Source: Alphaproteobacteria bacterium bin52 | GTDB lineage: Bacteria > Pseudomonadota > Alphaproteobacteria > Thalassobaculales > Thalassobaculaceae | Direction of reading: 5' to 3' | Length of the DNA: 64,000 bases | Assembly: GCA_002238645.1 (NCBI GenBank) | Contig: MPMT01000019.1 | Coordinates: 1 to 64,000, forward strand | Shown here: positions 1 through 64,000 of the stretch, piece by piece | How the letters are laid out: each line of letters opens with the position of its first letter | How positions within the stretch are numbered: position 1 is the first letter of the stretch | Program-made: the position numbers and the translations under genes | Notes under the pieces: generated by a model | Database searches by the model: none | What the model was told of the DNA's origin: nothing | The model's input: the letters and a program-made list of their open reading frames with translations, nothing else

Positions 1-604
1 GGTGCTGCTGCGCCCAGGCGGCGATTTCGGTGAGTCGGAAGCCCTCGACCACGGTGAGCTTCACGCGCAACGGGTGGCCCTCGGCGTTAGTTTCGACCGC
101 GGCGACGAAAGGGGTCTTGCCCGGCGCACCCCGCCCGCGCTTGCCGCCGCTGCGCTCGCCCCCGAGGTAAGCATCGTCGAGCTGGATCAACCCGCCGAGT
201 GGATGCGCGCGGTCTCGCTCCATCATCACCTGCATCAGCTTGTGACGCATGCGCCATGCGGCGTTGTAGGAGATGCCGAGTTGGCGATGCAGTGTCATCG
301 CCGAGACACCTTTCTTGTCCTGGGTCATGAAGTAGATGCCCTGGAACCACACCGTCAGGGGCAGCTTGGTGGCCTCGAAGATGGTGCCGGCGGTTATGGA
401 GGTCTGGCGGTTGCAGCGATAGCACTGCTGGAGTTTGTGTGTGGTCAACTGGCAACCTCGGTCGTGGCCGCAGTTCGGGCACACGAAGCCATTGGGCCAG
501 CGCCATCGGTACAGGGCGTCGAAGCACTGCTGTTCGGTTCCATAGAGCGAGAGGAACTCGTTGAGGCTGATTCCTTTCTGGAACTGCACCGGGTCGCGGG
601 CCAT
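1..604 (-). CDS. IS1595-family (ISXO2-like) transposase, 3' end beyond window
   Basis: DDE-type transposase of which about 201 codons are visible; the C-terminus lies beyond base 1. The ATG at 604 opens MARDPVQFQKG. An N-terminal zinc ribbon has CPNC at about residues 42-45 and CYRC at 61-64. The ISXO2-like catalytic domain then begins with an aspartate in QLDDAYLGGE at about 143. This arrangement is typical of the IS1595 family. No frameshift is visible in this part. It lies directly left of an IS66-family insertion, so its own outer 5' end may sit close to the IS66 target site. The family call is firm; whether the element is complete cannot be judged. Confidence 0.85.
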   Translation of the reverse strand, partial: MARDPVQFQKGISLNEFLSLYGTEQQCFDALYRWRWPNGFVCPNCGHDRGCQLTTHKLQQCYRCNRQTSITAGTIFEATKLPLTVWFQGIYFMTQDKKGVSAMTLHRQLGISYNAAWRMRHKLMQVMMERDRAHPLGGLIQLDDAYLGGERSGGKRGRGAPGKTPFVAAVETNAEGHPLRVKLTVVEGFRLTEIAAWAQQH

Positions 605-659
605 GGAATTCTCCATTGCTATCAGTGCATTACATGGCGACATTCTATACTAAATGCCA

Positions 660-667
660 CTTAGATT
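660..667. repeat. 8-bp target site duplication, left copy
   Basis: The octamer cttagatt directly precedes the left inverted repeat of the IS66-family element and recurs at 7065-7072. Eight-bp duplications are characteristic of IS66-family transposition. Confidence 0.9.
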
Positions 668-694
668 GTAATCCTTCGTTCGTCGGGTGATGGG
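668..694. repeat. IS66 left terminal inverted repeat
   Basis: 27 bp starting gtaatccttcg, perfectly inverted at 7038-7064. Similarity stops abruptly after base 694. Confidence 0.92.
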
Positions 695-767
695 CAGTCC
701 GAGTTCGTTTTGGGCTCCATGCGCGCGGCTCTGGTAACGCCGGCGGGGATTCGCTATCGTCGCGTCC

Positions 768-2095
768 ATGGCGATGCGCGACGAGGATTTTGCGGCGACC
801 CTGACGCTGGCCGAGAGCGACGACGGGCTCTGTTCGGCCTCCATGGCGGCATCGGTGCGCGAGGCTCCCGACTGGCAGTCCCTGTGCGAACAGGCGGAGG
901 CGCGCGCGGAGCAGGAGCGGGCGCGGGCGGACGCGGCGGACGCGCGCGCCGAAGAGTTGCTTGTGGCGGAGCGGACCGCCCGTTCCCATGCCGGTTCGCT
1001 GAAGTGGAACCTCGACAGGAGCCGGAACAAGCTCAAGGCGGCGGTCGAGGAGGTGAAGGCAGTCCGGCGCACGGCGAAGGACGCGCTGTTCCATCAGTCG
1101 GAAGTGGCGCGGCTGGAGAAGCTGCTTACCGAGACCGGCGTCGATTCACGCAAGCGCGGCACGATCACGTCGCTGCGCATGGAAGTCGGTTCCCTGACCC
1201 GGGAGAACGCCCGGTTGGGCAAGAAGATAGAGGCGCTGCGGGCCCGGACCGCGGGACTGGAAGCTCGGATAGCCCAACTGCAATCGACCCGGAGCACCTT
1301 GTCTCAGGCACTGTTCGGGAGCAAGAGTGAGAAGCAGAAGAAGGAGGGTGCGGGGCGCAAGCGCGGCCAGCAGCGTGGCGCGCCGGGCCACGGCCGCACC
1401 CCGCGGCCCGGGCTCGGCGAGAAGAAGGAACGGCGCAATCCGCCGAAGGCCGCGCGCACCTGCTCGTGCTGCGGCAAGCCCTATGTCGCCAACGGCGAGC
1501 GTTCCACGAGCCTCATTGAGATCGAGGTCGAGGCCCACATTCGCAGGATCCTCGGCACACGCTGGCGCCGGGGTTGCGACTGCGCGTCCTCGCCCCTGGA
1601 AGTCACCGCGCCCCCGCCGGCGCGGCTGTTCGACAACACGTCCTACGGGATCGGTGTCTGGACGCGCTTTCTCTTCGAGCACTGTGTCTGCCTGCGCCCG
1701 CTGAACCGGATCGCGGCCTGGATGGGGGACCAGGGGCTGGCGATCTCGCCGGGAACCCTGGCCGACAGCATCAAGCGCTTCGTGCCGCTGTTCGAGCCGC
1801 TCGCCGAAGCGATCCTCGCGCACCAGAACAAGGCGGCGCTACGCCATGCCGACGAGACCGGCTGGCGGGTGCAGGAGTACCGCCGCAACGGCCGGTCGAG
1901 CCGCGCCTGGCTGTGGATCTCGGTCAGCGAGGATGCGGTCTACTACCTCATCGACCCCTCGCGCAGCGCCGAGGTCGCAAAGAGCCTGTTCGGCGACACC
2001 GCCTGCACCGTGTATGTGGTCTGCGACCGCTACAGCGCCTACAGGAAGCTGGCGCGCGAGCTCGGCGGCAAAGTGATCCTGTGCTGGTGCTGGGC
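768..2095 (+). pseudogene. tnpC: IS66 transposase tnpC, 5' part, interrupted by the RIT element
   Basis: The first 442 codons of an IS66-family transposase. The ATG at 768 is followed by an unusually long coiled-coil N-terminus (about residues 30-180, rich in Glu, Ala and Arg). Next come a basic linker (GAGRKRGQQRGAPGH), a zinc-finger-like CSCCGKP segment, and the start of the catalytic core with HADETGWRV and VCDRYSAYRKL. The reading breaks at CWCWA, where the RIT inverted repeat begins. Joining base 2095 to 5546 gives CWCWAHQRRDF, the normal IS66 sequence, in a 643-residue product. The continuation at 5546-6149 is intact, so the RIT insertion is the only visible lesion. Confidence 0.93.
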
Positions 2096-2184
2096 GTATG
2101 TTGCGGCCATCAATATGTTGCGAAGAGGCTGGATCATCCCACCACACATGAGAATCCTCCGTCTCTCCGCAACATAATTTTCTG
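2090..2184. repeat. RIT element left inverted repeat (95 bp)
   Basis: A perfect 95-bp inverted copy of 5425-5519. It contains the heptamer ATGTTGC at 2098-2104 and 2115-2121 and its complement GCAACAT at 2169-2175. These are plausible recombinase-binding arms. The first six bases (ctgggc) are shared with the interrupted tnpC. Confidence 0.92.
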
Positions 2185-2187
2185 TGA

Positions 2188-3183
2188 TCACAGCGCGTCA
2201 AGGAAGGCCATCAGCCCCTTGTTCTCCTTCCATGGGCGATCCGGTCCGGCTTCTGCGGCATCGCACAGCGCCATCGCCTTGGCCTTCATCTCAAGATTGA
2301 TCTCGGCGTAGATGTTGGTGGTATCGAGGCTCGCATGACCCAGCCAGGCACGGATTGTGTTCAGGTCGACTCCGGCTTGAAGCAAATGGCAGGCGCTCGT
2401 ATGGCGGATCATGTGAGGCGTGATTTTCCTCCCGGCGAGCGTCGGCACCCGCGCCGCGCAACGCTCGACAAGCCGATAGACCCCGAACCGTGTATACGGT
2501 CGCTGCTGCCGGTTGAGGAAGACGGCATCGCCGGGCGCTCGCTTCTCCGCCAGTGTGGAGAGAACACGTTCGGTCCGCGGCCAGAGAGGACACTGGCGAT
2601 GCTTTCCGCCCTTGCCATCGATGGTCACGAGTGCATGGCCGCCGTCGCGTCGTCCGATCTTCAGATCCTCCGCCACCAGGTTCGTCGCTTCGGAGGCCCG
2701 CGCGCCGGTGTTGTAGAGGAACAGGAGCAGGGCGTATTCTATCCGACCCCTCGGAGTACCTCGGTCGGGGACTTCAAGCAGAGCCTTCATCTCCGTCTTG
2801 CTGAGCCAGCCGATGGGCTGTGGCGCTGCCTTCTTCAATGCAATCGAACGGATATTGCCGCTCCACTCGAGATGAGCGGGATCGCGACTGGCGACGAAGC
2901 GTGCGAAGGCGCGAACTGCCGTCAGGCGCTGATTGCGGGTCTGCACGGAGCAGCCGCGGTCCTCTTCGATATGGGTGAGGAACTGCAGCACGCGCCGGGA
3001 CGTGAGGTCCTCCACCGCGAGCCGGTCGACCGGCTTGCGGGCCTTGGCGCCCACGAACGGCAGCAGGAGAGCGAAGGTGTCCCGGTAGCTCTTCTGCGTG
3101 TTCCGGGCGAGGTTGCGCTCCGTGACAATGTGTTCGGCCAGGAAGCGGCGCAGCCAGGGGCCGAGCGTGCGGAGATCACTCAT
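2188..3183 (-). CDS. ritC: RIT tyrosine recombinase, third gene
   Basis: A 331-residue tyrosine site-specific recombinase. It has an N-terminal SAM-like DNA-binding half and a C-terminal catalytic half. Visible catalytic elements are Arg in YNTGARASEA (about 159), HMIRHT (about 258), GHASLDTT, and the nucleophile Tyr in NIYAEI (about 290). The ATG at 3183 is preferred over upstream codons because it overlaps the end of ritB by 8 bp and opens with MSDLRTLG. The stop lies only 3 bp from the left inverted repeat, so the gene fills the element to its end. Together with ritA and ritB it presumably acts on the repeat ends; the division of labour among the three is not known from sequence. Confidence 0.9.
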   Translation of the reverse strand: MSDLRTLGPWLRRFLAEHIVTERNLARNTQKSYRDTFALLLPFVGAKARKPVDRLAVEDLTSRRVLQFLTHIEEDRGCSVQTRNQRLTAVRAFARFVASRDPAHLEWSGNIRSIALKKAAPQPIGWLSKTEMKALLEVPDRGTPRGRIEYALLLFLYNTGARASEATNLVAEDLKIGRRDGGHALVTIDGKGGKHRQCPLWPRTERVLSTLAEKRAPGDAVFLNRQQRPYTRFGVYRLVERCAARVPTLAGRKITPHMIRHTSACHLLQAGVDLNTIRAWLGHASLDTTNIYAEINLEMKAKAMALCDAAEAGPDRPWKENKGLMAFLDAL

Positions 3184-4129
3184 GGTCGCCTCCGTTGACA
3201 TAGCCGTCAAAGCGAACCGAGGCCTCATGCAGCAGCTCGGGCGTCATCGACAGGTAGACCTGGGTCCCGTCGAGATGCGCATGGCCGAGCCAGGTGGAGA
3301 GCACCGGCAACAGCCGCTGCACGTCGGCTCCCTGGCGGTACCACGATTCCAACCGGTGCACGGCCGCCGTGTGGCGCAGAGAATGAACGAACGGGGATTG
3401 CCGTCGGTCATCCTTGTCGCGGTGGATCCCGGCCGCCTTGAGCAGGTTCGCGAACGCGTAGTTGACGGTGGCCTTGACCAAAGGGGTGCCATCGAGGTTG
3501 GCAAGGAAGGTCGAGACCGCGCCCTGCGGCAGAGGGCGTTCGACGCGCTTGGCCGCGTAGGCCCGCAGGGCGTCGAGGAGTTGAGGGCCGACAGGAACCA
3601 GACGGGTCTTGAAGAACTTCGTATTCCGTATGGTCAGCACTGCATCGGCAAGGTCGGCGTCGTCGAGCGTCAAGCGTTGAGCCTCGCCGAAGCGCAGCCC
3701 GGCACCGTAGAGCACCAGGAGCAGCGCCCGCAGGGTGTCCGCGTCAAGCTGGACCGGGCGCTGCCGGCTGATATCGATGGCACCGAACAGCCGCCGCAAC
3801 TCGTCATGGGAGTAGACGTAGGGCGGCGCCGAACGCGGCTTTCTCGGCTCGTCTTCCGACGCCGGAAGCGGCGACTGTTCCGCATAGCCGCGGCTGATCG
3901 CATAGCGGTAGAACCCGGTCAAAGCGCTGTACTTGTTCGCCCGGTACCGGGTGAGTTGGCCATTGCCGGCAAGGAAGCTGAGTACATCCTCGTCGGCGAC
4001 GGTGCCGCAGTCGATGCTCTCGCCGACATGCCGGCTGAAGTAATGCAGCACTCGTGCGCTGGTGTCGAACTTCGCGCCGTGGGCCTGGCGCCACGCGACA
4101 TAGCGGTCGATCGCGTCCTGGAGCATCAT
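3176..4129 (-). CDS. ritB: RIT tyrosine recombinase, second gene
   Basis: A 317-residue tyrosine recombinase. An N-terminal core-binding domain (MMLQDAIDRYVAWRQ) is followed by a catalytic domain. The conserved elements are Arg in YGAGLRFGEA (about 146), HSLRHTAA (about 250), LGHAHLDGT and Tyr in QVYLSM (about 290). The frame is open far upstream to 4756, but that is antisense-type noise over ritA. The ATG at 4129 overlaps the ritA stop by four bases (ATGA), which implies translational coupling. The three genes form one transcription unit reading toward the left end of the element. Confidence 0.9.
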   Translation of the reverse strand: MMLQDAIDRYVAWRQAHGAKFDTSARVLHYFSRHVGESIDCGTVADEDVLSFLAGNGQLTRYRANKYSALTGFYRYAISRGYAEQSPLPASEDEPRKPRSAPPYVYSHDELRRLFGAIDISRQRPVQLDADTLRALLLVLYGAGLRFGEAQRLTLDDADLADAVLTIRNTKFFKTRLVPVGPQLLDALRAYAAKRVERPLPQGAVSTFLANLDGTPLVKATVNYAFANLLKAAGIHRDKDDRRQSPFVHSLRHTAAVHRLESWYRQGADVQRLLPVLSTWLGHAHLDGTQVYLSMTPELLHEASVRFDGYVNGGDHE

Positions 4130-5379
4130 GCCAGGCCCTCCAGGTCGATATGGGCGACCTCGCGCAGTGCGCCGAGCTGCACCTTGGCGTACGCCGATGT
4201 GGCCGCGACGCTGCGATGGCCGAGATAATCGCCGACCTCCTTCATCGACAAGCCGTGGTCGAGGAGATGCTGCGCCGCGCCATGGCGCAGCGCATGCGGA
4301 CCGCGACGCTTGCCCGTGATGCCGATCCGGTCGAGGCGGTTTCTGACGACATGGGATATCGCAGCTCCGCTCAGCGAACGGAGCGGGGCGTTCAACGTGA
4401 GGAAAAGTGTTCGCTCGCGACGCGGGGGCCGCAGTTCGCGCAGATATCTCACGATCGCCTGCCCCACGCCGCGCGAGAGCGGATAGTGATGCGTCCGTCC
4501 CGGCTTCGGACGGCGGACCCGCAACGTCTCGTCCTCCCAGTCGAGGTCGTCGAGCCGCAAACCGGCGACTTCGCCAGCGCGCAAGCCATAGGCGACCAGC
4601 ACCATCAAGATGGCACGGTCGCGCACATCGGCTGGCCGGCTGCCCTCGGTCGTGGCGAGCAGACGCACAACCTCGTCCCTGGCCAGCCCCTTCGGGAGGG
4701 ACTCGCCGGGATGGAACCGCGACGGCATGATCCCTTCGGCCAGCCCCGGGGTGCACCAGCCCCGGCGTTCGGCGAACCGGAAGAAGGTGCGGAGACGCTG
4801 CGAGTAATCGTGGATCGTGATCCGGCTACAGTCGCGGGTATGCCAGCGTGCAACCTCCCGGTCGATGTCGGTGATCTCGACCGCGGCCAGGGCGACCTCG
4901 CGTTCATCCAGTCCGTCGAAGAAACAATCGACGGTACTGAGGCAACCGCGGATCGTCTCTTCGGACCACCCAAGCTCTTCGCGCATCCATGCCTCGAAGA
5001 CCGCGACTTCGCCGGCGTGGACGTGTCGCGGCGCGTCGGGTTGCTCCAACATGTCGACGAAACTCAGCCAGCGTACCGCGTGGCCGAGGAATCTCTGACG
5101 TGCCTGCGGCAACGCGGATCGCCTGGACCGACGTCCACCGGGAATCGACCATTGATCGGCCGCAACCTCGACCTGGACCACGCTCACCCGATCGCCTTCG
5201 TGCAGCTCAAGAAAATGAACAAGGCTGGTCTGATGAACTGCAATCTTGCGCAATGTGGGTTGCCGGGCTCCCGCCTTTGCACAATGCCGGAGGTAACTCA
5301 GCCGTTCGTAAAGCAGCGGCGCAGCGAGATAGCTGGCTATGGTGCCGCGGTCGATGAAAAGGTCCTCGAACATGATCAT
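4126..5379 (-). CDS. ritA: RIT tyrosine recombinase, first gene
   Basis: A 417-residue tyrosine recombinase, the longest of the trio, as expected for the first gene of RIT elements. The ATG at 5379 is chosen because aaggag lies just upstream; a GTG-type extension would run into the promoter region. The N-terminal half (FEDLFIDRGTIASYL onward) should bind DNA. The catalytic half shows Arg in YGLRAGEVAG (about 265), HALRHGAA (about 360), LGHRSVAAT and Tyr in SAYAKV (about 396). Its start is about 45 bp inside the right inverted repeat, so the promoter probably lies in that repeat. It has a 4-bp overlap with ritB. Confidence 0.9.
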   Translation of the reverse strand: MIMFEDLFIDRGTIASYLAAPLLYERLSYLRHCAKAGARQPTLRKIAVHQTSLVHFLELHEGDRVSVVQVEVAADQWSIPGGRRSRRSALPQARQRFLGHAVRWLSFVDMLEQPDAPRHVHAGEVAVFEAWMREELGWSEETIRGCLSTVDCFFDGLDEREVALAAVEITDIDREVARWHTRDCSRITIHDYSQRLRTFFRFAERRGWCTPGLAEGIMPSRFHPGESLPKGLARDEVVRLLATTEGSRPADVRDRAILMVLVAYGLRAGEVAGLRLDDLDWEDETLRVRRPKPGRTHHYPLSRGVGQAIVRYLRELRPPRRERTLFLTLNAPLRSLSGAAISHVVRNRLDRIGITGKRRGPHALRHGAAQHLLDHGLSMKEVGDYLGHRSVAATSAYAKVQLGALREVAHIDLEGLA

Positions 5380-5424
5380 GTCTCCTTGTGGTTGGAGACA
5401 TGACCATGGCAAACGAATGAGAAT

Positions 5425-5519
5425 CAGAAAATTATGTTGCGGAGAGACGGAGGATTCTCATGTGTGGTGGGATGATCCAGCCTCTTCGCAACATATTGAT
5501 GGCCGCAACATACGCCCAG
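5425..5519. repeat. RIT element right inverted repeat (95 bp)
   Basis: A perfect inverted copy of 2090-2184. It carries ATGTTGC at 5434-5440 and GCAACAT at 5488-5494 and 5505-5511. It lies upstream of ritA and so probably contains the promoter of the three recombinase genes. Confidence 0.92.
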
Positions 5520-5545
5520 AGATGTTGCACGCAACATCTCTGGGC
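5514..5545. repeat. Right-end palindrome of the RIT element
   Basis: A perfect 32-bp dyad with 15-bp arms (gcccagagatgttgc and its complement) around the dinucleotide ac at 5529-5530. It adds one more ATGTTGC/GCAACAT pair and exists only at the right end. It may be a recombination core site or a remnant of the circular junction; this role is inferred. Confidence 0.8.
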
Positions 5546-6149
5546 CCACCAGAGGCGCGACTTCGTCCAGAGCGTGGTCGGCCATGTCCGGCTCTCTGCC
5601 TGGAGCGATGGCTGGGTCGAGCGGATCGCGGATATCTACCGGCTGAACAGGGAGCGGCTGGAACAGTACGATCCCGCTCGCGCACCCGAACGCCAGACGC
5701 CGGCCTTCGACGCGGCGCAGGCTGCCCTGAAGACCGCCGTCGAGCGCCTGTTCGCGGACGCCGAAGCGGAGCTGGCCAGCCTGTCGGACGGGTCCCGCAA
5801 GGCCAAGCCGCTGCGCAGACTGCTCAAGCATCGCGAGGGGCTGTGCGTCTTCCTCGACACGCCCTTCGTCCCCATGGACAATAACATCGCCGAGCGCGGA
5901 CTGCGCTGCGCGGTCATCCGACGCCGATTGAGCTTCGGTTCGAACAGCGAGGACGGCGCGAAGTTCACCGCGATCATGCACTCCGTGGTGGGCACGCTCT
6001 CGATGCACGGCATCGACGTGTTGCGCTGGCTGGAGGCATGGCTGACGGCGTGCGCGAAGAATGGCGGCAAGCCGCCGGACGACCTCGCGCCCTGGCTGCC
6101 CTGGACGTTGAGCGCGGCGCGCAAGCGCAAGTTCACGGCGCCGGGATGA
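5546..6149 (+). pseudogene. tnpC: IS66 transposase tnpC, 3' part
   Basis: The remaining 200 codons of the split transposase, continuing in frame from base 2095. It starts at HQRRDFVQSVVGHVRL and contains MDNNIAERGLRCAVIRRR, the conserved C-terminal IS66 block with the third acidic residue. It ends with KRKFTAPG and a stop at 6147-6149. No frameshift or stop interrupts it. It has no start of its own and cannot make a functional transposase alone. Its stop overlaps the start of the DUF4338 gene (ATGA), which shows the two genes belong to one unit of the original IS. Confidence 0.92.
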
Positions 6150-7027
6150 CCGGCACGATCGAGTGCCGCTACTACGGGCGCGACTTCACCACCGACGAGA
6201 TGGCGCTGCTGCGCGCTCTGATCGCCGCCGATCCGCAGCCCTCCCGAGCCGCCCTGTCCCGAGAGTTCTGCCAGCGTATCGGCTGGTTCAAGCCCAACGG
6301 CGGCCTCAAGGACATGATGGCCAAGGTGACCATGCTCGCCATGCACCGCGACGGCATGATCGTCCTGCCGCCGCCAAGGGGGCGGCAGGGTCGGCCCAAG
6401 CCCATCGTCTTCGGACCCGACACCGAGCCGCCGCTGTTCCCCGCACCGACCGCCCTTGACGAGGTTCGACCTCTCGACTTCCGCACCGTCGTGCGCAACA
6501 CACGGGAAGGGAAGCTGTGGAACGAGTTCGTCGCCCGCTACCACTACCTCGGATACAAGCCCCTGGTCGGCGCCCAGATGCGCTACGCCGTCCACGACCG
6601 CGACGGCTGGCCCGTCGCCATGCTCGGCTTCTCCACCGCCGCCTGGAAGCTCGCCCCGCGCGACAGATTCATCGGATGGTCGCCCGAGATGCGCGAGAAG
6701 AACCTGTCGCTGGTGGTCGACAATCCGCGCTTCCTGATCCTGCCCTGGGTCGAGATCCCAAACCTCGGCTCGCACATCCTCGCCATCGTGCGCCGGTGCC
6801 TGCCCGGGGACTGGACCGAGCGCTACAACACCACGCCCGTGCTCATCGAGACCTTCGTCGAGACGCCGCGCTATACCGGCGCCGTCTACCGCGCCTCGGG
6901 CTGGATACGGGTCGGGACCACCCAGGGCCGGGGACGCTACGACACGCACATGAAACGGGCCGAGCCCAGAAAGGACATCTGGCTGCGACCCCTTCGAAAA
7001 GACTGGAAGCGAACCCTCAATCGATGA
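6146..7027 (+). CDS. DUF4338 / DruA-like protein carried by the IS66 element
   Basis: A 293-residue protein with the DUF4338 domain, the family of Druantia DruA. Recognisable parts are RYHYLGYKPLVGAQMRYAV, MLGFSTAAWKLAPRD, the segment around PWVEIPNLGSHILA and the C-terminal SGWIRVGTTQGRGRYD. The ATG at 6146 overlaps the tnpC stop by four bases, and the gene ends 10 bp before the right inverted repeat. It is therefore an integral gene of the insertion sequence, not part of a defence island; no other Druantia gene is present. DUF4338 biochemistry is poorly defined. An accessory role in transposition or target choice is possible but inferred. Start and family are well supported. Confidence 0.88.
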   Translation: MTGTIECRYYGRDFTTDEMALLRALIAADPQPSRAALSREFCQRIGWFKPNGGLKDMMAKVTMLAMHRDGMIVLPPPRGRQGRPKPIVFGPDTEPPLFPAPTALDEVRPLDFRTVVRNTREGKLWNEFVARYHYLGYKPLVGAQMRYAVHDRDGWPVAMLGFSTAAWKLAPRDRFIGWSPEMREKNLSLVVDNPRFLILPWVEIPNLGSHILAIVRRCLPGDWTERYNTTPVLIETFVETPRYTGAVYRASGWIRVGTTQGRGRYDTHMKRAEPRKDIWLRPLRKDWKRTLNR

Positions 7028-7037
7028 AATCTCAAAC

Positions 7038-7064
7038 CCCATCACCCGACGAACGAAGGATTAC
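7038..7064. repeat. IS66 right terminal inverted repeat
   Basis: 27 bp ending ggattac, the exact inverse of 668-694, ten bases after the DUF4338 stop codon. Confidence 0.92.
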
Positions 7065-7072
7065 CTTAGATT
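7065..7072. repeat. 8-bp target site duplication, right copy
   Basis: The octamer cttagatt, identical to 660-667, directly follows the right inverted repeat. Confidence 0.9.
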
Positions 7073-7539
7073 CGAGGGTAATCAGGAGACCATTTGGTCC
7101 TCTGACGGTTCCTGGATTGCACCCCGCAGCCGACTGGCTGACATCTGCGCTTTCGCTTGTCATGGCGAAAAACGAGAGCCGGTCGCCGATCATCGGACGC
7201 CCGGGCAACGGGAGTTCTTCGTGGGTTCCACCAGGCGCCTGCGGGCAAATCAACACGTTCCGGACCTTCGCAAGCGTGAGAACATAACGGAGTTCCCGCC
7301 GCACGAAACGCCCGTCGCAGCGGTTCGGGAGGTTCTCGACGGCCTGTGGGCGCGAGGCCATCCACGGTTGCCGGCAGGACGGTGCCAACACTGTTGCATT
7401 GCCGATGGCAGGGCAGGCCCTGGCCGGGTACGGTCGCACGATTCCCTCGTTTCGCTGGCCTTGCCTGCAATCGCGAGTGCCTTTACTTGATAATGCGCAG
7501 TCAATTGCTGTCACTCACTTCTATTCGTACGGTACTGCC
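7073..7539. other. Stretch without a supported gene
   Basis: 467 bp between the IS66 element and the decayed toxin-antitoxin pair. A 160-codon minus-strand frame spans it but resembles no family I know and runs into the IS repeat. I see no promoter, RNA or repeat here. Confidence 0.5.
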
Positions 7540-7883
7540 ATGCCCCGACAGGTGACAGCGCGAGTGCCGGGCCGGTGGTCGATGCGCTGGATACGGCCGC
7601 GCAGCAGCTTCGCCAGAGCCGGGTGGACGTGATCCGACTCGCCGTCGAACACGACCTCGAAGGCTTCGACGATCTCTCCGTCGCCATCGACCGCCTCCGC
7701 GACCCCGGAGACCCGGAGCTGGACCGGGACCCGGTCCGGCGTGAGCTACTCGATACGGATCAGGCAGAGCGCGGCCGGAGAGCCGAGGCGTATCCTCAAG
7801 CCGGACCGGGCGCGCACCGTTACCGCCATCGACCGGCTGGACGAGCCCCCGATTATCACCCTTTATGGTTTGGTATAAGGTAG
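7540..7883 (+). pseudogene. Decayed ribbon-helix-helix antitoxin gene (RelB/CopG-like)
   Basis: Reads like an antitoxin of the RelB/CopG type in two pieces. The ATG at 7540 gives MPRQVTARVPG, the usual DNA-contacting strand. A one-base shift near 7570 then leads into a frame reading VVDALDTAAQQLRQSRVD and ending the recognisable part at PVRRELLDTD (about 7757). The family normally stops about there, but here the frame runs on to 7883 as unrelated sequence. Initiation at GTG 7575 could still give a shortened protein without the DNA-binding strand. The toxin start at 7741 lies inside it, as in intact pairs. Assignment rests on recognising the family pattern by eye. Confidence 0.6.
7741..7878 (+). 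pseudogene. Truncated RelE/ParE-type toxin gene
   Basis: A GTG at 7741 opens VSYSIRIRQSAAGEPRRIL, then KPDRARTVTAIDRLDE, the first helices of a RelE/ParE toxin. After about 35 residues the sequence departs from the family (PPIITLYGLV) and stops at 7876-7878. About half the normal 85-95 residues are missing, including the catalytic C-terminal strands, so it should be inactive. It overlaps the end of the antitoxin frame, the standard layout of such pairs. It is the debris of one type II toxin-antitoxin locus beside the IS66 insertion. Confidence 0.6.
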
Positions 7884-8062
7884 AGGACCTCAGTGCCAAC
7901 CACCATTCGCCGCCATGTGAGGAAGACGGTGCCCGGGCCACCGGCAGGCTGCCACAGCGCGAATTCGGCATTGATCCGGCGCAGGACACTCGCCGCCGAC
8001 CGCGCCGCACGCACCCACCCCGGGGGTCCGGTCCGCACCAACACCTGCGGAGTGAAAAGCGC

Positions 8063-9853
8063 ATGACGAGCCGCCGGGACCTGCCGATCACGGCGATCCT
8101 CATGCTCGGTGTCGGCGGCATCGTGCTCACCGCGCTCGCCTCGATCTACCTGCTCGGTCTCCTGGTCGCGATACGCAACACCACCGACCTGACCACGCTG
8201 CGCGCCGAGCGCAGTCTCGATGGCCTGACCCGGGCCATCCGCCTGCACGTCGCACCGGCGGAAGCCCACGCGAGGCACGCCGCGGGCCTGGTCGCAGGGC
8301 TTGACGGAGATCCCGGACCGGATGCGATCGACCGGCTGCACACCACCATGGCACTGATCCCGCACCTGCGACACGCCGGGTTTCTGGGGGTGGATGGCAC
8401 CTATCTGCGATACGGCAGGTCCGGCCGCTACGAGCTGTCCACCTGGACCGGGGACGAGGGGGTTGCACGCCTGTTCGCCACCATGGCGCCGGACGCGGAT
8501 GCCCTCTGGCTCGATCCGGCCTACCTTTCCTCGATCCGCCGGACCGTCATTCCGGTGGTGGTCCCTGTCAGCCGCAACGGACGGCTGGTCGGTGTGACGG
8601 CGGCGGGGGTGACCCTGCGCGAACTGTCCCGGTTCGTCTACGACCTCGCACCGGAAGCGTCGGGAACCGCCTTCATCCTGCGTGGAACAAGCCAGGTCAT
8701 CGCCCACCCGAATCTGCTCGGCATTCCGATCGAGAACCATATCGGCCCCGACCGGCCTCTGCCCGACCTCGCGGTGCTTGACGATCCGATCCTGCAGGCC
8801 TTTGCGGACAGCGAAAGCCGCGCGCCGTGGGTGATCGGAGCCGGCCAGCGTGCCAATGCCCGCTTCATCACCTCCGAACGGGGCGAGGACCACATCCTGC
8901 TGTGGGAGGAACTCGCAGACTATGACAGCGTTCCCTGGATGGTCGGGTTCCACGCTCCGGCCGGCGCGCTCGAGGGTGCGAATGTCTGGACAAGGCTGAT
9001 CGGGGCCGCAACAGTGGGGCTGGTGCTGGTCGCGCTTGCGCTCGCAGCCCTGTTCCTGCTGGGCCGCTACATCCGCCGGCCGGTGCGCGAGCTTGCCCGG
9101 CTGTCGTTGCAGGTCCGTGACCTCGACTTCTCCAGCGCTCCGACAGCGCGTGCCTCGCTGGTGCGCGAGTTCAACGAGGCCAGTGACGCCTTTGCCCGGA
9201 TGCTCGAAGGGCTGACGCTGTTCGCAACCTTCGTGCCGAGAGCGCTGGTGCTCAGGCTGATGCGGTCGGGCACCGGTGTCGAGCTTTCGGAACAGCGCGT
9301 GGTGACGGTGATGTTTACCGATATTGCCGGGTTCACGGGCATGTCCGAACGACTGTCGGCCGGCGAGGTGGCCGGAGTGCTGAACCGGCACTTCGCGCTG
9401 CTCAACCACGGGATCGAGCACGAGGGCGGCACCGTCGACAAGTACATCGGCGACAGCATGATGGCGTTCTGGGGGGCGCCGGAGGACCAGGACGACCACG
9501 CCGCCCGCGGGTGCCGGGCGGTCCGGGCCATCGCCGATGCGGTCCGGGCCGACAACCTCGAGCGCCGGGAACGCGGCGACGAGGCGTTGCGCCTGCGCAT
9601 CGGCGTTCACAGCGGCCCGGTGATCGCCGGCACCATCGGCGCTCCCGGCCGTGTCAACTACACGCTTGTCGGCGATACAGTAAACGTCGCAAACCGTATC
9701 GAACAGCTCGGCAAGGACATCGCGCCGGAAGACGATGTGGTGGTGCTGGCAAGCGGCGAGACCATCGCAGCCGCCGGACTCGACGCCCCCGAGGTCGGCG
9801 CCTTCGACATTCGCGGACGCGCCGGCCGGATCACGGTCTTCAGGCTGGCGTGA
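8063..9853 (+). CDS. Membrane-bound class III adenylate cyclase
   Basis: A 596-residue signalling protein that probably makes cyclic AMP. The ATG at 8063 has ggag upstream; earlier in-frame codons give non-protein-like sequence. A first membrane helix (about residues 10-35) and a second (about 315-340) enclose an extracytoplasmic sensor domain of the Cache type. A HAMP linker (GRYIRRPVRELARLSLQ) leads to the cyclase domain (about 410-590). Catalytic features are metal-binding Asp in MFTDIAGFTGMSE and in YIGDSMMAFWG, the adenine-selecting Lys in VDKYIGD, and VGDTVNVANRIE with its Asn and Arg. These favour ATP over GTP. It stands alone, 6 bp from the convergent acyl-CoA ligase gene. The ligand is unknown. 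Confidence 0.9.
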   Translation: MTSRRDLPITAILMLGVGGIVLTALASIYLLGLLVAIRNTTDLTTLRAERSLDGLTRAIRLHVAPAEAHARHAAGLVAGLDGDPGPDAIDRLHTTMALIPHLRHAGFLGVDGTYLRYGRSGRYELSTWTGDEGVARLFATMAPDADALWLDPAYLSSIRRTVIPVVVPVSRNGRLVGVTAAGVTLRELSRFVYDLAPEASGTAFILRGTSQVIAHPNLLGIPIENHIGPDRPLPDLAVLDDPILQAFADSESRAPWVIGAGQRANARFITSERGEDHILLWEELADYDSVPWMVGFHAPAGALEGANVWTRLIGAATVGLVLVALALAALFLLGRYIRRPVRELARLSLQVRDLDFSSAPTARASLVREFNEASDAFARMLEGLTLFATFVPRALVLRLMRSGTGVELSEQRVVTVMFTDIAGFTGMSERLSAGEVAGVLNRHFALLNHGIEHEGGTVDKYIGDSMMAFWGAPEDQDDHAARGCRAVRAIADAVRADNLERRERGDEALRLRIGVHSGPVIAGTIGAPGRVNYTLVGDTVNVANRIEQLGKDIAPEDDVVVLASGETIAAAGLDAPEVGAFDIRGRAGRITVFRLA

Positions 9854-9859
9854 GCAACG

Positions 9860-11476
9860 TCACAGCTCCCTGGCCTGCTCGCGCAGCACGAATTTCTGGA
9901 TCTTGCCGGTCGATGTTTTCGGCAGGTCGCAGAACACGATGGTTCCCGGCACCTTGTAGTGCGCGAGGGCGTCGCGGCACCAGGCGATCACCTCCGCCTC
10001 GGTCAGCCCGTCATGGCCGGGCGCCCGGGCGATGAATGCGCATGGTGTCTCACCCCACTTCTCGTGCGGCTGGGCAACGACCGCCGCTTCCATGATCGCC
10101 GGGTGCCGGTAGAGCGCTTCCTCGACCTCGAGCGAGGAAATGTTCTCGCCGCCGGAGATGATGATGTCCTTGGACCGGTCCTTGACCTCGGCGTAGCCGT
10201 CCGGGTGCATGACCGCGAGATCACCGCTGTGAAACCAGCCGTGGGCGAACGCCTCGGCGGTGGCGTCGGGGTTGCGGTGGTACCCCTTCATCACGGTGTT
10301 GCCGCGCATCCAGATCTCGCCCATGGTCTCGCCGTCGGCGGGCACGTCGCGGCCGGTCGCGGGATCGACCACCCGGAACCCTTCCAGTGTCGGGTACCCG
10401 ACGCCCTGGCGCGCCATGCGCGTCGCCTTCTCGTCAAGCTCCAGCCCTTCCCATTCCGGCGGCCAGGCGCAGATGCCGGACGGGCCGTAGGTCTCGGTCA
10501 GGCCGTAGAGATGCGTGACCCGGAAACCCATGCGTTCCATGCCGGCAATCACCGCGCTGGGTGGTGCAGCGCCACCTGTCGCAATCTCGATGCGATGCGC
10601 GAACTGCCGTCGCACCCCGGCGGGAGCGTGGATCAGCAGGTTGAGCACGATCGGCGCAGCGCACATGTGCGAAACCCGGTGCTCGCCGATCAGCCGGAAA
10701 ATCGGCGCGGGATCGACCGCGCGCAGGCAGACGTGGGTTCCGCCGACCGCGGTCACGCCCCAGGTGAAGGTCCAGCCGTTGCAGTGGAACATCGGCAGGG
10801 TCCACAGGTAACGCGTGTGCGAGTCGAGGCCGAATGCGATGGCATTGCCCATGGCGTTGAGGAACGCGCCGCGATGGTTGAACACGACCCCCTTGGGGTT
10901 TCCGGTCGTTCCAGAGGTGTAGTTGACCGCCATGGACTCCCACTCGTTCGCGGGCCGGGGCCAGTCGGGATCGGCGTCACCCTCAGCGAGAAAAGACTCG
11001 TAGTCGACTTCGCCGATCAGATCACCTGACGCGGCCAGCTCATCATCGATCCCGACCACGGCCGGAGGGGTGTCCATGCGCGAGAGCGCGTCCTCCGTCA
11101 GCGCCGAGAACTCCCGGTCGACCAGTACCAGCCGGGCACCGCAATGCTCGAGAATGAAGGCGATGGTCGTCGCATCGAGACGGTAGTTGAGCGCGTTCAG
11201 CACCGCGCCGGCCATGATCACGCCGTAGTGGGCCTCGAGCATCGCCGGGGTATTGGGCGCGATGATCGACACCACGTCACCCTTGCCGATACCCCGGCGC
11301 ATCAGGGCCGAGGCCATGCGCCGGGCCCGGTCACGGAAGTCACGGTAGGTCAGCCGCAAGCTGCCATGGATGACCGCGGTCTTCTCCGGCCAGGTCGCGC
11401 CTGCCCGCTCCAGAAAGTCGGCCGGAACCAGGGGAACGTGGTTGGCCGCGTTGGCACTCAGTCCGGTCTCGTCCAT
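9860..11476 (-). CDS. Acyl-CoA synthetase (AMP-dependent ligase)
   Basis: A 538-residue ANL-superfamily enzyme that activates a carboxylic acid to its CoA thioester via an acyl-adenylate. The phosphate-binding motif YTSGTTGNPKG lies at about 190. Core motifs YGLTETYGPSG, WFHSGDLAVMHPDGY and KDIIISGGENIS follow. The C-terminal catalytic lysine is in PKTSTGKIQKF. The overall sequence is closest in style to medium-chain or methylmercaptopropionate-type ligases (DmdB-like); substrate cannot be fixed from sequence. The ATG at 11476 gives a full-length N-terminus. It is a monocistronic gene convergent with the cyclase gene and separated by about 120 bp from mfd. Confidence 0.9.
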   Translation of the reverse strand: MDETGLSANAANHVPLVPADFLERAGATWPEKTAVIHGSLRLTYRDFRDRARRMASALMRRGIGKGDVVSIIAPNTPAMLEAHYGVIMAGAVLNALNYRLDATTIAFILEHCGARLVLVDREFSALTEDALSRMDTPPAVVGIDDELAASGDLIGEVDYESFLAEGDADPDWPRPANEWESMAVNYTSGTTGNPKGVVFNHRGAFLNAMGNAIAFGLDSHTRYLWTLPMFHCNGWTFTWGVTAVGGTHVCLRAVDPAPIFRLIGEHRVSHMCAAPIVLNLLIHAPAGVRRQFAHRIEIATGGAAPPSAVIAGMERMGFRVTHLYGLTETYGPSGICAWPPEWEGLELDEKATRMARQGVGYPTLEGFRVVDPATGRDVPADGETMGEIWMRGNTVMKGYHRNPDATAEAFAHGWFHSGDLAVMHPDGYAEVKDRSKDIIISGGENISSLEVEEALYRHPAIMEAAVVAQPHEKWGETPCAFIARAPGHDGLTEAEVIAWCRDALAHYKVPGTIVFCDLPKTSTGKIQKFVLREQAREL

Positions 11477-11596
11477 GCTCTATCCCGCTCCGTTGCGTCC
11501 GCTCATCCAGGATCCGGTGTCTGCACGCCGTCACTCCGCGGCCGCAGGGTCGCACGGTTTCGGGGGAGGCACAAAGACGGCATCCGTTCGCAGTTC

Positions 11597-14500
11597 CTAC
11601 TGGCCGACGAGGGCGCGCAGGTCCCGGATCACGCGCTTCACGCCGCGTACCCGCTCGTGGGGGTCGTGCCAGTTCCGACGGAACACCAGGCTGTGGTCGG
11701 GGCGCAACTGCACCGTCCCGCGCTCGCGGGTGATCAGGTCGACGAGCCCGGAGGGATTGATGTCAGCCGTCTCGCGGAACCCGACAACACCGCCTTTCGG
11801 TCCCGCATCGACCTTCTCGATCCCCGCCTTGCGGCACATGAGCCTGATGGTCATGAGTTCCATCAGGTTGGTGGTTTCCTCGGGAACCGGACCGAACCGG
11901 TCCACCAGTTCCTCGGCGAATTCGCCGAGTTCCACGTTGTCCGTCAGCCGCGAGACCCGCCGGTACAGCGCCAGGCGGGCCGACAGGTCGCGCACGTAGC
12001 TCTCCGGGATCAGCACCGGGATCCCGAGCGAGATCTGCGGCATCCAGGTCTCGAGAACCGCCGCACCCTTGTCCCTGTCCTCCCGGGCCGCCATCACGGC
12101 TTCCTGCAACAGGTGCTGGTAGAGCTCGATACCGACATCGCGGACCTGGCCGGACTGCTCCTTGCCCAGCAGGTTGCCGGCGCCCCGGATATCCATGTCG
12201 TGGCTGGCAAGGCTGAACCCGGCGCCGAGGGTGTCGAGGGTCCGCATCACCGCGAGCCGGCGGCGCGCGGTGTCGGGAAGCCTGCGGGTCCGCGACCCGG
12301 TGGTGAGGTAGGCATAGGCCCGGGTCTTCGAGCGTCCGACCCGGCCGCGAAGCTGGTAGAGCTGGGCCAGCCCGAACATTTCCGCTCGGTGCACGATGAT
12401 GGTGTTGGCACTCGGGATGTCGAGACCGGATTCGATAATGTTGGTGCACAGCAGGATGTCGGACGCCCCGTCGAGGAACCCGGTCATGACCTCCTCGAGT
12501 TCGGCCGGGCGCATCTGGCCGTGCGCCGTCGCGATCTTTGCATCGGGAACGAGCCCGACCAGCCGGTCGTACATTTCCGGCAGGTCCCTGACGCGGGGGC
12601 AGACGCAGAAGCTCTGGCCGCCGCGGTTGCGCTCGCGCTGCAGCGCCTCGCGCACCACCACCGGGTCCCAGGAGGTCACGAAGGTCCGCACCGACAGCCG
12701 GTCGACCGGCGGGGTGCCGATGATCGAGAGGTCCCGCACCCCGGTCAGCGCGAGCTGCAGGGTGCGCGGGATCGGGGTGGCGGTAAGCGTGAGCACGTGC
12801 ACGTCGCTGCGCAGTTGCTTGAGGCGCTCCTTCTGCGCAACGCCGAAGCGCTGTTCCTCGTCGACCACGAGCAGGCCGAGGTTGTCGAACCTGACCGACT
12901 TCGCCAGCACGGCGTGGGTGCCGATCACGATGGAACAGGTGCCGTTCGCGATCATGCGCCGGGTATCCGCCGCCTCCTTCGGCCTGACCAGGCGGGATAG
13001 CTGACGCACGGTGACCGGCAGGCCGGCAAACCGCTGGCTGAACAGCACGTGGTGCTGGCGGGCGAGCAGCGTCGTCGGAGCAACCACCGCCACCTGGAAC
13101 CCATCCATCACCGCAACCATGGCGGCGCGCAACGCCACCTCGGTCTTGCCGAAGCCGACGTCGCCGCAGATCAGCCGGTCCATCGGCCGGCCGCGCGAGA
13201 GGTCGTCGAGTGAATCCCCGATCGCGCGCAGCTGGTCCTCGGTCTCGTCGTGCAGGAAACCCGAACAGAACTCGTCGTAGAGCCCGGGTGGCGGCACCAT
13301 CCGGGCCAGTGACTGCACCTGGCGTTGGGCCGCGATCCTGATCAGTTCGTCGGCCATGTCCCGCAGACGGTCCATGACGCGGGACTTGCGCGCCTGCCAG
13401 GCGGCGCTGCCCAGTCGGTCGAGCTGGACCAGGCTGTCGCTCGAGCCGTAGCGCGACAGGATCTCGATGTTCTCGACCGGAACGTACAGCCGGTCGTCGT
13501 CGGCGTAGAGCAGTTTCAGGCAGTCGTGGGCGGCACCGCCGAGATCGAGGGTCTCCAGTCCCTCGTAGCGCGCGACACCGTAGTCCGCGTGCACCACGTG
13601 ATCGCCTTCCGACAGCGCCGCGGCGTCGCGCAGGAAGTCCTCGCCCGCCCGCCGGCGCCGGCGCGCCGGGCGCGACTGTCGCTCGCCCAGGACATCGGTC
13701 TCGGTGATGTAGAGGGTTCCCTCGGCCCGGAACCCGTTTTCGAACGGCAGCACCGCCACCCCGACCACGTGGGCAGCGAGGCCTTCGAACTCCGCGGCGT
13801 TTCCAACCTGCTCGACGTCGGTCACCCCGGCCTCGCGGACCAGCGAGGTAATACGCGCGCACGACCCGTCCGAGTGCCCGGTCAGCAGCACCCGCTCGCC
13901 TGCGTCGAGCGCGGCATGGACCGCCTCGACTGCCTCGGCCTGGAGCGCGCGATCGGGGTTGACCCGGGCTTCGACGAGGTTCACGCCAGCCTGTGCGCCA
14001 GCATGCAATACCTCGAACGCGTCCACCGGCGGCAGCTCTCCGGGGCCGCAGAACCGGTAGACCTTCCTCTCCGCGACCATGTCCTGCCATTCGGCCGGGT
14101 CGACATGCAGCAGTCCGGGCGGCAGCGGACGGTAGATGGCGGCGTCGCCGGTGGCGCGTTCGTGCGCGACCCTGCGGGTCTCGTAGTACTCCGCGATCAT
14201 CTCGAACCGGGTCGAGAGCACGTCTCCGGCGTGGTTGTCGAACGCCACGCACGCATCCCCGACATGGTCGAACACGGTCTCCAGCGCCTCGTGGAACAGC
14301 GGCAGCCAGTGCTCCACGCCCTGGTGGCGTCGACCCTCGCTGACCGCCTGGTAGAGCGGGTCATCACTGACCTGTGCGCCGAAGTGCCCTCGATAGCCGG
14401 TCCGGAACCGCTGGATGCCTTCCCTGGTCAGCAGCAGTTCCGAGGCCGGGGAGAGGGAGAGTGCCTCCAGCGTTCCTGTGGACTTCTGGCTCATCGGATC

Positions 14501-15094
14501 GAACTCGCGGATTTCCTCGATCTCGTCGCCGAAGAAGTCGAGGCGCAGCGGATCGGTGCTGCCCGAGGGAAACAGGTCCACCAGTCCACCGCGGATCGCG
14601 TACTCGCCGGGTTCGCGCACGGTCCCGGTCCGCTGATAGCCGTTGTTCTCGAGGAAGGCCTGGACCTGTTCAATCGGACAGCTGGCTCCGACCCGCACCT
14701 GCAGCGACGATCCGGCAAAGAAGCTCCCGGGAGGAACCCGCTGGAGTACCGCGTTGGCCGTCGTCAGCACCACGAGCGGTCGGGCAACCGGCCAGGCGGC
14801 GAGCCGGGCGAGGCTGTCCACGCGCTGGCTGACGACAAATCCGTCCGGCGACGACCGGTCGTAGGGCAGGCAGTCCCAGGCCGGGATCCGCAGGACCTCG
14901 AGGTCGGGAGCAAAATAGGCAAGCGCGCGGGCAAGGCTGTCGAGACGGGCATCATCGCGGCAGACGTGGAGCACCCGGGTGTGGTCGCCGGCGAGCCGCG
15001 CCAGCACGCGCGCGTCCCAGCCTTCCGGCACCTCCCCCACCAGTGTCGGGGCGGATCCGTAGTGATTGACCGGAACCTGGCTGCTGTCAGGCAT
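11597..15094 (-). CDS. mfd: Transcription-repair coupling factor Mfd
   Basis: A 1,165-residue DNA translocase that pushes stalled RNA polymerase off DNA and recruits UvrA for strand-specific repair. The N-terminal UvrB-like region includes the segment around PDLEVLRIPAWDCLPYDRSS. The RNA-polymerase interaction domain is near residues 480-560 (GDHVVHADYGVARYEGLE). The helicase core has Walker A GDVGFGKTEVAL at about 643 and VVDEEQRFGVAQKERLK. The TRCF domain is at the C-terminus. Length is normal. The start overlaps the end of sdhE by 8 bp. The DUF502-sdhE-mfd order is common in alphaproteobacteria. Confidence 0.98.
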   Translation of the reverse strand: MPDSSQVPVNHYGSAPTLVGEVPEGWDARVLARLAGDHTRVLHVCRDDARLDSLARALAYFAPDLEVLRIPAWDCLPYDRSSPDGFVVSQRVDSLARLAAWPVARPLVVLTTANAVLQRVPPGSFFAGSSLQVRVGASCPIEQVQAFLENNGYQRTGTVREPGEYAIRGGLVDLFPSGSTDPLRLDFFGDEIEEIREFDPMSQKSTGTLEALSLSPASELLLTREGIQRFRTGYRGHFGAQVSDDPLYQAVSEGRRHQGVEHWLPLFHEALETVFDHVGDACVAFDNHAGDVLSTRFEMIAEYYETRRVAHERATGDAAIYRPLPPGLLHVDPAEWQDMVAERKVYRFCGPGELPPVDAFEVLHAGAQAGVNLVEARVNPDRALQAEAVEAVHAALDAGERVLLTGHSDGSCARITSLVREAGVTDVEQVGNAAEFEGLAAHVVGVAVLPFENGFRAEGTLYITETDVLGERQSRPARRRRRAGEDFLRDAAALSEGDHVVHADYGVARYEGLETLDLGGAAHDCLKLLYADDDRLYVPVENIEILSRYGSSDSLVQLDRLGSAAWQARKSRVMDRLRDMADELIRIAAQRQVQSLARMVPPPGLYDEFCSGFLHDETEDQLRAIGDSLDDLSRGRPMDRLICGDVGFGKTEVALRAAMVAVMDGFQVAVVAPTTLLARQHHVLFSQRFAGLPVTVRQLSRLVRPKEAADTRRMIANGTCSIVIGTHAVLAKSVRFDNLGLLVVDEEQRFGVAQKERLKQLRSDVHVLTLTATPIPRTLQLALTGVRDLSIIGTPPVDRLSVRTFVTSWDPVVVREALQRERNRGGQSFCVCPRVRDLPEMYDRLVGLVPDAKIATAHGQMRPAELEEVMTGFLDGASDILLCTNIIESGLDIPSANTIIVHRAEMFGLAQLYQLRGRVGRSKTRAYAYLTTGSRTRRLPDTARRRLAVMRTLDTLGAGFSLASHDMDIRGAGNLLGKEQSGQVRDVGIELYQHLLQEAVMAAREDRDKGAAVLETWMPQISLGIPVLIPESYVRDLSARLALYRRVSRLTDNVELGEFAEELVDRFGPVPEETTNLMELMTIRLMCRKAGIEKVDAGPKGGVVGFRETADINPSGLVDLITRERGTVQLRPDHSLVFRRNWHDPHERVRGVKRVIRDLRALVGQ

Positions 15095-15353
15095 GGTGGA
15101 AGGACCGGATCATGTGCAGCACATCGGTATCGTAAGCCGGCGGCGGCACCTCCATCCCGGTGATCCAGGTGTAGAGTCGGGGGTCCTCGATCGCGAGCAG
15201 GGCCTCGTAGGCGTCGAGCTGGTCGGGTCCCAGGCCGGCAAGCCGTGCCCGCGCGAACCGGCTGAGCAGCAGGTCGGTCTCCCGGGTTCCGGTGTACAGG
15301 CTGCGGTACAGCAGTTTCCTGCGGCGTTCCGCCAGGGCCGGGCTGTCGGGCAT
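15087..15353 (-). CDS. sdhE: FAD assembly factor SdhE
   Basis: An 88-residue SdhE/DUF339 protein that assists covalent flavinylation of the succinate dehydrogenase flavoprotein. The family signature RRKLLYRSLYTGTRETDLLL contains the RG-type region (here TGTRE). The C-terminal helix region reads DPRLYTWITG. Length matches the family. Its last codons overlap the mfd start by 8 bp, so the two are translated from one message. Confidence 0.95.
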   Translation of the reverse strand: MPDSPALAERRRKLLYRSLYTGTRETDLLLSRFARARLAGLGPDQLDAYEALLAIEDPRLYTWITGMEVPPPAYDTDVLHMIRSFHHA

Positions 15354-15408
15354 GAACTGTCTCCGCCGGCGCCGCGCGAGGCGCCGCGCACAGTGCCGGT
15401 GCAGTGGT

Positions 15409-16191
15409 TCAGGGGGATCTCTTCCGGCCGGGTTTCAGGACTGTCGCCGGCGCATTGTCGCGCTCCGCGAGCGTCTGTTTGCCGGCCAGGATCTGCGGGA
15501 CCGCCCGAATCTCGTCGCTCCTGCCGTCGGGTGGCGCGACGATCCCGGTCGATACCAGCATCTTGAACCCTTCTTCCGACGACATGTCGAGGTAGTGGAG
15601 GTCGCGTTCGGGGACAAACAGCAGGAATCCCGATGTCGGGTTCGGCGTGGTGGGGACGAAGACATTGACCATCTCGGTGTCGATCGCGTTCTGCACCTCG
15701 CCCTCCGTATGACCGGTGACGAAGCCCATCGTCCAGATGCCGCGCCGGGGATACTCGAGGAGCACGACATAGCGGAATGCATCGGCGTTCTGCGCAAGGA
15801 TGGTCTCCATGATCTGCTTGACCGCGCCGTAGATGCTACGCACGATCGGCATGCTCGCCATGAACTGCTCGCTCAGGCGAACCAGCCAGCGCCCCACCAG
15901 GCCGGCAGTCAGCCAGCCGACGAGTGTCAGCACGACCACTGCAAGGATCAGGCCGAGGCCGGGCAAGGGGATCGGGAGATAGGATTCCGGATTGTAGCGC
16001 GGCGGGATCAGCGGCACGACCTGGCTGTCGAAGAAGGTAATGATCCCCCAGGTCAGCCACAGGGTAATGCCGATCGGCGCAGTAATCAGGATCCCGGCAA
16101 GCAGGTAGCTGCGCAGACGAAAGATAAGGGGCCGCCGCCGCCCGAGCGGCGGTGCGTTGCGCCGTCTGCGAGTCCTCCGTGCCCCTGGCAC
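15409..16191 (-). CDS. DUF502 inner-membrane protein
   Basis: A 260-residue protein of family DUF502, function unknown. A basic N-terminus precedes two membrane helices (LLAGILITAPIGITLWLTWG, about 27-46, and GLGLILAVVVLTLVGWL, about 78-95). A soluble C-terminal part follows with the typical VNVFVPTTPNPTSGFLLFVP block. The frame is open to 17022, but that upstream part is oxygenase debris in another gene's frame. The GTG at 16191 is chosen because ggaggaaag precedes it closely and the length then fits the family. It lies 55 bp upstream of sdhE, probably in one operon with it and mfd. Confidence 0.88.
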   Translation of the reverse strand: MPGARRTRRRRNAPPLGRRRPLIFRLRSYLLAGILITAPIGITLWLTWGIITFFDSQVVPLIPPRYNPESYLPIPLPGLGLILAVVVLTLVGWLTAGLVGRWLVRLSEQFMASMPIVRSIYGAVKQIMETILAQNADAFRYVVLLEYPRRGIWTMGFVTGHTEGEVQNAIDTEMVNVFVPTTPNPTSGFLLFVPERDLHYLDMSSEEGFKMLVSTGIVAPPDGRSDEIRAVPQILAGKQTLAERDNAPATVLKPGRKRSP

Positions 16192-16302
16192 CCTTTCCTC
16201 CCGACCGCGGCCCGCAACCACCACGCCGGATGGTCGTGCACTTTCTAGTGTACGCGTTCGCGAGCCGGAAATCGAGAACCGGAGTCTGCCGCGCCCGGCC
16301 CG

Positions 16303-16945
16303 GGAGTCGACCCGGCGCCGCATCTTCTCGCGCATGTGGTCTCCGGCGCGGATCGTCGGACACCGCGCGGGGCGCCTGTCGCCGCAGCTGGTCTCGATGC
16401 AGCTGGTCTCGGCGTCGTGGTTCGGGTGCAGGAAGGAGCCGATCGACTGCCGCCTGCCGTCGCGGCGCCGGTCCGCCGGAAGATTGATCACCCGGTGCAG
16501 GCTGGACTTCCAGCGATCGTTGGTCCAGCGCCGCATCATGTCGCCGAGATTGACCACCGGCTGGCCGGGACGTGCGGCCACGTCCTGCCAGGTCCCGTCC
16601 GGCACCATGACCAGCAATCCGCCGGGAGCGTCGTTGAAGGCAAGGATGGTCTGGCCGGCGACGTCCCTGCCGGTGCCGCAGCGGATCACCGTCTGGCGCC
16701 GGGCAGAGGTTCGCCGGACAGGTGTTGAAGTGGTTGTCGATCCTGTCATCGAGGCAGTCGACCGGCAGGGCCACGGCAAGGATCCGCATCGATTCCCAGG
16801 CCGGCGCCTCGAAGACGGTGTCGTACTCCGTGAAGACCCCGCGACAGTCGGCTGGCTGCCGCGGCCAGACGGTCGCGACGCAGACCGGACCGGCCTCGGA
16901 TATGCCGGCGAAGAGGCCGGACCGCCGGAATCGGGATCGCGCCAT
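16303..16945 (-). pseudogene. Wrecked 2OG-Fe(II) oxygenase (isopenicillin N synthase-like) gene
   Basis: Two frames carry matching pieces of one oxygenase. About 16688-16870 reads CRGVFTEYDTVFEAPAWESM, then LDDRIDNHFNTCPANLCPA. About 16305-16650 reads TILAFNDAPGGLLVMVPDGT, then NLGDMMRRWTNDRWKSSLHR and RRQSIGSFLHPNHDAETSC. The shift falls at about 16670, exactly where the iron-binding HxD motif belongs, and that motif is absent. The distal iron His survives in SSLHRVIN. No clear N-terminal third is recognisable. The gene is dead and its 3' end runs into the upstream region of the DUF502 gene. Confidence 0.8.
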
Positions 16946-17092
16946 GCGCCGGGTCCGCCGGTCCCGTCTGCCGTGGGATCGAGCGCACCCCTCCCGGGGA
17001 TCCAGCCGATGGGTGCACCCATGTGAACAGGTCCGGCGGGGACTGCGGGGTCACTGCCACTGCCCCCGTGAGAACGGCACCCGCCTTACGGG

Positions 17093-18160
17093 TCAGTCCC
17101 CGGGGTCCCGCGAGGCAGGGGCTCGGGCCCCGGTGCCGGCGGGCCAGGTGTCGCTCAGCCGATAGCCTTCCGGCCACGGATCACGTGGATCGAGACAGAG
17201 CTGGGTCGTCCCGGTTAGCCAGGCACGGCCCGCGACCGACGGGACAATGGCCGGCCGACCGCCCACCGTCACCTCCTCCTCCACACGGCAGTCGAACACG
17301 GACCCGATGATCGACACCCCGCGAAAGCGCTCGCCAACCGCGAGCTGCCCCCGCGCGTGCAGGACCGCCATCCGCGCGGAACATCCGGTACCTGTCGGGC
17401 TCCGATCGATCTTCCCGGGCCGGATGACCACGGCATTGCGGCCGGTCGGGATACCGTCGACGTCGCGGACCGGGGCCGCGAACTGGCAGAACGAGATGTG
17501 CTGCCAGTCGGGGTTCTGGGGGTGGACGAAACCGAGTTGCTCGTTCGCCGCCCGGGTGATGCGGATGCCGGCATCAACGATGTCCCGCGCCTCGTCGGGG
17601 TTCAGGGTGAAACCGAGCGCGTCGGAGTCGACCAGGACGAAACTGTCGCCGCCGTAGGCGGTGTCCACCGTGAGCGTTCCCAACCCCTCGACTTCGAGTG
17701 CGGCTCCGAGCCGTGCCGCGAATGACGGCAGGTTGTGCACGCGGACGAGGTCGACGCGGCCATCCGAGCACGCGGCGTGCACGCGGATCAGCCCGCCGGG
17801 GGCCTCCAGGACCATCACCGTTTCAGGCTCGGTCATCGGCAGAATGCCGGTCTCCAGCAGCACCGTCGCGACACACAGGCTGTTCGACCCCGACATCGGC
17901 GGCGTGTCCTCGGGTTCCATGATGATGAAACCCATGGCGGCGCGCGCATCCTTCGGCGGCACCAGCAGGTTGACGTGGCGAAAGACGCCGCCGCGCGGCT
18001 CGTTCAGTACGAACCGGCGCAGCGACTGGTCGTGGGCGATGAACCGGGACTGTTCCCACAGCGTGTCTCCGGGCGGCGGGGCGACGCCACCAACAATGAC
18101 GTCGCCGACCTCGCCTTCCGCATGGCAGCCGACGATGTGCACCAGGCGTTGCGATCGCAT
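17093..18160 (-). CDS. Proline racemase-family enzyme, Ser/Cys type
   Basis: A 355-residue member of the proline racemase superfamily, which acts on proline or hydroxyproline through a pair of active-site residues. The first position is Ser in [11 protein letters not shown] (about 90); the second keeps Cys in [14 protein letters not shown]. The Ser/Cys pair has been described among 4-hydroxyproline 2-epimerases, whereas Cys/Thr marks 3-hydroxyproline dehydratases. An epimerase is therefore likelier than a dehydratase, but the substrate is not proven. The ATG at 18160 has aagggga upstream. No hydroxyproline catabolic genes are adjacent. Confidence 0.85.
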
Positions 18161-18664
18161 CGATCAGTCCCCTTCGCTGTCTGTGTCCGCTGCGACGCGC
18201 GGGCCGGGGCAGTCGTCCGGGAACCACCGCCCGGCCTGCACCCGCAACGCGTGTGCGGACCGTTCGCCGGGCGCGGAATGCCGGGCGGTTTCCCGGGAGT
18301 GTCCTTCGACGGTCGTTGCCAGCATGCATGTCTCCCTCGCCACGCCATGGGCTCCCGAACCCGGACAGGGGCGAACCCGGCCCGCCAGCGATCCGCCGGA
18401 CCGCGCCGATGCGCGGGCAGCGTGCGAAGTGTCCACGGGTGTCCGCGACCGCGGGAGAAAACAGGAACGCAAGCACCGGGCGCCATGCCGTGCGGTGCTC
18501 CCGCAACCGACGACAGGTCTCGTGACATGCGCCGGCCCGCTGTTCCGGACCAGTGACCGGCACCGGAGGCCTGCCGGCCGCGCACCGCAGGAAGACCAGC
18601 CGCGCCGCCGCGTCATCGCTGCAACCGCGTGCACGTCAAGGAAGGGGTATCCCGCGAGGTTTCC
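18161..18664. other. Stretch without a supported gene
   Basis: About 500 bp of GC-rich sequence between the racemase-family gene and a VOC gene remnant. Three long minus-strand frames cross it, but their composition (Arg, Gly and Pro-rich) is that of non-coding frames. I see nothing else. Confidence 0.5.
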
Positions 18665-18796
18665 GATGATTGGATGAGCCTTGTCGAATCCGGTGTCGGA
18701 GAGCGTCCGGAAGCCTATTCGCTCGTAAGAGGCGATGGAACCGGGTTTGTCGCCGACCCGGATGCCGATGTGGTCCACCTTCTTGAACTCAAGCAT
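18665..18796 (-). pseudogene. Truncated VOC (glyoxalase-fold) gene, first 44 codons
   Basis: The ATG at 18796 opens MLEFKKVDHIGIRVGDK, then IASYERIGFRTLSDTGFDKA, a clear first beta-alpha-beta unit of a vicinal-oxygen-chelate protein with its metal-binding His in VDHIG. Similarity ends after HPII. The expected rest of the domain (at least 80 residues) is missing, although the frame continues with unrelated residues. It is a deletion remnant next to two toxin-antitoxin loci. Confidence 0.7.
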
Positions 18797-18966
18797 TTCG
18801 TGGGCGCCCTTGCCTGGCGGGCGGCACTTCGCGAAGGGTAAGTGCGCCCGCAGGTGGCGAGAAGGTTCCGGGCAGCGGAATTCCGGCCGGGACCGCACTC
18901 CAGCGTTCCGGGCAAAACTGTAAGGTCTTACTTGACAATCCGGACCGCCGCAGTCACCTTACCGTC

Positions 18967-19248
18967 GTGATTGGGAGTATTCGGCACAAGGCGCTCTCGA
19001 GGTACTGGACCCGTGGCCAGGCGAGAGGCTTGAACGGCGAGTGGATGAGCAAGCTAAGGCGCATCCTGTCGGCGCTCGAAGCCGCCGAACGGCCAGAGCA
19101 CATGAACTATCCAGGTTCTTACTTCCACGCGCTGAAGGGCGACAGGGCGGGCCGCTACGCGGTTCGCCTGACGGCCAACTGGCGCGTGACCTTCGGATGG
19201 GCCGAAGACAGCGCCGTGGACGTGGACATAGAGGACTATCATCAATGA
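18967..19248 (+). CDS. higB: HigB-type toxin (RelE/ParE superfamily)
   Basis: A 93-residue toxin of the HigB family, ribosome-dependent mRNA endonucleases. Family features are the opening IGSIRHKALSRYW, the middle LRRILSALEAAERPEHMNYP, and the C-terminal NWRVTFGWAEDSAVDVDIED with the conserved YHQ end. Start is GTG at 18967, which gives the normal N-terminus; no strong ribosome-binding site is visible. The toxin precedes its antitoxin, the usual HigBA order, and overlaps it by four bases. Full length, no lesions. Confidence 0.92.
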   Translation: MIGSIRHKALSRYWTRGQARGLNGEWMSKLRRILSALEAAERPEHMNYPGSYFHALKGDRAGRYAVRLTANWRVTFGWAEDSAVDVDIEDYHQ

Positions 19249-19550
19249 TCGAAAGACACCCTTCCATCGAGCCGGTGCATCCCGGGGAAGTCCTGCGGGA
19301 GGATATCTTGCCTGCGCTCTCAATGAGCAAGACGGCTGTGGCCGATGCTCTCGGCATTTCCCGGCAGACGCTTTACGACATCCTGAACGAGAAGCAGCCG
19401 GTGACCGCCGAGATGGCGGTGCGGTTCGGCAAGCTGTTCGGCAATGGCGGGCGTTTCTGGATCAATCTGCAGCGCAGCCACGACTTGGCGGTCGCCGAGC
19501 GCACGGTGGACGTGTCGGAGATACGGACTGTCGAGGCGCGAGCAGGCTGA
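19245..19550 (+). CDS. higA: HigA-type antitoxin (XRE family)
   Basis: A 101-residue helix-turn-helix antitoxin that neutralises HigB and represses the operon. The segment HPGEVLREDILPALSMSKTA leads into the helix-turn-helix LADALGISRQTLYDILNE-like region (here VADALGISRQTLYDIL). The FWINLQRSHDLAVAE signature follows. Its ATG at 19245 overlaps the higB stop (ATGA), which couples the two. Full length. Confidence 0.94.
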   Translation: MIERHPSIEPVHPGEVLREDILPALSMSKTAVADALGISRQTLYDILNEKQPVTAEMAVRFGKLFGNGGRFWINLQRSHDLAVAERTVDVSEIRTVEARAG

Positions 19551-19645
19551 GCCTCGGAGTGTGGACAGCTGGATCGGAAGTACGGGACGGCTTCGGACGG
19601 CCGGCGGATGATTATTGCAGTGTAATGGTCCGCGAAGACCCCAAT

Positions 19646-19957
19646 TCAGGGCGAGTCTTCGTCCGGCACACCGAGCAGGCGCTCGCTTCGCCAAACCCGG
19701 ACGATGCGCACGTGCTTCGGGTCACGGCGATAGACAATCCGAAATGGCGGCCGGATCAGCTCGCGGAGATAGGGCTGGTCGAACTCCGGGACGATCCGGC
19801 CCATATCGGGATGATCGGCCAGCGCCTCGATACTCACGACAATTTCGTCGATCAGGCGCTCACCCACATCCGGCACGCCTTGTTCCGCGTACCATGCACG
19901 CAGTTCTTCCAGATCGGCGAGTGCGGACTCGGCGATCCGGATGGCGACCTTCGCCAT
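19646..19957 (-). CDS. RelE/ParE-type toxin
   Basis: A 103-residue type II toxin with family landmarks: IRIAESALADLEELRAWYAE at the N-terminus, IEALADHPDMGRIVPE in the middle, and the C-terminal block LIRPPFRIVYRRDPKHVRIV followed by RVWRSERLL. The tandem Arg/Tyr residues of the presumed active site are present. ParE (gyrase poison) or RelE (mRNase) activity cannot be told apart here. It starts 9 bp after the Phd-like antitoxin gene, on the strand opposite to higBA, with convergent orientation. Confidence 0.9.
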   Translation of the reverse strand: MAKVAIRIAESALADLEELRAWYAEQGVPDVGERLIDEIVVSIEALADHPDMGRIVPEFDQPYLRELIRPPFRIVYRRDPKHVRIVRVWRSERLLGVPDEDSP

Positions 19958-19966
19958 GCGCCTACT

Positions 19967-20236
19967 TCAAGCCGAGCCGAGCCGAGCCTTCGCGTCTGCA
20001 AGAGACAGCTCTCGACCGGCCTCCAGGTCGGCGAGACCTGCGACGACCGCGCGCATGAACGCCCGCTCCTCCTCGGCCATCTCGTAGTCGGTCACCGACT
20101 GCACGACGGCCACACCGCGCCCGCGACTGGTGAGCAGCACCGGACGATGTGTGTTTGTCACATGCTTGACGATGCGGCCGGGGTTCACCTTCAGGTCGGT
20201 TAGCGGAACGATGTCCTCGGAGAACTTGGTGCTCAT
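19967..20236 (-). CDS. Phd/YefM-type antitoxin
   Basis: An 89-residue antitoxin of the Phd/YefM superfamily. The N-terminal DNA-binding part includes VPLTDLKVNPGRIVKHVTNT and RPVLLTSRGRGVAVVQSVTD, the typical Phd sheet and helix. The acidic C-terminus (DLEAGRELSLADAKARLG) should wrap the toxin. It precedes the toxin gene by 9 bp in one operon and is expected to autoregulate it. Intact. Confidence 0.92.
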   Translation of the reverse strand: MSTKFSEDIVPLTDLKVNPGRIVKHVTNTHRPVLLTSRGRGVAVVQSVTDYEMAEEERAFMRAVVAGLADLEAGRELSLADAKARLGSA

Positions 20237-20815
20237 GTCGGATCCTCAAGCCCTGTGAACAGGTCCGACAATAGCACCTGTAAACGGATCTTTCCAGCTC
20301 GAAACCGGCGGCTGGGCGCGACCGATTCACTGGTAGAACGCAAGGTGTCACTTTAGCCCAGGTGGCCAGGGCGAAGATGCCGGGATCGGCCGGCGTGGTC
20401 AGTCCTCGTTCGGCAGCAGGATGGTACGGATTTCACCGCCCGGGGGCGGGCGCGAATCTCGTTGCATGACAGGCGCATCAGGCGACCTGCGCGCGGGACC
20501 GCGTGCCGCTGGTCCGTAGTGGACGAGCGGCATCGGACGGGTCGGCGCCTCGCTCCGACAGGACAGGCATGAGGCCCGGTCATGCGCGCGGCGCGCCTGT
20601 GCGCCGTGTGGGGCAATCCGGCCGCAAAATCGTCCCGGTTCCCGGAGCCGCGCTCACCGACCGGAGCCGGATCGGGCGGCGGGAAGAACGGGACATGGGG
20701 ACGGGACCGCCGAGGTTGAAAGGCAGTGCGCGATCGCCCTCGGCGAGATGGTGAGCACGCCGCATCCGAACTATAGTTGGCGACAGATCCCGGTCTCCGG
20801 CTAGGGAGCGTGCGC
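20237..20815. other. Intergenic stretch upstream of betC
   Basis: 579 bp between the divergent antitoxin and choline-sulfatase genes, so it should hold both promoters. A 10-bp dyad aactatagtt at 20769-20778 precedes betC by about 40 bp and contains a TATAGT -10-like hexamer; no convincing -35 accompanies it. No coding frame here is believable. Confidence 0.4.
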
Positions 20816-22333
20816 ATGGCCCGGCGTCCGAACATCCTTTTCGTCATGGTCGACCAGCTTGCGCCGCAAGTACTGTCCGCCTACGGCGGAAAACGCGTGA
20901 AGACGCCGCATATCGACAATCTTGCTGCCGAAGGCATCGTGTTCCAGAACGCCTACTGCAACTTCCCGCTCTGCGCTCCGGCACGTTTCTCGATGTTGAG
21001 CGGACAGCTCCCCTCGCGCATCGGCGCGTTCGACAACGCGGTCGAGTTTCCCGCCTCGGTACCGACCTTCCAGCATTACCTGCGCCTTGCCGGCTATCGG
21101 ACCTGTCTTGCCGGCAAGATGCACTTTGTCGGACCGGATCAGCTGCACGGCTACGAGGAACGGATCACCACGGACGTCTACCCGGCGAATTTTCTCTGGA
21201 CACCGGACTGGCGGCTCGGTCCGGAGCAATGGCTCGAGTGGTATCACAGCATGCGCGCCGTGCTTGATGCCGGGCCGCACCGCAAGAGCGTCAACATTGC
21301 CTATGACGACGAGGTCGAGTTCGAGGCGATACGGTGGCTGCACGAACATGCCGACCAGGGTGACGGGCGGCCGTTCGCACTCACGGTCTCTTTCTTCTCA
21401 CCGCACGATCCCTATCTGGCGCCTCCGGCCTGGCTCGCGCGCAGCCGGTCCGGCGGGGTCGACCGGCCGGTTGTACCCGATATACCGCTTGAAGAACGTG
21501 ACCCGCACAGCCGTCGCCACTGGTTCCTGACGGGCCGGCACCTGGACCCGGTCAACGAGGCGGACGTCCTTCGCATGCGCCTCGCCTATTCCGCGGTAAC
21601 AAGTTACGTGGATGCGAAGATCGGCAGGATTCTCGAGACGCTGGACCAGATTGGTGCGGCCGGGAATACCCTCGTCGTGTTTACCTCGGATCATGGTGAT
21701 TCGCTTGGCGAGCGCGGGCTTTTCTTCAAGATGTCGTTTTTCGAGTGGTCGGTCCGCGTACCGCTGATCCTGCACGCCCCCTTCGCCTTAGGCCCCAGAC
21801 GCGTGTACGAAAACGTCTCTCACCTCGACCTGTTCCCGACCCTGCTCGAACTGACGGGAAACGGTGAGCTGCCGGAACTGGCGCTGCCGGTCGACGGACA
21901 CTCGTTGATCCCGATTGCGACCGGACCGGTAACGGACTGGCCCGATACCGTGCTGGCGGAGTACACGGCCGAGGGTGTCACCGCGCCGATGGTGATGGTT
22001 CGCAAGGGGCGGCACAAGCTGATCACGAGTTCCGAAGATCCACCGCTGTTGTTCGATCTCGAACTCGATCCGGACGAGACCCGGAACCTGGCAGGCGACG
22101 CCGGCTCGGCGGAAGTTCAGGCGGATCTCGAGGCGGTCGCGGCCGCAACCTGGGACATGCCGGCGCTTGACAGGGCGGTACGACAGGCACAGGCGGCACG
22201 GCGCGTTGTCGGTGGCGCGCTCGCAACCGGCGTTCACCGGCCCTGGGACTATCAGCCGATGCGGGACGCTTCGAGGACATACTACCGTGAAGCAGGTGAT
22301 GTCCGGGATGCCTATTCCGGGACTATCGGTTGA
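20816..22333 (+). CDS. betC: Choline-sulfatase
   Basis: A 505-residue sulfatase that hydrolyses choline-O-sulfate to choline and sulfate. N-terminal PNILFVMVDQLAPQVLSAYG carries metal ligands. The formylglycine motif is LCAPARFSMLSG (Cys-x-Pro-x-Arg). The BetC-type blocks PSRIGAFDNAVEFPA and CLAGKMHFVGPDQLHGYEER are present, and FTSDHGDSLGERGLFFK holds further metal ligands. The ATG at 20816 has gggag upstream; the codon at 20777 lacks one. The neighbouring GMC dehydrogenase, convergent downstream, may oxidise the choline released. No betaine aldehyde dehydrogenase is in the window. Confidence 0.93.
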   Translation: MARRPNILFVMVDQLAPQVLSAYGGKRVKTPHIDNLAAEGIVFQNAYCNFPLCAPARFSMLSGQLPSRIGAFDNAVEFPASVPTFQHYLRLAGYRTCLAGKMHFVGPDQLHGYEERITTDVYPANFLWTPDWRLGPEQWLEWYHSMRAVLDAGPHRKSVNIAYDDEVEFEAIRWLHEHADQGDGRPFALTVSFFSPHDPYLAPPAWLARSRSGGVDRPVVPDIPLEERDPHSRRHWFLTGRHLDPVNEADVLRMRLAYSAVTSYVDAKIGRILETLDQIGAAGNTLVVFTSDHGDSLGERGLFFKMSFFEWSVRVPLILHAPFALGPRRVYENVSHLDLFPTLLELTGNGELPELALPVDGHSLIPIATGPVTDWPDTVLAEYTAEGVTAPMVMVRKGRHKLITSSEDPPLLFDLELDPDETRNLAGDAGSAEVQADLEAVAAATWDMPALDRAVRQAQAARRVVGGALATGVHRPWDYQPMRDASRTYYREAGDVRDAYSGTIG

Positions 22334-22416
22334 CACCTGTCGAGCGCGACCGGCAGTCCGGGACCCCGGGGTGGAGCAGGCATCTCCTGTACCCGAATGG
22401 ATGTCACACGGACCGG

Positions 22417-24042
22417 TCAGGCCGCACGGGCCGCGTGGTCCACGCCGGCGTCCGCGTCCTCGAGGATCATGCGCGCGGCCTTCTCGCCGATCATGATCGA
22501 AGGTGCGTTGGTGTTGCCCGAGGTCAGTGTCGGCATGATCGAGGCGTCAACAACCCTGAGCCCGGCCAGCCCGTGCACCCGCAGCCGGTCATCCACCACG
22601 GCCATCGGGTCCGATCCCATCTTGCAGGTCCCCACCGGGTGGTAGGTGGTCTCGGCCGTCTGCCGGACCCAGTCGAGCAGCTCTTCGTCGCCGGCACGCG
22701 AAACTCCTGGTGCGATCTCCTCGCCGACGAACCCCTCGAGTGCCGGCGCCCCCATCCAGTCGCGGGCAATGCGCATCGCGGCCAGCAGCTTCGTGCGGTC
22801 ATCCACGGTCGAGAGGAAATTGAACCGGATCGTCGGAGGGTCGGCGGCGTCGGCCGAGGCAAGGTGGATCGAGCCGATACTGTCCGGACGCAGCACATGG
22901 GTGATCAGGGTCAGCCCGCGCTGATCGGCAATGTTCATGTTCCGCCCGATCAGGAACGGCATGATCGACATGCCCACATCCGGCGAATCGAGGCCCTCGC
23001 GAGTCCTGACATAGGCGCGCACCGGTGACGCCGGCAGTGCCAGGAACCCCTCTCCCTTCAGGCCGTAACGCAACACTTGCCGCACCATGCCGATGCCGCG
23101 GGCCAGGTCATTGTAGGTCACGCCACGTCTGGTGACCGCCCACTTCATGCGCGGTGCGTAATGATCGCGCAGGTTCTCGCCCACGCCGGGCAGCTCGTGG
23201 ACCGGTTCGATCCCGAGTTCCCTCAGCAACCCAGCCTGGCCGATGCCCGAAAGCTCCAGCAGCTGTGGTGAGTTGATCGATCCGGCGCTTACGATCACTT
23301 CGCGCGTGGCGTGGGCCTGGAACGGCATCGCATTCCGGCTGTATCGCACACCGGTGCACCGCCCTCCCTCAAGCACGAGCCTCTCGGCGAGCGCATCGGT
23401 AACGATCTCGAGATTGGACCGACCGCGTGCCGGGTCGAGGTAGCAGCGAGCGGTACTCATGCGCCGGCCACGCTGGATGGTGGCCTGGGTCAGGCCGATC
23501 CCGTCCTGGCTCGCGCCATTGTAGTCCGGACTGCGCTGGATGCCGATCTCGCCCGCGGCAGCGAACAGGGCGTCGTAGAGCGGTCCGCCCTCGCGCGGCT
23601 CGGTGACCCTGAGCGGACCGGACCGGCCGCGATAGGCATCATCACCGCCGTCATAGCGTTCCATCGACTTGAAGAACGGCAACACGTCCTGATAGCTCCA
23701 GCCGCGGTTGCCGAGCTGGGCCCAGTGATCGAAGTCCTGGGCCTGGCCGCGCACGAACACCATCCCGTTGATCGAGCTCGAGCCACCGAGCAGTTTGCCG
23801 CGCGGAACCGGAATGCGGCGCCGGCCGGATCCCTCGTCGGGTTCCGAAGAGTAGAGCCAGTTCGCCCGCGGGTTGTCGATCAGCTTCGCAAACCCCACCG
23901 GGATTCGCGACCAGGGATGGCTGGGCCTGCCGGCCTCGAGCAACAGCACCGAGTGGCGTCCGCCATCGGACAGCCTGTTGGCGAGAACCGAGCCCGCAGA
24001 ACCGGCGCCGACGATCACGTAGTCATAACGGCTTTCCTGCAT
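22417..24042 (-). CDS. GMC-family FAD dehydrogenase (choline dehydrogenase-like)
   Basis: A 541-residue glucose-methanol-choline oxidoreductase. It has the FAD-binding motif [18 protein letters not shown] at the N-terminus, the GMC signatures [18 protein letters not shown] and [17 protein letters not shown], and the catalytic C-terminal HPVGTCKMG (about 467) with [16 protein letters not shown] at 24042 with gaggag upstream. Beside betC, choline oxidation (BetA) is possible, but many paralogues oxidise other alcohols and no aldehyde dehydrogenase is near. The paralogue at 45079 belongs to the F420 cluster. A decayed GMC tail lies just upstream. Confidence 0.88.
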
Positions 24043-24125
24043 CGACCCTGCTCCTCGCACAGTGTTCCCGCTCTTCTGCGGATCGGAACCGAGAATAGAA
24101 CGGCGACAGCGCCACTGCGAGTGGT

Positions 24126-24290
24126 TCAGCCTGCTCGGCCCCATGCGCCTTCCAGGTCCGGGACGACACCGTGTGCCGCCTGCCTGCCGATCATAATCGA
24201 CGGCGCACCGGGATTGCCCGAGGCGAGCACCGGCATGATCGAGGCGCTGGCATCCCCCGCGGCCAGCCAGCCCGTGCGCCCCACAGCAGG
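24126..24290 (-). pseudogene. Remnant C-terminus of a second GMC oxidoreductase
   Basis: A minus-strand frame reads LAAGDASASIMPVLASGNPG, then APSIMIGRQAAHG, ending at the stop 24126-24128. This matches the last 45 residues of the adjacent intact GMC protein ([20 protein letters not shown] and onward). The preceding HGLAG motif is in another frame. Nothing earlier in the gene survives. It is probably the tail of a former tandem duplicate. Confidence 0.8.
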
Positions 24291-24547
24291 CCGAGCGCGC
24301 GCCCAAGCCCGGCGTGCACTTGCCCGGACGTCTTCACCCGGTCAATGGGCGCGTTTCAATCGATCCAATCGTTGATATCCGGATTGCGGGCCTCCTCCTT
24401 GAGGCCGCTGGTCGCAGCAGGACGCCATAACCTCCAGGCGGGGGACTTCCGGCCCCCTTACCCACGGCATCATGCCGGGTGCGCTCTCTGGGTCTGCTGG
24501 CGACATCCGTCCCGGTGTCACCCGCTCCGAGAGTATCGCGGCGGGGA

Positions 24548-25102
24548 TCACGCCAGCCAGTCGGCCATCCACGAGGTGTCCATGTCAGCCAGGAAATCCC
24601 GGGCGGTCTGCCAGTAGACATCGCGGATGTGGTTCATCATTTCGTATTCCTCGTCCCGGAGCGTACGCCAGCGCCGGGCCGGAACACCGGCCCACAGCTC
24701 GCCCGACCGGATCACCTTGCCCGGAGAAAGCAGGGAGTGCGCCGCGAGCATGCCCTCGCTCTCGATCACCGAACCGTCGAGAACGGTCGATCCCATGCCG
24801 ACGAAGGCGCGGTCCTGCAGGGTGCAGGCATGGATGATGCAGGCGTGGCCGACGGTGACACCGTCACCGATCGTTGTCGCGAGGTGGGCCGGCCGATCGA
24901 CATGGACGACCGTGTTGTCCTGGATGTTGGTCCGGGTGCCGATCCTGATCGCGTTGCCGTCGCCGCGCAGCGTCACGCTGTACCAGATGCTGGCCTCGGC
25001 CGCGATCTCGACGTCGCCCAGCACAGCGGCGTTCTCGGCGATGAAACACCCGGGATGGATCTTCGGACGCCTGCCCCTGTAGCTGCGGACGACCGGGCGC
25101 AT
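24548..25102 (-). CDS. Gamma-carbonic anhydrase-like hexapeptide protein
   Basis: A 184-residue left-handed beta-helix protein of the gamma-carbonic anhydrase/YrdA/PaaY group. Hexapeptide repeats run from about residue 15 to 135 (FIAENAAVLGDVEIAAEASI). Likely metal ligands are His in VVHVDR and the His pair in VGHACIIHAC. The C-terminal helix includes LRDEEYEMMNHI. Carbonic anhydrase activity is not certain for this subgroup; some act as thioesterases or transferases. It starts 5 bp after the SDR gene, in the same operon. Confidence 0.85.
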   Translation of the reverse strand: MRPVVRSYRGRRPKIHPGCFIAENAAVLGDVEIAAEASIWYSVTLRGDGNAIRIGTRTNIQDNTVVHVDRPAHLATTIGDGVTVGHACIIHACTLQDRAFVGMGSTVLDGSVIESEGMLAAHSLLSPGKVIRSGELWAGVPARRWRTLRDEEYEMMNHIRDVYWQTARDFLADMDTSWMADWLA

Positions 25103-25107
25103 GCCGA

Positions 25108-25902
25108 TCAGCCGATCTTCGCCGACAGGCCCCCGTCAACCGGCATGATCAGGCCGGTCACATAGGCCGCCTCGTCAGAGGCGAGGAACAGGGCCGCATT
25201 GGCCACGTCCCAGGCTGTCCCCATCTGCTGCAGCAACGGTACCCGCTCATGGCGCGCCTGGCGCACCGTCTCGCGGTCGACGTTCTGTTCACGCGCCCGG
25301 CGTTCGATCGCCATCGGCGTGTCCATCAGCCCGGGCAGGATCGCGTTGGCCCGAACACCCCACGACGCGTTTTCCATCGCGAGGTGGTGGGTCAGGGTGT
25401 TCACCGCGCCCTTGCCGGTCTTGTAGGTCACCGTGTTGTGGGAACAGGTCGAGGCGATCGAGGAGATGTTGATGATCACGCCCGACCGCTGCTCTCGCAT
25501 CACCGGCAGGACATGCTTGCAGACCAGGAACATTCCGGTGACGTTCATCGCCATCAGGAAATCCCAGGTCTCGCGGTCCATCCCGGTGGTCTCGCGATCG
25601 CCCTCGGACCGGCCGACATTGTTGTGCAGGATGTCGATCCGCCCGAACCGGTCGACGCAACCGGACGCGATCCCGGCACAGTCCTCCTCGCGGGTGATGT
25701 CGGCGGCGAACACGTCGGCCTGGGCACCCTCGGCTTCGCACAGGGTCCGGGTCTCCGCGGCGCGGTCGAGGTCCCTGTCGACCAGGAAGAGCCGCGCGCC
25801 TTCCCGGGCGAAGCGAAGTGCGGTTGCGCGGCCGTTGCCGATGGTCTCGCCCGGCTGCTGCCCGGCTCCGACGATAATGGCGACCTTGCCCTCGAGACGC
25901 AT
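25108..25902 (-). CDS. SDR-family oxidoreductase
   Basis: A 264-residue classical short-chain dehydrogenase. Features are the nucleotide-binding start KVAIIVGAGQQPGETIGNGR, LHNNVG, and catalytic Ser in IINISSIAS with Tyr and Lys in VTYKTGKGAV. The C-terminus ends VTGLIMPVDGGLSAKIG. An Asp in LVDRD after the second strand suggests NAD preference. The nucleotide-binding turn has a few extra residues (GQQPGE). Its substrate is unknown. It precedes the hexapeptide-protein gene by 5 bp. Confidence 0.88.
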   Translation of the reverse strand: MRLEGKVAIIVGAGQQPGETIGNGRATALRFAREGARLFLVDRDLDRAAETRTLCEAEGAQADVFAADITREEDCAGIASGCVDRFGRIDILHNNVGRSEGDRETTGMDRETWDFLMAMNVTGMFLVCKHVLPVMREQRSGVIINISSIASTCSHNTVTYKTGKGAVNTLTHHLAMENASWGVRANAILPGLMDTPMAIERRAREQNVDRETVRQARHERVPLLQQMGTAWDVANAALFLASDEAAYVTGLIMPVDGGLSAKIG

Positions 25903-25994
25903 GGGTCCTGTCCTCGTTCAGTGATCCGGCCCGATAGCGGCGCCTTCCCGGTTTCGCGCGGCCATTGCCCCCGCGCGCCCGGCTGGCCCCGCGT

Positions 25995-26486
25995 CTATCG
26001 CTTGGAGAACTGGAAGCTGCGGCGCGCCTTGCGCTTGCCGTACTTCTTGCGCTCCACCACCCGCGGGTCACGGGTCAGGAACCCGCCCTTCTTCAGCACC
26101 GGCCGCAGGTCGGGCTCGTAGTTGGTGAGCGCCTTGGCGATCCCGTGGCGCACCGCACCGGCCTGTCCGGACAACCCGCCTCCGCCGACGGTGCACACCA
26201 CGTCGTACTGGTCGGTCCGGCCTGCCGCATCGAACGGCTGGCCGATAAGCATGCGCAGCACGGGGCGTGCAAAGTAGACCTCGATGTCACGGCCGTTCAC
26301 GTTGACCCGGCCGAGACCAGGCTTGATCCAGACCCGCGCGATGGCGTTCTTGCGCTTGCCGGTGGCATAGGCCCGGCCGTGCGCATCGATCTTCGGCTCG
26401 GGTGCCGCCTGCTCTTCCTGCGACTGCAGGGCGCCGAGCAAGTCAAGGCCGGTCGCGTCCGTCTGCACCTGGTCTTCCATTGCCAT
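25995..26486 (-). CDS. rpsI: 30S ribosomal protein S9
   Basis: A 163-residue S9 with an N-terminal extension of about 38 residues, then the conserved core [38 protein letters not shown] and the basic end [11 protein letters not shown] that reaches the ribosomal P-site. The extension and core are typical for alphaproteobacteria. It follows rplM by 4 bp; the pair is almost universally co-transcribed. Confidence 0.98.
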
Positions 26487-26490
26487 TGTG

Positions 26491-26949
26491 CTACCTCTTG
26501 TTCTTGGGATTCATCGCACCGACGTCGAGGACTTCCGGCTGCTGGGCCTCGTGCGGATGGGACGGGCCGGCATAGACCTTCAGGTTTGACATCTGTCGAC
26601 GGCCGAGCGGACCGCGGCTGATCATCCGCTCCACCGCCTTGAGCACCACCCGTTCCGGGTGCTTGCCCTCAAGGATCTTGCCCGCGGTAATCGACTTGAT
26701 GCCGCCGGGATAGCCGGTGTGGCGGTAGTAGGTCTTGTCCGACCGCTTGTTGCCGGTCAGCTTTACCTTCTCGGCATTGACCACGATGATGTTGTCGCCG
26801 CAGTCCATATGCGGGGTGAAGATGGGCTTGTGCTTGCCGCGCAACCGCAGGGCAATCACGCTCGCGAGCCGTCCGAGCACCAGGCCCTCGGCATCGATCA
26901 GCCACCACTTCTTTTCGATGTCGCCCGGTCTCGCCGTGTAGGTCTTCAT
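26491..26949 (-). CDS. rplM: 50S ribosomal protein L13
   Basis: A 152-residue L13, an early-assembly protein of the large subunit. Conserved blocks are [48 protein letters not shown] and [20 protein letters not shown]. First gene of the rplM-rpsI operon. Its promoter should lie in the 142 bp up to the quinone oxidoreductase stop, where an AT-rich palindrome is found. Confidence 0.98.
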
Positions 26950-27074
26950 GATCTGTCACCCTTCGGTCGGTGGCGCGGCGACGCGCATTCTCACTGTTCG
27001 CAACCAGGGGTGTACGCAGCCCAGTTGCGATCGTCAAGACCGGAAAATTCCTTTTGGTCCATGCAGTTGTATTA

Positions 27075-27092
27075 ACGGTATTATAATACCGT
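27075..27092. promoter_or_regulatory. AT-rich perfect palindrome upstream of rplM
   Basis: acggtattataataccgt is an 18-bp perfect dyad whose last base is also the last base of the quinone oxidoreductase stop codon. It contains TATAAT on both strands. It may act as an operator, a -10 element for the rplM operon, or a weak hairpin ending the upstream gene. No matching -35 box was found. Confidence 0.45.
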
Positions 27093-28072
27093 CATATCGT
27101 AAGCACCACCTTGCCGGCAATCGAGCGTGCGAGCAGCGCCTCGAGCGCCTGGCCCGCCTGCTCAAGCGGAAGGGCCCTGCCCACCCGGGGACTGATCCGG
27201 CCCTGGACGAACAGGTCTGCCGCCTCGCTGACGAACGAGGACCCGTGCGCCGGGTCCCGTTCGGTCTCGGCACCATAGACCACGCCGATCACGGAGATGT
27301 TCTTGACCAGCACGATATTGGCCGGCACCTGCTGGATCCTGCCTGACGCAAACCCGATCACCAGCATCCGGGCGTGCCAGGCGACCGCACGCAACGCCTG
27401 GTCGAAGGCGTCGCCGCCCACCGGGTCATAGACCACATCGGCCCCGGCACCGTCGGTCAGGACGCGGACCCGGTCACGGATGCTTTCGGTGAGGTAGTCG
27501 ATGGTGTGGTGCGCCCCGTGCTCACGCGCGACCGCGCATTTCGCCGGTCCGCCGGCGGCCGCGATCACGGTTGCGCCCATGCACCGACCCAGTTCGACCG
27601 CAGTCAGACCGACACCACCGGCTGCTCCGAGCACCAGCAGGGTCTCGCCAGGCTGCAACGCGCCGCGTTCCTTCAGGGCAAACCCCGAGGTTCCGTAGAC
27701 AGTCGGGAACCCGGCCGCGATGACGTCGTCCATCGCGTCGGGCACCGGCACCAGCCAGTCGCCGCGCACGACGGCCTGCTCGGCAAAGGCGCCGCCGCCG
27801 CGCATGTAGGCCATCACCCGCTGGCCGATGCGCAACGGGCGGGTCACGGCCGAACCGATTTCAAGGACCTCGCCTGCAACCTCCATTCCGGGCACGAACG
27901 GAGGAGCGAGCCTGTTCTGGTAGGTCCCGGCAATCTGCAGGGTGTCGGCGAAGTTCACGCCCGCCGCGCGGACCCGGACCAACACCTCTTCGGGTTCCGG
28001 AACCGGCGGATCGATCTCACGGACCTCGAGGTTCTCCGGCCCGCCGAGCCGGCTGCAGATCACCGCCTTCAT
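27092..28072 (-). CDS. NADPH:quinone oxidoreductase (zinc-free MDR family)
   Basis: A 326-residue medium-chain reductase of the quinone oxidoreductase class. Features are VRVRAAGVNFADTLQIAGTY near the N-terminus, PFVPGMEVAGEV, and the NADPH-binding loop VLGAAGGVGLTAVELGRCMG (about 145-165). Zinc-ligand cysteines are absent. The ATG at 28072 follows ggaggggttg and is better placed than the TTG at 28075. It diverges from the enoyl-CoA hydratase gene across 136 bp. It could reduce quinones or an enoyl thioester of the neighbouring pathway; that link is inferred. Confidence 0.9.
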   Translation of the reverse strand: MKAVICSRLGGPENLEVREIDPPVPEPEEVLVRVRAAGVNFADTLQIAGTYQNRLAPPFVPGMEVAGEVLEIGSAVTRPLRIGQRVMAYMRGGGAFAEQAVVRGDWLVPVPDAMDDVIAAGFPTVYGTSGFALKERGALQPGETLLVLGAAGGVGLTAVELGRCMGATVIAAAGGPAKCAVAREHGAHHTIDYLTESIRDRVRVLTDGAGADVVYDPVGGDAFDQALRAVAWHARMLVIGFASGRIQQVPANIVLVKNISVIGVVYGAETERDPAHGSSFVSEAADLFVQGRISPRVGRALPLEQAGQALEALLARSIAGKVVLTI

Positions 28073-28208
28073 CAACCCCTCCCCGGTTGCGCGTTTCGAA
28101 CCGTTCGATAACGCAGCCGCGATGCCGCGGGCAAGCTGCCGGTTGCGCCATACCGGCGGGGGGAGCCAAGATGGCCCGTGTCACTGCACTCTTTCCGGCC
28201 GGTCCTGC

Positions 28209-28961
28209 ATGCCTCTCCCCCTTGCCCGCCACTCGCCTCACATCGCCATCATCACCATCGACAACCAGCCGAAGATGAACGCGATGAGCCGGGAGATGCT
28301 GAGCGAGCTCGGCGAGCTGTGGGACGAGCTCGAGCGTGACGAGACCCGCTGCATCATCCTGACCGGCGCCGGAAGCCGCGCCTTTTGCGCCGGGGCCGAT
28401 ATCGGCGGTGACCTCTCCGCCGACCAGGAACAGGCCGCGGCCGTCAACCACGCCCTGCTCAAGACCGACACCTATTCCAAGCCGATCGTCGCCGCCGTGA
28501 ACGGCGACTGTGCCGGAGGCGGTGTCGAACTGCTGCTCGCCTGCGATATCCGGGCTGCGGTGCCGCATGCGCGATTCGGCCTGCCGGAGGTGCGCTGGTC
28601 GATCTACCCGTTCGGCGGGGCGACGGTGAAGCTCGCGCAACAGATCGGACATGTCCACGCCATGGATCTTCTGCTGACCGGGCAGCTGATCACGGCCCGG
28701 CGCGCGGTCGAGATCGGCCTGGTCAACCGGATCGTCGAAGCAGACGACCTGCTCGACTGGGCGATCGAGACCGCGGGTGTGATCGCCGCCAACAGCCCGT
28801 CGGCCGTCCAGGCGGTCAAGACCCAGATGAGTGCGACCCTCGCCGCGCATGCGCTCGCCCGCGAACCGATGGACCAGGAACTCGGCGATGCGGTCCGCAC
28901 CGGCCCCGACTTCGCGGAGGGTGTCGCGGCGTTCCGCCAGAAACGCCGCCCCGTCTACTGA
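28209..28961 (+). CDS. Enoyl-CoA hydratase/isomerase family protein
   Basis: A 250-residue crotonase-fold enzyme acting on a CoA thioester. The oxyanion-hole segments are RAFCAGADIGGD and NGDCAGGGVELLLACDIRAA. The first catalytic-position Glu is in GGGVELLL and the second region reads FGLPEVRWSIYPFGGATVKL. The ATG at 28209 gives a normal N-terminus. It heads a four-gene operon with an acyl-CoA ligase and two double-VOC proteins, suggesting a degradation pathway starting from a free acid. The substrate is unknown. Confidence 0.88.
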   Translation: MPLPLARHSPHIAIITIDNQPKMNAMSREMLSELGELWDELERDETRCIILTGAGSRAFCAGADIGGDLSADQEQAAAVNHALLKTDTYSKPIVAAVNGDCAGGGVELLLACDIRAAVPHARFGLPEVRWSIYPFGGATVKLAQQIGHVHAMDLLLTGQLITARRAVEIGLVNRIVEADDLLDWAIETAGVIAANSPSAVQAVKTQMSATLAAHALAREPMDQELGDAVRTGPDFAEGVAAFRQKRRPVY

Positions 28962-28968
28962 GACCGAA

Positions 28969-30525
28969 ATGACCAGCAAGAGACCCCGGGCGCACACCTT
29001 CACCGATCTCCTCGACGAGATGGCCGGCCGGCACCGGCACCGCGAGGCGATCATCTGGCGCGGGCAGCGTCTCGACTGGGCCGGATGGCGGGAGCGAAGT
29101 GCTGCACTTGCCGGGTTCCTGCAGCGACACGGGGTCGAACGCGGCGACAGGGTGGCAATCCTGCTGCCCAACCGACCGGAATGGCTCATCTCGGTGATGG
29201 CCGCACTGCGCATCGGCGCGATCGCGGTGCCGATCAGCACCTTCTCGAGTCCGCGGGAACTCGCATGGACGCTCGCGCACTGCGACCCCGCGGCCCTCGT
29301 CCTCGCACCGGCATTCGGTGACCGGGACTGGCTTGCGGCGCTGCGCCGGGCGGAACGTGTGCCCGACTGCCTGGTATCGGTCGACAACTCGCCGGTCGGC
29401 ACGCCGTGGGACCGCGCCCTTGCCGGCGAACCCGCCACCGGACCCGGACCCGGACCTGGGGATACATGCTTCATCCTCTACACTTCGGGTTCCACCGCCG
29501 ACCCGAAGGGGGTGACGCTGCTGCACCGCGACGTCATCGCCAACGGGTTCGACATCGGCGAGCGCCAGCACCTGACCGCCGACGACAGACTCTGGTGCGC
29601 CATCCCCCTGTTCTGGTCGTTCGGCGCCGCGAATGCCCTGCCCGCGGTCATGAGCCACGGCGGCACCCTGGTCCTGCAGGAACGGTTCGATCCGGGCAGC
29701 GCGATCCGCCTGATCCGCGAGGAGGGCTGCACGGTCTTCTACGGTATGGTCAACATGGTCCGGGCAATGCGCGATCATCCGGGCTGGTCAGCCGAAGCCT
29801 TCGTGTCGATGCGTACCGGGCTGACCATCGGGCTCGCACGTGACGTCACCTTCATGGTCGAGACCCTGTCGGCCCCGCAGCTCTGCACCGTCTACGGTTC
29901 CACTGAAACCTGTGGCAACTGCGCAGTCAGCGACGCCCTCGACCCGCTCGACCTTCGCCTCGCGACCCAGGGCCTGCCGCTGCCGGGCATGCAGATTCGT
30001 GCCGTCGACCCCCGGACCCGCGCGCCGCTTCCGAACGGCACTGTCGGGGAACTCGCCGTGCGCGGTCACGTCACTCCCGGGTACTTCCGGGCTCCGGAAC
30101 TCACGGCCCGGGCCTTCGACGCCGACGGCTGGTTCCTGACCGGGGACCTCGGGCTGGTGGGCAATGATGGCCGGGTCCGGTTTCGCGGACGCATCCGGGA
30201 ACTGATCAAGACCGGCGGCATCAACGTGTCACCGCTGGAGGTTGAGACCGTGCTCATCCAGCATCCCGATGTGCGCGAGGCACACGTGATCGGCCTCGCG
30301 GACCCGGACCGCGACGAGATCGTGGCGGCCGTGGTGGAACCGGAGCCGGGAAGGACCGTCGATCCGACGGTGCTGCGCACCTGGTGCCGGGAACTGCTCG
30401 CAGCCTACAAGGTTCCGGCCACGATCCGCCTGGCACAGGGCGCCGACCTGCCGCGGACCGCCACCGGAAAGATTCACAAACCGGGGCTGCCGGCCCTGTT
30501 TGACGCGGCGGAGGCGCAGCCATGA
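28969..30525 (+). CDS. AMP-dependent acyl-CoA ligase
   Basis: A 518-residue ANL enzyme activating a carboxylic acid to a CoA ester. The phosphate loop YTSGSTADPKGV lies at about 168. YGSTETCGNCA, GWFLTGDLGLV, RGRIRELIKTGGINVSP and the catalytic Lys in PRTATGKIHKPG follow. It starts 7 bp after the hydratase gene and its stop overlaps the first VOC gene by four bases. It differs clearly from the ligase at 9860 and probably has another substrate. Confidence 0.9.
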   Translation: MTSKRPRAHTFTDLLDEMAGRHRHREAIIWRGQRLDWAGWRERSAALAGFLQRHGVERGDRVAILLPNRPEWLISVMAALRIGAIAVPISTFSSPRELAWTLAHCDPAALVLAPAFGDRDWLAALRRAERVPDCLVSVDNSPVGTPWDRALAGEPATGPGPGPGDTCFILYTSGSTADPKGVTLLHRDVIANGFDIGERQHLTADDRLWCAIPLFWSFGAANALPAVMSHGGTLVLQERFDPGSAIRLIREEGCTVFYGMVNMVRAMRDHPGWSAEAFVSMRTGLTIGLARDVTFMVETLSAPQLCTVYGSTETCGNCAVSDALDPLDLRLATQGLPLPGMQIRAVDPRTRAPLPNGTVGELAVRGHVTPGYFRAPELTARAFDADGWFLTGDLGLVGNDGRVRFRGRIRELIKTGGINVSPLEVETVLIQHPDVREAHVIGLADPDRDEIVAAVVEPEPGRTVDPTVLRTWCRELLAAYKVPATIRLAQGADLPRTATGKIHKPGLPALFDAAEAQP

Positions 30526-31448
30526 CGGTTCCCGAGCTTGCCTACATCGCGCTTGCCGTCGCCGATCCCGGGGCAAGCGCGGAATTCTTCGAGGATGCAT
30601 TCGGACTGCCGCGTGACGAACTCGCGATGGATGGCCGCACGGTGCCGGCGATCCGGGCCGGGCGTACGGCACTCGCGCTGTTCGCTGCGACCGATCCGTT
30701 CCTCGGGCCCGGGACCGTTCGCGGCGTACACCACGTCGCCATTGCCGACGACGACCCGCCCGGCGCCGCCGCCGCGACCGGCATTCCGATCTGCGGCGAA
30801 CCACGGCCCGGTCCCGGCGGACGCTGCCAGGTGGCGCTCGCCCCGTCGGAAACCCTGAGGGTCCGGGTGCGCCTGACCGAACCGCTGGAGTCCTGGACCG
30901 CCTCGTCCGACGTGGTCGAGCGGGTCGACCATATCGGGGTCGCCTCGACCGACAACCGCGCGGCCCGCGACATCTTTACCGGACGCCTCGCCTGTCGCTA
31001 CGAGAGTCAGCAGACCGACAGTGAGGTCGAGACCATCGCCGAGAGCTTCACCACCGATACCGACCTGCCGGTCTTCCATGTCCGTCGCTCGCGCCTGGTC
31101 GCCAGCATGCGTGTGACCTTCATCACCGTCGGCGATACCGAACTCGAGTTTCTCGAGGACCTGACCACCCGCGTCAGGGCCGACGAGGCCCGGCACGATG
31201 CTGCCGGCAACACCCGCGGCGACCGCAGCGCCATCGCCCGGTTCATTGCCATGCGCGGAGCCGGACTCCACCACGTCGCCTTCAAGACCCCGGACATCGC
31301 GGCGGCTCTCGCCCGTCTTGATGCGGCTGGCCATCGCCTGATCGACCGGCGCGGTCGTCCCGGATCGCGGCGTGCGCAGATCGGCTTCATTCACCCCGCC
31401 GCCAGCGGCGGGGTGCTCCTGCACTTCGTCCAACGCAAGGAACTGTGA
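30522..31448 (+). CDS. Double-VOC-domain protein, first of a tandem pair
   Basis: A 308-residue protein with two vicinal-oxygen-chelate units. The N-terminal unit starts LAYIALAVADPGASAEFFED (residues 5-24). The C-terminal unit starts RVDHIGVASTDNRAARDIFT (about 135) and ends GAGLHHVAFKTPDIAAALAR, then GFIHPAASGGVLLHFVQ, a style seen in methylmalonyl-CoA epimerases. Potential metal ligands are His in VDHIG, Glu in TELEFLE and His in LHHVAF. Its ATG overlaps the ligase stop (ATGA). An isomerase or dioxygenase acting on the CoA-activated substrate is plausible; the true reaction is unknown. Confidence 0.82.
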   Translation: MTVPELAYIALAVADPGASAEFFEDAFGLPRDELAMDGRTVPAIRAGRTALALFAATDPFLGPGTVRGVHHVAIADDDPPGAAAATGIPICGEPRPGPGGRCQVALAPSETLRVRVRLTEPLESWTASSDVVERVDHIGVASTDNRAARDIFTGRLACRYESQQTDSEVETIAESFTTDTDLPVFHVRRSRLVASMRVTFITVGDTELEFLEDLTTRVRADEARHDAAGNTRGDRSAIARFIAMRGAGLHHVAFKTPDIAAALARLDAAGHRLIDRRGRPGSRRAQIGFIHPAASGGVLLHFVQRKEL

Positions 31449-31450
31449 CC

Positions 31451-32392
31451 ATGAACGGCCAGATCCTGTCCTACGTCGCCCTCGTCGCGCGGGATACCGA
31501 GGCAACCGGCCGGTTTCTGGGCGAGGCGCTGGGGCTGCAGGCAACCCCCGTGCCGCTCGGGTCGCGGGAGGTGACGTTCTTCGGCGTTGGCGGTACCGCG
31601 ATCGGAGTGTTCGAGGCCACCGACCCCTGGCTCGATTCCCCCGTCTTCCCGGGGGTCCATCACATGGCGCTCGCGGCCCCCGATCCCGTCGCTGCAGCCG
31701 GTGCACTGCCGGTCGTCCTGCAGGGCACCGGACCCGGCGGACGGCGGTTTGCCGCACTCGATCCGGCGGCAACCGCCGGTGTCCGGACCCGGTTTACCGA
31801 GCCGCTCGACATTCCCTGGCATGACGGCCCGGTCATCGGCATCGACCATCTCGGAATCGCGTGCGCCGACGAGGACGACGCAATCCGGGTCTTCGTTGAC
31901 ACCCTGGGTTGCCCGCTGGAGAGCAGCGAGACCGATCTCGAACTGCGCTCCGTGACCGAGAGTTTTGTCTCCGACCGTTACGGTGCCGTCTTCCACTCGC
32001 GCCCGCCGCATATCCTCGGCGGGCTGCGGGCCGTCTTCGCGACACTTGCGGGCTGCGAGCTGGAGTTTCTCTCCGACGCAGGGCCACCCCTGCCTCCGGG
32101 TGAACGGCCGCCCGCAGACGGGGGCTCGACCCGGGGTGACCGCAGTGCGATTGCCCGGTTCATTGACCGGCACGGCCCGGGACTGGCGCATATCGCCCTT
32201 GCCACCGGCAGGATCGATGCGCTGCTTGCCCGGCTTGCGGGCGACGGCTGGCGGATGATCGATCACGAGGGACGGCCCGGCGGGCGCGGGTCGCTGATCG
32301 GATTCGTGCACCCACAGAACTTTGGCGGCGGCCTGCTGATCCACTTCGTGGAGCCGGCATCGGAAGGCGGCTACGCCGGGAAATTCGCATAG
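31451..32392 (+). CDS. Double-VOC-domain protein, second of a tandem pair
   Basis: A 313-residue paralogue of the preceding protein. The same two-unit layout is seen: LSYVALVARDTEATGRFLGE at the start, IGIDHLGIACADEDDAIRVF in the middle, STRGDRSAIARFIDRHGPGL and IGFVHPQNFGGGLLIHFVEP at the end. The STRGDRSAIARFI block is almost shared with its neighbour. ATG at 31451 is preferred to GTG at 31445 because aagga lies at suitable distance. The two proteins may form a heteromer or act in succession. The pair arose by tandem duplication followed by strong divergence. Confidence 0.82.
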   Translation: MNGQILSYVALVARDTEATGRFLGEALGLQATPVPLGSREVTFFGVGGTAIGVFEATDPWLDSPVFPGVHHMALAAPDPVAAAGALPVVLQGTGPGGRRFAALDPAATAGVRTRFTEPLDIPWHDGPVIGIDHLGIACADEDDAIRVFVDTLGCPLESSETDLELRSVTESFVSDRYGAVFHSRPPHILGGLRAVFATLAGCELEFLSDAGPPLPPGERPPADGGSTRGDRSAIARFIDRHGPGLAHIALATGRIDALLARLAGDGWRMIDHEGRPGGRGSLIGFVHPQNFGGGLLIHFVEPASEGGYAGKFA

Positions 32393-32413
32393 GACCTCAC
32401 GCTCTGCCGGGGT

Positions 32414-32878
32414 GTGAGGGAACTAGAGATACGGGGTCTCGCCCGGATTTTCGCGCTGCAGGAGATCGCCCGTCCTGCGAGTGCGAACAACCGGGACGCA
32501 GCCGCAACTCCCGAGCGGGGTGCGCACGCGTCAGGCATCATCGGGAAGGCGACCGACATCGGCCAGGGCGGCATCCCCGGAATCGATCTTCAATTCTTTC
32601 CTCGCGTGCCGGAGAGCCAGGCATGGCCCCGCACACCTTCGCCTCGCCGCGCGGAAGATCGGTCGTTCCCGCGCGATCCGGACTCCGCGTTGCACCGACT
32701 GATCAGGGCATCCCGGGACGGCAGTCGTACGGTCGTGCACGTCCGTACGACGCCGGGAATCGACCCGTACACCCATCCACCCGGGCATGGTATCTCTTCC
32801 GCCAGCCACATCGGCAGCGCCGAAGGGCAGGCGCTGGCGGAAACGATGCAGGCGGTGACTTCGGAGCGGGAGAAATGA
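32414..32878 (+). CDS. Uncertain 154-codon reading frame
   Basis: The frame opens at GTG 32414 and its stop overlaps the next gene's ATG by four bases (ATGA). This coupling and its last third (HPPGHGISSASHIGSAEGQA) look protein-like. The first two thirds are rich in Arg, Pro and Ala without recognisable motifs. It may be a real but unknown small gene, a decayed gene whose 3' end survives, or chance. I do not recognise a family. Confidence 0.3.
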   Translation: MRELEIRGLARIFALQEIARPASANNRDAAATPERGAHASGIIGKATDIGQGGIPGIDLQFFPRVPESQAWPRTPSPRRAEDRSFPRDPDSALHRLIRASRDGSRTVVHVRTTPGIDPYTHPPGHGISSASHIGSAEGQALAETMQAVTSEREK

Positions 32879-33252
32879 GCACTGACGCAAGACCGAGACT
32901 CGCGGTGGGACATGTGAGGCTGGAGGTGGAGGACGTCGGCGAGGCCTACGCGTTCTTTGTGCGCCACGGCATGCGCGACATCTTCAAGGGCGAGGACTTC
33001 GGAGTGCTCGAGCTGCGCGGCGGCACCCACCTGGTGCTGAGCCGCACCCGGGCGCCGACCGAACCGGGCCGGAAGGCCCCGTTCGACCTCATGGTCGACG
33101 ACATCGACGCAGCCCGCGCGGAGTTCACGGGCGCTGGAGTGACAGCCACCGAAGTCGAGCGCGGACGAATCCACGACACCTTCCACATCGAAGGTCCGGG
33201 CGGCTACCGGTTTGCGGTGACCTCGTCCCACGCCGGAGACCGCGCGGTATGA
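32875..33252 (+). CDS. VOC (glyoxalase-fold) protein
   Basis: A 125-residue single-chain VOC protein. It has two beta-alpha-beta units: LAVGHVRLEVEDVGEAYAFF with a His near residue 13, and APFDLMVDDIDAARAEFTGA in the second half. The end DTFHIEGPGGYRFAVTSSH supplies further possible ligands. ATG at 32875 with ggag about 10 bp upstream. Such proteins include lyases, isomerases and antibiotic-binding proteins; no function can be assigned. It is followed by the cupin gene. Confidence 0.82.
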   Translation: MSTDARPRLAVGHVRLEVEDVGEAYAFFVRHGMRDIFKGEDFGVLELRGGTHLVLSRTRAPTEPGRKAPFDLMVDDIDAARAEFTGAGVTATEVERGRIHDTFHIEGPGGYRFAVTSSHAGDRAV

Positions 33253-33340
33253 CTTCCAAGGGACAATCCGGGGCACTGCCGGGAGATCGGTCGCACAAGG
33301 CCCGTCGGCGAACCGGTACAACAGGGCAAGGACTGATCTG

Positions 33341-33832
33341 ATGACAGACTTTTCACCGAAGGCCGGATCGGCGGCGGTCAGGGCGGCGGATGTAGAGGCT
33401 CGCGTCGGCAGCGGCTACCCCGAGCCTCTTGCGGCCGAGTGCAGGGACCGGATCAAGCGCATCCTTGGCGACGTGTTCGGCCTGACCCAGTTCGGCGTCA
33501 ACCTGACGACGCTGCCATCAGGCGCCTGGTCTTCCCAGAGACACTGGCATGAACACGAGGACGAGTTCATCTACGTCATCGAAGGCGAACTGGTCCTGGT
33601 CAGCGACGATGGCGAGGAGACACTCGAGGCCGGCACGTGCGCGGGCTTCCCGGCCGGACGGGCGAACGGCCATCATCTCGTCAATCGATCCGGTTCAACG
33701 GCAAGCTATCTCGAGATCGGCACTCGCTCGCCGAACGAGCGTTCGCACTACCCGGACGTCGACCTGGAAGCGCGGAAATCCGGCGGCAGCTTTCGGTTCA
33801 CCCGCCGGAACGGTGAACCCTACGAGACCTGA
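33341..33832 (+). CDS. Cupin-domain protein
   Basis: A 163-residue single-domain cupin. Motif 1 is HWHEHEDEFIYVIEGELVLV with the His-x-His-x3-5-Glu metal site. Motif 2 is AGFPAGRANGHHLVN with the later His. It belongs to the group often annotated as mannose-6-phosphate isomerase-like cupins; sugar activity should not be assumed. ATG at 33341 with aagga upstream. It sits 11 bp before the M15-like gene, so both are probably co-transcribed. Confidence 0.88.
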   Translation: MTDFSPKAGSAAVRAADVEARVGSGYPEPLAAECRDRIKRILGDVFGLTQFGVNLTTLPSGAWSSQRHWHEHEDEFIYVIEGELVLVSDDGEETLEAGTCAGFPAGRANGHHLVNRSGSTASYLEIGTRSPNERSHYPDVDLEARKSGGSFRFTRRNGEPYET

Positions 33833-33843
33833 GGCAACACCCC

Positions 33844-34482
33844 ATGCGCAAGCCTACGTCGATGAAGACCCTCGAAGAGCTCGGCCGGGTCCGGCTCTCG
33901 GAGCATTTCTTCATGCGCGACATGCTCTACAGCGAGATTGCGAACTTCCACGGCATCCGGAACATCCCGGACGATCCAGATCTTGCGATCGCGGCCGGAA
34001 CACAGCTCTGCGAGAAGTTGCTCGAGCCCCTGCATGCGACGTTCGGACATGTATCGATCCGTTCGGCGTTCCGTTCCGTCGAGGTGAACACCTACGGCGC
34101 CGAGCGGCAGGACAAGGGCTACAACTGCGGGAGAACGGAATGGAATCGTGCCCGCCACGTCTGGGACCAGAGGGATGCGGAAGAGTTGATGGGGGCAACC
34201 GCGAGCATCGTCATCCCATGGTTCATTCCGCGCTACGAAGCGGGAACTTCCTGGCGGGCGCTGGCCTGGTGGATTCACGACCATCTGCCCTACTCGGACA
34301 TGATGTTCTTTGCCGTGAAGGGAAAGAACTGCGCATTCAACCTGCGATGGCACGAGAAGCCAGCTCGCCGCGTCGAGGCCTATTCCCCGCACAGGGTTCT
34401 CCTCACGAAACCGGGGATGGCGAATCACGAAGGCGATCACGGCACGGAATATCCCGGGTTCCCGGAACTCGCCCGTCACTGA
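33844..34482 (+). CDS. Peptidase M15-like protein
   Basis: A 212-residue protein. FFMRDMLYSEIANFHGIRNI and HVSIRSAFRSVEVNTYG resemble the core of peptidase M15 (D-Ala-D-Ala carboxypeptidase) proteins, and WWIHDHLPYSDMMFF supplies the typical late His-Asp-His. The family is uneven and zinc peptidase activity is uncertain. No signal peptide is visible, so a cytoplasmic or non-peptidoglycan role is possible. It follows the cupin gene by 11 bp. Confidence 0.65.
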   Translation: MRKPTSMKTLEELGRVRLSEHFFMRDMLYSEIANFHGIRNIPDDPDLAIAAGTQLCEKLLEPLHATFGHVSIRSAFRSVEVNTYGAERQDKGYNCGRTEWNRARHVWDQRDAEELMGATASIVIPWFIPRYEAGTSWRALAWWIHDHLPYSDMMFFAVKGKNCAFNLRWHEKPARRVEAYSPHRVLLTKPGMANHEGDHGTEYPGFPELARH

Positions 34483-34680
34483 TCGGACGGTCATGCCTCC
34501 CGGCGCCCGAATGATCGGGGCCCCGTGCGACGAGCTGGTCTGCGGCATCCCGAGCAACGTTCGATGGCGGAGTCCCGGTGTCGGTCCGCGCTGCCCCGCC
34601 CGTGACCGGGGCGAAGGCCACGCGGCGCACGGGCCGGCTCCGCGGCGCAGACCCGGGCGCAACGGGGTCTCCACTGCTTC

Positions 34681-34755
34681 ACGCCGATTCCAGCGGGCGG
34701 GACAGTCGTCACCAACGAGCTGGCGGACGAGTTTCGCGGGAAACCCGGGGTTTGA
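34681..34755 (+). pseudogene. Possible 3' end of a vapB-like antitoxin gene
   Basis: The frame reads FTPIPAGGTVVTNELADEF and ends at TGA 34753-34755, three bases before the vapC-like start. The VTNEL-type tail and its position suggest the end of an antitoxin whose upstream part is lost (an in-frame stop lies upstream). Weak evidence. Confidence 0.4.
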
Positions 34756-34758
34756 GCG

Positions 34759-35189
34759 GTGCGGGCCCTGCTCGATGTCAACGTCCTGATCGGCCTGCTC
34801 GACAGAAACCACACCCACCATGCGACGGCGTCCGATTGCTTCGTCAGTCACATCGGGCACGGATGGGCGTCGTGTCCTCCCATGCGACGGCTGCGTACGC
34901 ATCGTTTCCCGGCCCGGACATCCGAACGCCCCGGGAGCTGCCGACGGGGTCATGCGGCATGAGGAAGCCGTCGCTGCTCCATGGCACCGGTTGTTTCCCG
35001 ACGACGTGAGCCTGCTCGACGACAGCGCGGTGGACCGGTCCAGGTTGCGGGGGGGATCCGCGGCCGTTGACCGACGTCTGTCTCCTGGCCCTCGCTACGC
35101 CGCACGGGGCACGACTGTTCACGCTCGACAGGTCCGTGTCCCCGACCGCTGTTCGGTGGTCGGGCGAAGAGCATCCGGCCTTGACCTGA
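34759..35189 (+). pseudogene. Frameshifted PIN-domain toxin gene (vapC-like)
   Basis: A GTG at 34759 opens VRALLDVNVLIGLLDRNHTH with the first PIN-domain Asp. After about 35 codons the reading moves to another frame with CVRIVSRPGHPNAPGAADGV and DDVSLLDDSAVDRSRLRGG. It then shifts again to LTDVCLLALATPHGARLFTL, with the late TDxxLLALA motif, and ends EEHPALT at 35187-35189. All parts of a normal VapC ribonuclease of about 140 residues are present in order but need two frame changes, so the gene is dead unless the sequence has errors. Confidence 0.75.
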
Positions 35190-35766
35190 CCCCGGCATTC
35201 AAGATGCCGTTCGACCGCCTCGTGGCGGTGCCCGTCCTGTACCGGTCAGCGCGAGGGGGTTGCCGGAGAGCGAACTTGTTCTGATTCTGCACCCGGGTAG
35301 GTCGAGGTGCCGAGAGGCACACCAAACCCGCTACGGTGCAGTTGTGGAATCTTGCCGTTGTATGCGCGAGGAGTGATCTCGCGCACAACTGTCCGATACG
35401 TGACGATCGACAGTACAGGTTCACGGAATGCAGGCGCACTGAACCGGCCTCCGGCCGCGTCATCGAGCGGGTTGGCGTCGTCAGCCGGGTTCCCCACCGA
35501 TCAACCGGAATGCACACCCTCAACGCGACGCCGGCCGGCGTCACCGGGAGAGCCGTCGGGGTCGCCACAGGCACGCGGCGCGCCCGGGAGCGCGACCGCT
35601 CCTGCCTGCAGACTGGAGTGACACCCGAAAAAACGGTGCCGCTTCGGCCCTCCCGGGTCCGCCCGGCTCCGGGTCACCCGCGCCGCCGGGCGCCGGCCGT
35701 GCCAGACCATCCGAGTGGCGCGAAGGTTCTGCAGGTCCAGACAACCGGCGGGCGCGCGCAGCCCCG
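35190..35766. other. Stretch without a supported gene
   Basis: 577 bp between the vapC-like pseudogene and ccoS. Minus-strand frames include one reading EPVLSIVTYRTVVREITPRA, which I do not recognise. No RNA gene, repeat or clear terminator was found for the convergent ccoS end. Confidence 0.45.
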
Positions 35767-35919
35767 TTACGTGGTGTCGATGTCGTCCTCACCGAGTATT
35801 CTCTCGGCCGCGCCCCTGGGGTCGGCGAACTGCCCGGTCCGCAGCGCCCAGATGAATGCCGCCAGCCCAAGCAGGCCGAGCAGCAGCGCCACGGGAACCA
35901 GGAGCAGCAAGACATCCAT
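35767..35919 (-). CDS. ccoS: cbb3 oxidase maturation protein CcoS (FixS)
   Basis: A 50-residue single-span membrane protein. It starts MDVLLLLVPVALLLGLLGLA, continues with FIWALRTGQFADPRGAAERI, and ends EDDIDTT. The helix followed by W-x-x-R-x-GQ-(F/Y)-DD/DP is the CcoS signature. It is needed for heme and copper insertion into the cbb3 oxidase. Its ATG at 35919 shares a base with the ccoI stop. The last gene of the operon. Confidence 0.92.
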   Translation of the reverse strand: MDVLLLLVPVALLLGLLGLAAFIWALRTGQFADPRGAAERILGEDDIDTT

Positions 35920-38099
35920 CACCCCGCCCCGGCGCCGCGCGCGAGCCTGAGTGCATTGGCGGTCACCAGCACAGAAGAGAGCGACATGGCGAGTGCCGCC
36001 ACCAGGGGGGTTGCAAGCCCGGTAACCGCAACCGGAACCGCAACCAGGTTGTAGACCGCCGCCAGTGCCAGGTTCTGGCGCATGAGGGTGCGCGCCCGGC
36101 GCGCGCAGTCGACCGCCGAGGAGACAGCGCGGAGCGAGTCGCCCAGGTAGACCAGGTCGGCGGCGGTGCGCCCGACATCGCAGGCGCCCGACGGCGCCAT
36201 CGAGGCGTGGGCGGCTCCGAGCGCCGGACCGTCGTTCAGTCCGTCACCGACCATCAGGACCCGCTCGCCGGCCGCCTGCAATTCCCCGAGCCGCACGTTC
36301 TTGTCTCCCGGCGGCACCTCGCCACGCCACCGATCGACCCCGGCGGCAGCGGCCACGGCCGCAACCCGTTCCGACCGGTCGCCCGAGAGGATCTCGACCC
36401 CGAGGCCGAGCCCGGACAGCGCGCGCACCGTGCCGGCAACCTCGGGACGCAGCACCTCCTCGAACCCGAACCCGGCCAGCAACTCGCCGTCACGGCTCAG
36501 CACCATGTCGCCGGCAGACCGGCCGGCCCAGCCCGCTCGACCGAGCCGGAAGCACTGTCCGTCAACCCTGTACTCCAGCCCGTCGCCGATGTGTTCGCTC
36601 ACACCCAAGCAGTCGTCAGGATTGATCGCGCGGGCATCGGCAAGCGCACGGATCGCCCGCGCCTTCGGGTGTGAACTCGCACGCGCCATGCCGGCCGCGC
36701 GTGCAAGTGCTGCCGCGTCGATCCGCCCGCCATCGGCAACCCGGGCCTCGCCGGTGGTAATCGTCCCGGTCTTGTCCAGCACCACGTGGGTGACCGCTGC
36801 CAGCCGCTCGAGGGCTGCACCGTCCTTGAGCAGGATCCGGGCGGCAAACAGCCGGCCCGCGGCCACCACGTGCACCATCGGCACCGCGAGCGCCAGCGCG
36901 CAGGGGCAGGTAATGATGAGGACCGCAACCGCGATCCGGGCGGAGTGCCACGCATCACCGGATGCCGCCCACCAGCCAAGAAAGGCGAGGACGGCAACCG
37001 CATGCACCGCCGGCACGTAAACCGCGGCCGCCCGGTCCGAGAGCGCGCGGTAGCCGGCCCGGGCACCCTCCGCCGCCTCCATCAGCCGGGTGACCGAGGC
37101 CACGAAACTCTCCGATACCGGTCTGGTGGCCCGCATGCGGAACCCGTCACCGAGGTTCAGCATGCCGGCGCTGAGTTCGTCCCCCGCGCGCAGTGTCACC
37201 GGCACCGACTCGCCGGTGACGATCGCCGCGTCGACCAGCCCCGGTCCGTCGAGCACCTCGCCGTCGACCGCGATCCGGTCGCCCGGGCGCACCAGCAGTA
37301 CCTCGCCCGCGCTCACCTGCGCGACATCGACATCGCGGACATTCCCGTCGGCTGCCACCCGCAACGCATGTCGGGGCGCCAGCCGCGACAGCAGCGTCGC
37401 GGCACCGCGGGCGCGCCGGCGCATCAGGTGATCGAGGGTGCGCCCAATCAGCAGGAAGAACAGCAGCCCGACCGCGGCGTCGAAATACGCGTGCGGACCA
37501 CCCCGGGCGGTTTCCACCAGCGACAGGGCCACGGCAAGGATCACCGCGAGCGAAATCGGAACATCCATGGTCAGGCGCCGGACCGCGAGTGCTGCCAGCG
37601 CACCGGAGAAGAACGGCCTGCCGGCCACTGCGACGGCCGGGATGGCGATCAGCGCCGAGAGCCAGTGAAACAGGTCGCGGGTACTGGCATCGGCACCGGA
37701 CCAGACCGCGATCGACATCAGCATGATGTTGCCGGCGGCGAACCCGGCAACCGCGAGCGACAGCAGCAGCCGGCGATACCGCGCGTCGTCTCCCGCCGCC
37801 TCGCGATCAGGGTCGGGGATATGCGCCTCGAACCCGAGCGTGCGCAGGGCCGAGAGCATCGCTGCCGACGAGGTCACCCCCTCGCGCCAGACCACGCGCA
37901 CGCGCCGGAGCGTCAGGTTGACCCGAACCTCGACCACCCCCGGCGCCGCGGCAAGACCGGTCTCGATCGTGCGCATGCAGACGCCGCAGTGCATGCCGGG
38001 GACCGAGAGAACCAGTTCGCAGCGTCCGGCCCGGCGCCGGACGGCGGTGTCCGCGGTGCGGGCATCGAGGTCAGGGATCGCCGCGTCAGCCCGGAGCAT
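35919..38099 (-). CDS. ccoI: Copper-exporting P-type ATPase CcoI (FixI)
   Basis: A 726-residue P1B-type ATPase delivering copper for cbb3 oxidase assembly. An N-terminal heavy-metal domain has GMHCGVCMRTIE (about 35-46). Eight predicted membrane helices surround the CPC motif in IITCPCALALAVP. Cytosolic motifs are VTGES, the phosphorylated Asp in VLDKTGTITTGEA, the SSHPKARAI His-Pro pair and VGDGLNDGPAL. Length and order of motifs match FixI. It overlaps ccoH by 14 bp and ccoS by one base. Confidence 0.95.
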   Translation of the reverse strand: MLRADAAIPDLDARTADTAVRRRAGRCELVLSVPGMHCGVCMRTIETGLAAAPGVVEVRVNLTLRRVRVVWREGVTSSAAMLSALRTLGFEAHIPDPDREAAGDDARYRRLLLSLAVAGFAAGNIMLMSIAVWSGADASTRDLFHWLSALIAIPAVAVAGRPFFSGALAALAVRRLTMDVPISLAVILAVALSLVETARGGPHAYFDAAVGLLFFLLIGRTLDHLMRRRARGAATLLSRLAPRHALRVAADGNVRDVDVAQVSAGEVLLVRPGDRIAVDGEVLDGPGLVDAAIVTGESVPVTLRAGDELSAGMLNLGDGFRMRATRPVSESFVASVTRLMEAAEGARAGYRALSDRAAAVYVPAVHAVAVLAFLGWWAASGDAWHSARIAVAVLIITCPCALALAVPMVHVVAAGRLFAARILLKDGAALERLAAVTHVVLDKTGTITTGEARVADGGRIDAAALARAAGMARASSHPKARAIRALADARAINPDDCLGVSEHIGDGLEYRVDGQCFRLGRAGWAGRSAGDMVLSRDGELLAGFGFEEVLRPEVAGTVRALSGLGLGVEILSGDRSERVAAVAAAAGVDRWRGEVPPGDKNVRLGELQAAGERVLMVGDGLNDGPALGAAHASMAPSGACDVGRTAADLVYLGDSLRAVSSAVDCARRARTLMRQNLALAAVYNLVAVPVAVTGLATPLVAALAMSLSSVLVTANALRLARGAGAG

Positions 38100-38553
38100 C
38101 GACGCTGATCCGCTGTTCTAGCCTGAAGCGCGTCCCGTCAACGGCGACCGCATCCACGCGCACGTTCCACACACCGGGCCCCGGCGGTGGCCCGAACACG
38201 CCACGGTCGCCGTCGATGCGCATCTGCCCACCGGTATCCTCCCCGGTCCCGACCGGGCGTTCCAGGCGCAGGGCGACGGCTCCCAACGGGACCGGTGTGC
38301 CGTCCCGGTTGGTCAGGGTGAAGTCGAGGCCTGTTGCCGAGACCCGCAGCCTGCCGTCCCAGCCGAGCGCCTGCTGCTCTGCCGCCTGGCGCAGCACCGC
38401 ATTGTAGCGCTGGCTCGCGACATAGCTGTCGGGCACCACCAGCCCGGTCCAGGTTCCGGTCGCGACCAGCGCGAAGACCAGGTTCACGGCACACACCACC
38501 GCGAAGAACAGCCCGAACATCCAGGCGACGTGGCGGCCAGTCAGCCGGGTCAC
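38086..38553 (-). CDS. ccoH: cbb3 oxidase accessory protein CcoH (FixH)
   Basis: A 155-residue FixH protein. One N-terminal membrane helix (HVAWMFGLFFAVVCAVNLVF) is followed by a periplasmic domain with YNAVLRQAAEQQALGW, the family signature. The C-terminal GVWNVRVDAVAVDGTRF fits an immunoglobulin-like fold. It works with CcoI, CcoG and CcoS in oxidase assembly. Its start overlaps the ccoG stop by four bases. Confidence 0.93.
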   Translation of the reverse strand: MTRLTGRHVAWMFGLFFAVVCAVNLVFALVATGTWTGLVVPDSYVASQRYNAVLRQAAEQQALGWDGRLRVSATGLDFTLTNRDGTPVPLGAVALRLERPVGTGEDTGGQMRIDGDRGVFGPPPGPGVWNVRVDAVAVDGTRFRLEQRISVDAPG

Positions 38554-40106
38554 CCGCTGTCTCTCCGCGGGCTCTCGAACACGGCTTCCCGCGCCGCGAC
38601 CTCACCGTCATCGCGCGCCTCGGCGAGGAAGTGGAAACCGGAGTGCGAGCCCGGAAGATCGGCACGCGAGAGATGGACATAGACCTTCGCCGTCTTCAGC
38701 GCGTCGGGTGCGGCCGAGAAGGTGAGCGACGGCGACGGCTCTCCGGTCGCCCCTGCCAGTCGAAGCCGCGCACCCGGCAGGCCCTCGATCGTGAGCGTGA
38801 CCTCGCGTGGCTCGGTCTGCATGTTCAGGACCTTGATGGTGTAGCCGTTGCGGATCGACCCGTCGCTCAGCCGCACGAAGAGCGGATTGCGGTCGTGGAC
38901 CACGTGGAGTTCGAGCCGGTCGCGGGTCGCCAGCAGGCCGAGCATGACGATTCCGATCGCACACCACACACCCGCATAGCCGAGCGTGCGCGGCCGCAGC
39001 ACGATGCGCCACGAGAACCGGCGGACCCCGTCCGCGAGGCCTCCGTCCGGCGCCCGGGTGCGGCCCGGATCGATCTCGCCGTCCGGCCCGCGCGCCAGCG
39101 CCATGTTGGCATTGTAGTCGCTCAGCGTTGCATACGAGATCAGCCCTCCTGGCCGGCCGATCCGTTCCATCACCCCGTTGCAGGCATCGATGCACAGCGC
39201 GCAGGTAATGCACTCGAACTGCTGGCCGTCCCGGATGTCGATTCCCATGGGACAGACCGCGACACAGGCATTGCAGTCGACGCAGTCACCGCGCGGGCCG
39301 TCATCCTCCCGGTTGCGTCGCAGGTGGCGGCCACGCGGTTCACCGCGCCAGTCGTTGTAGGACACGGTAAGGGAGTTCTCGTCCAGCATGGCCCCCTGGA
39401 TCCGCGGCCACGGACACATGTAGATGCAGACCTGCTCGCGCAGCAGGCCGCCCAGCACGTAGGTGGTGGCGGTCAGCACCGCGATGGTGGCGTAGGCAAT
39501 CCCGGGGGCCTCGCCGCGGACGAGATCGACGGCGAGCCGCGGCGCATCGGCGAAGTAAAAGATCCAGGCGCCGCCGGTCGAGACCGCGATCAGCAACCAC
39601 ACCGCGTGCTTGGCACCGCGCCGGCGCAGCTTGTTGGCCGACCACGGTGCCGCGTCGAGCCTGACGCGGGCGTTCCGGTCACCCTCGAAGAACCGTTCGA
39701 TCACCAGAAACAGGTCGACCCAGACGGTCTGGGGACAGGCGTAGCCGCACCAGGCGCGGCCCACCGTCGAGGTAACCAGGAACAGCCCGATACCGGCCAT
39801 GATCAGCAGACCGGCCACATAGTAGAACTCGTGCGGCCAGATCTCGATGAAGAAGAAGAAGAAACGCCGGTTGGCAAGGTCCACCAGAACCGCCTGGTCC
39901 GACACGTGCGGGCCCCGGTCCCAGCGCAGCCAGGGCGTGACATAGTAGATGGCGAGCGTGACCGCCATGATCCACCACTTCAGCCGGCGGAAGGCCCCGC
40001 GAACACGCTTGGGATGGATGCGGACCCGCGGCGCATAGAGCGGGCCCTTGCGGTGATGCTCGACCGCAGAAACCTCGTGAAGCTCGGGCTCGCCTGCCTG
40101 GGTCAT
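38550..40106 (-). CDS. ccoG: cbb3 oxidase accessory ferredoxin CcoG (FixG)
   Basis: A 518-residue membrane iron-sulfur protein that reduces copper for cbb3 assembly. Membrane helices lie in the first 230 residues, with GRAWCGYACPQTVW as a conserved site. Two 4Fe-4S motifs follow, CVDCNACVAVCP and CITCALCIDACN. A periplasmic Ig-like domain forms the C-terminus. An unusual Phe run (RRFFFFFIEIW) is seen in many FixG proteins. It begins 12 bp after ccoP. Confidence 0.95.
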   Translation of the reverse strand: MTQAGEPELHEVSAVEHHRKGPLYAPRVRIHPKRVRGAFRRLKWWIMAVTLAIYYVTPWLRWDRGPHVSDQAVLVDLANRRFFFFFIEIWPHEFYYVAGLLIMAGIGLFLVTSTVGRAWCGYACPQTVWVDLFLVIERFFEGDRNARVRLDAAPWSANKLRRRGAKHAVWLLIAVSTGGAWIFYFADAPRLAVDLVRGEAPGIAYATIAVLTATTYVLGGLLREQVCIYMCPWPRIQGAMLDENSLTVSYNDWRGEPRGRHLRRNREDDGPRGDCVDCNACVAVCPMGIDIRDGQQFECITCALCIDACNGVMERIGRPGGLISYATLSDYNANMALARGPDGEIDPGRTRAPDGGLADGVRRFSWRIVLRPRTLGYAGVWCAIGIVMLGLLATRDRLELHVVHDRNPLFVRLSDGSIRNGYTIKVLNMQTEPREVTLTIEGLPGARLRLAGATGEPSPSLTFSAAPDALKTAKVYVHLSRADLPGSHSGFHFLAEARDDGEVAAREAVFESPRRDSG

Positions 40107-40118
40107 CGCACTGCCGTG

Positions 40119-40964
40119 CTATTCGCCCCCGCCGAGGCTGTGAACGTAGAGCGTGAGTTGCTTGACCACGGTGTCGCCAAGCCGCGCACCCCAAGCCGGC
40201 ATGACACCGTGCGACGGTTGCCTGACCTGCGCCATGATCGAGTCTGGATCCGAGCCGTAGAGCCAGATGGCGTCGGCAAGCGCCGGGGCTCCGAGGTCCC
40301 GCATGCCCTCCCCGCCCTCGCCGTGGCACACCTCACACTGCTCGGCGTAGATTTCGCTGCCGAAGTTGGCGTCGCCGGTGACCGGCTCGCGGCCGCCGAG
40401 TGCGAGCAGGTGGGCGGTCACGTCGCGGATGTCCGCAGCCTCGAGGATGCCGTCGGCCCCGAAGGCCGGCATCTCGGAGAACCGGCTATCGTCGTTGGCC
40501 TCGTCCCGGACGCCGGCGCTGATCGTCTGGTGGATTTCCTCGAGCGATCCTCCCCAGATCCAGTCGTCATCGTTCAGGTTCGGGTATCCAACAGACCCGA
40601 CCGCGCCCGATCCATGGCACTGGGAGCAGTGAACCCGGAAGGCGGCGGCCCCGCCGGCGATGGCGAACTGCGCCAGTTCCTCGTCGCCGCGGATGGTCGC
40701 CAGGTCGGAACTGGCGATCCGCTCGATGATCTCGCGGCGCTCGTCGGCAACCATCGCCATGGTCTGTTCGAGTTCGGCGCGGCTCGAGTAGCCGAGCAGC
40801 CCGGCGGTATTGCCAGTCACGAGCGGTATTGCCGGGTAGGCGATGCAGTATCCGATGCCCCACAGGATGGTGAGGTAGAAGGTCCACAACCACCACCGCG
40901 GAAGCGGAGTGTTGAGCTCGCGGATGCCGTCCCATTCGTGGCCGGTTGTCTCCTGCTCACTCAT
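40119..40964 (-). CDS. ccoP: cbb3 oxidase diheme subunit CcoP
   Basis: A 281-residue membrane-anchored diheme cytochrome c that passes electrons to the CcoO/CcoN core. A membrane helix is at about 30-55 (LWTFYLTILWGIGYCIAYPA). Heme-binding CSQCH lies at about 113 and CEVCH at about 210, each with downstream Met ligands. Length is usual. Its ATG lies inside the last codons of ccoQ (8-bp overlap). Confidence 0.95.
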   Translation of the reverse strand: MSEQETTGHEWDGIRELNTPLPRWWLWTFYLTILWGIGYCIAYPAIPLVTGNTAGLLGYSSRAELEQTMAMVADERREIIERIASSDLATIRGDEELAQFAIAGGAAAFRVHCSQCHGSGAVGSVGYPNLNDDDWIWGGSLEEIHQTISAGVRDEANDDSRFSEMPAFGADGILEAADIRDVTAHLLALGGREPVTGDANFGSEIYAEQCEVCHGEGGEGMRDLGAPALADAIWLYGSDPDSIMAQVRQPSHGVMPAWGARLGDTVVKQLTLYVHSLGGGE

Positions 40965-41121
40965 CGTCCCGGTCCTCCCGGAACGGAATGAGCGCCGCCT
41001 TCTCGGCGGCGGCGCGTGCGCCGGGACGCAGGCAGGTAAACAGCACCAGTCCGACGAAGGTGATAACCAGGTAGATCAGTCCCCAGCTGCCGGCAAGGTG
41101 ACGCAGGGTTTCGTAGTCCAT
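40957..41121 (-). CDS. ccoQ: cbb3 oxidase small subunit CcoQ
   Basis: A 54-residue single-span protein. MDYETLRHLAGSWGLIYLVI begins the chain; the helix continues TFVGLVLFTCLRPG, then a charged C-terminal tail ends REDRDDE. This is the usual CcoQ, which stabilises the CcoNO core. It lies between ccoO (9 bp away) and ccoP (overlap). Confidence 0.93.
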   Translation of the reverse strand: MDYETLRHLAGSWGLIYLVITFVGLVLFTCLRPGARAAAEKAALIPFREDRDDE

Positions 41122-41130
41122 CGCCGCCTC

Positions 41131-41862
41131 CTACCGCAGGTTCTCTTCTGGCCGGAACGCCGTGAAATCCACCAGGGTGCCGAGCATCTGCATGTAGGCG
41201 ACCAGCGCATCCATCTCGGTCGCACGGCCGGGCTGGCCGTCGAAGTCCCGGACCGTCACCGGACCGTAGCGTGCGAAGAGCCCGTCGGAATCGGCTTCCG
41301 GATCGGCCTGGGCGTACATGTCGGCCACCGCGTTCGCCACCATCTCCTCGCTGTAGGGCACACCGAGTGCCGCCTGCACCTCGAGGTGGCCGGAGACGTG
41401 ACCGTCGCGCAACACGGTTGCGAGCAGGCTCGGATAGGATGGCATCACCGACTCCGGCACCACCGAGCGCGGCGCGATCATGTGCTGGACGTGCCATTCG
41501 TCCGAGTAGCGCCCGCCGACGCGTGCAAGGTCGGGACCGGTCCTCTTTGATCCCCACTGGAACGGTCGATCGTACATGGATTCGGCCGCGAGCGAGTAGT
41601 GCCCGTAGCGTTCGACCTCGTCACGGAACGGCCTGATCATCTGGCTGTGGCAGACGTAACAGCCCTCGCGCACATAGATGTTCCGGCCGGCCAGTTCGAG
41701 GGGTGTGTACGGCCGCATTCCCTTGACCTTCTCGATGGTGTTGTCGAGGTAGAACAGCGGCGCGATCTCGACGATGCCGCCGACGGACACCACCAGCAGG
41801 CTCGCGACCAGCAGCAGGGTGGCGTTGCGTTCGAGGCTCTTGTGCCGGGAAAGAAACGCCAT
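41131..41862 (-). CDS. ccoO: cbb3 oxidase monoheme subunit CcoO
   Basis: A 243-residue membrane-anchored cytochrome c. One N-terminal helix is followed by [20 protein letters not shown] with the single CxxCH (about residues 68-72), and [20 protein letters not shown], both hallmarks of CcoO. A GTG at 41865 also exists, but the ATG at 41862 overlaps the ccoN stop (TGATG) and gives the standard N-terminus. It receives electrons from CcoP and passes them to CcoN. Confidence 0.96.
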
Positions 41863-43460
41863 CACGCATGCCCTCCGGCTGCCGAGGGAACCAGGGGCAC
41901 CTCGTCACGGATCCTGCCGCGGGCCGTCATCCACAGGTTCCACGCCATGAGCACGGCACCGGTGAGGTAGAGCACTCCGCCGAGCAGCCGCAGGACGTAG
42001 TACGGGAACATCGCGTCAACGGTCTCGGCGAAGGAATACACCAGGAAACCCTGGTCGTCGTACTCGCGCCACATCAGCCCCTGCTGGATGCCGGAGACCC
42101 ACATCACCGCGGCGTAGACCATGATTCCGAGCGTCGCCAGCCAGAAGTGCCAGTTGATCATGCGCAGGCTGTAGAGCCGCTCCCGGCCCCACAGCCGGGG
42201 CACCAGGAAGTACATGGCGGCAAAGCTGATCATCCCCACCCAGCCCAGCGCCCCGGAGTGGACATGGCCGATTGTCCAGTCGGTGTAGTGGCTGAGAGAG
42301 TTGACCGCCTTGATCGACATCACCGGCCCCTCGAAGGTCGCCATGCCGTAGAATGCGAGCGCAAGGACCATCATGCGGATGATCGGGTCGGTGCGGATCT
42401 TGTCCCAGGCACCCGAGAGCGTCATCAGCCCGTTGACCATGCCGCCCCACGACGGCATCCACAGCATCACCGAGAACACCATGCCCAGGGTCTGGGCCCA
42501 GTCGGGCAGCGCGGTGTAGTGCAGGTGGTGCGGACCGGCCCAGATGTAGAGGAAGATCAGCGACCAGAAGTGCACGATCGACAGGCGGTAGGAATAGACC
42601 GGGCGATCAGCCTGCTTCGGCACGAAGTAGTACATCATGCCGAGGAACCCGGCCGTCAGGAAGAACCCGACCGCGTTGTGCGCGTACCACCACTGGGTCA
42701 ACGCGTCCTGTACCCCGGCGAACACGATGTAGCTCTTCGCACCGACCAGCGAGACCGGAAGCGCCATGTTGTTCACCACGTGCAGCATGGCGACCGTGAC
42801 GATGAAGGACAGGTAGAACCAGTTGGCCACGTAGATATGCGGTTCCCTGCGCCTGAACAGGGTGAACAGGAACACCGCGAGGTAGGCGACCCAGACCGCG
42901 GTCAGCCACAGGTCGACGTACCACTCCGGCTCGGCGTACTCCTTCGACTGGGTTATCCCGAGCAGGTATCCGGTCGCCGCCAGCACGATGAACAGCTGGT
43001 AGCCCCAGAAAACGAACCAGACGAGGTTGCCGAGCGCAAGCCGGGCCCGGCAGGTCCGCTGCACCACATAGAAGCTCGTGCACAGCAGCGCGTTGCCGCC
43101 AAATGCGAAGATCACTGCCGAGGTATGCAGCGGCCGCAGGCGCCCGAAGGTAAACCACGGGTCGACGTTGAGTTGGGGCCAGGCCAGCTGGGCGGCGATG
43201 ACCACTCCGACCAGAAGCCCCGCGAGGCCCCAGAACACCGTCGCGATGATGCCCCACCGCACCACGTCGTCCTGGTAGCCGGTCGTCTCGGGTGCAGGCG
43301 CAAACCGTACCTGGCGCAGCATCACGATGGTGGCGGCGGCGAAACAGACGGCAGCAATCCAGGCGTGCGCCCGGAATTCGGGCTCGACACCCTTTGCCGC
43401 CGCGATCACCGCCAGCAGCGTGGCAAATCCGGTTACACCGATCCAGAAGGCGCTTCGCAT
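41862..43460 (-). CDS. ccoN: cbb3 oxidase catalytic subunit I CcoN
   Basis: A 532-residue heme-copper oxidase subunit with about 13-14 membrane helices. Heme and copper His ligands are visible in [48 protein letters not shown], and [13 protein letters not shown]. The active-site cross-linked Tyr of this class should lie in the TLSHYTDW-type region (here SLSHYTDW). The ATG at 43460 gives [11 protein letters not shown]. First gene of an eight-gene operon (ccoNOQP-GHIS). Such operons are usually induced by low oxygen through FNR/FixK, but I found no clear FNR box in the region upstream. Confidence 0.97.
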
Positions 43461-44264
43461 GTCCGTTCCCGTCCAGCATGACCGGCACCGGAATCCCGAC
43501 GTGCCGGGATGGCGCGAGTATCCGGCCAAGCCCGGCGGATTTCAAGCGCTCCCATGAAGATGTGCTGACGTCCTCGAAGCCCGACTACACACACCCCCGG
43601 CGTGGCTTTCCGCGACCCGCCTGGCTCTCCGGGTTGACGGATCGCTTGCCGCCCGGCCAACTGCCACTCCCCTATTGCGGGCGCGTTTGTCGATGCTGCC
43701 TCATGCGGGACATCTGCCACTCTCTCGCGATGTCACGGCTCTTCTCGTTCGATGGTGAGGTCCTCGCCGCCGCGATGCGGGGACCTTCGAAAGGTGTGCG
43801 ACCGCCATTCCGCGCGAACGTCCCCTTCCGCTTGCACGCGCATATTCCAACAATCCCCGGAAGTTCCGCCGGCGGCGATCATTTCCCAGCCGGGATCCGT
43901 TGTCGATCGACGAACATGATCTGCACACCGTCATTCGCGAAGTCGGGGACTTCATCATCCCCGCAGCTCTCGCAGCGACAGACGATCGCCAGGTCCCGAG
44001 ACACCGGATGTTCGAAGGCGGCTGAAACCTGTCACCTGACCGCATTCGCCCGGAACGCCATGGTCACCCGACACAGTCACGGGACTCTGGATCACGAGAC
44101 TGTTGCCGCGACATCTCACTTGGCGGCACGCCGCATCAAGCGACAGGGCGATCGGCTGCAGCAATGCGGAACGGGTCGGATCCGGCCGAACCGGTCCCGG
44201 ACACCCGTGTCCGCAACCGGACCATCCCGGACTCCGGATCTGTGGCATCACGCGCTGGGAGCGG
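43461..44264. other. Intergenic stretch upstream of ccoN
   Basis: About 800 bp that should contain the ccoN promoter. On the plus strand a frame ending at TGA 44023-44025 reads LSIDEHDLHTVIREVGDFII, which looks protein-like, but it has no clear start and I do not know the family; it may be the tail of a lost gene. No TTGAT-N4-ATCAA element was noticed. Confidence 0.4.
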
Positions 44265-45050
44265 CTATCCGTAGCTGCGCGACATGCCGGCGGCCGGGTC
44301 GGCAAAGGCGCCGTAGGGCGGATAGGGATAGCGCAGCCCGTTCTTCGCCAGGTGCTTCATGCCCTCGACTCCGCGCAGGAACTCGTCGGGCGGACAGGCC
44401 ATCAGCAGCTCGTCGTCGGCGACACCGCCGTAGCGCCGCTCGGCGTAACAGGGCAGCGCGAGGCTGGTCTGGCGGGTCGACAGGGCCCGGCCCCAGCTGT
44501 CGGCGCAGGCACTCTCGCCGGTCACGGTGAAGTCGTAGCGACGGTACTCGTGGTACTGCAGGCCGTTGATGAACAGGATCATCTGGCCGGGCGAGGCGTA
44601 GAACAGGCAAATGTCGGGCGGATCGAGCCTGGCCGAGCGCAACGGCGACGCGGCGAGCCCGGTGTAGCGCCCGGCGGCCACGCGGGGCATCTGCGCCTGG
44701 TGCGCCGCCGCCGCCTCGCGGTTGCCGAACCAGACCCCGTCCATCTTCTCGCCCGAGGCGAGCTCATCGGGAACCGGTTCGAGCCCGATGTTGGCACCGC
44801 AACTCGCGCCCTGGCGCAGGTTGTCCTGCACGATACCGAGGGTGAACCCGGCGGTCCGCACCTGGGTGACAAGCTGGCAGGTCGTGAAGAAACGACCGTC
44901 CGCGGGTGTCCGCAGGCCCGGGATGCGGCGCATCTCGTCGGCATCCTCGAACAGCTTCATGCCGAACGGGATGGTGCGGATGCGCAACATCTCGATCAGG
45001 TCGGCCGCCGCATCTCGCAGGCTGGCGGCGTCGGGCAGTGTTGCGGACAT
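44265..45050 (-). CDS. DUF169 family protein
   Basis: A 261-residue protein of family DUF169, function unknown. It has TIPFGMKLFEDADEMRRIPG, TTCQLVTQVRTAGFTLGI, a Cys-containing block GASCGANIGLEP and the typical CPPDEFLRGVEGMKHLA near the end. Several conserved cysteines (TTCQ, ASCG, SACADSWG, LPCYAERR) hint at metal or cofactor binding. It is the last gene of the long F420/LLM operon and lies 28 bp after the GMC gene. Confidence 0.85.
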   Translation of the reverse strand: MSATLPDAASLRDAAADLIEMLRIRTIPFGMKLFEDADEMRRIPGLRTPADGRFFTTCQLVTQVRTAGFTLGIVQDNLRQGASCGANIGLEPVPDELASGEKMDGVWFGNREAAAAHQAQMPRVAAGRYTGLAASPLRSARLDPPDICLFYASPGQMILFINGLQYHEYRRYDFTVTGESACADSWGRALSTRQTSLALPCYAERRYGGVADDELLMACPPDEFLRGVEGMKHLAKNGLRYPYPPYGAFADPAAGMSRSYG

Positions 45051-45078
45051 TGCTGTCTCCCGGTCCGGACGCGGTCTT

Positions 45079-46689
45079 CTACGGCCGGGCGGCCGCGTCC
45101 TCGATGATCATCGCCGCCGCCTTCTCAGCGATCATGATGGTGGGTGCATTGGTGTTGCCGGTGGTCACCGTCGGCATGATCGAGGCGTCCACGACCCGCA
45201 GTCCGGCAAGCCCGTGAACCCGCAACCCGGGATCGACCACCGCCATCGGGTCGGTTCCCATCCGGCAGGTGCTGACTGGGTGGTAGATGATGCCGCCGCT
45301 CTCGCGGCAGAAGGCCTCGAGCTCCGCATCGCTCGCCACCTCCGGTCCCGGCAGGGTCTCGCCCACGGAGTGGCGCGCGAGCGACGGCTGGGCAAAGATC
45401 TCCCGGACCTGGCGGATGCCCGCGAGCATCACCGCGAGATCGGCCGGGTCCGACAGGTAGCCCGGGCGAATTTCGGGCCGGGCCAATGGGTCGGACGAGA
45501 CCGCCATGATGGTCCCGCGGCTCGCGGGCCGGACCGGGCAGACAACCACCGTCATGCCGCCTTCGCGCTCGAGCTGGCCGAACCGGGACTCGGAGTAGCT
45601 TGCCGGCGTGAACAGCAGCTGCAGGTCCGGGCTCGACAGCCCCTCGCGGCTGCGCGAGAACACCATGGCGCTGGTCACGCCGAAGGTCAGCGCGCCGGTC
45701 CCGTGCAGCGCCCAGGCGCCGACCTCGCGCACCAGCCGCAGGCCGCGGGAGAGCTCGTTGATCGTGACCGCGCCGGTGACCCGGTGGCTGATCCGGGCGA
45801 CGTAGTGATCCTGCAGGTTGGCCCCGACACCGGGCAGGTGATGGCGCACCTCGACACCGATCTCGCGCAGGTGTTCGGCTGGGCCGATACCCGAGACCTG
45901 GAGGAGGTGCGGCGAATTGACCGCGCCGCCGGAGAGGATCACCTCGCGGCCCGCCGTCGCCCGGTGCCGCCGCCCCCGCTGCACCCAGGCAACCCCGGTG
46001 CACCTCGCCCCCTCGAACTCGAGCCCGGTGGCAACCGCGCCGGTCTCGATGCGCACGCCGGACCGCCGCCGCGCGCGGGCCAGGAAGGTCCGGGCAGTGG
46101 ACCGGCGCAGTCTGCCGCGCCGCGTCATCTGCGAGTACCCCACCCCCTCCGGTTCCGCACCGTTCAGGTCCGCACTCTTCACATGCCCGGCCTCGGTCGA
46201 GGCCCGCACGAAGGCATGGGTGAGTTCGAGCACGCTGCGGTAGTCCTCGACCGTGACCGGACCGTCGGTCCCGCGCCATTGCGGATCACCGTCGCCCCGG
46301 TAGGTCTCGGACCTGCGAAAGAAGGGCAGCACCTCGGAAAACGACCAGCCCCGACACCCCATCTGCGCCCAGCCGTCGTAGTCCGCCGGGTTGCCGCGGA
46401 CATACAGCATGCCGTTGATCGAGCTCGACCCGCCAAGTACCCGGCCGCGCGGCCAGTGCATCCGGCGATTGCCGCTGGTCGGCTCCGGTTCCGACGAGTA
46501 GTTCCAGTTGAGCCGGGGATGGTGGAGCAGTCCGAGCACCCCGGCCGGGATGTGGATGAGCGGGTGCAGGTCGCGCGGGCCGGCCTCGAGCAGCAGGATG
46601 CTTGCCCCCTCCTCGCTCAGGCGGTCCGCCAGCACGCATCCGGCCGAGCCGGCGCCGATGATGATGTAGTCGGCGGCCGCCGCCTCCAT
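45079..46689 (-). CDS. GMC-family FAD oxidoreductase in the F420 operon
   Basis: A 536-residue GMC enzyme. The FAD motif DYIIIGAGSAGCVLADRLSE starts the chain. [19 protein letters not shown] and SGGAVNSPHLLQVSGIGP are the two GMC signatures. Catalytic residues are in YHPVSTCRMG and TGNTNAPTIMI. It resembles the GMC protein at 22417 over its whole length. It starts 3 bp after an LLM gene, so both should be made together and may act on the same alcohol or ketone substrate. Confidence 0.9.
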   Translation of the reverse strand: MEAAAADYIIIGAGSAGCVLADRLSEEGASILLLEAGPRDLHPLIHIPAGVLGLLHHPRLNWNYSSEPEPTSGNRRMHWPRGRVLGGSSSINGMLYVRGNPADYDGWAQMGCRGWSFSEVLPFFRRSETYRGDGDPQWRGTDGPVTVEDYRSVLELTHAFVRASTEAGHVKSADLNGAEPEGVGYSQMTRRGRLRRSTARTFLARARRRSGVRIETGAVATGLEFEGARCTGVAWVQRGRRHRATAGREVILSGGAVNSPHLLQVSGIGPAEHLREIGVEVRHHLPGVGANLQDHYVARISHRVTGAVTINELSRGLRLVREVGAWALHGTGALTFGVTSAMVFSRSREGLSSPDLQLLFTPASYSESRFGQLEREGGMTVVVCPVRPASRGTIMAVSSDPLARPEIRPGYLSDPADLAVMLAGIRQVREIFAQPSLARHSVGETLPGPEVASDAELEAFCRESGGIIYHPVSTCRMGTDPMAVVDPGLRVHGLAGLRVVDASIMPTVTTGNTNAPTIMIAEKAAAMIIEDAAARP

Positions 46690-46692
46690 CGT

Positions 46693-47652
46693 TCAGACCC
46701 TTGACATGACCTGCTTGGCGAACCGGTCCATCGACGCCAGGGTCGCGTCGAGTCCGTCCGGATTCGCAAGCTGGAACATGAAGGTCCGCACGCCGTGTTC
46801 ATGCAGCGACCCGATGTCATCGAGCACCGCATCGGCACCGCCGGTCATGATGTGGCGCACCCCGTCCTGGGGCGTCACGCGTCCGGTGACCTCGTGGTTC
46901 CAGTTCGACCAGAAGCCGAGATCGATGGTCGCGGGATCGCGTCCGACCTCGGCAGCGGACTGGCGTAGCGCCGACAGTCCCTCGGCGTAGCGCGCGACCG
47001 TGTTCAGCGGAAACGCCGGGTTGGCACCGATCGGGAACCAGCCGTCGCCGTGACGGACCGCCCGGCGCTTCGCCGCGGGGCTTTCGCCGCCGATCCAGAT
47101 CGGCGGGTGCGGCTTCTGCACCGGCTTGGGCTCGAACAGCACATCGGAGAACTCGACGTAGCGGCCGGAGAACGCGGCCTGCTCGCTGGTCCACAGTTCG
47201 CGGAAGATCGCCAGGTATTCGTCGGTCACCCGGCCGCGCTCGGCAAACGGTTCGGTGCCGATGGCAAGGAACTCCTCCTCCATCCAGCCGGCACCGCAGC
47301 CGATGGTCACCCGGCCTCCCGACAGCACGTCGATGGTCGCGATCGTCTTCGCGGTATGCACCGGATTGCGATGGGGTACGACCATCACCGACGACAGGAT
47401 GCGAATCCGGCTGGTGACGGCCGCAATCCACGCCATCGTGGTGAGTTGCTCGAGACATTCGCCGTCAGCCGGGAACGGCGGCTCGCCAGTGTCCGAATAC
47501 GGATAGTGCGGTGCGATCGTCGCCGGAATGACGATGTGATCCGCCACCGAAACATAGGCAAGGCCGAGTTCCTCCGCCCGGGCCAGCACCGCGCGGGCGG
47601 CGTCAGGCCGGGTGAGTGGTCCCCGGGTCGGAAGTCCGAAACCGAACTGCAC
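46693..47652 (-). CDS. LLM-class F420-dependent oxidoreductase
   Basis: A 319-residue TIM-barrel protein of the luciferase-like family, of the subgroup predicted to use F420. Typical parts are AEELGLAYVSVADHIVIP, IRILSSVMVVPHRNPVHTAK, SGGRVTIGCGAGWMEEEF and VQKPHPPIWIGGES. It is a paralogue of the broken gene just upstream (47761), sharing RGRVTDEYL and VLFEPKPVQKPHPPIWIGG. It probably transfers hydride between F420H2 and an organic substrate; the substrate is unknown. Confidence 0.88.
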   Translation of the reverse strand: MQFGFGLPTRGPLTRPDAARAVLARAEELGLAYVSVADHIVIPATIAPHYPYSDTGEPPFPADGECLEQLTTMAWIAAVTSRIRILSSVMVVPHRNPVHTAKTIATIDVLSGGRVTIGCGAGWMEEEFLAIGTEPFAERGRVTDEYLAIFRELWTSEQAAFSGRYVEFSDVLFEPKPVQKPHPPIWIGGESPAAKRRAVRHGDGWFPIGANPAFPLNTVARYAEGLSALRQSAAEVGRDPATIDLGFWSNWNHEVTGRVTPQDGVRHIMTGGADAVLDDIGSLHEHGVRTFMFQLANPDGLDATLASMDRFAKQVMSRV

Positions 47653-48205
47653 CGTGATGTCCTCCCCTCACTGTACACACCTTCGGGCGGCGCATGGCCA
47701 CCTGCACCATATGGCCGGTCCGCGCCGGGACCAAATCACGTGTGCGCGGACAGATGCCCCTCACCTGACCAGCGAGATCACCTCGCGGCCGAACCAGTCA
47801 ATCGCCTCGAGTGTCGGCGACAGTTCGTCACGCTGCATCCTCACCACCAGGGTGTCGAGTCCGGCCGACCGGAACGCCTCGATATCCCCGGCAATGTCGT
47901 CGGGCCGGCCGGTAAGCGGTCCCGCGCGCGGCCCGCCGACCATGGCGGTGTGAAAGAACCCGGTCTCGAGTTCGCCGGGGTCGCGGCCGACGGCCTCGCA
48001 GGCTGCGCCGAGATCCCCGAGCCCGCGGGCGAGATCGTCCGGTGTGGCGATCCGGAACCGGGGGTTGTTGGCGGCCGGATACCAGCCGTTGCCGTGGCGG
48101 GCCGCGCGGCGCAGCGCCGCCGGGCTCTCGCCGCCGATCCAGATCGGCGGATGCGGTTTCTGCACCGGCTTCGGCTCGAACAGTACGTCGGAGAACCGGG
48201 CATAG

Positions 48206-48283
48206 CGGCCGGAATAGCTGCATCCCCCGCCGGTCCCCAGTTCGCGGAAGATCTCCAGGTACTCGTCGGTGACCCGTCCCCGC
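48206..48283. repeat. Internal duplication in LLM gene, copy A
   Basis: A 78-bp segment matching 48312-48389 at 72 of 78 positions, offset 106 bp. It encodes the second reading of the TDEYLEIFREL region. Confidence 0.88.
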
Positions 48284-48311
48284 CCCGGCACCGGGGGCAA
48301 CGGGGGCATGC

Positions 48312-48389
48312 CGGCCGAAATAGCGCCATCGCCCGCCGGTCCACAGTTCGCGGAAGATCTCCAGGTACTCGTCGGTGACCCGTCCGCGC
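48312..48389. repeat. Internal duplication in LLM gene, copy B
   Basis: Partner of 48206-48283, with six mismatches. The 28 bp between the copies is rich in G and C and contains ccccggcaccggggg, an imperfect dyad. Confidence 0.88.
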
Positions 48390-48798
48390 TCGGCAAACGG
48401 CGCCGCCCCGACGGCGACGAATTCCTCCTCCATCCATCCGGCGCCGCATCCGAGGATGACGCGGCCGCCCGAGAGCACGTCGGCAGTCGCGACGACCTTG
48501 GCGGTGAGAACCGGCGAGCGGTAGGGCACCACCATTACCGAGGTGAGGATGCGGATGCGTTCCGTCAGCCCGGCGATGAAGGCGAGCGCGGTCAGCTGCT
48601 CGTGGCACTCGCCGATGGCGGCGCCGGCCCAGGCCCCGTCCTCGCTGTAGGGGTAGGTGCTCGCGATTCCCCCCGGCACCACCAGGTGGTCGTTGGGTGC
48701 GACGATGTCGAACCCCGCCGCCTCCCCCGTGCGCACCATGCGCGTGATGTCCCCGGGCGCCAGCCCGGAGCCGCGCAGCATCAGCTGGAATCCGAACC

Positions 48799-49731
48799 TC
48801 ATGCCGCCCTCGCAATGCCCGGCACTTCGGGCAGTATCTCGGAGATGATGCGCTCGGTCTGGTATTCCATCTCCGCGTCACCGCGACCGACCGGGCGCAG
48901 GATGAACTTCGACACCCCGTTTGCGACGTAGCTGCCGATGCGCTCCAGGATCTCCGCGGCCCCGCCCACCACCAGGCCGCGGCTCGCTTCCTTGCCGGTC
49001 CGCCGTTCAAAGTCCTCGGCCATCACCCGGACCGCCGGCTCGTCCCAGGTACCGAACCGGATCCCGAACCCGGCGCCGAAGTGATCGTCATCGAGCGACC
49101 TGCCAAGCCCCTGCGCGGCCGTATGGATCCGCTCGACGATCACCCCGGCCTCCTCCGGCGTGTCGAAGGCAGCCTGCCAGCCGGTGCCGTAGCGGGCCGA
49201 ACGTTCGATGGCGGCGTCCGAACTGCCCCCGATCCACAGCGGCAACGGATCCTGGACCGGCTTGGGATTGATGCTCGCGCGGTCGTAGCTGAAGTGCTGG
49301 CCCGAAAAGCTCACGTCGTCCTCGACCCAGAGCCGAGTCATGATCTCCAGCGCCTCGTTCATCCGCCGGCCCCGCGCCCGGGTCAGCGTCCCCGAGGCCA
49401 CCCAGTCGCGCGAGCGGTTGCTGCCGAGGCCGAAGGCCGGCAGCAGCCTGCCGCCGGAGAGATAGTCGATGGTGGCGCACTGCTTGGCCGTCAGCAGCGG
49501 GTCGCGCAGCCCGAGCGAGGCGACGTTCATGCCGAACTTGACGGTGCGGGTCGCACCGGTCAGCCCCGCCATGACGGACATGCACTCGAGGAACGGTTCC
49601 CTGGAGACCAGCCGGTCGGTCTGCCACAGAGAATCGATACCCGCCTCGTCGCACCGACGTACCCAGCGCCAGAACCCTTCGGCGGTGGAGAAGGTGTAGG
49701 TGGCCATTCCAAGGCCCACTCCGACAGCCAT
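48799..49731 (-). CDS. LLM-class oxidoreductase
   Basis: A 310-residue luciferase-like protein with GFWRWVRRCDEAGIDSLWQT, VKFGMNVASLGLRDPLLTAK, YLSGGRLLPAFGLGSN and PLPLWIGGSSDAAIERSARY. It is of the bacterial luciferase-like TIM-barrel fold; given its operon, F420 use is likely. The substrate is unknown. It overlaps the start of the broken LLM gene by four bases and follows the preceding LLM gene by 21 bp. Confidence 0.87.
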   Translation of the reverse strand: MAVGVGLGMATYTFSTAEGFWRWVRRCDEAGIDSLWQTDRLVSREPFLECMSVMAGLTGATRTVKFGMNVASLGLRDPLLTAKQCATIDYLSGGRLLPAFGLGSNRSRDWVASGTLTRARGRRMNEALEIMTRLWVEDDVSFSGQHFSYDRASINPKPVQDPLPLWIGGSSDAAIERSARYGTGWQAAFDTPEEAGVIVERIHTAAQGLGRSLDDDHFGAGFGIRFGTWDEPAVRVMAEDFERRTGKEASRGLVVGGAAEILERIGSYVANGVSKFILRPVGRGDAEMEYQTERIISEILPEVPGIARAA

Positions 49732-49752
49732 GACGTTCCTCCCGTTTCCGTG

Positions 49753-50757
49753 TCAGCTTCCGCCGGAGACGAGCGGCAGCACCTCGTCCACGAGCCGGTC
49801 GAACTGTCCCGCCTGATCACGCGAGGTGAGCCGGATCGCCAGGTGACGCACGCCGCTGGCGCGGTAGCTTATCAGCCGTTCGGCGCAGGCCTCGGGCGGG
49901 CCGTGCGCCGTCCATTCCCCGGTGCGTTCGGCCGAGAACCTGATCCCGTAGTAGTCGGCCAGGAATTCCCGGGATTCCTCGAGCGCCTCGGCGGCACTGT
50001 CGCGCACGCACAGGTTGATGACCAGAGCGTTGTCGAGGGCCTCGGGATCCCGGCCACACCCGGCGGCGGCAGCGAGGATGTGCTCCCACGCCTCGGTGAA
50101 GGCCCGCGGCGAGACCGAGTGGGTCATCCACCCGTCGCACAGCCGGCCGACCGTGGCCAGGGTGCGGGCCGGCATCCTGCCTGACGACACCCCGGTTGCA
50201 AGCCGGGTGATGTTGGTCGCCGCCCAGATCGGGATGTGCGTCCTGGCCGGTGTCGGCACGATCCGCACGCCTTCGAGGTCGTGGTACCGGCCGCTGAACC
50301 GCACCGGCTCGCCCGACCACAGGGCGCGCATGACCTCGATCCGTTCCCACATCAGCGCGCGGCGTTCCGCCGGATCGACGCCGGTATGCCGGCCCTCCCT
50401 GTCCCAGGCCTCGGAACTGCCGCCGCCAGTGCAGGCGACCATGACGGTCCGGCCACTCGCGATCTGGTCGAGACTGGCCCACTGGTAGGCCAGGTCGAGC
50501 ACACCGCGCTGGGTAAAGCTTCCCATGCAGGCGGGACCCAGCCGCACGGTCCGGGTCCGTGCCGCGACCGCCGCCAGCAGGGTGATGGCATCGAGCCTGG
50601 GATTGGTGAGAAACGCATCCCCCGACCACACGGTGTCGAACAGTCCCGACGCCTCGGCCGCAACGCCGAACCCGACCAGGTCGGCGGCAGCGCCGTAGTC
50701 GAGCACCGGGGCCCGGTTTGACAGGATCAGGCCGAAGCCCGGCGTCGGCGGGGTCAT
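49753..50757 (-). CDS. LLM-class oxidoreductase (Mer-like)
   Basis: A 334-residue TIM-barrel enzyme resembling F420-dependent methylene-tetrahydromethanopterin reductase-type proteins. It has FGVAAEASGLFDTVWSGDAF, RTVRLGPACMGSFTQRGVLD, LDQIASGRTVMVACTGGG and HIPIWAATNITRLATGV. The ATG at 50757 is chosen because the longer frame is Arg/Pro-rich noise. It starts 13 bp after fbiC, linking the F420 pathway to its users in one operon. Confidence 0.87.
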   Translation of the reverse strand: MTPPTPGFGLILSNRAPVLDYGAAADLVGFGVAAEASGLFDTVWSGDAFLTNPRLDAITLLAAVAARTRTVRLGPACMGSFTQRGVLDLAYQWASLDQIASGRTVMVACTGGGSSEAWDREGRHTGVDPAERRALMWERIEVMRALWSGEPVRFSGRYHDLEGVRIVPTPARTHIPIWAATNITRLATGVSSGRMPARTLATVGRLCDGWMTHSVSPRAFTEAWEHILAAAAGCGRDPEALDNALVINLCVRDSAAEALEESREFLADYYGIRFSAERTGEWTAHGPPEACAERLISYRASGVRHLAIRLTSRDQAGQFDRLVDEVLPLVSGGS

Positions 50758-50770
50758 GTCGCAGCCCGGC

Positions 50771-53227
50771 TCAGTCCGCCGCACCCTCGAAACGGAACCG
50801 CTCGGCGGGCCTGCGCCCGTCACGGCGCCGCGGCGGGGTGTTGACGACCGGGGCAAGCGCCGGGGCCCCGTAGGAAGCCCGCTGTCGCTCGGCGGCGACC
50901 GCGCCATAGAGCGTGGTTCGCTGTTCGGGTGTGCGTCCGAAGGAACGAATGGTCGCATCCATCCGTTCCGGCGGAAGTTCCTGGCCATGCGATGCCCCGG
51001 CGGCCCGGGTGATGGTCTCGTTCATCAAGGTGCCGCCGAGATCGTTGGCACCGGCATCGAGGCAGAGCCCCGCCCCGCCGGCACCGAGCTTGACCCAGGA
51101 GGTCTGGATGTTGGTGATGACCGGATGAAGTGCCAGCCGGGCAACCGCGTGCATCAGCAGCGCCTCGCGCCACGTCGGGCCCCGCCGGGCTCCGCCACGC
51201 AGGAAGATCGGCGCCTCCATGTGCACGAACGGCAGCGGCACGAACTCGGTGATCCCTCCGGTGCGTTGCTGCAGTGAGCGCAGCCGCAACAGGTGCCGGG
51301 CCCAGTTGTGCGGCTGTTCGACGTGGCCGAACATGATGGTCGCGGTACTCCGCAGCCCCACCCGGTGCGCGGTCTCGATCACCTCCAGCCACTGGGCGGT
51401 GTTGATCTTGTCCGGGCACAGCACGGCCCGGACCTCGTCATCGAGGATCTCTGCTGCGGTCCCGGGCAGGCTACCGAGACCGGCGTCCCGCAGCATGCCG
51501 AGATAGCGCTCCAGCCCGAGCCCGAGGGTGGCGGCGCCCTGGAACACCTCGAGCGGAGAGAACGCGTGGATGTGCAGGTCGGGAAGGACCTGTTTCAGCG
51601 CCTCCACGATCCCGAGGTAGGTGCTGCCGTCGTATTCGGGGTGAATGCCCCCCTGCAGACACACCTCGGTCGCGCCGCGCTCCCAAGCCTCCTGCGCCCG
51701 GCGGACGATTTCCTCCATCGCCAGGTCGTAGGGGCGGCCGCGCAGGTTCTCGTGGGTGCGCCCCTTGGAGAAGGCGCAGAACCGGCAGCCGAAGTAGCAC
51801 ATGTTGGTGTAGTTGATGTTGCGGTTCACCACGTAGCGAACCACCTCGCCGCTGTTCTCGCGCCGAAGCGTGTCCGCCGCCGCTGCAATCGACGCGACCT
51901 CCCCGTCGCGGGCCTCGAACAGGCGCACGATGCCAGCCTCGTCAAGCGTCTCGCCCGTCATTGCCCGGCGCAGGATCCGGTCAAGCCCGGCACCGCCGGC
52001 GCGGCCCGGCATGGCCCGGAAGTCGGCGATCCGGCGATCCGGGGTGTCCGAGTCCCCGGGCGACCAGTCGTCGCTGCGCGCCAGGCCGTCGGAATCGGCC
52101 GCGGCCAGCACCGACGGGACCAGGCCCGGGTCGATCCAGCGCGCGGCATCGCGCACGTACCCGGGATAGACGGTGAGACGCTCCACCAGGATCGAGCCGG
52201 CCTGCGCGGTCTCTTCGGCCAGCCGGTCGAGATGCGGCCAGGGCGCCTCGGGATTGACATGGTCGGGAGTGACCGGGGAGACCCCGCCCCAGTCGTTGAT
52301 GCCGGCGGCGATCAGTCCGGCGCACTCGCCGGGCGAGAGATTGGGCGGGGCCTGGATCGACATCGTCGGTCCGAGCACCAGCCGGGCGACGGCAATGGTC
52401 CACTGCAACTCCGCGAGGTCGGGCTCGGGCGCGTCGGCCATGCGGGTTCCGGGCTTGGCCCGGAAGTTCTGGATGATGACCTCCTGGATGTGGCCGTGGC
52501 TGTCGTGCAGGTCACGCAGGGCCAGGAGGGCCTCGATCCGCTCGACCCGGGTCTCGCCGATCCCGATCAGGATACCGGAGGTGAAGGGGACCTGCTGGCG
52601 GCCCGCCTCGGCGATGGTGGCGATGCGCACCTGCGGGTCCTTGTCGGGCGAACCATGGTGGCACGCCCCGGGCTCAAGCAGTCGGCGCGACGTGCTCTCC
52701 AGCATGATGCCCATGCTCGCCGACACCGCGCGCAGGGCGCGAAGGTCGTCGGCGCCGAGCACCCCGGGATTGAGGTGCGGCAGCAGCCCGGTCTCGCGGA
52801 ACACCAGCCGGGCCATGTCCTCCAGGTAGGCGAGCGTCGTTGCATGACCGAGCTCGGCAAGCGCGTCGCGGGCGGCGGCGTAGCGCAGTTCCGGCTTGTC
52901 ACCGAGTGTGAACAGCGCCTCCCGGCACCCGGCGTCGCGACCGGCACTCGCTATGGCAAGCACCTCGTCGGGCGACAGGTACGCCCGGCCGAGCACGCGT
53001 GGCGGCTGCGAGAAGGTGCAGTAGTGACAGACGTCGCGACACAGCTGGGTGAGCGGGATGAACACCTTGCGCGAGTAGCTCACCCGGCGCCCGAAGCCGT
53101 GATCGCGCATGGCGGCCGCCACCACCATCAGCGGCTCCGTCCGGTCGAACTCAGCCAGCCCCAGGCAGGCGTTGCGGTCCGGCCGCCCGGCCGGATCGGT
53201 CCAGTACAGGTGGTCAGTCACTGTCAT
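50771..53227 (-). CDS. fbiC: F0 synthase, CofG-CofH fusion (FbiC)
   Basis: An 818-residue fused radical-SAM enzyme that makes 7,8-didemethyl-8-hydroxy-5-deazariboflavin (F0), the chromophore of coenzyme F420. The CofG half has the iron-sulfur motif CRDVCHYC (about 63-70). The CofH half has CYFGCRFC (about 477-484) and NIQTSWVKLGAGGAGLCLDA near its end. The fusion is standard in actinobacteria and also occurs in some proteobacteria. Both cluster motifs are intact. Its ATG overlaps the cofC stop by four bases. Confidence 0.96.
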   Translation of the reverse strand: MTVTDHLYWTDPAGRPDRNACLGLAEFDRTEPLMVVAAAMRDHGFGRRVSYSRKVFIPLTQLCRDVCHYCTFSQPPRVLGRAYLSPDEVLAIASAGRDAGCREALFTLGDKPELRYAAARDALAELGHATTLAYLEDMARLVFRETGLLPHLNPGVLGADDLRALRAVSASMGIMLESTSRRLLEPGACHHGSPDKDPQVRIATIAEAGRQQVPFTSGILIGIGETRVERIEALLALRDLHDSHGHIQEVIIQNFRAKPGTRMADAPEPDLAELQWTIAVARLVLGPTMSIQAPPNLSPGECAGLIAAGINDWGGVSPVTPDHVNPEAPWPHLDRLAEETAQAGSILVERLTVYPGYVRDAARWIDPGLVPSVLAAADSDGLARSDDWSPGDSDTPDRRIADFRAMPGRAGGAGLDRILRRAMTGETLDEAGIVRLFEARDGEVASIAAAADTLRRENSGEVVRYVVNRNINYTNMCYFGCRFCAFSKGRTHENLRGRPYDLAMEEIVRRAQEAWERGATEVCLQGGIHPEYDGSTYLGIVEALKQVLPDLHIHAFSPLEVFQGAATLGLGLERYLGMLRDAGLGSLPGTAAEILDDEVRAVLCPDKINTAQWLEVIETAHRVGLRSTATIMFGHVEQPHNWARHLLRLRSLQQRTGGITEFVPLPFVHMEAPIFLRGGARRGPTWREALLMHAVARLALHPVITNIQTSWVKLGAGGAGLCLDAGANDLGGTLMNETITRAAGASHGQELPPERMDATIRSFGRTPEQRTTLYGAVAAERQRASYGAPALAPVVNTPPRRRDGRRPAERFRFEGAAD

Positions 53228-53892
53228 CCCCGCTCCCGCAGCCCCCAGCGCCCGGCAAGCCGGGCCGCGACACCGGTCTGCCGCAGGTACCGGTGGGTCC
53301 CCGTCCTGCCCGCGCAGGCACAGAAATCGGCCAGATCCTGCGGAGTATCTATATCGAACGCAAGTCCGGGGCGAATCACCGTCTCGACCGACACTCCCGC
53401 CGCCTCGCCCGACGCGCGGTGACGGGCCGAACTCTCGGGCCCGAACCCGGTGGCAACCAGACCGGGCGGCGAGAGCAGCAACGCGTTGGTTCCGTCCCCG
53501 TCGCGGTCCGGCGCAATCCGCATCCCGGGTACCGGCGGAGCGGCGATCAAGAGATCAATGTCCTCGCTCGTGGCCAGCGGCAGGTCCGCTGGCAACACCA
53601 GCATGGACCGGGCCCGGCGGACCGCGGGATCGGCGAGCGCCGTGTCAATGGCGGCGTTGTAGCCGCGGCTGGCCGGTTCAGTGATCCTGGTCACTCCGCG
53701 GGGGACCTCGACCTGCGCCGTCGCGACCACGAACACCCGGCACCGGTCGGGGTCGGTCGGAACCGCGCGCAGGACATCGCCCAGCATGGCGGCGACCAGG
53801 CCCCGGCGTTCCCGCTCGCCCAGCACCGGGCGCAACCTGCTCTTGGCCTGCGCCGGCTCCTTCACCGGAACCACGATGGCGGTCCGGGTCAC
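53224..53892 (-). CDS. cofC: CofC-type guanylyltransferase of F420 synthesis
   Basis: A 222-residue nucleotidyltransferase of the CofC/FbiD family. It joins GTP to a three-carbon phospho-acid (2-phospholactate, phosphoenolpyruvate or 3-phosphoglycerate, depending on lineage). Features are AIVVPVKEPAQAKSRLRPVL at the N-terminus, MLVLPADLPLATSEDIDLL, the family signature DGTNALLLSPP and FDIDTPQDLADF. It overlaps cofD and fbiC by four bases each. Which acid it uses cannot be told from sequence by eye. Confidence 0.93.
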   Translation of the reverse strand: MTRTAIVVPVKEPAQAKSRLRPVLGERERRGLVAAMLGDVLRAVPTDPDRCRVFVVATAQVEVPRGVTRITEPASRGYNAAIDTALADPAVRRARSMLVLPADLPLATSEDIDLLIAAPPVPGMRIAPDRDGDGTNALLLSPPGLVATGFGPESSARHRASGEAAGVSVETVIRPGLAFDIDTPQDLADFCACAGRTGTHRYLRQTGVAARLAGRWGLRERG

Positions 53893-54863
53893 GGTATTGC
53901 CAGGCCCAGGGCGCGCAGGCAGTCGCGCGCCAGCTGCTCACGGTCATCCAGCGTATGCATCACCGTCGCCGTGCACAGCACCTCCTGCCCCAGGTCGCGG
54001 ATCGCATCGGTCTCGTCGCGGTCCGCGTGATCGATCACCAGGATGTCGGCCAGTTGGCCGTAGTGGCGCGCGATGCCGGTCGCTGTCACCGGCACCCCGA
54101 GTTCCCTCATCATCTTGGCGGCGGGCCCCTTGATCGCCGTCCCGCCGACGATCGGCGAGACCGCCAGCACCCGGCACCCGGCTCTCTCCAGCGCCGTCCG
54201 CATGCCGGGGATTCCCAGGATCGGATCGATGCTGACATACGGGTTCGACGGTCCGATGATCACGCCTGCCACACGACCCGATCCGAGCACGCGCTCCAGC
54301 ACCGGGTTGATGCGCGCATCCGAAATCCCGGCAAACCGGAACCCGGTGACCTCGGGCTCGCAGCGCTCGCGCACGAAGTAGTGCTGGAAGGCGAGATCCC
54401 CGCGCGCGGTCTCGACCACGGTTGCCACCGACTGGTCGGTCATCGGCAGGATCGAAACCCCGACGTCGAGTGCGCGTGCGAGTTGTGCGGTCACCTCGGT
54501 CAGGCTCGCGCCCTCGGCCAGGCGGCGGGTGCGCGTCACGTGCATGGCGAGGTCACGGTCGCCAAGCCGGAACCAGTCCTCGCCCCCGAGATCCGAGATC
54601 GCGCCGATGAAGTTCCAGGTCTCCTCCGCACGCCCCCAGCCGCGTTCGGGATCGGCAAGACCGGCGAGCGTGTAGACCACGGTGTCGATGTCGGGCGAGA
54701 CATGCAGGCCGAGACAGGTGAAGTCATCGGAGGTGTTGGCCACGATCACCAGGCGATCCGGCTTCATGACGCGTGACAGCCCGAGCGCCAGCTTGGCGCC
54801 CCCGACCCCGCCGGACAGCATCACGACCTGGTCCCGTCCCGCATCCGGCTGAGCGTCGGTCAT
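53889..54863 (-). CDS. cofD: CofD-type transferase of F420 synthesis (FbiA)
   Basis: A 324-residue enzyme that transfers the phospho-acid moiety from the CofC product onto F0. Signature blocks are VVMLSGGVGGAKLALGL, VIVANTSDDFTCLGLHVSPD, TVVYTLAGLADPERGWGR and IGPSNPYVSIDPIL. The ATG at 54863 overlaps the cofE stop (ATGA); an upstream open frame is antisense-type noise. Full length. Confidence 0.95.
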   Translation of the reverse strand: MTDAQPDAGRDQVVMLSGGVGGAKLALGLSRVMKPDRLVIVANTSDDFTCLGLHVSPDIDTVVYTLAGLADPERGWGRAEETWNFIGAISDLGGEDWFRLGDRDLAMHVTRTRRLAEGASLTEVTAQLARALDVGVSILPMTDQSVATVVETARGDLAFQHYFVRERCEPEVTGFRFAGISDARINPVLERVLGSGRVAGVIIGPSNPYVSIDPILGIPGMRTALERAGCRVLAVSPIVGGTAIKGPAAKMMRELGVPVTATGIARHYGQLADILVIDHADRDETDAIRDLGQEVLCTATVMHTLDDREQLARDCLRALGLAIP

Positions 54864-55624
54864 CGGAACAGGTCCCGTTCCCGGGGGCGCAGCAGCGCCC
54901 CGGCGCCCTGATGCGGTGCCGGGGACCGGAAGCCGCGGACCAGCACCACCGGAAGGCCCTCGGCCGCCTGGCCCTGCACGAGCGAGGCCGCGGCGGCCAG
55001 TTCGTCGGCGACCGCCTGTTCGCTCACCCGCAGGGCGCGGCCATGCCGGTCGAGATCCCCGCGAAGATCGACCACCGCCGGCAGGCCCGCCACGCCGATT
55101 GCATGCCCGGTAGTCCCGGTCCGCCACGCCCGACCGATGCTGTCGGCGATCACGATACCCACGTCGACGCCCAGCCGGCCTGCCAGCGCGTTGCGGATCG
55201 CCCGGCCACTCGCGTCAGGATCCACGGGCAGCAGCAGCACAGTGTCGTCGTCCTCGCCGGCCTGGGAGACGTTCGAATGGTCGATCCCCGCATTGGCCAT
55301 GACCAGTCCCAGCTTCTGTTCGACCACCAGCACGCCGGGACAATGGCGCACCACGGCGTTCGATTCGCGCAGGATCAGCTCGACCAGGCGCGGGTCCTTG
55401 TCGACCTTCGGCGCGAGAGCGAGTGCCTCCGGGCCGGGCCGGACGGCTCCGAGCGCCACCAGCCGGCCTTCTGCCTTGGACACGATCTTCTGCGCCACCA
55501 CCAGGATATCGTGGTCACGCACCTCGAACCTCCCGAGCGCCGCAACGATCAGCTCGGCGATGTCATCGCCCGGAACCACCTCCGGGATCCCGGGCAGGGC
55601 ATGCAGGGAAAGAGCGGGTGTCAT
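54860..55624 (-). CDS. cofE: F420:glutamyl ligase CofE
   Basis: A 254-residue ligase adding glutamates to F420-0. Recognised by HDILVVAQKIVSKAEGRLV, VKVDKDPRLVELILRES (read as PKVDKDPRLVELILRES here), HSNVSQAGEDDDTVLLLPVD and ADSIGRAWRTGTTGHAIGV. It ends at the ligase domain and lacks the nitroreductase-like C-terminal domain of actinobacterial FbiB. The ATG at 55624 overlaps the npdG stop by four bases. Confidence 0.95.
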   Translation of the reverse strand: MTPALSLHALPGIPEVVPGDDIAELIVAALGRFEVRDHDILVVAQKIVSKAEGRLVALGAVRPGPEALALAPKVDKDPRLVELILRESNAVVRHCPGVLVVEQKLGLVMANAGIDHSNVSQAGEDDDTVLLLPVDPDASGRAIRNALAGRLGVDVGIVIADSIGRAWRTGTTGHAIGVAGLPAVVDLRGDLDRHGRALRVSEQAVADELAAAASLVQGQAAEGLPVVLVRGFRSPAPHQGAGALLRPRERDLFR

Positions 55625-56292
55625 CGACCGGCCGAACCGGGAGTGCCGGTGATCCGCACGCCGGCACCGTCGATCCGGTAGCGAGCGTTCATGAAGATGA
55701 GCGCCGAGGTCAGCGCCTCCGCCACGATCGAGTTGGCGATCACCCCGGCATGCCAGGCCCGCAGGCCCGCATCCGCCGCGAGCCCGACCACGATCTCGCG
55801 GGCGGCGGGATCGTTGCCGCAGACCAGTACATCGCAGTCGATCTCGTGCGCGAGATCGGCGAGGTGATCGGCGGCAACGTTCTGGAAGGCCGACACCACC
55901 CGGACCTCGGCGCCGAGCACGTCCTGGGTGTGCCGCGCACACGACCCGCCCTCGGGAATACGGACGGTGCGCACCCTGGGCGGAACCAGGGGCACGGTGG
56001 TGTCGATCAGGATCCGTCCGGCAAGAACCGGGCGCAGCAGGTCGAGGGTTGCGGAGTGGTTCGCAAAGGGGACCGTGAGCACAACGATACCGGCCGCGGC
56101 GGCCGCTTCCGGGTTGCCCGTCCCCCGGATGGTGTCGGTCCCCGCCTGCCGGTTCAGCCGTGCAGCCGCATCCGCGGCCCGATCAGGGACGCGCGAGCCG
56201 ATGACGACATCGTGTCCGGCACGCGCCCAGCGCATGGCAAGCCCGGCGCCCAGCGAACCCGATCCCCCGATGACCGCGATCGATTCCGCCAT
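55621..56292 (-). CDS. npdG: NADPH:F420 oxidoreductase
   Basis: A 223-residue Rossmann-fold enzyme that exchanges hydride between NADPH and F420. The nucleotide-binding loop is IAVIGGSGSLGAGLAMRWAR, followed by VIGSR whose Arg contacts the NADP phosphate. VSAFQNVAADHLADL and DVLVCGNDPAAREIV are family blocks. ATG at 56292 with ggggag upstream. It heads the F420 operon, so reduced F420 would be supplied from NADPH to the LLM enzymes encoded downstream. Confidence 0.93.
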   Translation of the reverse strand: MAESIAVIGGSGSLGAGLAMRWARAGHDVVIGSRVPDRAADAAARLNRQAGTDTIRGTGNPEAAAAAGIVVLTVPFANHSATLDLLRPVLAGRILIDTTVPLVPPRVRTVRIPEGGSCARHTQDVLGAEVRVVSAFQNVAADHLADLAHEIDCDVLVCGNDPAAREIVVGLAADAGLRAWHAGVIANSIVAEALTSALIFMNARYRIDGAGVRITGTPGSAGR

Positions 56293-56485
56293 GCCGCCAC
56301 TCCCCTGAACTGTGTTCGCGCCCGTTCGCGGGCCGGCGGGACCATAGCACGGTCGTACGCGATGCCGTACCGCCCGGCGGCACCGTGACCGTGCACGGCC
56401 GCAGGCCCTCGCCTGTCGCATTTTGCCCGGTGCGACCCTATTGTTGACCGCGTGCGACACCCCACACCCCGGGAGGGCCTCAACC
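56293..56485. promoter_or_regulatory. Divergent intergenic region of the F420 operon
   Basis: 193 bp between the divergent npdG and LLM genes; both promoters must lie here or nearby. GTTCGCG occurs twice close to npdG (around 56310-56335). No confident -35/-10 pair was found. Confidence 0.35.
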
Positions 56486-57526
56486 ATGAAACTCGGTCTC
56501 AGCATCGGCAGCGGCGGTGGCCGCTTCAGCCTGGACGAGGACCTGATCCGCCTCGCTGACGATCTGGGCTTCGATTCGCTGTGGACCTCCGAATCATGGG
56601 GGCACGACGCGGTCAGTCCGGCGGCGTGGGCACTCGCGCTGACCCGCAGGATCCGGGTCGGGACCGGGATCATGCAGATGACGACCCGGGCCCCGACCAT
56701 GACCGCGATGACCGCGATCACCCTGCAGCAGCTTTCCGGCGGACGGTTCATCCTCGGTCTCGGCCCGTCCGGGCCGCAGGTGGTCGAGGGCTGGCACGGG
56801 GAGCCCTACGGCAAGCCGCTCACCCGGCTGCGCGAGTATGTCTCCATCGTGCGCAGGGTGCTCGAGCGGGCGGAACCGCTGACCCACCAGGGCGAGCACT
56901 ACCAGTTCCCCTATACCGGCCCTGGTGCGATGGGACTCGGCAAGCCGCTCAAGAGCATCCTGCACGGTGATCCCTCGCTGCGGATCGTCACCGGGGCGAT
57001 CAGCCCGACCGGGGTGCGCACGGCAGCCGAGATTGCCGACGGGTTCCTGCCGATCTACATGGACCCGACACGGTTCGACGTGTTCGGACCGCATGTCGAG
57101 GCAGGCCTCGCGCGGGCCGGCGGCGGCAAGTCTCTGGAAGACTTCGCGGTGATGCCCCTGTGCCACGTCGTGCTCGACGACGACGTCGAACGGGCCAGCA
57201 GGCCGGTACGCGAGAACATCTCGTTCTACATCGGCGGCATGGGCGCGCGAAACAAGAACTTCTACTGCGACTATGCGAAACGCATCGGCTTCGAGGCGGA
57301 GGCCGAGCGCATCCAGGACCTGTTCCTGTCGGGCCGGCGGGCGGAGGCCGCCGCCGCCGTGCCGCAGCATCTGGTCGACCAGGTTGCCCTGGTGGGGCCG
57401 CGGGAGCGGATCGTCGAGCGCCTGGCCGACTGGAAGACGGCGGCAGCGGCGCGTCATGTCGATACGCTGATCGCGCGCACCCACTCGCACGACGCGGTCC
57501 GACTGCTGGCCGAGGCGGCCCTGTAG
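56486..57526 (+). CDS. LLM-class F420-dependent oxidoreductase
   Basis: A 346-residue luciferase-like enzyme of the Rv3520c-like F420 group. Visible are LADDLGFDSLWTSESWGHDA, GIMQMTTRAPTMTAMTAITL, SGGRFILGLGPSGPQVVEGW and the PYGKPLTRLREYV segment. The ATG at 56486 has gggagg at good distance. It is transcribed away from npdG and is followed 15 bp later by a transporter gene, so both may be co-expressed under the same divergent control region. Substrate unknown. Confidence 0.92.
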   Translation: MKLGLSIGSGGGRFSLDEDLIRLADDLGFDSLWTSESWGHDAVSPAAWALALTRRIRVGTGIMQMTTRAPTMTAMTAITLQQLSGGRFILGLGPSGPQVVEGWHGEPYGKPLTRLREYVSIVRRVLERAEPLTHQGEHYQFPYTGPGAMGLGKPLKSILHGDPSLRIVTGAISPTGVRTAAEIADGFLPIYMDPTRFDVFGPHVEAGLARAGGGKSLEDFAVMPLCHVVLDDDVERASRPVRENISFYIGGMGARNKNFYCDYAKRIGFEAEAERIQDLFLSGRRAEAAAAVPQHLVDQVALVGPRERIVERLADWKTAAAARHVDTLIARTHSHDAVRLLAEAAL

Positions 57527-57541
57527 CACCGGTCCGCCGCC

Positions 57542-58405
57542 ATGCGCGGCGCCCTCCTCATGCTGGCGGCGATGGTGTGTTTTGCCACCATGGGGGTGTT
57601 CATCCGACTGGCGTCGGAACACGTGCATGTGCTCGAGACCGTGTTCTTCCGCAACTTCCTGTCGGTGCTCCTGCTGCTCCCTTGGATCCTGCGCCAGGGC
57701 CGCGACGTGCTGCGAACCCGACGCATCGGTCTGTACATCGCGCGCTCGGCGATCAACATCGTGGGCATGACCGCCGGGTTCATGGCGCTCACCATGATCC
57801 CGCTTGCCGAAGCAACGGCGCTCAGCTTCACCACGCCGCTCTTTGCGACCATCGGGGCCGCCGTGTTCCTCGGCGAGGTGTTGCGGGCACGCCGGATCAC
57901 CGCGGTCGCCATCGGGTTCCTCGGGATGCTGGTGGTGTTGCGACCGGGGTTGGAAGCCGTCTCGACCGGGGCCCTGCTCGCGCTCGGCCACTCGGTGGCC
58001 ATTGCCGGGACTATCCTTATCGTCAAGCGGCTGACGACGACGGAACGTCCGGAAACGATCGTGATCTACATGGTGCTCCTGCAGTCGCCGGTCTCGTTGA
58101 TTCCAGCGCTTCCGGTCTGGACCTGGCCAACGCCGGAGGCCTGGTTGTGGCTGTCCTGTCTCGCCGGATTCGCAACGATAGGCCACCTGCTGTTCACCAG
58201 GGCGCTACAGATGTCGGAGGTCTCGCAACTGCAACCGCTCGACTTCACTCGACTGCCGCTGATCGCCGTGCTCGGCTATCTGCTGTTCGACGAGGAGCCG
58301 ACAATCTGGACCTGGCTCGGCGGCGCCATCATCTTTGCCTCCACCGCCTACGTCACCCACCGCGAGGCCCGGCTCGAGAAGGAACGACGGCTGTCGGCCG
58401 GCTGA
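57542..58405 (+). CDS. DMT-superfamily transporter (two EamA domains)
   Basis: A 287-residue membrane protein with about ten helices in two EamA halves (starting LLMLAAMVCFATMGVFIRLA and GALLALGHSVAIAGTILIV). The first half ends with FTTPLFATIGAAVFLGEVLR, a conserved EamA block; the second has LDFTRLPLIAVLGYLLFDE. It probably exports or imports a small metabolite. It lies 15 bp after the LLM gene and may move the substrate or product of that enzyme, which is an inference from position. Confidence 0.88.
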   Translation: MRGALLMLAAMVCFATMGVFIRLASEHVHVLETVFFRNFLSVLLLLPWILRQGRDVLRTRRIGLYIARSAINIVGMTAGFMALTMIPLAEATALSFTTPLFATIGAAVFLGEVLRARRITAVAIGFLGMLVVLRPGLEAVSTGALLALGHSVAIAGTILIVKRLTTTERPETIVIYMVLLQSPVSLIPALPVWTWPTPEAWLWLSCLAGFATIGHLLFTRALQMSEVSQLQPLDFTRLPLIAVLGYLLFDEEPTIWTWLGGAIIFASTAYVTHREARLEKERRLSAG

Positions 58406-58412
58406 CGTCGGG

Positions 58413-58892
58413 TCAGAAGATCCCGGCCTCGAGTCCCGCCGCCATGCCAAGGCCGAAGTCCTCGCACCGTGCAAGGAACGCCGGGTCCCACTCGCCGCGG
58501 CAGATCACGTGTTCCTGCACCGCACGCCACCGCAGGCCGTTCATGATGCCTTCAATCGCACGGCGTGTGCCGGTCCCGTCCATGCCGGCGCGGATGTAGA
58601 GCCCGTATGGCATGCCCTGGCAGCGATCGAGTACCGGGTAGTAGCTGCGGTCGAAGAAGTCCTTCATCGCACCGGACATGTAGCCCAGGTTCTCGGTGGT
58701 CCCGAGAATGATGCCGTCGGCTGCGAACACATCGTCCGGCCCGGCCTGGAACGGGGTCCGCACCCTGACCGTGACACCGGTGACATCCGGATGGCTGGCT
58801 CCACGCACCACCGCATCGCACATGCTCCGGGTGTTGGGCGAGGGTACGTGGGCGACCACGAGCAGGGTCTTCAGTTCACCAACCTCCGGCAC
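58413..58892 (-). CDS. Flavodoxin-fold (NADPH-dependent FMN reductase-like) protein
   Basis: A 159-residue flavodoxin-like protein. LLVVAHVPSPNTRSMCDAVV forms the phosphate-binding loop and DGIILGTTENLGYMSGAMKD the second flavin contact, followed by FFDRSYYPVLD. The GTG at 58892 is used here. A CTG at 58874 is better placed behind ggagg and would give LKTLLVVAHV, closer to the family N-terminus. It may supply reduced flavin. It is convergent with the transporter gene. Confidence 0.82.
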   Translation of the reverse strand: MPEVGELKTLLVVAHVPSPNTRSMCDAVVRGASHPDVTGVTVRVRTPFQAGPDDVFAADGIILGTTENLGYMSGAMKDFFDRSYYPVLDRCQGMPYGLYIRAGMDGTGTRRAIEGIMNGLRWRAVQEHVICRGEWDPAFLARCEDFGLGMAAGLEAGIF

Positions 58893-58968
58893 CGCCGGAC
58901 CGAGCTTGCGCCGCGACCGGGAAACCGTCTCAATGGAGCAGCTCGGTCATGCATGAAGGGACGATATC

Positions 58969-59721
58969 ATGGGGCGGCTGTCAAACAAGGTAGCGCTGAT
59001 CACCGGAGCGGCAGGCGGCATCGGGGCGGTTGCGGCCCGGCTGTTTGCCGCGGAAGGCGCGGGCGTGATGCTGGTCGATCTGTCCGCGGACGCGCTCGCG
59101 GAGCTTGCGGCGGGGATCGACGGAGCGGGATACGCGGTGGCCGACGTCAGCGACGCCGGGCAGATGCGCCAGGCGGTCGAGGAGACCGTGCGCCGCTTCG
59201 GTGGTCTCGACATCGCCCTGCTCAACGCCGGCATCGAGGGGCGGATCGCCCCGATCGCCGAACAGACCGAGGAGGACTTCGACCGGATGATGGCGGTCAA
59301 TGTCCGCGGCGTATGGCTCGGGCTGAAATACACCATGCCCCGGATCGCCAGCCGCGGCGGCGGATCGATCGTGGTGACCTCGTCGACCTCGGGAATCAGG
59401 GCGATCCCGGGCATTGCTCCCTACACCACCAGCAAGCACGCGGTAATCGGACTGATGCGGGCCGCCGCCATGGAAGGCGCGTCCCAGGGCATTCGCGTCA
59501 ACACCGTCAACCCGGCGGCCATCGAGACCGACATGGTCAGGCGCCTTGAGAGCGCGACCGGCGACGGCGGACCGGGAACCGCCACCTTCACGCCCCTCAA
59601 GCGGCTCGGTCAGCCGGACGAGGTAGCGCGACTGATGCTGTTCCTCGCCAGCGACGAGAGCGGGTTCTGCACCGGGGGCGTCTACATGGCCGACGGCGGG
59701 GTGTCGGCCGGTCGCGCCTGA
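58969..59721 (+). CDS. SDR-family oxidoreductase
   Basis: A 250-residue classical short-chain dehydrogenase. VALITGAAGGIGAVAARLFA binds the nucleotide, with LVDLSAD (Asp) favouring NAD. LLNAGIEG, catalytic Ser in SIVVTSSTSGI and Tyr/Lys in APYTTSKHAVI are intact. The C-terminus reads FCTGGVYMADGGVSAGRA. ATG at 58969 behind aaggga. It resembles 3-oxoacyl-ACP reductase-like enzymes; substrate unknown. Divergent from the flavodoxin-fold gene. Confidence 0.9.
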   Translation: MGRLSNKVALITGAAGGIGAVAARLFAAEGAGVMLVDLSADALAELAAGIDGAGYAVADVSDAGQMRQAVEETVRRFGGLDIALLNAGIEGRIAPIAEQTEEDFDRMMAVNVRGVWLGLKYTMPRIASRGGGSIVVTSSTSGIRAIPGIAPYTTSKHAVIGLMRAAAMEGASQGIRVNTVNPAAIETDMVRRLESATGDGGPGTATFTPLKRLGQPDEVARLMLFLASDESGFCTGGVYMADGGVSAGRA

Positions 59722-59745
59722 CCGTCACCCCGCCTGCGATCATCC

Positions 59746-60852
59746 CTAGTCAGCGGCCGAGGAGGCCGGGGCGGGCGTGAGGTGCTGCAGCCGCGGCATG
59801 ATCTCGTTTGCCAGCATGCCGAGCGAAGTGTGCCAGGCGTTCGGCTGGTCCGCGTAGTCGAAGCAGAACACCAGCAGGCTGCCGAACCCGCCGACATCGT
59901 CGTAGACCGCCTCGAGCTTTTCCGCGACGGTCGACGGCGATCCGACCAGCCAGTTGTGCCGGGCGCAGTACTCCGCCGTCACGTCGCTGTCCGGTACGTC
60001 GGGGTCGTGTTTCAGGAACTCGAGGAACCCGAAGTTCGCCAGCAGCGGCAGGAAGTACTCGGTCATCATCCGGCCCATCGGCCCCCCGACCGACAGCTTC
60101 CATGCCTCCGCATCGGTCTCGGCGACGAACACCTCGCGGACCATGCGCCAGTCGCCGCGCCATGGAACCCGGCCGGCCCGCCTCGCACCCTCCTCGACCG
60201 CTTCCCAGTGACTGCCGACATAGGCCGGGTTCAGGTTGAGACTCATCGGCACGTAGCCGTTCTCCCCGGCGAGCTTCAGGGTGTCGGATCCCTTCGACAG
60301 TCCGGCAACGCCGATCGGCGGATGCGGCTTCTGGTAGGGGTAGAGGTGCGGGCGCAGGAACCCGAACATCTCGGCCGGCTTGGTGATGTGCCAGTACTTG
60401 CCCCGGTGATCGAACTCCTCCTCGTCACCCCACAGCCGCAGGATGATCTCGAGCGCCTCGCGCGTCATTTCCCGGTTCTGGCCCGACATGCCATCGACGT
60501 TGAACATGCCCCAGTCCGAGGGCAGGCCGCTCGCCGCGACACCGAAGTTCAGCCGTCCCTGGCCGAGGTGATCCATCATCGCGATCCGGTTCGCCAGCTC
60601 GGCGGGATTGTGATAGGGCAGCAGGAAGCCGCCCGGGCCCAGCCGGATATTGCTGGTCTGGCGGAACCCCTCGATCACCAGGAAGTCCGGAGCCGGGTGC
60701 GGTTCCCACGGCGCGGTGTGGTGTTCGCCGACCCAGCCTTCCTCGAACCCGAGCTCGTCGGCCCAGCGGATGTGCTGCAGGTCGAACTCGTGACCCTCGC
60801 GCAGATCCCGTTCCGGCGGATGCGACGGCATGGTGAAGAAACCTGTGCGCAT
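59746..60852 (-). CDS. Luciferase-like (LLM-class) monooxygenase
   Basis: A 368-residue protein close to the bacterial luciferase alpha-like flavin monooxygenases. It starts MRTGFFTMPSHPPERD and has WADELGFEEGWVGEHHTAPW, LANRIAMMDHLGQGRLNFGV and YPYQKPHPPIGVAGLSKGSD. Unlike the F420 group it has the GEHH-type N-terminal site of FMN-dependent monooxygenases, so reduced FMN and oxygen are the likelier co-substrates. gggaggt precedes the ATG. The nearby flavodoxin-fold protein could be its flavin reductase. Confidence 0.87.
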   Translation of the reverse strand: MRTGFFTMPSHPPERDLREGHEFDLQHIRWADELGFEEGWVGEHHTAPWEPHPAPDFLVIEGFRQTSNIRLGPGGFLLPYHNPAELANRIAMMDHLGQGRLNFGVAASGLPSDWGMFNVDGMSGQNREMTREALEIILRLWGDEEEFDHRGKYWHITKPAEMFGFLRPHLYPYQKPHPPIGVAGLSKGSDTLKLAGENGYVPMSLNLNPAYVGSHWEAVEEGARRAGRVPWRGDWRMVREVFVAETDAEAWKLSVGGPMGRMMTEYFLPLLANFGFLEFLKHDPDVPDSDVTAEYCARHNWLVGSPSTVAEKLEAVYDDVGGFGSLLVFCFDYADQPNAWHTSLGMLANEIMPRLQHLTPAPASSAAD

Positions 60853-61153
60853 TGTCCGTTACCTCCCTGAATACGGATGCATGCCGTTGTCCTGACAGGC
60901 GGTGCTTCGGAAAGCCTTGCACGCGGCCGGGACGCTGACAAGCGCTCCGCGCGGGCGGAACAGGGCGCCGGGAACGGAACGGGGGTCGGGATGCGAAGGG
61001 CGATGACCGCCGGCCCGGGGTGTGCAGGCCTCGATCAGCAGCGATGTCAGGTCACATCTCGGCTCTTGCAGCTGAATCGTCCGGGTCTTCACGAACCGGT
61101 CAACCTGCGTCCACGGACCCGCCCGCACCGCAGACGAGCGCCACAGCCCCGAT
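60853..61153. other. Stretch without a supported gene
   Basis: About 300 bp between the luciferase-like gene and the end of ilvE. Frames on both strands are short and without family features. It probably holds only the promoter of the luciferase-like gene. Confidence 0.5.
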
Positions 61154-62071
61154 TCACACTTCCGAAATCCACTCCGGGCGATCGCCGGAAACGCCATGGA
61201 CGAGATCGAAGTACGCCTTCTGTACCCTCCTGGTCACCTCGCCCGGACGCCCCGCGCCGACGGGCGCACCGTCGACTGCGTTGATCGGCGTGATCTCCCA
61301 GCCGGTACCGCAGAAGAATGCCTCGGACGCGAGGAAGAACTCGCTGCGATCGACATCGCGCTCGCTGGTGGCGATGCCCATGTCCCTCAGCAGTGTCAGC
61401 ACCGTGTCGCGCGTGATGCTCTCCAGGATGTCGCTGGTAATCGACGGTGTGACCGCCACACCGTCCCGAACCAGGAACAGGCACATGCCCTGCCCCTCGG
61501 CCACCTTTCCACGGCCGTTGAGCATGATGGCGGCGTCGTAGCCGTCGATGCCGGCCTGGATGCCGGCGAACCGGGCGTTGTTGTAGTTGGCGGTGGCCTT
61601 TGCCCGGGGCGGCATCGAACGGTCGCCGATCCGCTCCCAGGACGATACCTGCGCCGTGCAGCCGTCGCGCACCCGATCCGGCGTGCCCCGCGGAACCGCG
61701 GTGACGAAGGTCCCGACGGGGCCGCGCGCGGCGGAACCGCCGTCACCGTCGACATAGACCGTGGGCCGGATGTGCACCGAGGTCCGAAAGCGGTTGCGCC
61801 GGACGAGTTCCAGGGTCGTCGCGGCCATTTCCCCGGCCGGCACGACCTCCTCGAACCGCATGATGCGCTGAGACAGCTCCAGGCGCTCCATGTGCTCGCG
61901 CAGGCGGAACACCAGCATCTTCCCGCGCCGCTCCGACCAATAGCCGCGGATCCCCTCGAAGACTCCGGCTCCGTACTTGGCCAATGGCGAAAACACGTGC
62001 ACGCGGGCCTGGTCCCAGGGCACGAACTCGCCATTGATATAGACGATCAGGCCTTCACGGTCGCTTGACAT
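61154..62071 (-). CDS. ilvE: Branched-chain amino acid aminotransferase
   Basis: A 305-residue class IV PLP aminotransferase. It interconverts leucine, isoleucine or valine with their 2-oxo acids. Features are YINGEFVPWDQARVHVFSPL, GVFEGIRGYW, the PLP-binding Lys in RAKATANYNNARFAG, and AEGQGMCLFLV; AFFCGTGWEITPINAVDG forms the late cofactor pocket. ATG at 62071 behind ggagga. Paralogues acting on other amines look alike, so the symbol is probable rather than certain. It stands alone between two gene-free gaps. Confidence 0.88.
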   Translation of the reverse strand: MSSDREGLIVYINGEFVPWDQARVHVFSPLAKYGAGVFEGIRGYWSERRGKMLVFRLREHMERLELSQRIMRFEEVVPAGEMAATTLELVRRNRFRTSVHIRPTVYVDGDGGSAARGPVGTFVTAVPRGTPDRVRDGCTAQVSSWERIGDRSMPPRAKATANYNNARFAGIQAGIDGYDAAIMLNGRGKVAEGQGMCLFLVRDGVAVTPSITSDILESITRDTVLTLLRDMGIATSERDVDRSEFFLASEAFFCGTGWEITPINAVDGAPVGAGRPGEVTRRVQKAYFDLVHGVSGDRPEWISEV

Positions 62072-62298
62072 CACGCTGGTTCCTCCGGATCCGTCGCTCC
62101 GGTCGTCGAACTTACCCGACGGCCGCCGGGGGGGGGTCCGGCGATGAAGGGGTCCCGCACTCCCTGAAGGTGCCCGTCGGGACTTCGATGGTGCTGCCTG
62201 TCGCACGGGCTCCCGGCCCGCGGCACCGGGGGTGCGGCCCCGGGCATCGCCGCACCCTCGCTTTGCGGCGTGGTAAAGAACCAGGGGGCTCGTCATTC

Positions 62299-64000
62299 TC
62301 ACCCCGGCCGAGGCTCGTCAAGATCGATGATCAGATTCAGATATCGGTCGATCGACACGGTGGTATCGGGGCCCGCGACGACGGTCGACTCCCGCTCCTC
62401 GATCACGGCGGGGCCGCGAAACACGGTGCCGGCGCCGAGACCGTAGCGATTGTAGACCGTGCAAGGCGTAAAACCGGTTTCGGGGAAGTGGACCGGCCGC
62501 TCCCCCTTCTCGGCCGCGCCGGCGTCGAACCGCTGGCCCTCGAAGTTCAGGGTGACGTTCGGAGTCGGCCCGGACGCGCTCAACCGCCAAGTCACGGTCT
62601 CCGCCGGGACGCCTGCGATGCGCCGGCCGAACAGCTCGTCGTAGCGATCGAGGAACCGATCGTGCAGCTCCGCCCCGAGGCCGGGGCCAAGAACGCCGTC
62701 CGGCACCGGCACCTCGATCTCGAAACCCTGTCCGACATAACGCATGTCCACGCGACGCTCGATGGCGATGGTCGCCGCATCGCCACCGGCTTCCACGAGC
62801 GCTGCGGTCGCGTCCCGGGCCATGGCATCGTAGAACGCATTGACGACATCCGCCGGGACCGACTCCACCCGGCAGACGTGACTGTGCGCGAGATCGGTGG
62901 CGGGAGCTGCGATCAGGAAGCCCAGCGACGACGTCACCCCGGCGCCGAGGGGGCAGATGATGCGGCGGATGCCGAGCAGCCGGGCCAGTCCCCAGGCATG
63001 CACCGGGCCGGCGCCGCCGGTGGCGACGAGCGAGTAGCGGCGCGGGTCGCGTCCCTTCTCCGCGATGTGCCGGCGCGCCGCGGCGGCCATGTTGTTGTTG
63101 ACGATGGCATGCACTCCGGCCGCGGCGCCGGTGGTGTCGAGGCCGGCCGGGGCGGACAGGGCCGCATCCATCGCCGCCTTCACCGCCGCGGCCTCCAGGG
63201 GCATCTCGCCGCCAAGGAAGAAGTCGGGCGACAGGTAGCCGAGCCACAGGTCCGCATCGGTCACCGTGGGCTCGGTGCCGCCGCGCCCGTAGCACACCGG
63301 ACCGGGCTCGGCGCCGGCGCTCTGCGGCCCGACCTTCATGAGCCCCATCGCGTCGAGCCGGGCGATCGACCCGCCGCCGGCGCCGATCTCGATCAGGTCG
63401 ATGACCGGGACCTTCAGCGGGATACCGGAGCCGTGGGCGAACCGCCTGACGCGCCCCGCTTCGAACGTCGTCGCGTGCTCCGGCTCCCCGTTCTCGATCA
63501 GGCACATCTTGGCGGTGGTGCCGCCCATGTCGAACGCGATGACGCAGGGCGAATCGGTAATTCCGGCGTAGTGTGCCCCGGCGATCGCGCCGGCCGCGGG
63601 GCCGGACTCGATGAGGTGGATCGGGGTTTCCCGGGCGACCCGCAGCGCCGCGATGCCGCCGCCGGACAGCATCACGTTGAGCGGGGCTCGCAGCCCCAGG
63701 TCCCCGAGCCTGCCGTGCAGGCCGGTGACGTAGCGGCGCATCAACGGCATGACGTATGCGTTCGCGGCCGCGGTGCAGGCGCGCTCGTATTCCCGGATCT
63801 CGGGAGCCACCGCGGTCGACACCGTGAGGGGAAGTGCGGGAAATGACTCGGCCAGAATCTCGCGCGCGAGTCGCTCGTGAACGGGATTGACGTAGCTGTT
63901 GACGAAGCAGACCGCGACGGCCTCGACACCCATGCCGACCAGCGCCCGTACGGCCTCGCGCAGCTCTGCCTCGTCCATCGGCAGCAACACGGTTCCGCCC
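62299..64000 (-). CDS. Hydantoinase A / 5-oxoprolinase family protein, 5' end beyond window
   Basis: 567 C-terminal codons of an ATP-dependent hydantoinase/oxoprolinase large subunit (HyuA type); the frame is open to base 64000. The ATPase motif VIAFDMGGTTAKMCLIENGE is present, as are IEIGAGGGSIARLD, GAEPGPVCYGRGG, PTVTDADLWLGYL and LGAGVTSSLGFLIA. The missing N-terminus of about 120 residues lies outside. The usual partner HyuB is not downstream and would have to be upstream, outside the window. Hydantoin, oxoproline or N-methylhydantoin may be the substrate. Confidence 0.92.
   Translation of the reverse strand, partial: GGTVLLPMDEAELREAVRALVGMGVEAVAVCFVNSYVNPVHERLAREILAESFPALPLTVSTAVAPEIREYERACTAAANAYVMPLMRRYVTGLHGRLGDLGLRAPLNVMLSGGGIAALRVARETPIHLIESGPAAGAIAGAHYAGITDSPCVIAFDMGGTTAKMCLIENGEPEHATTFEAGRVRRFAHGSGIPLKVPVIDLIEIGAGGGSIARLDAMGLMKVGPQSAGAEPGPVCYGRGGTEPTVTDADLWLGYLSPDFFLGGEMPLEAAAVKAAMDAALSAPAGLDTTGAAAGVHAIVNNNMAAAARRHIAEKGRDPRRYSLVATGGAGPVHAWGLARLLGIRRIICPLGAGVTSSLGFLIAAPATDLAHSHVCRVESVPADVVNAFYDAMARDATAALVEAGGDAATIAIERRVDMRYVGQGFEIEVPVPDGVLGPGLGAELHDRFLDRYDELFGRRIAGVPAETVTWRLSASGPTPNVTLNFEGQRFDAGAAEKGERPVHFPETGFTPCTVYNRYGLGAGTVFRGPAVIEERESTVVAGPDTTVSIDRYLNLIIDLDEPRPG

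Follow-up and report, generated by a model that had tools for sequence, protein, structure and literature searches.

VOCA and VOCB, two paralogous genes lying side by side in the 64,000-nucleotide stretch of DNA analysed here (the window), encode two-domain VOC proteins in which the glutamate found on strand beta8 of methylmalonyl-CoA epimerase (MCE) is replaced by histidine, and their relatives recur beside CoA-activating and crotonase genes. The reading that we favour, and to which we give about an even chance, is that the twins are two-domain VOC metalloenzymes with enolate chemistry on an acyl-CoA, acting in a route of CoA activation, crotonase and aldolase, either as a heteromer or as stereo-partners, and that they mark a genus-level displacement of a VOC gene. 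The parts of this reading that rest on direct results are gene order, conservation of the twins, co-occurrence, residue conservation and the predicted fold.

The initial annotation named an enoyl-CoA hydratase (ECH), an acyl-CoA ligase and two adjoining paralogous VOC proteins, and domain matches confirm all four genes on one strand (Table 1). Of the 4-bp overlaps described there, the one between ligase and VOCA is the only firm one: ECH and ligase are separated by a 7-bp gap (ECH stop 28959-28961, ligase ATG 28969), and the VOCB junction depends on the start chosen. From the GTG at 31445 VOCB would overlap VOCA by 4 bp; the start kept among homologues is the ATG at 31451, 2 bp past the VOCA stop. 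The twins are 43% identical. They do have the STRGDRSAIARFI block in common, which sits in the stretch matching MCE, before the beta5 His, but the view that they differ greatly elsewhere was too strong, as similarity spans the full length and VOCA and VOCB agree at the candidate active-site positions.

Table 1. Genes, domains and candidate active-site positions in the window.
Feature	Position	Strand	Remarks
ECH, enoyl-CoA hydratase (crotonase)	28209..28961	+	PF00378, 2.1e-50
AMP-forming acyl-CoA ligase (ANL superfamily)	28969..30525	+	PF00501 and PF13193
VOCA, 308 aa, two VOC domains	30522..31448	+	ATGA overlap with ligase
VOCA N-terminal VOC domain, residues ~6-119	30537..30878	+	without evident metal site
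VOCA C-terminal MCE-like VOC domain, residues ~134-304	30921..31433	+	predicted structure
VOCA His137, candidate beta1 metal ligand	30930..30932	+	alignment
VOCA Glu168, candidate MCE-base equivalent, invariant	31023..31025	+	alignment across insertion ambiguous
VOCA Glu209, candidate beta4 metal ligand	31146..31148	+	alignment
VOCA His251, candidate beta5 metal ligand	31272..31274	+	alignment
VOCA His301, beta8 position, Glu in MCE	31422..31424	+	alignment
VOCB, 313 aa from conserved ATG, two VOC domains	31451..32392	+	315 aa from GTG 31445
VOCB His298, beta8 Glu-to-His position	32342..32344	+	alignment

ECH has both catalytic Glu of the crotonase family (Glu144 and Glu164 in the rat enzyme), as Glu107 of GGGVE and Glu127 of FGLPE, numbered from the ATG at 28209. 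The ligase has the AMP-binding and C-terminal domains of the ANL superfamily (PF00501, 255 bits; PF13193, 60 bits); the best 25 of its 109 matching NCBIfam models are all under cut-off, the best being PRK06187.

Structure models of VOCA and VOCB (pLDDT 91.8 and 90.3) each consist of four beta-alpha-beta-beta-beta modules, i.e. two VOC domains; Glyoxalase Pfam domains above cut-off, together with this predicted fold of paired modules, place both in the VOC superfamily. The epimerase-like C-terminus of the initial annotation falls within domain 2, of which it forms the second half. A three-part protein was dropped as a reading because the predicted fold has two VOC domains only. With residues of the VOCA N-terminal domain placed by eye on predicted strands, Tyr8 is at beta1, Phe54 at beta4 and Thr119 or its neighbours at beta8, and His71 (beta5) alone is kept. 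This domain was rejected as a second metal site, with Tyr at beta1 in 40 of 40 sequences and Phe at beta4 in 37 of 40. Tyr8 and His71 are invariant. The C-terminal domain of VOCA has an insertion at residues ~171-190, after beta2.

Alignment points to a candidate His/Glu/His/His metal site in the C-terminal domain of the twins. Its four candidate ligands (in VOCB His133, Glu205, His247 and His298) are retained in VOCA, VOCB and the single-gene forms, and the question of whether one or both twins have metal sites is thus answered by a full candidate set in both, each with the beta8 Glu-to-His change. The possibility that VOCB is a dead paralogue was dropped, since all four candidate ligands and Glu164 are kept. 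VOCB Glu164 and its counterpart VOCA Glu168 are invariant and in register without gaps, with hhalign putting the gap elsewhere. His250, the first His of the VOCA HH pair, is Ala in 12 of 12 VOCB.

The beta8 residue is His in all 42 readable sequences, comprising 39 of the 40 rows of the alignment (one row is cut by a contig end) and three further sequences, and Glu in all 13 MCE controls of alignment A5, which were obtained from 33 queried loci by way of 20 loci with a match and 17 MCE sequences. PMC6525113 gives beta1 His, beta5 His and beta8 Glu as the metal ligands of MCE and VOC enzymes and reports strict conservation of the last throughout the VOC enzymes. The twins have both of these His, with His in place of the Glu. 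In sequence the C-terminal domain of VOCA matches MCE with an hhalign probability of 99.7, and in structure it matches 3oa4, an MCE relative labelled 'glyoxalase', with Z 19.2, rmsd 1.6, 135 aligned residues and 31% identity. The beta8 Glu, which we take to be one of the two base glutamates of MCE, is absent from the twins, and for this reason a mechanism of the ordinary epimerase kind cannot be taken for granted. The MCE-like domain would nevertheless suit duplicated, ordinary broad-specificity acyl-CoA epimerases of the methylmalonyl/ethylmalonyl type in ordinary dicarboxylyl-CoA metabolism, the more so as MCE also epimerises further malonyl-CoA analogues such as benzylmalonyl-CoA (PMC8360864). 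We regard this as quite unlikely, given that both twins fall short of the TIGR03081 (MCE) cut-off of 114.95 bits (VOCA 87.2, VOCB 75.1), that the genome has a separate MCE-like match at C46 and that the beta8 Glu is replaced, against the Glu/Glu catalytic base pair reported for MCE in PMC8142540.

Over the whole length, the twins match hydroxymandelate synthase, HPPD and catechol dioxygenases best in structure. The full-length matches listed have Z 18-22 over 228-266 aligned residues at rmsd 3.0-4.1; 7yvv matches VOCA with Z 22.4, rmsd 3.2 and 258 aligned residues, and VOCB with Z 21.4, rmsd 3.2 and 262. The arrangement known from HPPD and extradiol enzymes, two tandem VOC domains with the active site in the C-terminal one, recurs in the predicted structures with their candidate site. 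HPPD, hydroxymandelate synthase and type I extradiol dioxygenases use a 2-His-1-Glu triad with a beta8 Glu; three-His iron sites are known among cupin dioxygenases. The twins might then be dioxygenases of the HPPD/hydroxymandelate-synthase or extradiol type, with an altered three-His iron site, that cleave or oxidise an acyl-CoA or a free acid. Apart from the fold, best matched by O2-using enzymes, this gains from the three-His iron sites that PMC4219425 describes for cupin dioxygenases, and from the neighbours of some copies, among them GST genes and, in L088, an FAA-hydrolase-like gene. We consider it unlikely: every readable sequence lacks the beta8 Glu that belongs to the 2-His-1-carboxylate triad, VOCA scores 19.1 against the cut-off of 277 for the 4HPPD model, and the active-site domain is nearer to MCE by its sequence and, in VOCA, by its structure as well.

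The twin pair is present in 13 of the 31 distinct loci examined, with the two genes 1-3 bp apart in 12 of the 13 pairs (286 bp in L040). In the neighbourhood search that the initial annotation had proposed, the pair itself is thus no chance neighbour; the window's ECH and ligase, however, lie beside twins only in the window's genus (2/31 loci). In the tree VOCA and VOCB each have a clade of their own (98/100 and 100/100), in keeping with a single duplication whose two products were retained together. At 16 of the 31 loci the cluster includes a CoA-activating gene in the same orientation (14 type III CoA-transferases and two ligases). Crotonase genes lie downstream of the VOC gene(s) at 19 loci, a count that leaves out the window and L039, directly next at 15 and after one TctC gene at four; in one of these four, L049, the link spans two contigs of one genome, joined via a split VOCB. 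As background, the window's own genome (4.2 Mb) has 33 CoA-transferase and 23 crotonase matches. Of the proposed acyl-CoA pathway, the link between the VOC family and the metabolism of CoA-activated acids is supported, but not this combination of ECH, ligase and twins: neither ECH nor ligase is an orthologue of the VOC partners elsewhere, and ECH is 27-32% identical to the crotonases beside those VOC genes.

Neither a CoA-activating gene nor a crotonase was found beside VOC in the sequence examined at L051, L053, L056, L059, L089 and L090. A CoA-transferase gene lies 3.7 kb off in L090, on the opposite strand. No CoA-activating gene is seen at L043, L045, L046, L055, L057, L058, L091, L092 and L093, and no crotonase at L042 and L088; L043 and L050 stop at a contig edge. 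The VOC family recurs in alpha- and betaproteobacterial records, from bacteria mostly known from environmental DNA, and is rare: at E <= 1e-25, 4 of 385 genomes have it within the class (the window's own included), 1 of 398 in the phylum sample (again its own) and, around G783 in its order, 5 of 300, including the already known carriers G783 and G782. In none of eight matching plasmid records does any one place span 80% of VOCA.

Some neighbours would suit glutathione-linked isomerases of the glyoxalase type, acting on a glutathione adduct rather than a CoA ester. A family scan places a GFA-like gene directly before VOCA in L040, and similarity to it identifies others in that position in L043, L044, L045 and L050; GST genes occur in L042, L047, L048 and L113 (the last from the genome of L049), and a GloB gene above its NCBIfam cut-off lies just before VOCA in L046. 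Such neighbours are patchy, however, with none beside VOC in the window, L055, L057, L058 and L091-L093, and the recurrent ones are CoA-activation and crotonase genes, which leaves a glutathione substrate very unlikely.

The partner crotonases differ from ordinary hydratases in their active site. Glu144 and a Gln at position 164 are found in 17 of the 17 read, a count that omits L058, which nearly duplicates L057, and L093, where a contig end truncates the gene, and includes the partial L044; they do not have both catalytic Glu of enoyl-CoA hydratase. This combination is seen in 0 of 17 control crotonases of the window's own genome, several of them so diverged that column assignment is unsure; the controls are what remains of the 23 matches once the ECH of the window, the gene on C70 and four matches that are partial or weak have been set aside. 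The roles of Glu144 and Glu164 in enoyl-CoA hydratase are described in PMC4619459 and PMC9804861, and Gln at the Glu164 position makes ordinary hydration doubtful. The window's genome has a Glu144/Gln164 crotonase of its own on another contig, C70, adjoining a class II aldolase; relatives have a VOC gene at this locus, which the window's genome lacks there. Class II aldolases 72-79% identical to that on C70 adjoin VOC directly in L091-L093; in L044 one gene intervenes, and in L047 the distance is 5.5 kb.

Across 61 genomes, a full-length VOC is present in 10, the Glu/Gln crotonase in 9 and both in 8 (Fisher p = 1.3e-7, and 1.3e-5 for the 36 genomes of the family, in a test that ignores shared ancestry). 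G033 (59% complete) has the crotonase without VOC, and G025 (68% complete) VOC without the crotonase. The two genes are on different contigs in G000, G001 and G018, so the link is not only operonic. That unrelated genes lie together here by chance, or share no more than a region, might be suspected from the genus-restricted ECH and ligase, and from the numerous crotonase and CoA-transferase genes of the window's genome, which are side by side at several other places; recurrence in alpha- and betaproteobacterial records and co-occurrence even when unlinked make it highly improbable. For the VOC/crotonase link it is largely refuted; for the window's ECH and ligase it is possible.

In the enolate-chemistry reading that we favour, the acid would first become a CoA thioester, through the ligase in the window and, judging by family, a type III CoA-transferase in many relatives. 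VOCA and VOCB, each with a metal-less N-terminal domain and an MCE-like C-terminal domain bearing the candidate His/Glu/His/His site, would then hold the acyl-CoA by the thioester carbonyl and a neighbouring oxygen, and metal-stabilised enolate chemistry could yield an epimerisation, isomerisation or lyase step. Linkage suggests that the Glu144/Gln164 crotonase (here that on C70), and probably the class II aldolase, serve the same route. Most likely, the paralogues combine into one heteromeric enzyme or are stereo-complementary partners, while relatives with a single gene would form homomers; in this genus an ancestral single VOC at C70 seems to have given way to the twin pair with its own ligase and ECH. 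A further-reaching version, possible although doubtful, makes the twins an obligate heteromer with a three-His-one-Glu site (cupin-like ligands on a VOC scaffold) that catalyses, on an acyl-CoA, a reaction so far undescribed for VOC enzymes; a small organic acid would be handled by an undescribed pathway of CoA-transferase, VOC, Gln164 crotonase and class II aldolase.

The substrate may be an unusual carboxylic acid, as the initial annotation proposed. Itaconate/mesaconate, arylmalonate, furoate and indoleacetate were considered as substrates and are unsupported; the accessible portions of the indoleacetate and furoate literature gave no matching gene set. Four of the 14 type III CoA-transferases were scanned with profiles, and their closest models are succinate-glutarate, mesaconate and formyl-CoA transferase; all four are below the cut-off of every model listed and lend these guesses no support. 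Molybdenum-hydroxylase, AMDase/EutA-like and FAA-hydrolase-like neighbours were likewise set aside as substrate clues, being below cut-offs. The initial annotation knew no described pathway with this gene set, and we found no match in the open-access literature; measured against that literature, the twins appear to belong to a degradation pathway unmatched to any described one. A beta8 His clade, duplicated and tightly spaced genes and a crotonase minus one catalytic acid suggest altered chemistry on two familiar scaffolds. The same features point to a CoA-dependent route for an acid, so far unassigned, in alpha- and betaproteobacteria mostly known from environmental DNA, and the gene set is compact and directly testable.

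Among known systems, MCE (MCEE; TIGR03081; PDB 3rmu, 1jc4, 6wf6) resembles the C-terminal domain of the twins in sequence and fold, sharing the candidate beta1 His, beta4 Glu and beta5 His and the block before the latter; the twins differ in having two domains, the beta8 His, an insertion of ~20 residues after beta2, a score below the family cut-off and, for their family, a CoA-transferase/crotonase genomic context. HPPD, hydroxymandelate synthase and type I extradiol dioxygenases share the tandem VOC domains with an intact candidate metal site in the C-terminal one, whereas the twins lack the beta8 Glu, and sequence similarity to HPPD is limited to a short stretch. The window ECH is like enoyl-CoA hydratase in retaining both catalytic Glu, while the partner crotonases of relatives are of the same family and differ by the Gln at the Glu164 position. 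The four type III CoA-transferases scanned among the 14 of relatives are nearest to those of succinate-glutarate, mesaconate and formyl-CoA pathways, yet below cut-off.

In the window, an enoyl-CoA hydratase gene (ECH), an acyl-CoA ligase gene and the genes for two adjacent paralogous VOC proteins (VOCA and VOCB, the twins) lie in a row. The initial annotation had them packed with 4-bp overlaps; this holds for ligase and VOCA, which overlap by ATGA, while ECH and ligase are separated by 7 bp and the twins by 2 bp, counted from the conserved ATG of VOCB. The twins are 43% identical, and each is the only full-length paralogue found for the other in the 4.2-Mb genome; contig C46 has one partial match resembling methylmalonyl-CoA epimerase (MCE; E 1.3e-6), with three weaker matches besides.

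Coordinates of the genes in the window and of the crotonase locus on contig C70 of the same genome
Feature	Position	Strand	Remark
Sulfatase and GMC oxidoreductase	20777-24306		convergent pair
Enoyl-CoA hydratase (ECH)	28209-28961	+	
AMP-forming acyl-CoA ligase	28969-30525	+	
VOCA, VOC protein	30522-31448	+	paralogue of VOCB
VOCB, VOC protein	31451-32392 from conserved ATG; 31445 with GTG start	+	paralogue of VOCA
Short ORF	32878-33252		glyoxalase-like by eye
Cupin	33341-33832		
L114 (G000:C70)	3037-6955		TauE, acyl-CoA ligase, class II aldolase, Glu/Gln crotonase

The frame holding the short ORF (32623-33252) has no match in Pfam or NCBIfam; the ORF lies ~0.5 kb from VOCB in the window versus ~2.8 kb in locus L039. 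Elsewhere in the window, a sulfatase gene with a match to Pfam's choline-sulfatase C-terminal model converges with that of a BetA-like GMC oxidoreductase, which at 600.2 narrowly misses the choline dehydrogenase cut-off of PRK02106 (605); this pair possibly converts choline-O-sulfate to betaine.

AlphaFold models of VOCA and VOCB (pLDDT 91.8 and 90.3) contain four beta-alpha-beta-beta-beta modules, giving two VOC domains in each. Against 7yvv the whole-length values are Z 22.4 for VOCA (rmsd 3.2, 258 aligned) and Z 21.4 for VOCB (rmsd 3.2, 262 aligned). By sequence, the best matches among solved structures are to MCEs and to MCE-like entries that carry the label ‘glyoxalase’, followed by weaker, short matches to HPPD, an O2-using two-domain VOC enzyme, and to one lactoylglutathione-lyase-type entry; hhalign against 13 MCEs gave a probability of 99.7. 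The VOCA C-domain alone fits the MCE-like structure 3oa4 with Z 19.2 (rmsd 1.6, 135 aligned, 31% identity).

Human MCE binds cobalt through His50 (beta1), His122 (beta5) and Glu172 (beta8), the last of which is termed strictly conserved among VOCs (PMC6525113). Residues were counted in 40 aligned family members (VOCA, VOCB and single-gene relatives), with beta8 readable in 39 rows, one row ending at a contig edge. The beta1 His, beta4 Glu and beta5 His have no exception among the 40, and beta8 is His in 39/39 readable rows and in three further members, versus Glu in 13/13 MCE controls. Also invariant is Glu168 of VOCA (Glu164 of VOCB), which an ungapped alignment puts at the MCE base position and for which hhalign sets the gap elsewhere, so that the register is uncertain because of a ~20-residue insertion. 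To the earlier question of whether metal sites lie in one or both twins, structure prediction and alignment answer that the candidate residues are complete in both; judged by these residues, therefore, neither looks like a dead copy. At the would-be ligand positions of the N-domain, placed by eye, stand Tyr (40/40) and, in most cases, Phe and Thr/Ile, with beta5 His the only candidate ligand kept. Tyr8 and His71 of the VOCA N-domain (window 30543-30545 and 30732-30734) are invariant in 40/40 aligned members, in a domain without an evident metal site.

The neighbourhood analysis covered 31 distinct loci, each holding a full-length or nearly full-length member (the window, L039-L059, L088-L093 and L110-L112). 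The twins are side by side in 13 (the window, L039-L049 and L088), a single VOC is found in 17, and L050 is cut inside VOCA. The twins are 1-3 bp apart in 12 of these 13 loci and 286 bp apart in L040; such constant adjacency suggests that VOCA and VOCB may form a heteromer. In the tree the two are separate clades (98/100 and 100/100), whose joining among the single forms is poorly resolved.

A type III CoA-transferase is in the cluster, on the same strand, at 14/31 loci (13 upstream of the VOC and one, L088, downstream), a ligase at two (the window and L039, both of one genus), and no CoA-activating gene at 15, within the sequence available there. The window and L039 have their own ECH upstream of the VOCs; leaving these two out, a crotonase lies 3′ of the VOC gene(s) at 19 loci, directly next to them in 15, and one TctC gene stands between VOC and crotonase in L041, L047, L048 and the genome of L049. 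Other neighbours are GntR and TctC (mostly at Burkholderiales-labelled loci), GFA (L040, L043, L044, L045, L050), MmgE/PrpD with CMD (L043, L045, L046), TauE (L055, L057, L058, L091-L093) and TRAP (L054). CoA-transferase, ligase and crotonase are not beside the VOC in L051, L053 (amidohydrolase and metallo-beta-lactamase instead), L056, L059, L089 (CMD) and L090. At L051 7205-10513, in a MAG labelled Dehalococcoidia (UBA1141), the single VOC has an AMDase/EutA-like gene on one side and a GMC oxidoreductase gene on the other. In L042 (522-4999), several TctC-like binding-protein stretches adjoin the CoA-transferase/VOC locus.

The window ECH has both catalytic Glu residues and shares 27-32% identity with the crotonases found next to VOCs at other loci. 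In 17/17 of the latter that were read, the Glu144 position (rat numbering) holds Glu and the Glu164 position holds Gln. The window's genome has one gene of this Glu/Gln type, on C70; Gln at the second position was found in 0/17 other crotonases examined from this genome. The C70 crotonase shares 60-65% identity with its counterparts in L055, L057, L091 and L092, and adjoins a ligase, TauE and a class II aldolase exceeding the NCBIfam PRK07044 cut-off. In L091-L093, of the same family, this aldolase faces a VOC that has the crotonase after it, and TauE lies on the same side as the aldolase. Genomes G000 (the window's) and G001 have no VOC at that place, and aldolase and crotonase are about 100 bp apart; G018 has the crotonase locus without a VOC and a VOC on another contig. 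In the window's genus the single VOC seems to have been lost from the C70 locus, and we infer a displacement by the twins of the window, with their own ligase and ECH. Among 61 genomes, eight have both VOC and Glu/Gln crotonase, two VOC only (G023, whose crotonase missed the threshold because a contig end cuts it, and G025), and one crotonase only (G033, 59% complete); the remaining 50 have neither. Fisher's test gives p = 1.3e-7 for all 61 and 1.3e-5 for the 36 that belong to the family, both uncorrected for shared ancestry.

Most simply, these genes would serve a CoA-dependent acid pathway, in which the acid would first be activated by CoA-transferase or ligase and would then pass through a VOC step, a crotonase step and probably an aldolase step. 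Four of the 14 CoA-transferases were scanned, and their matches, all below model cut-offs, are of dicarboxylate type; together with the TctC/TRAP transporters, these give a hint that the acid is small and polar. At the VOC step, the CoA ester would probably undergo metal-enolate chemistry. Plain epimerization is argued against by loss of the beta8 Glu, which we take to be one of MCE's two base Glu residues. No description of the gene set or site was found in the open-access papers searched, as judged by titles and the starts of abstracts.

What is recognisable as known is the superfamily and the domain order; what is altered is the ligand set. In their predicted whole-length fold, VOCA and VOCB resemble hydroxymandelate synthase, HPPD and extradiol dioxygenases. 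The likeness to MCE lies in the modelled C-domain of VOCA and in the best sequence matches to solved structures. MCE itself works with a Glu/Glu base pair (PMC8142540). It has Glu at beta8, where VOCA, VOCB and their relatives have His.
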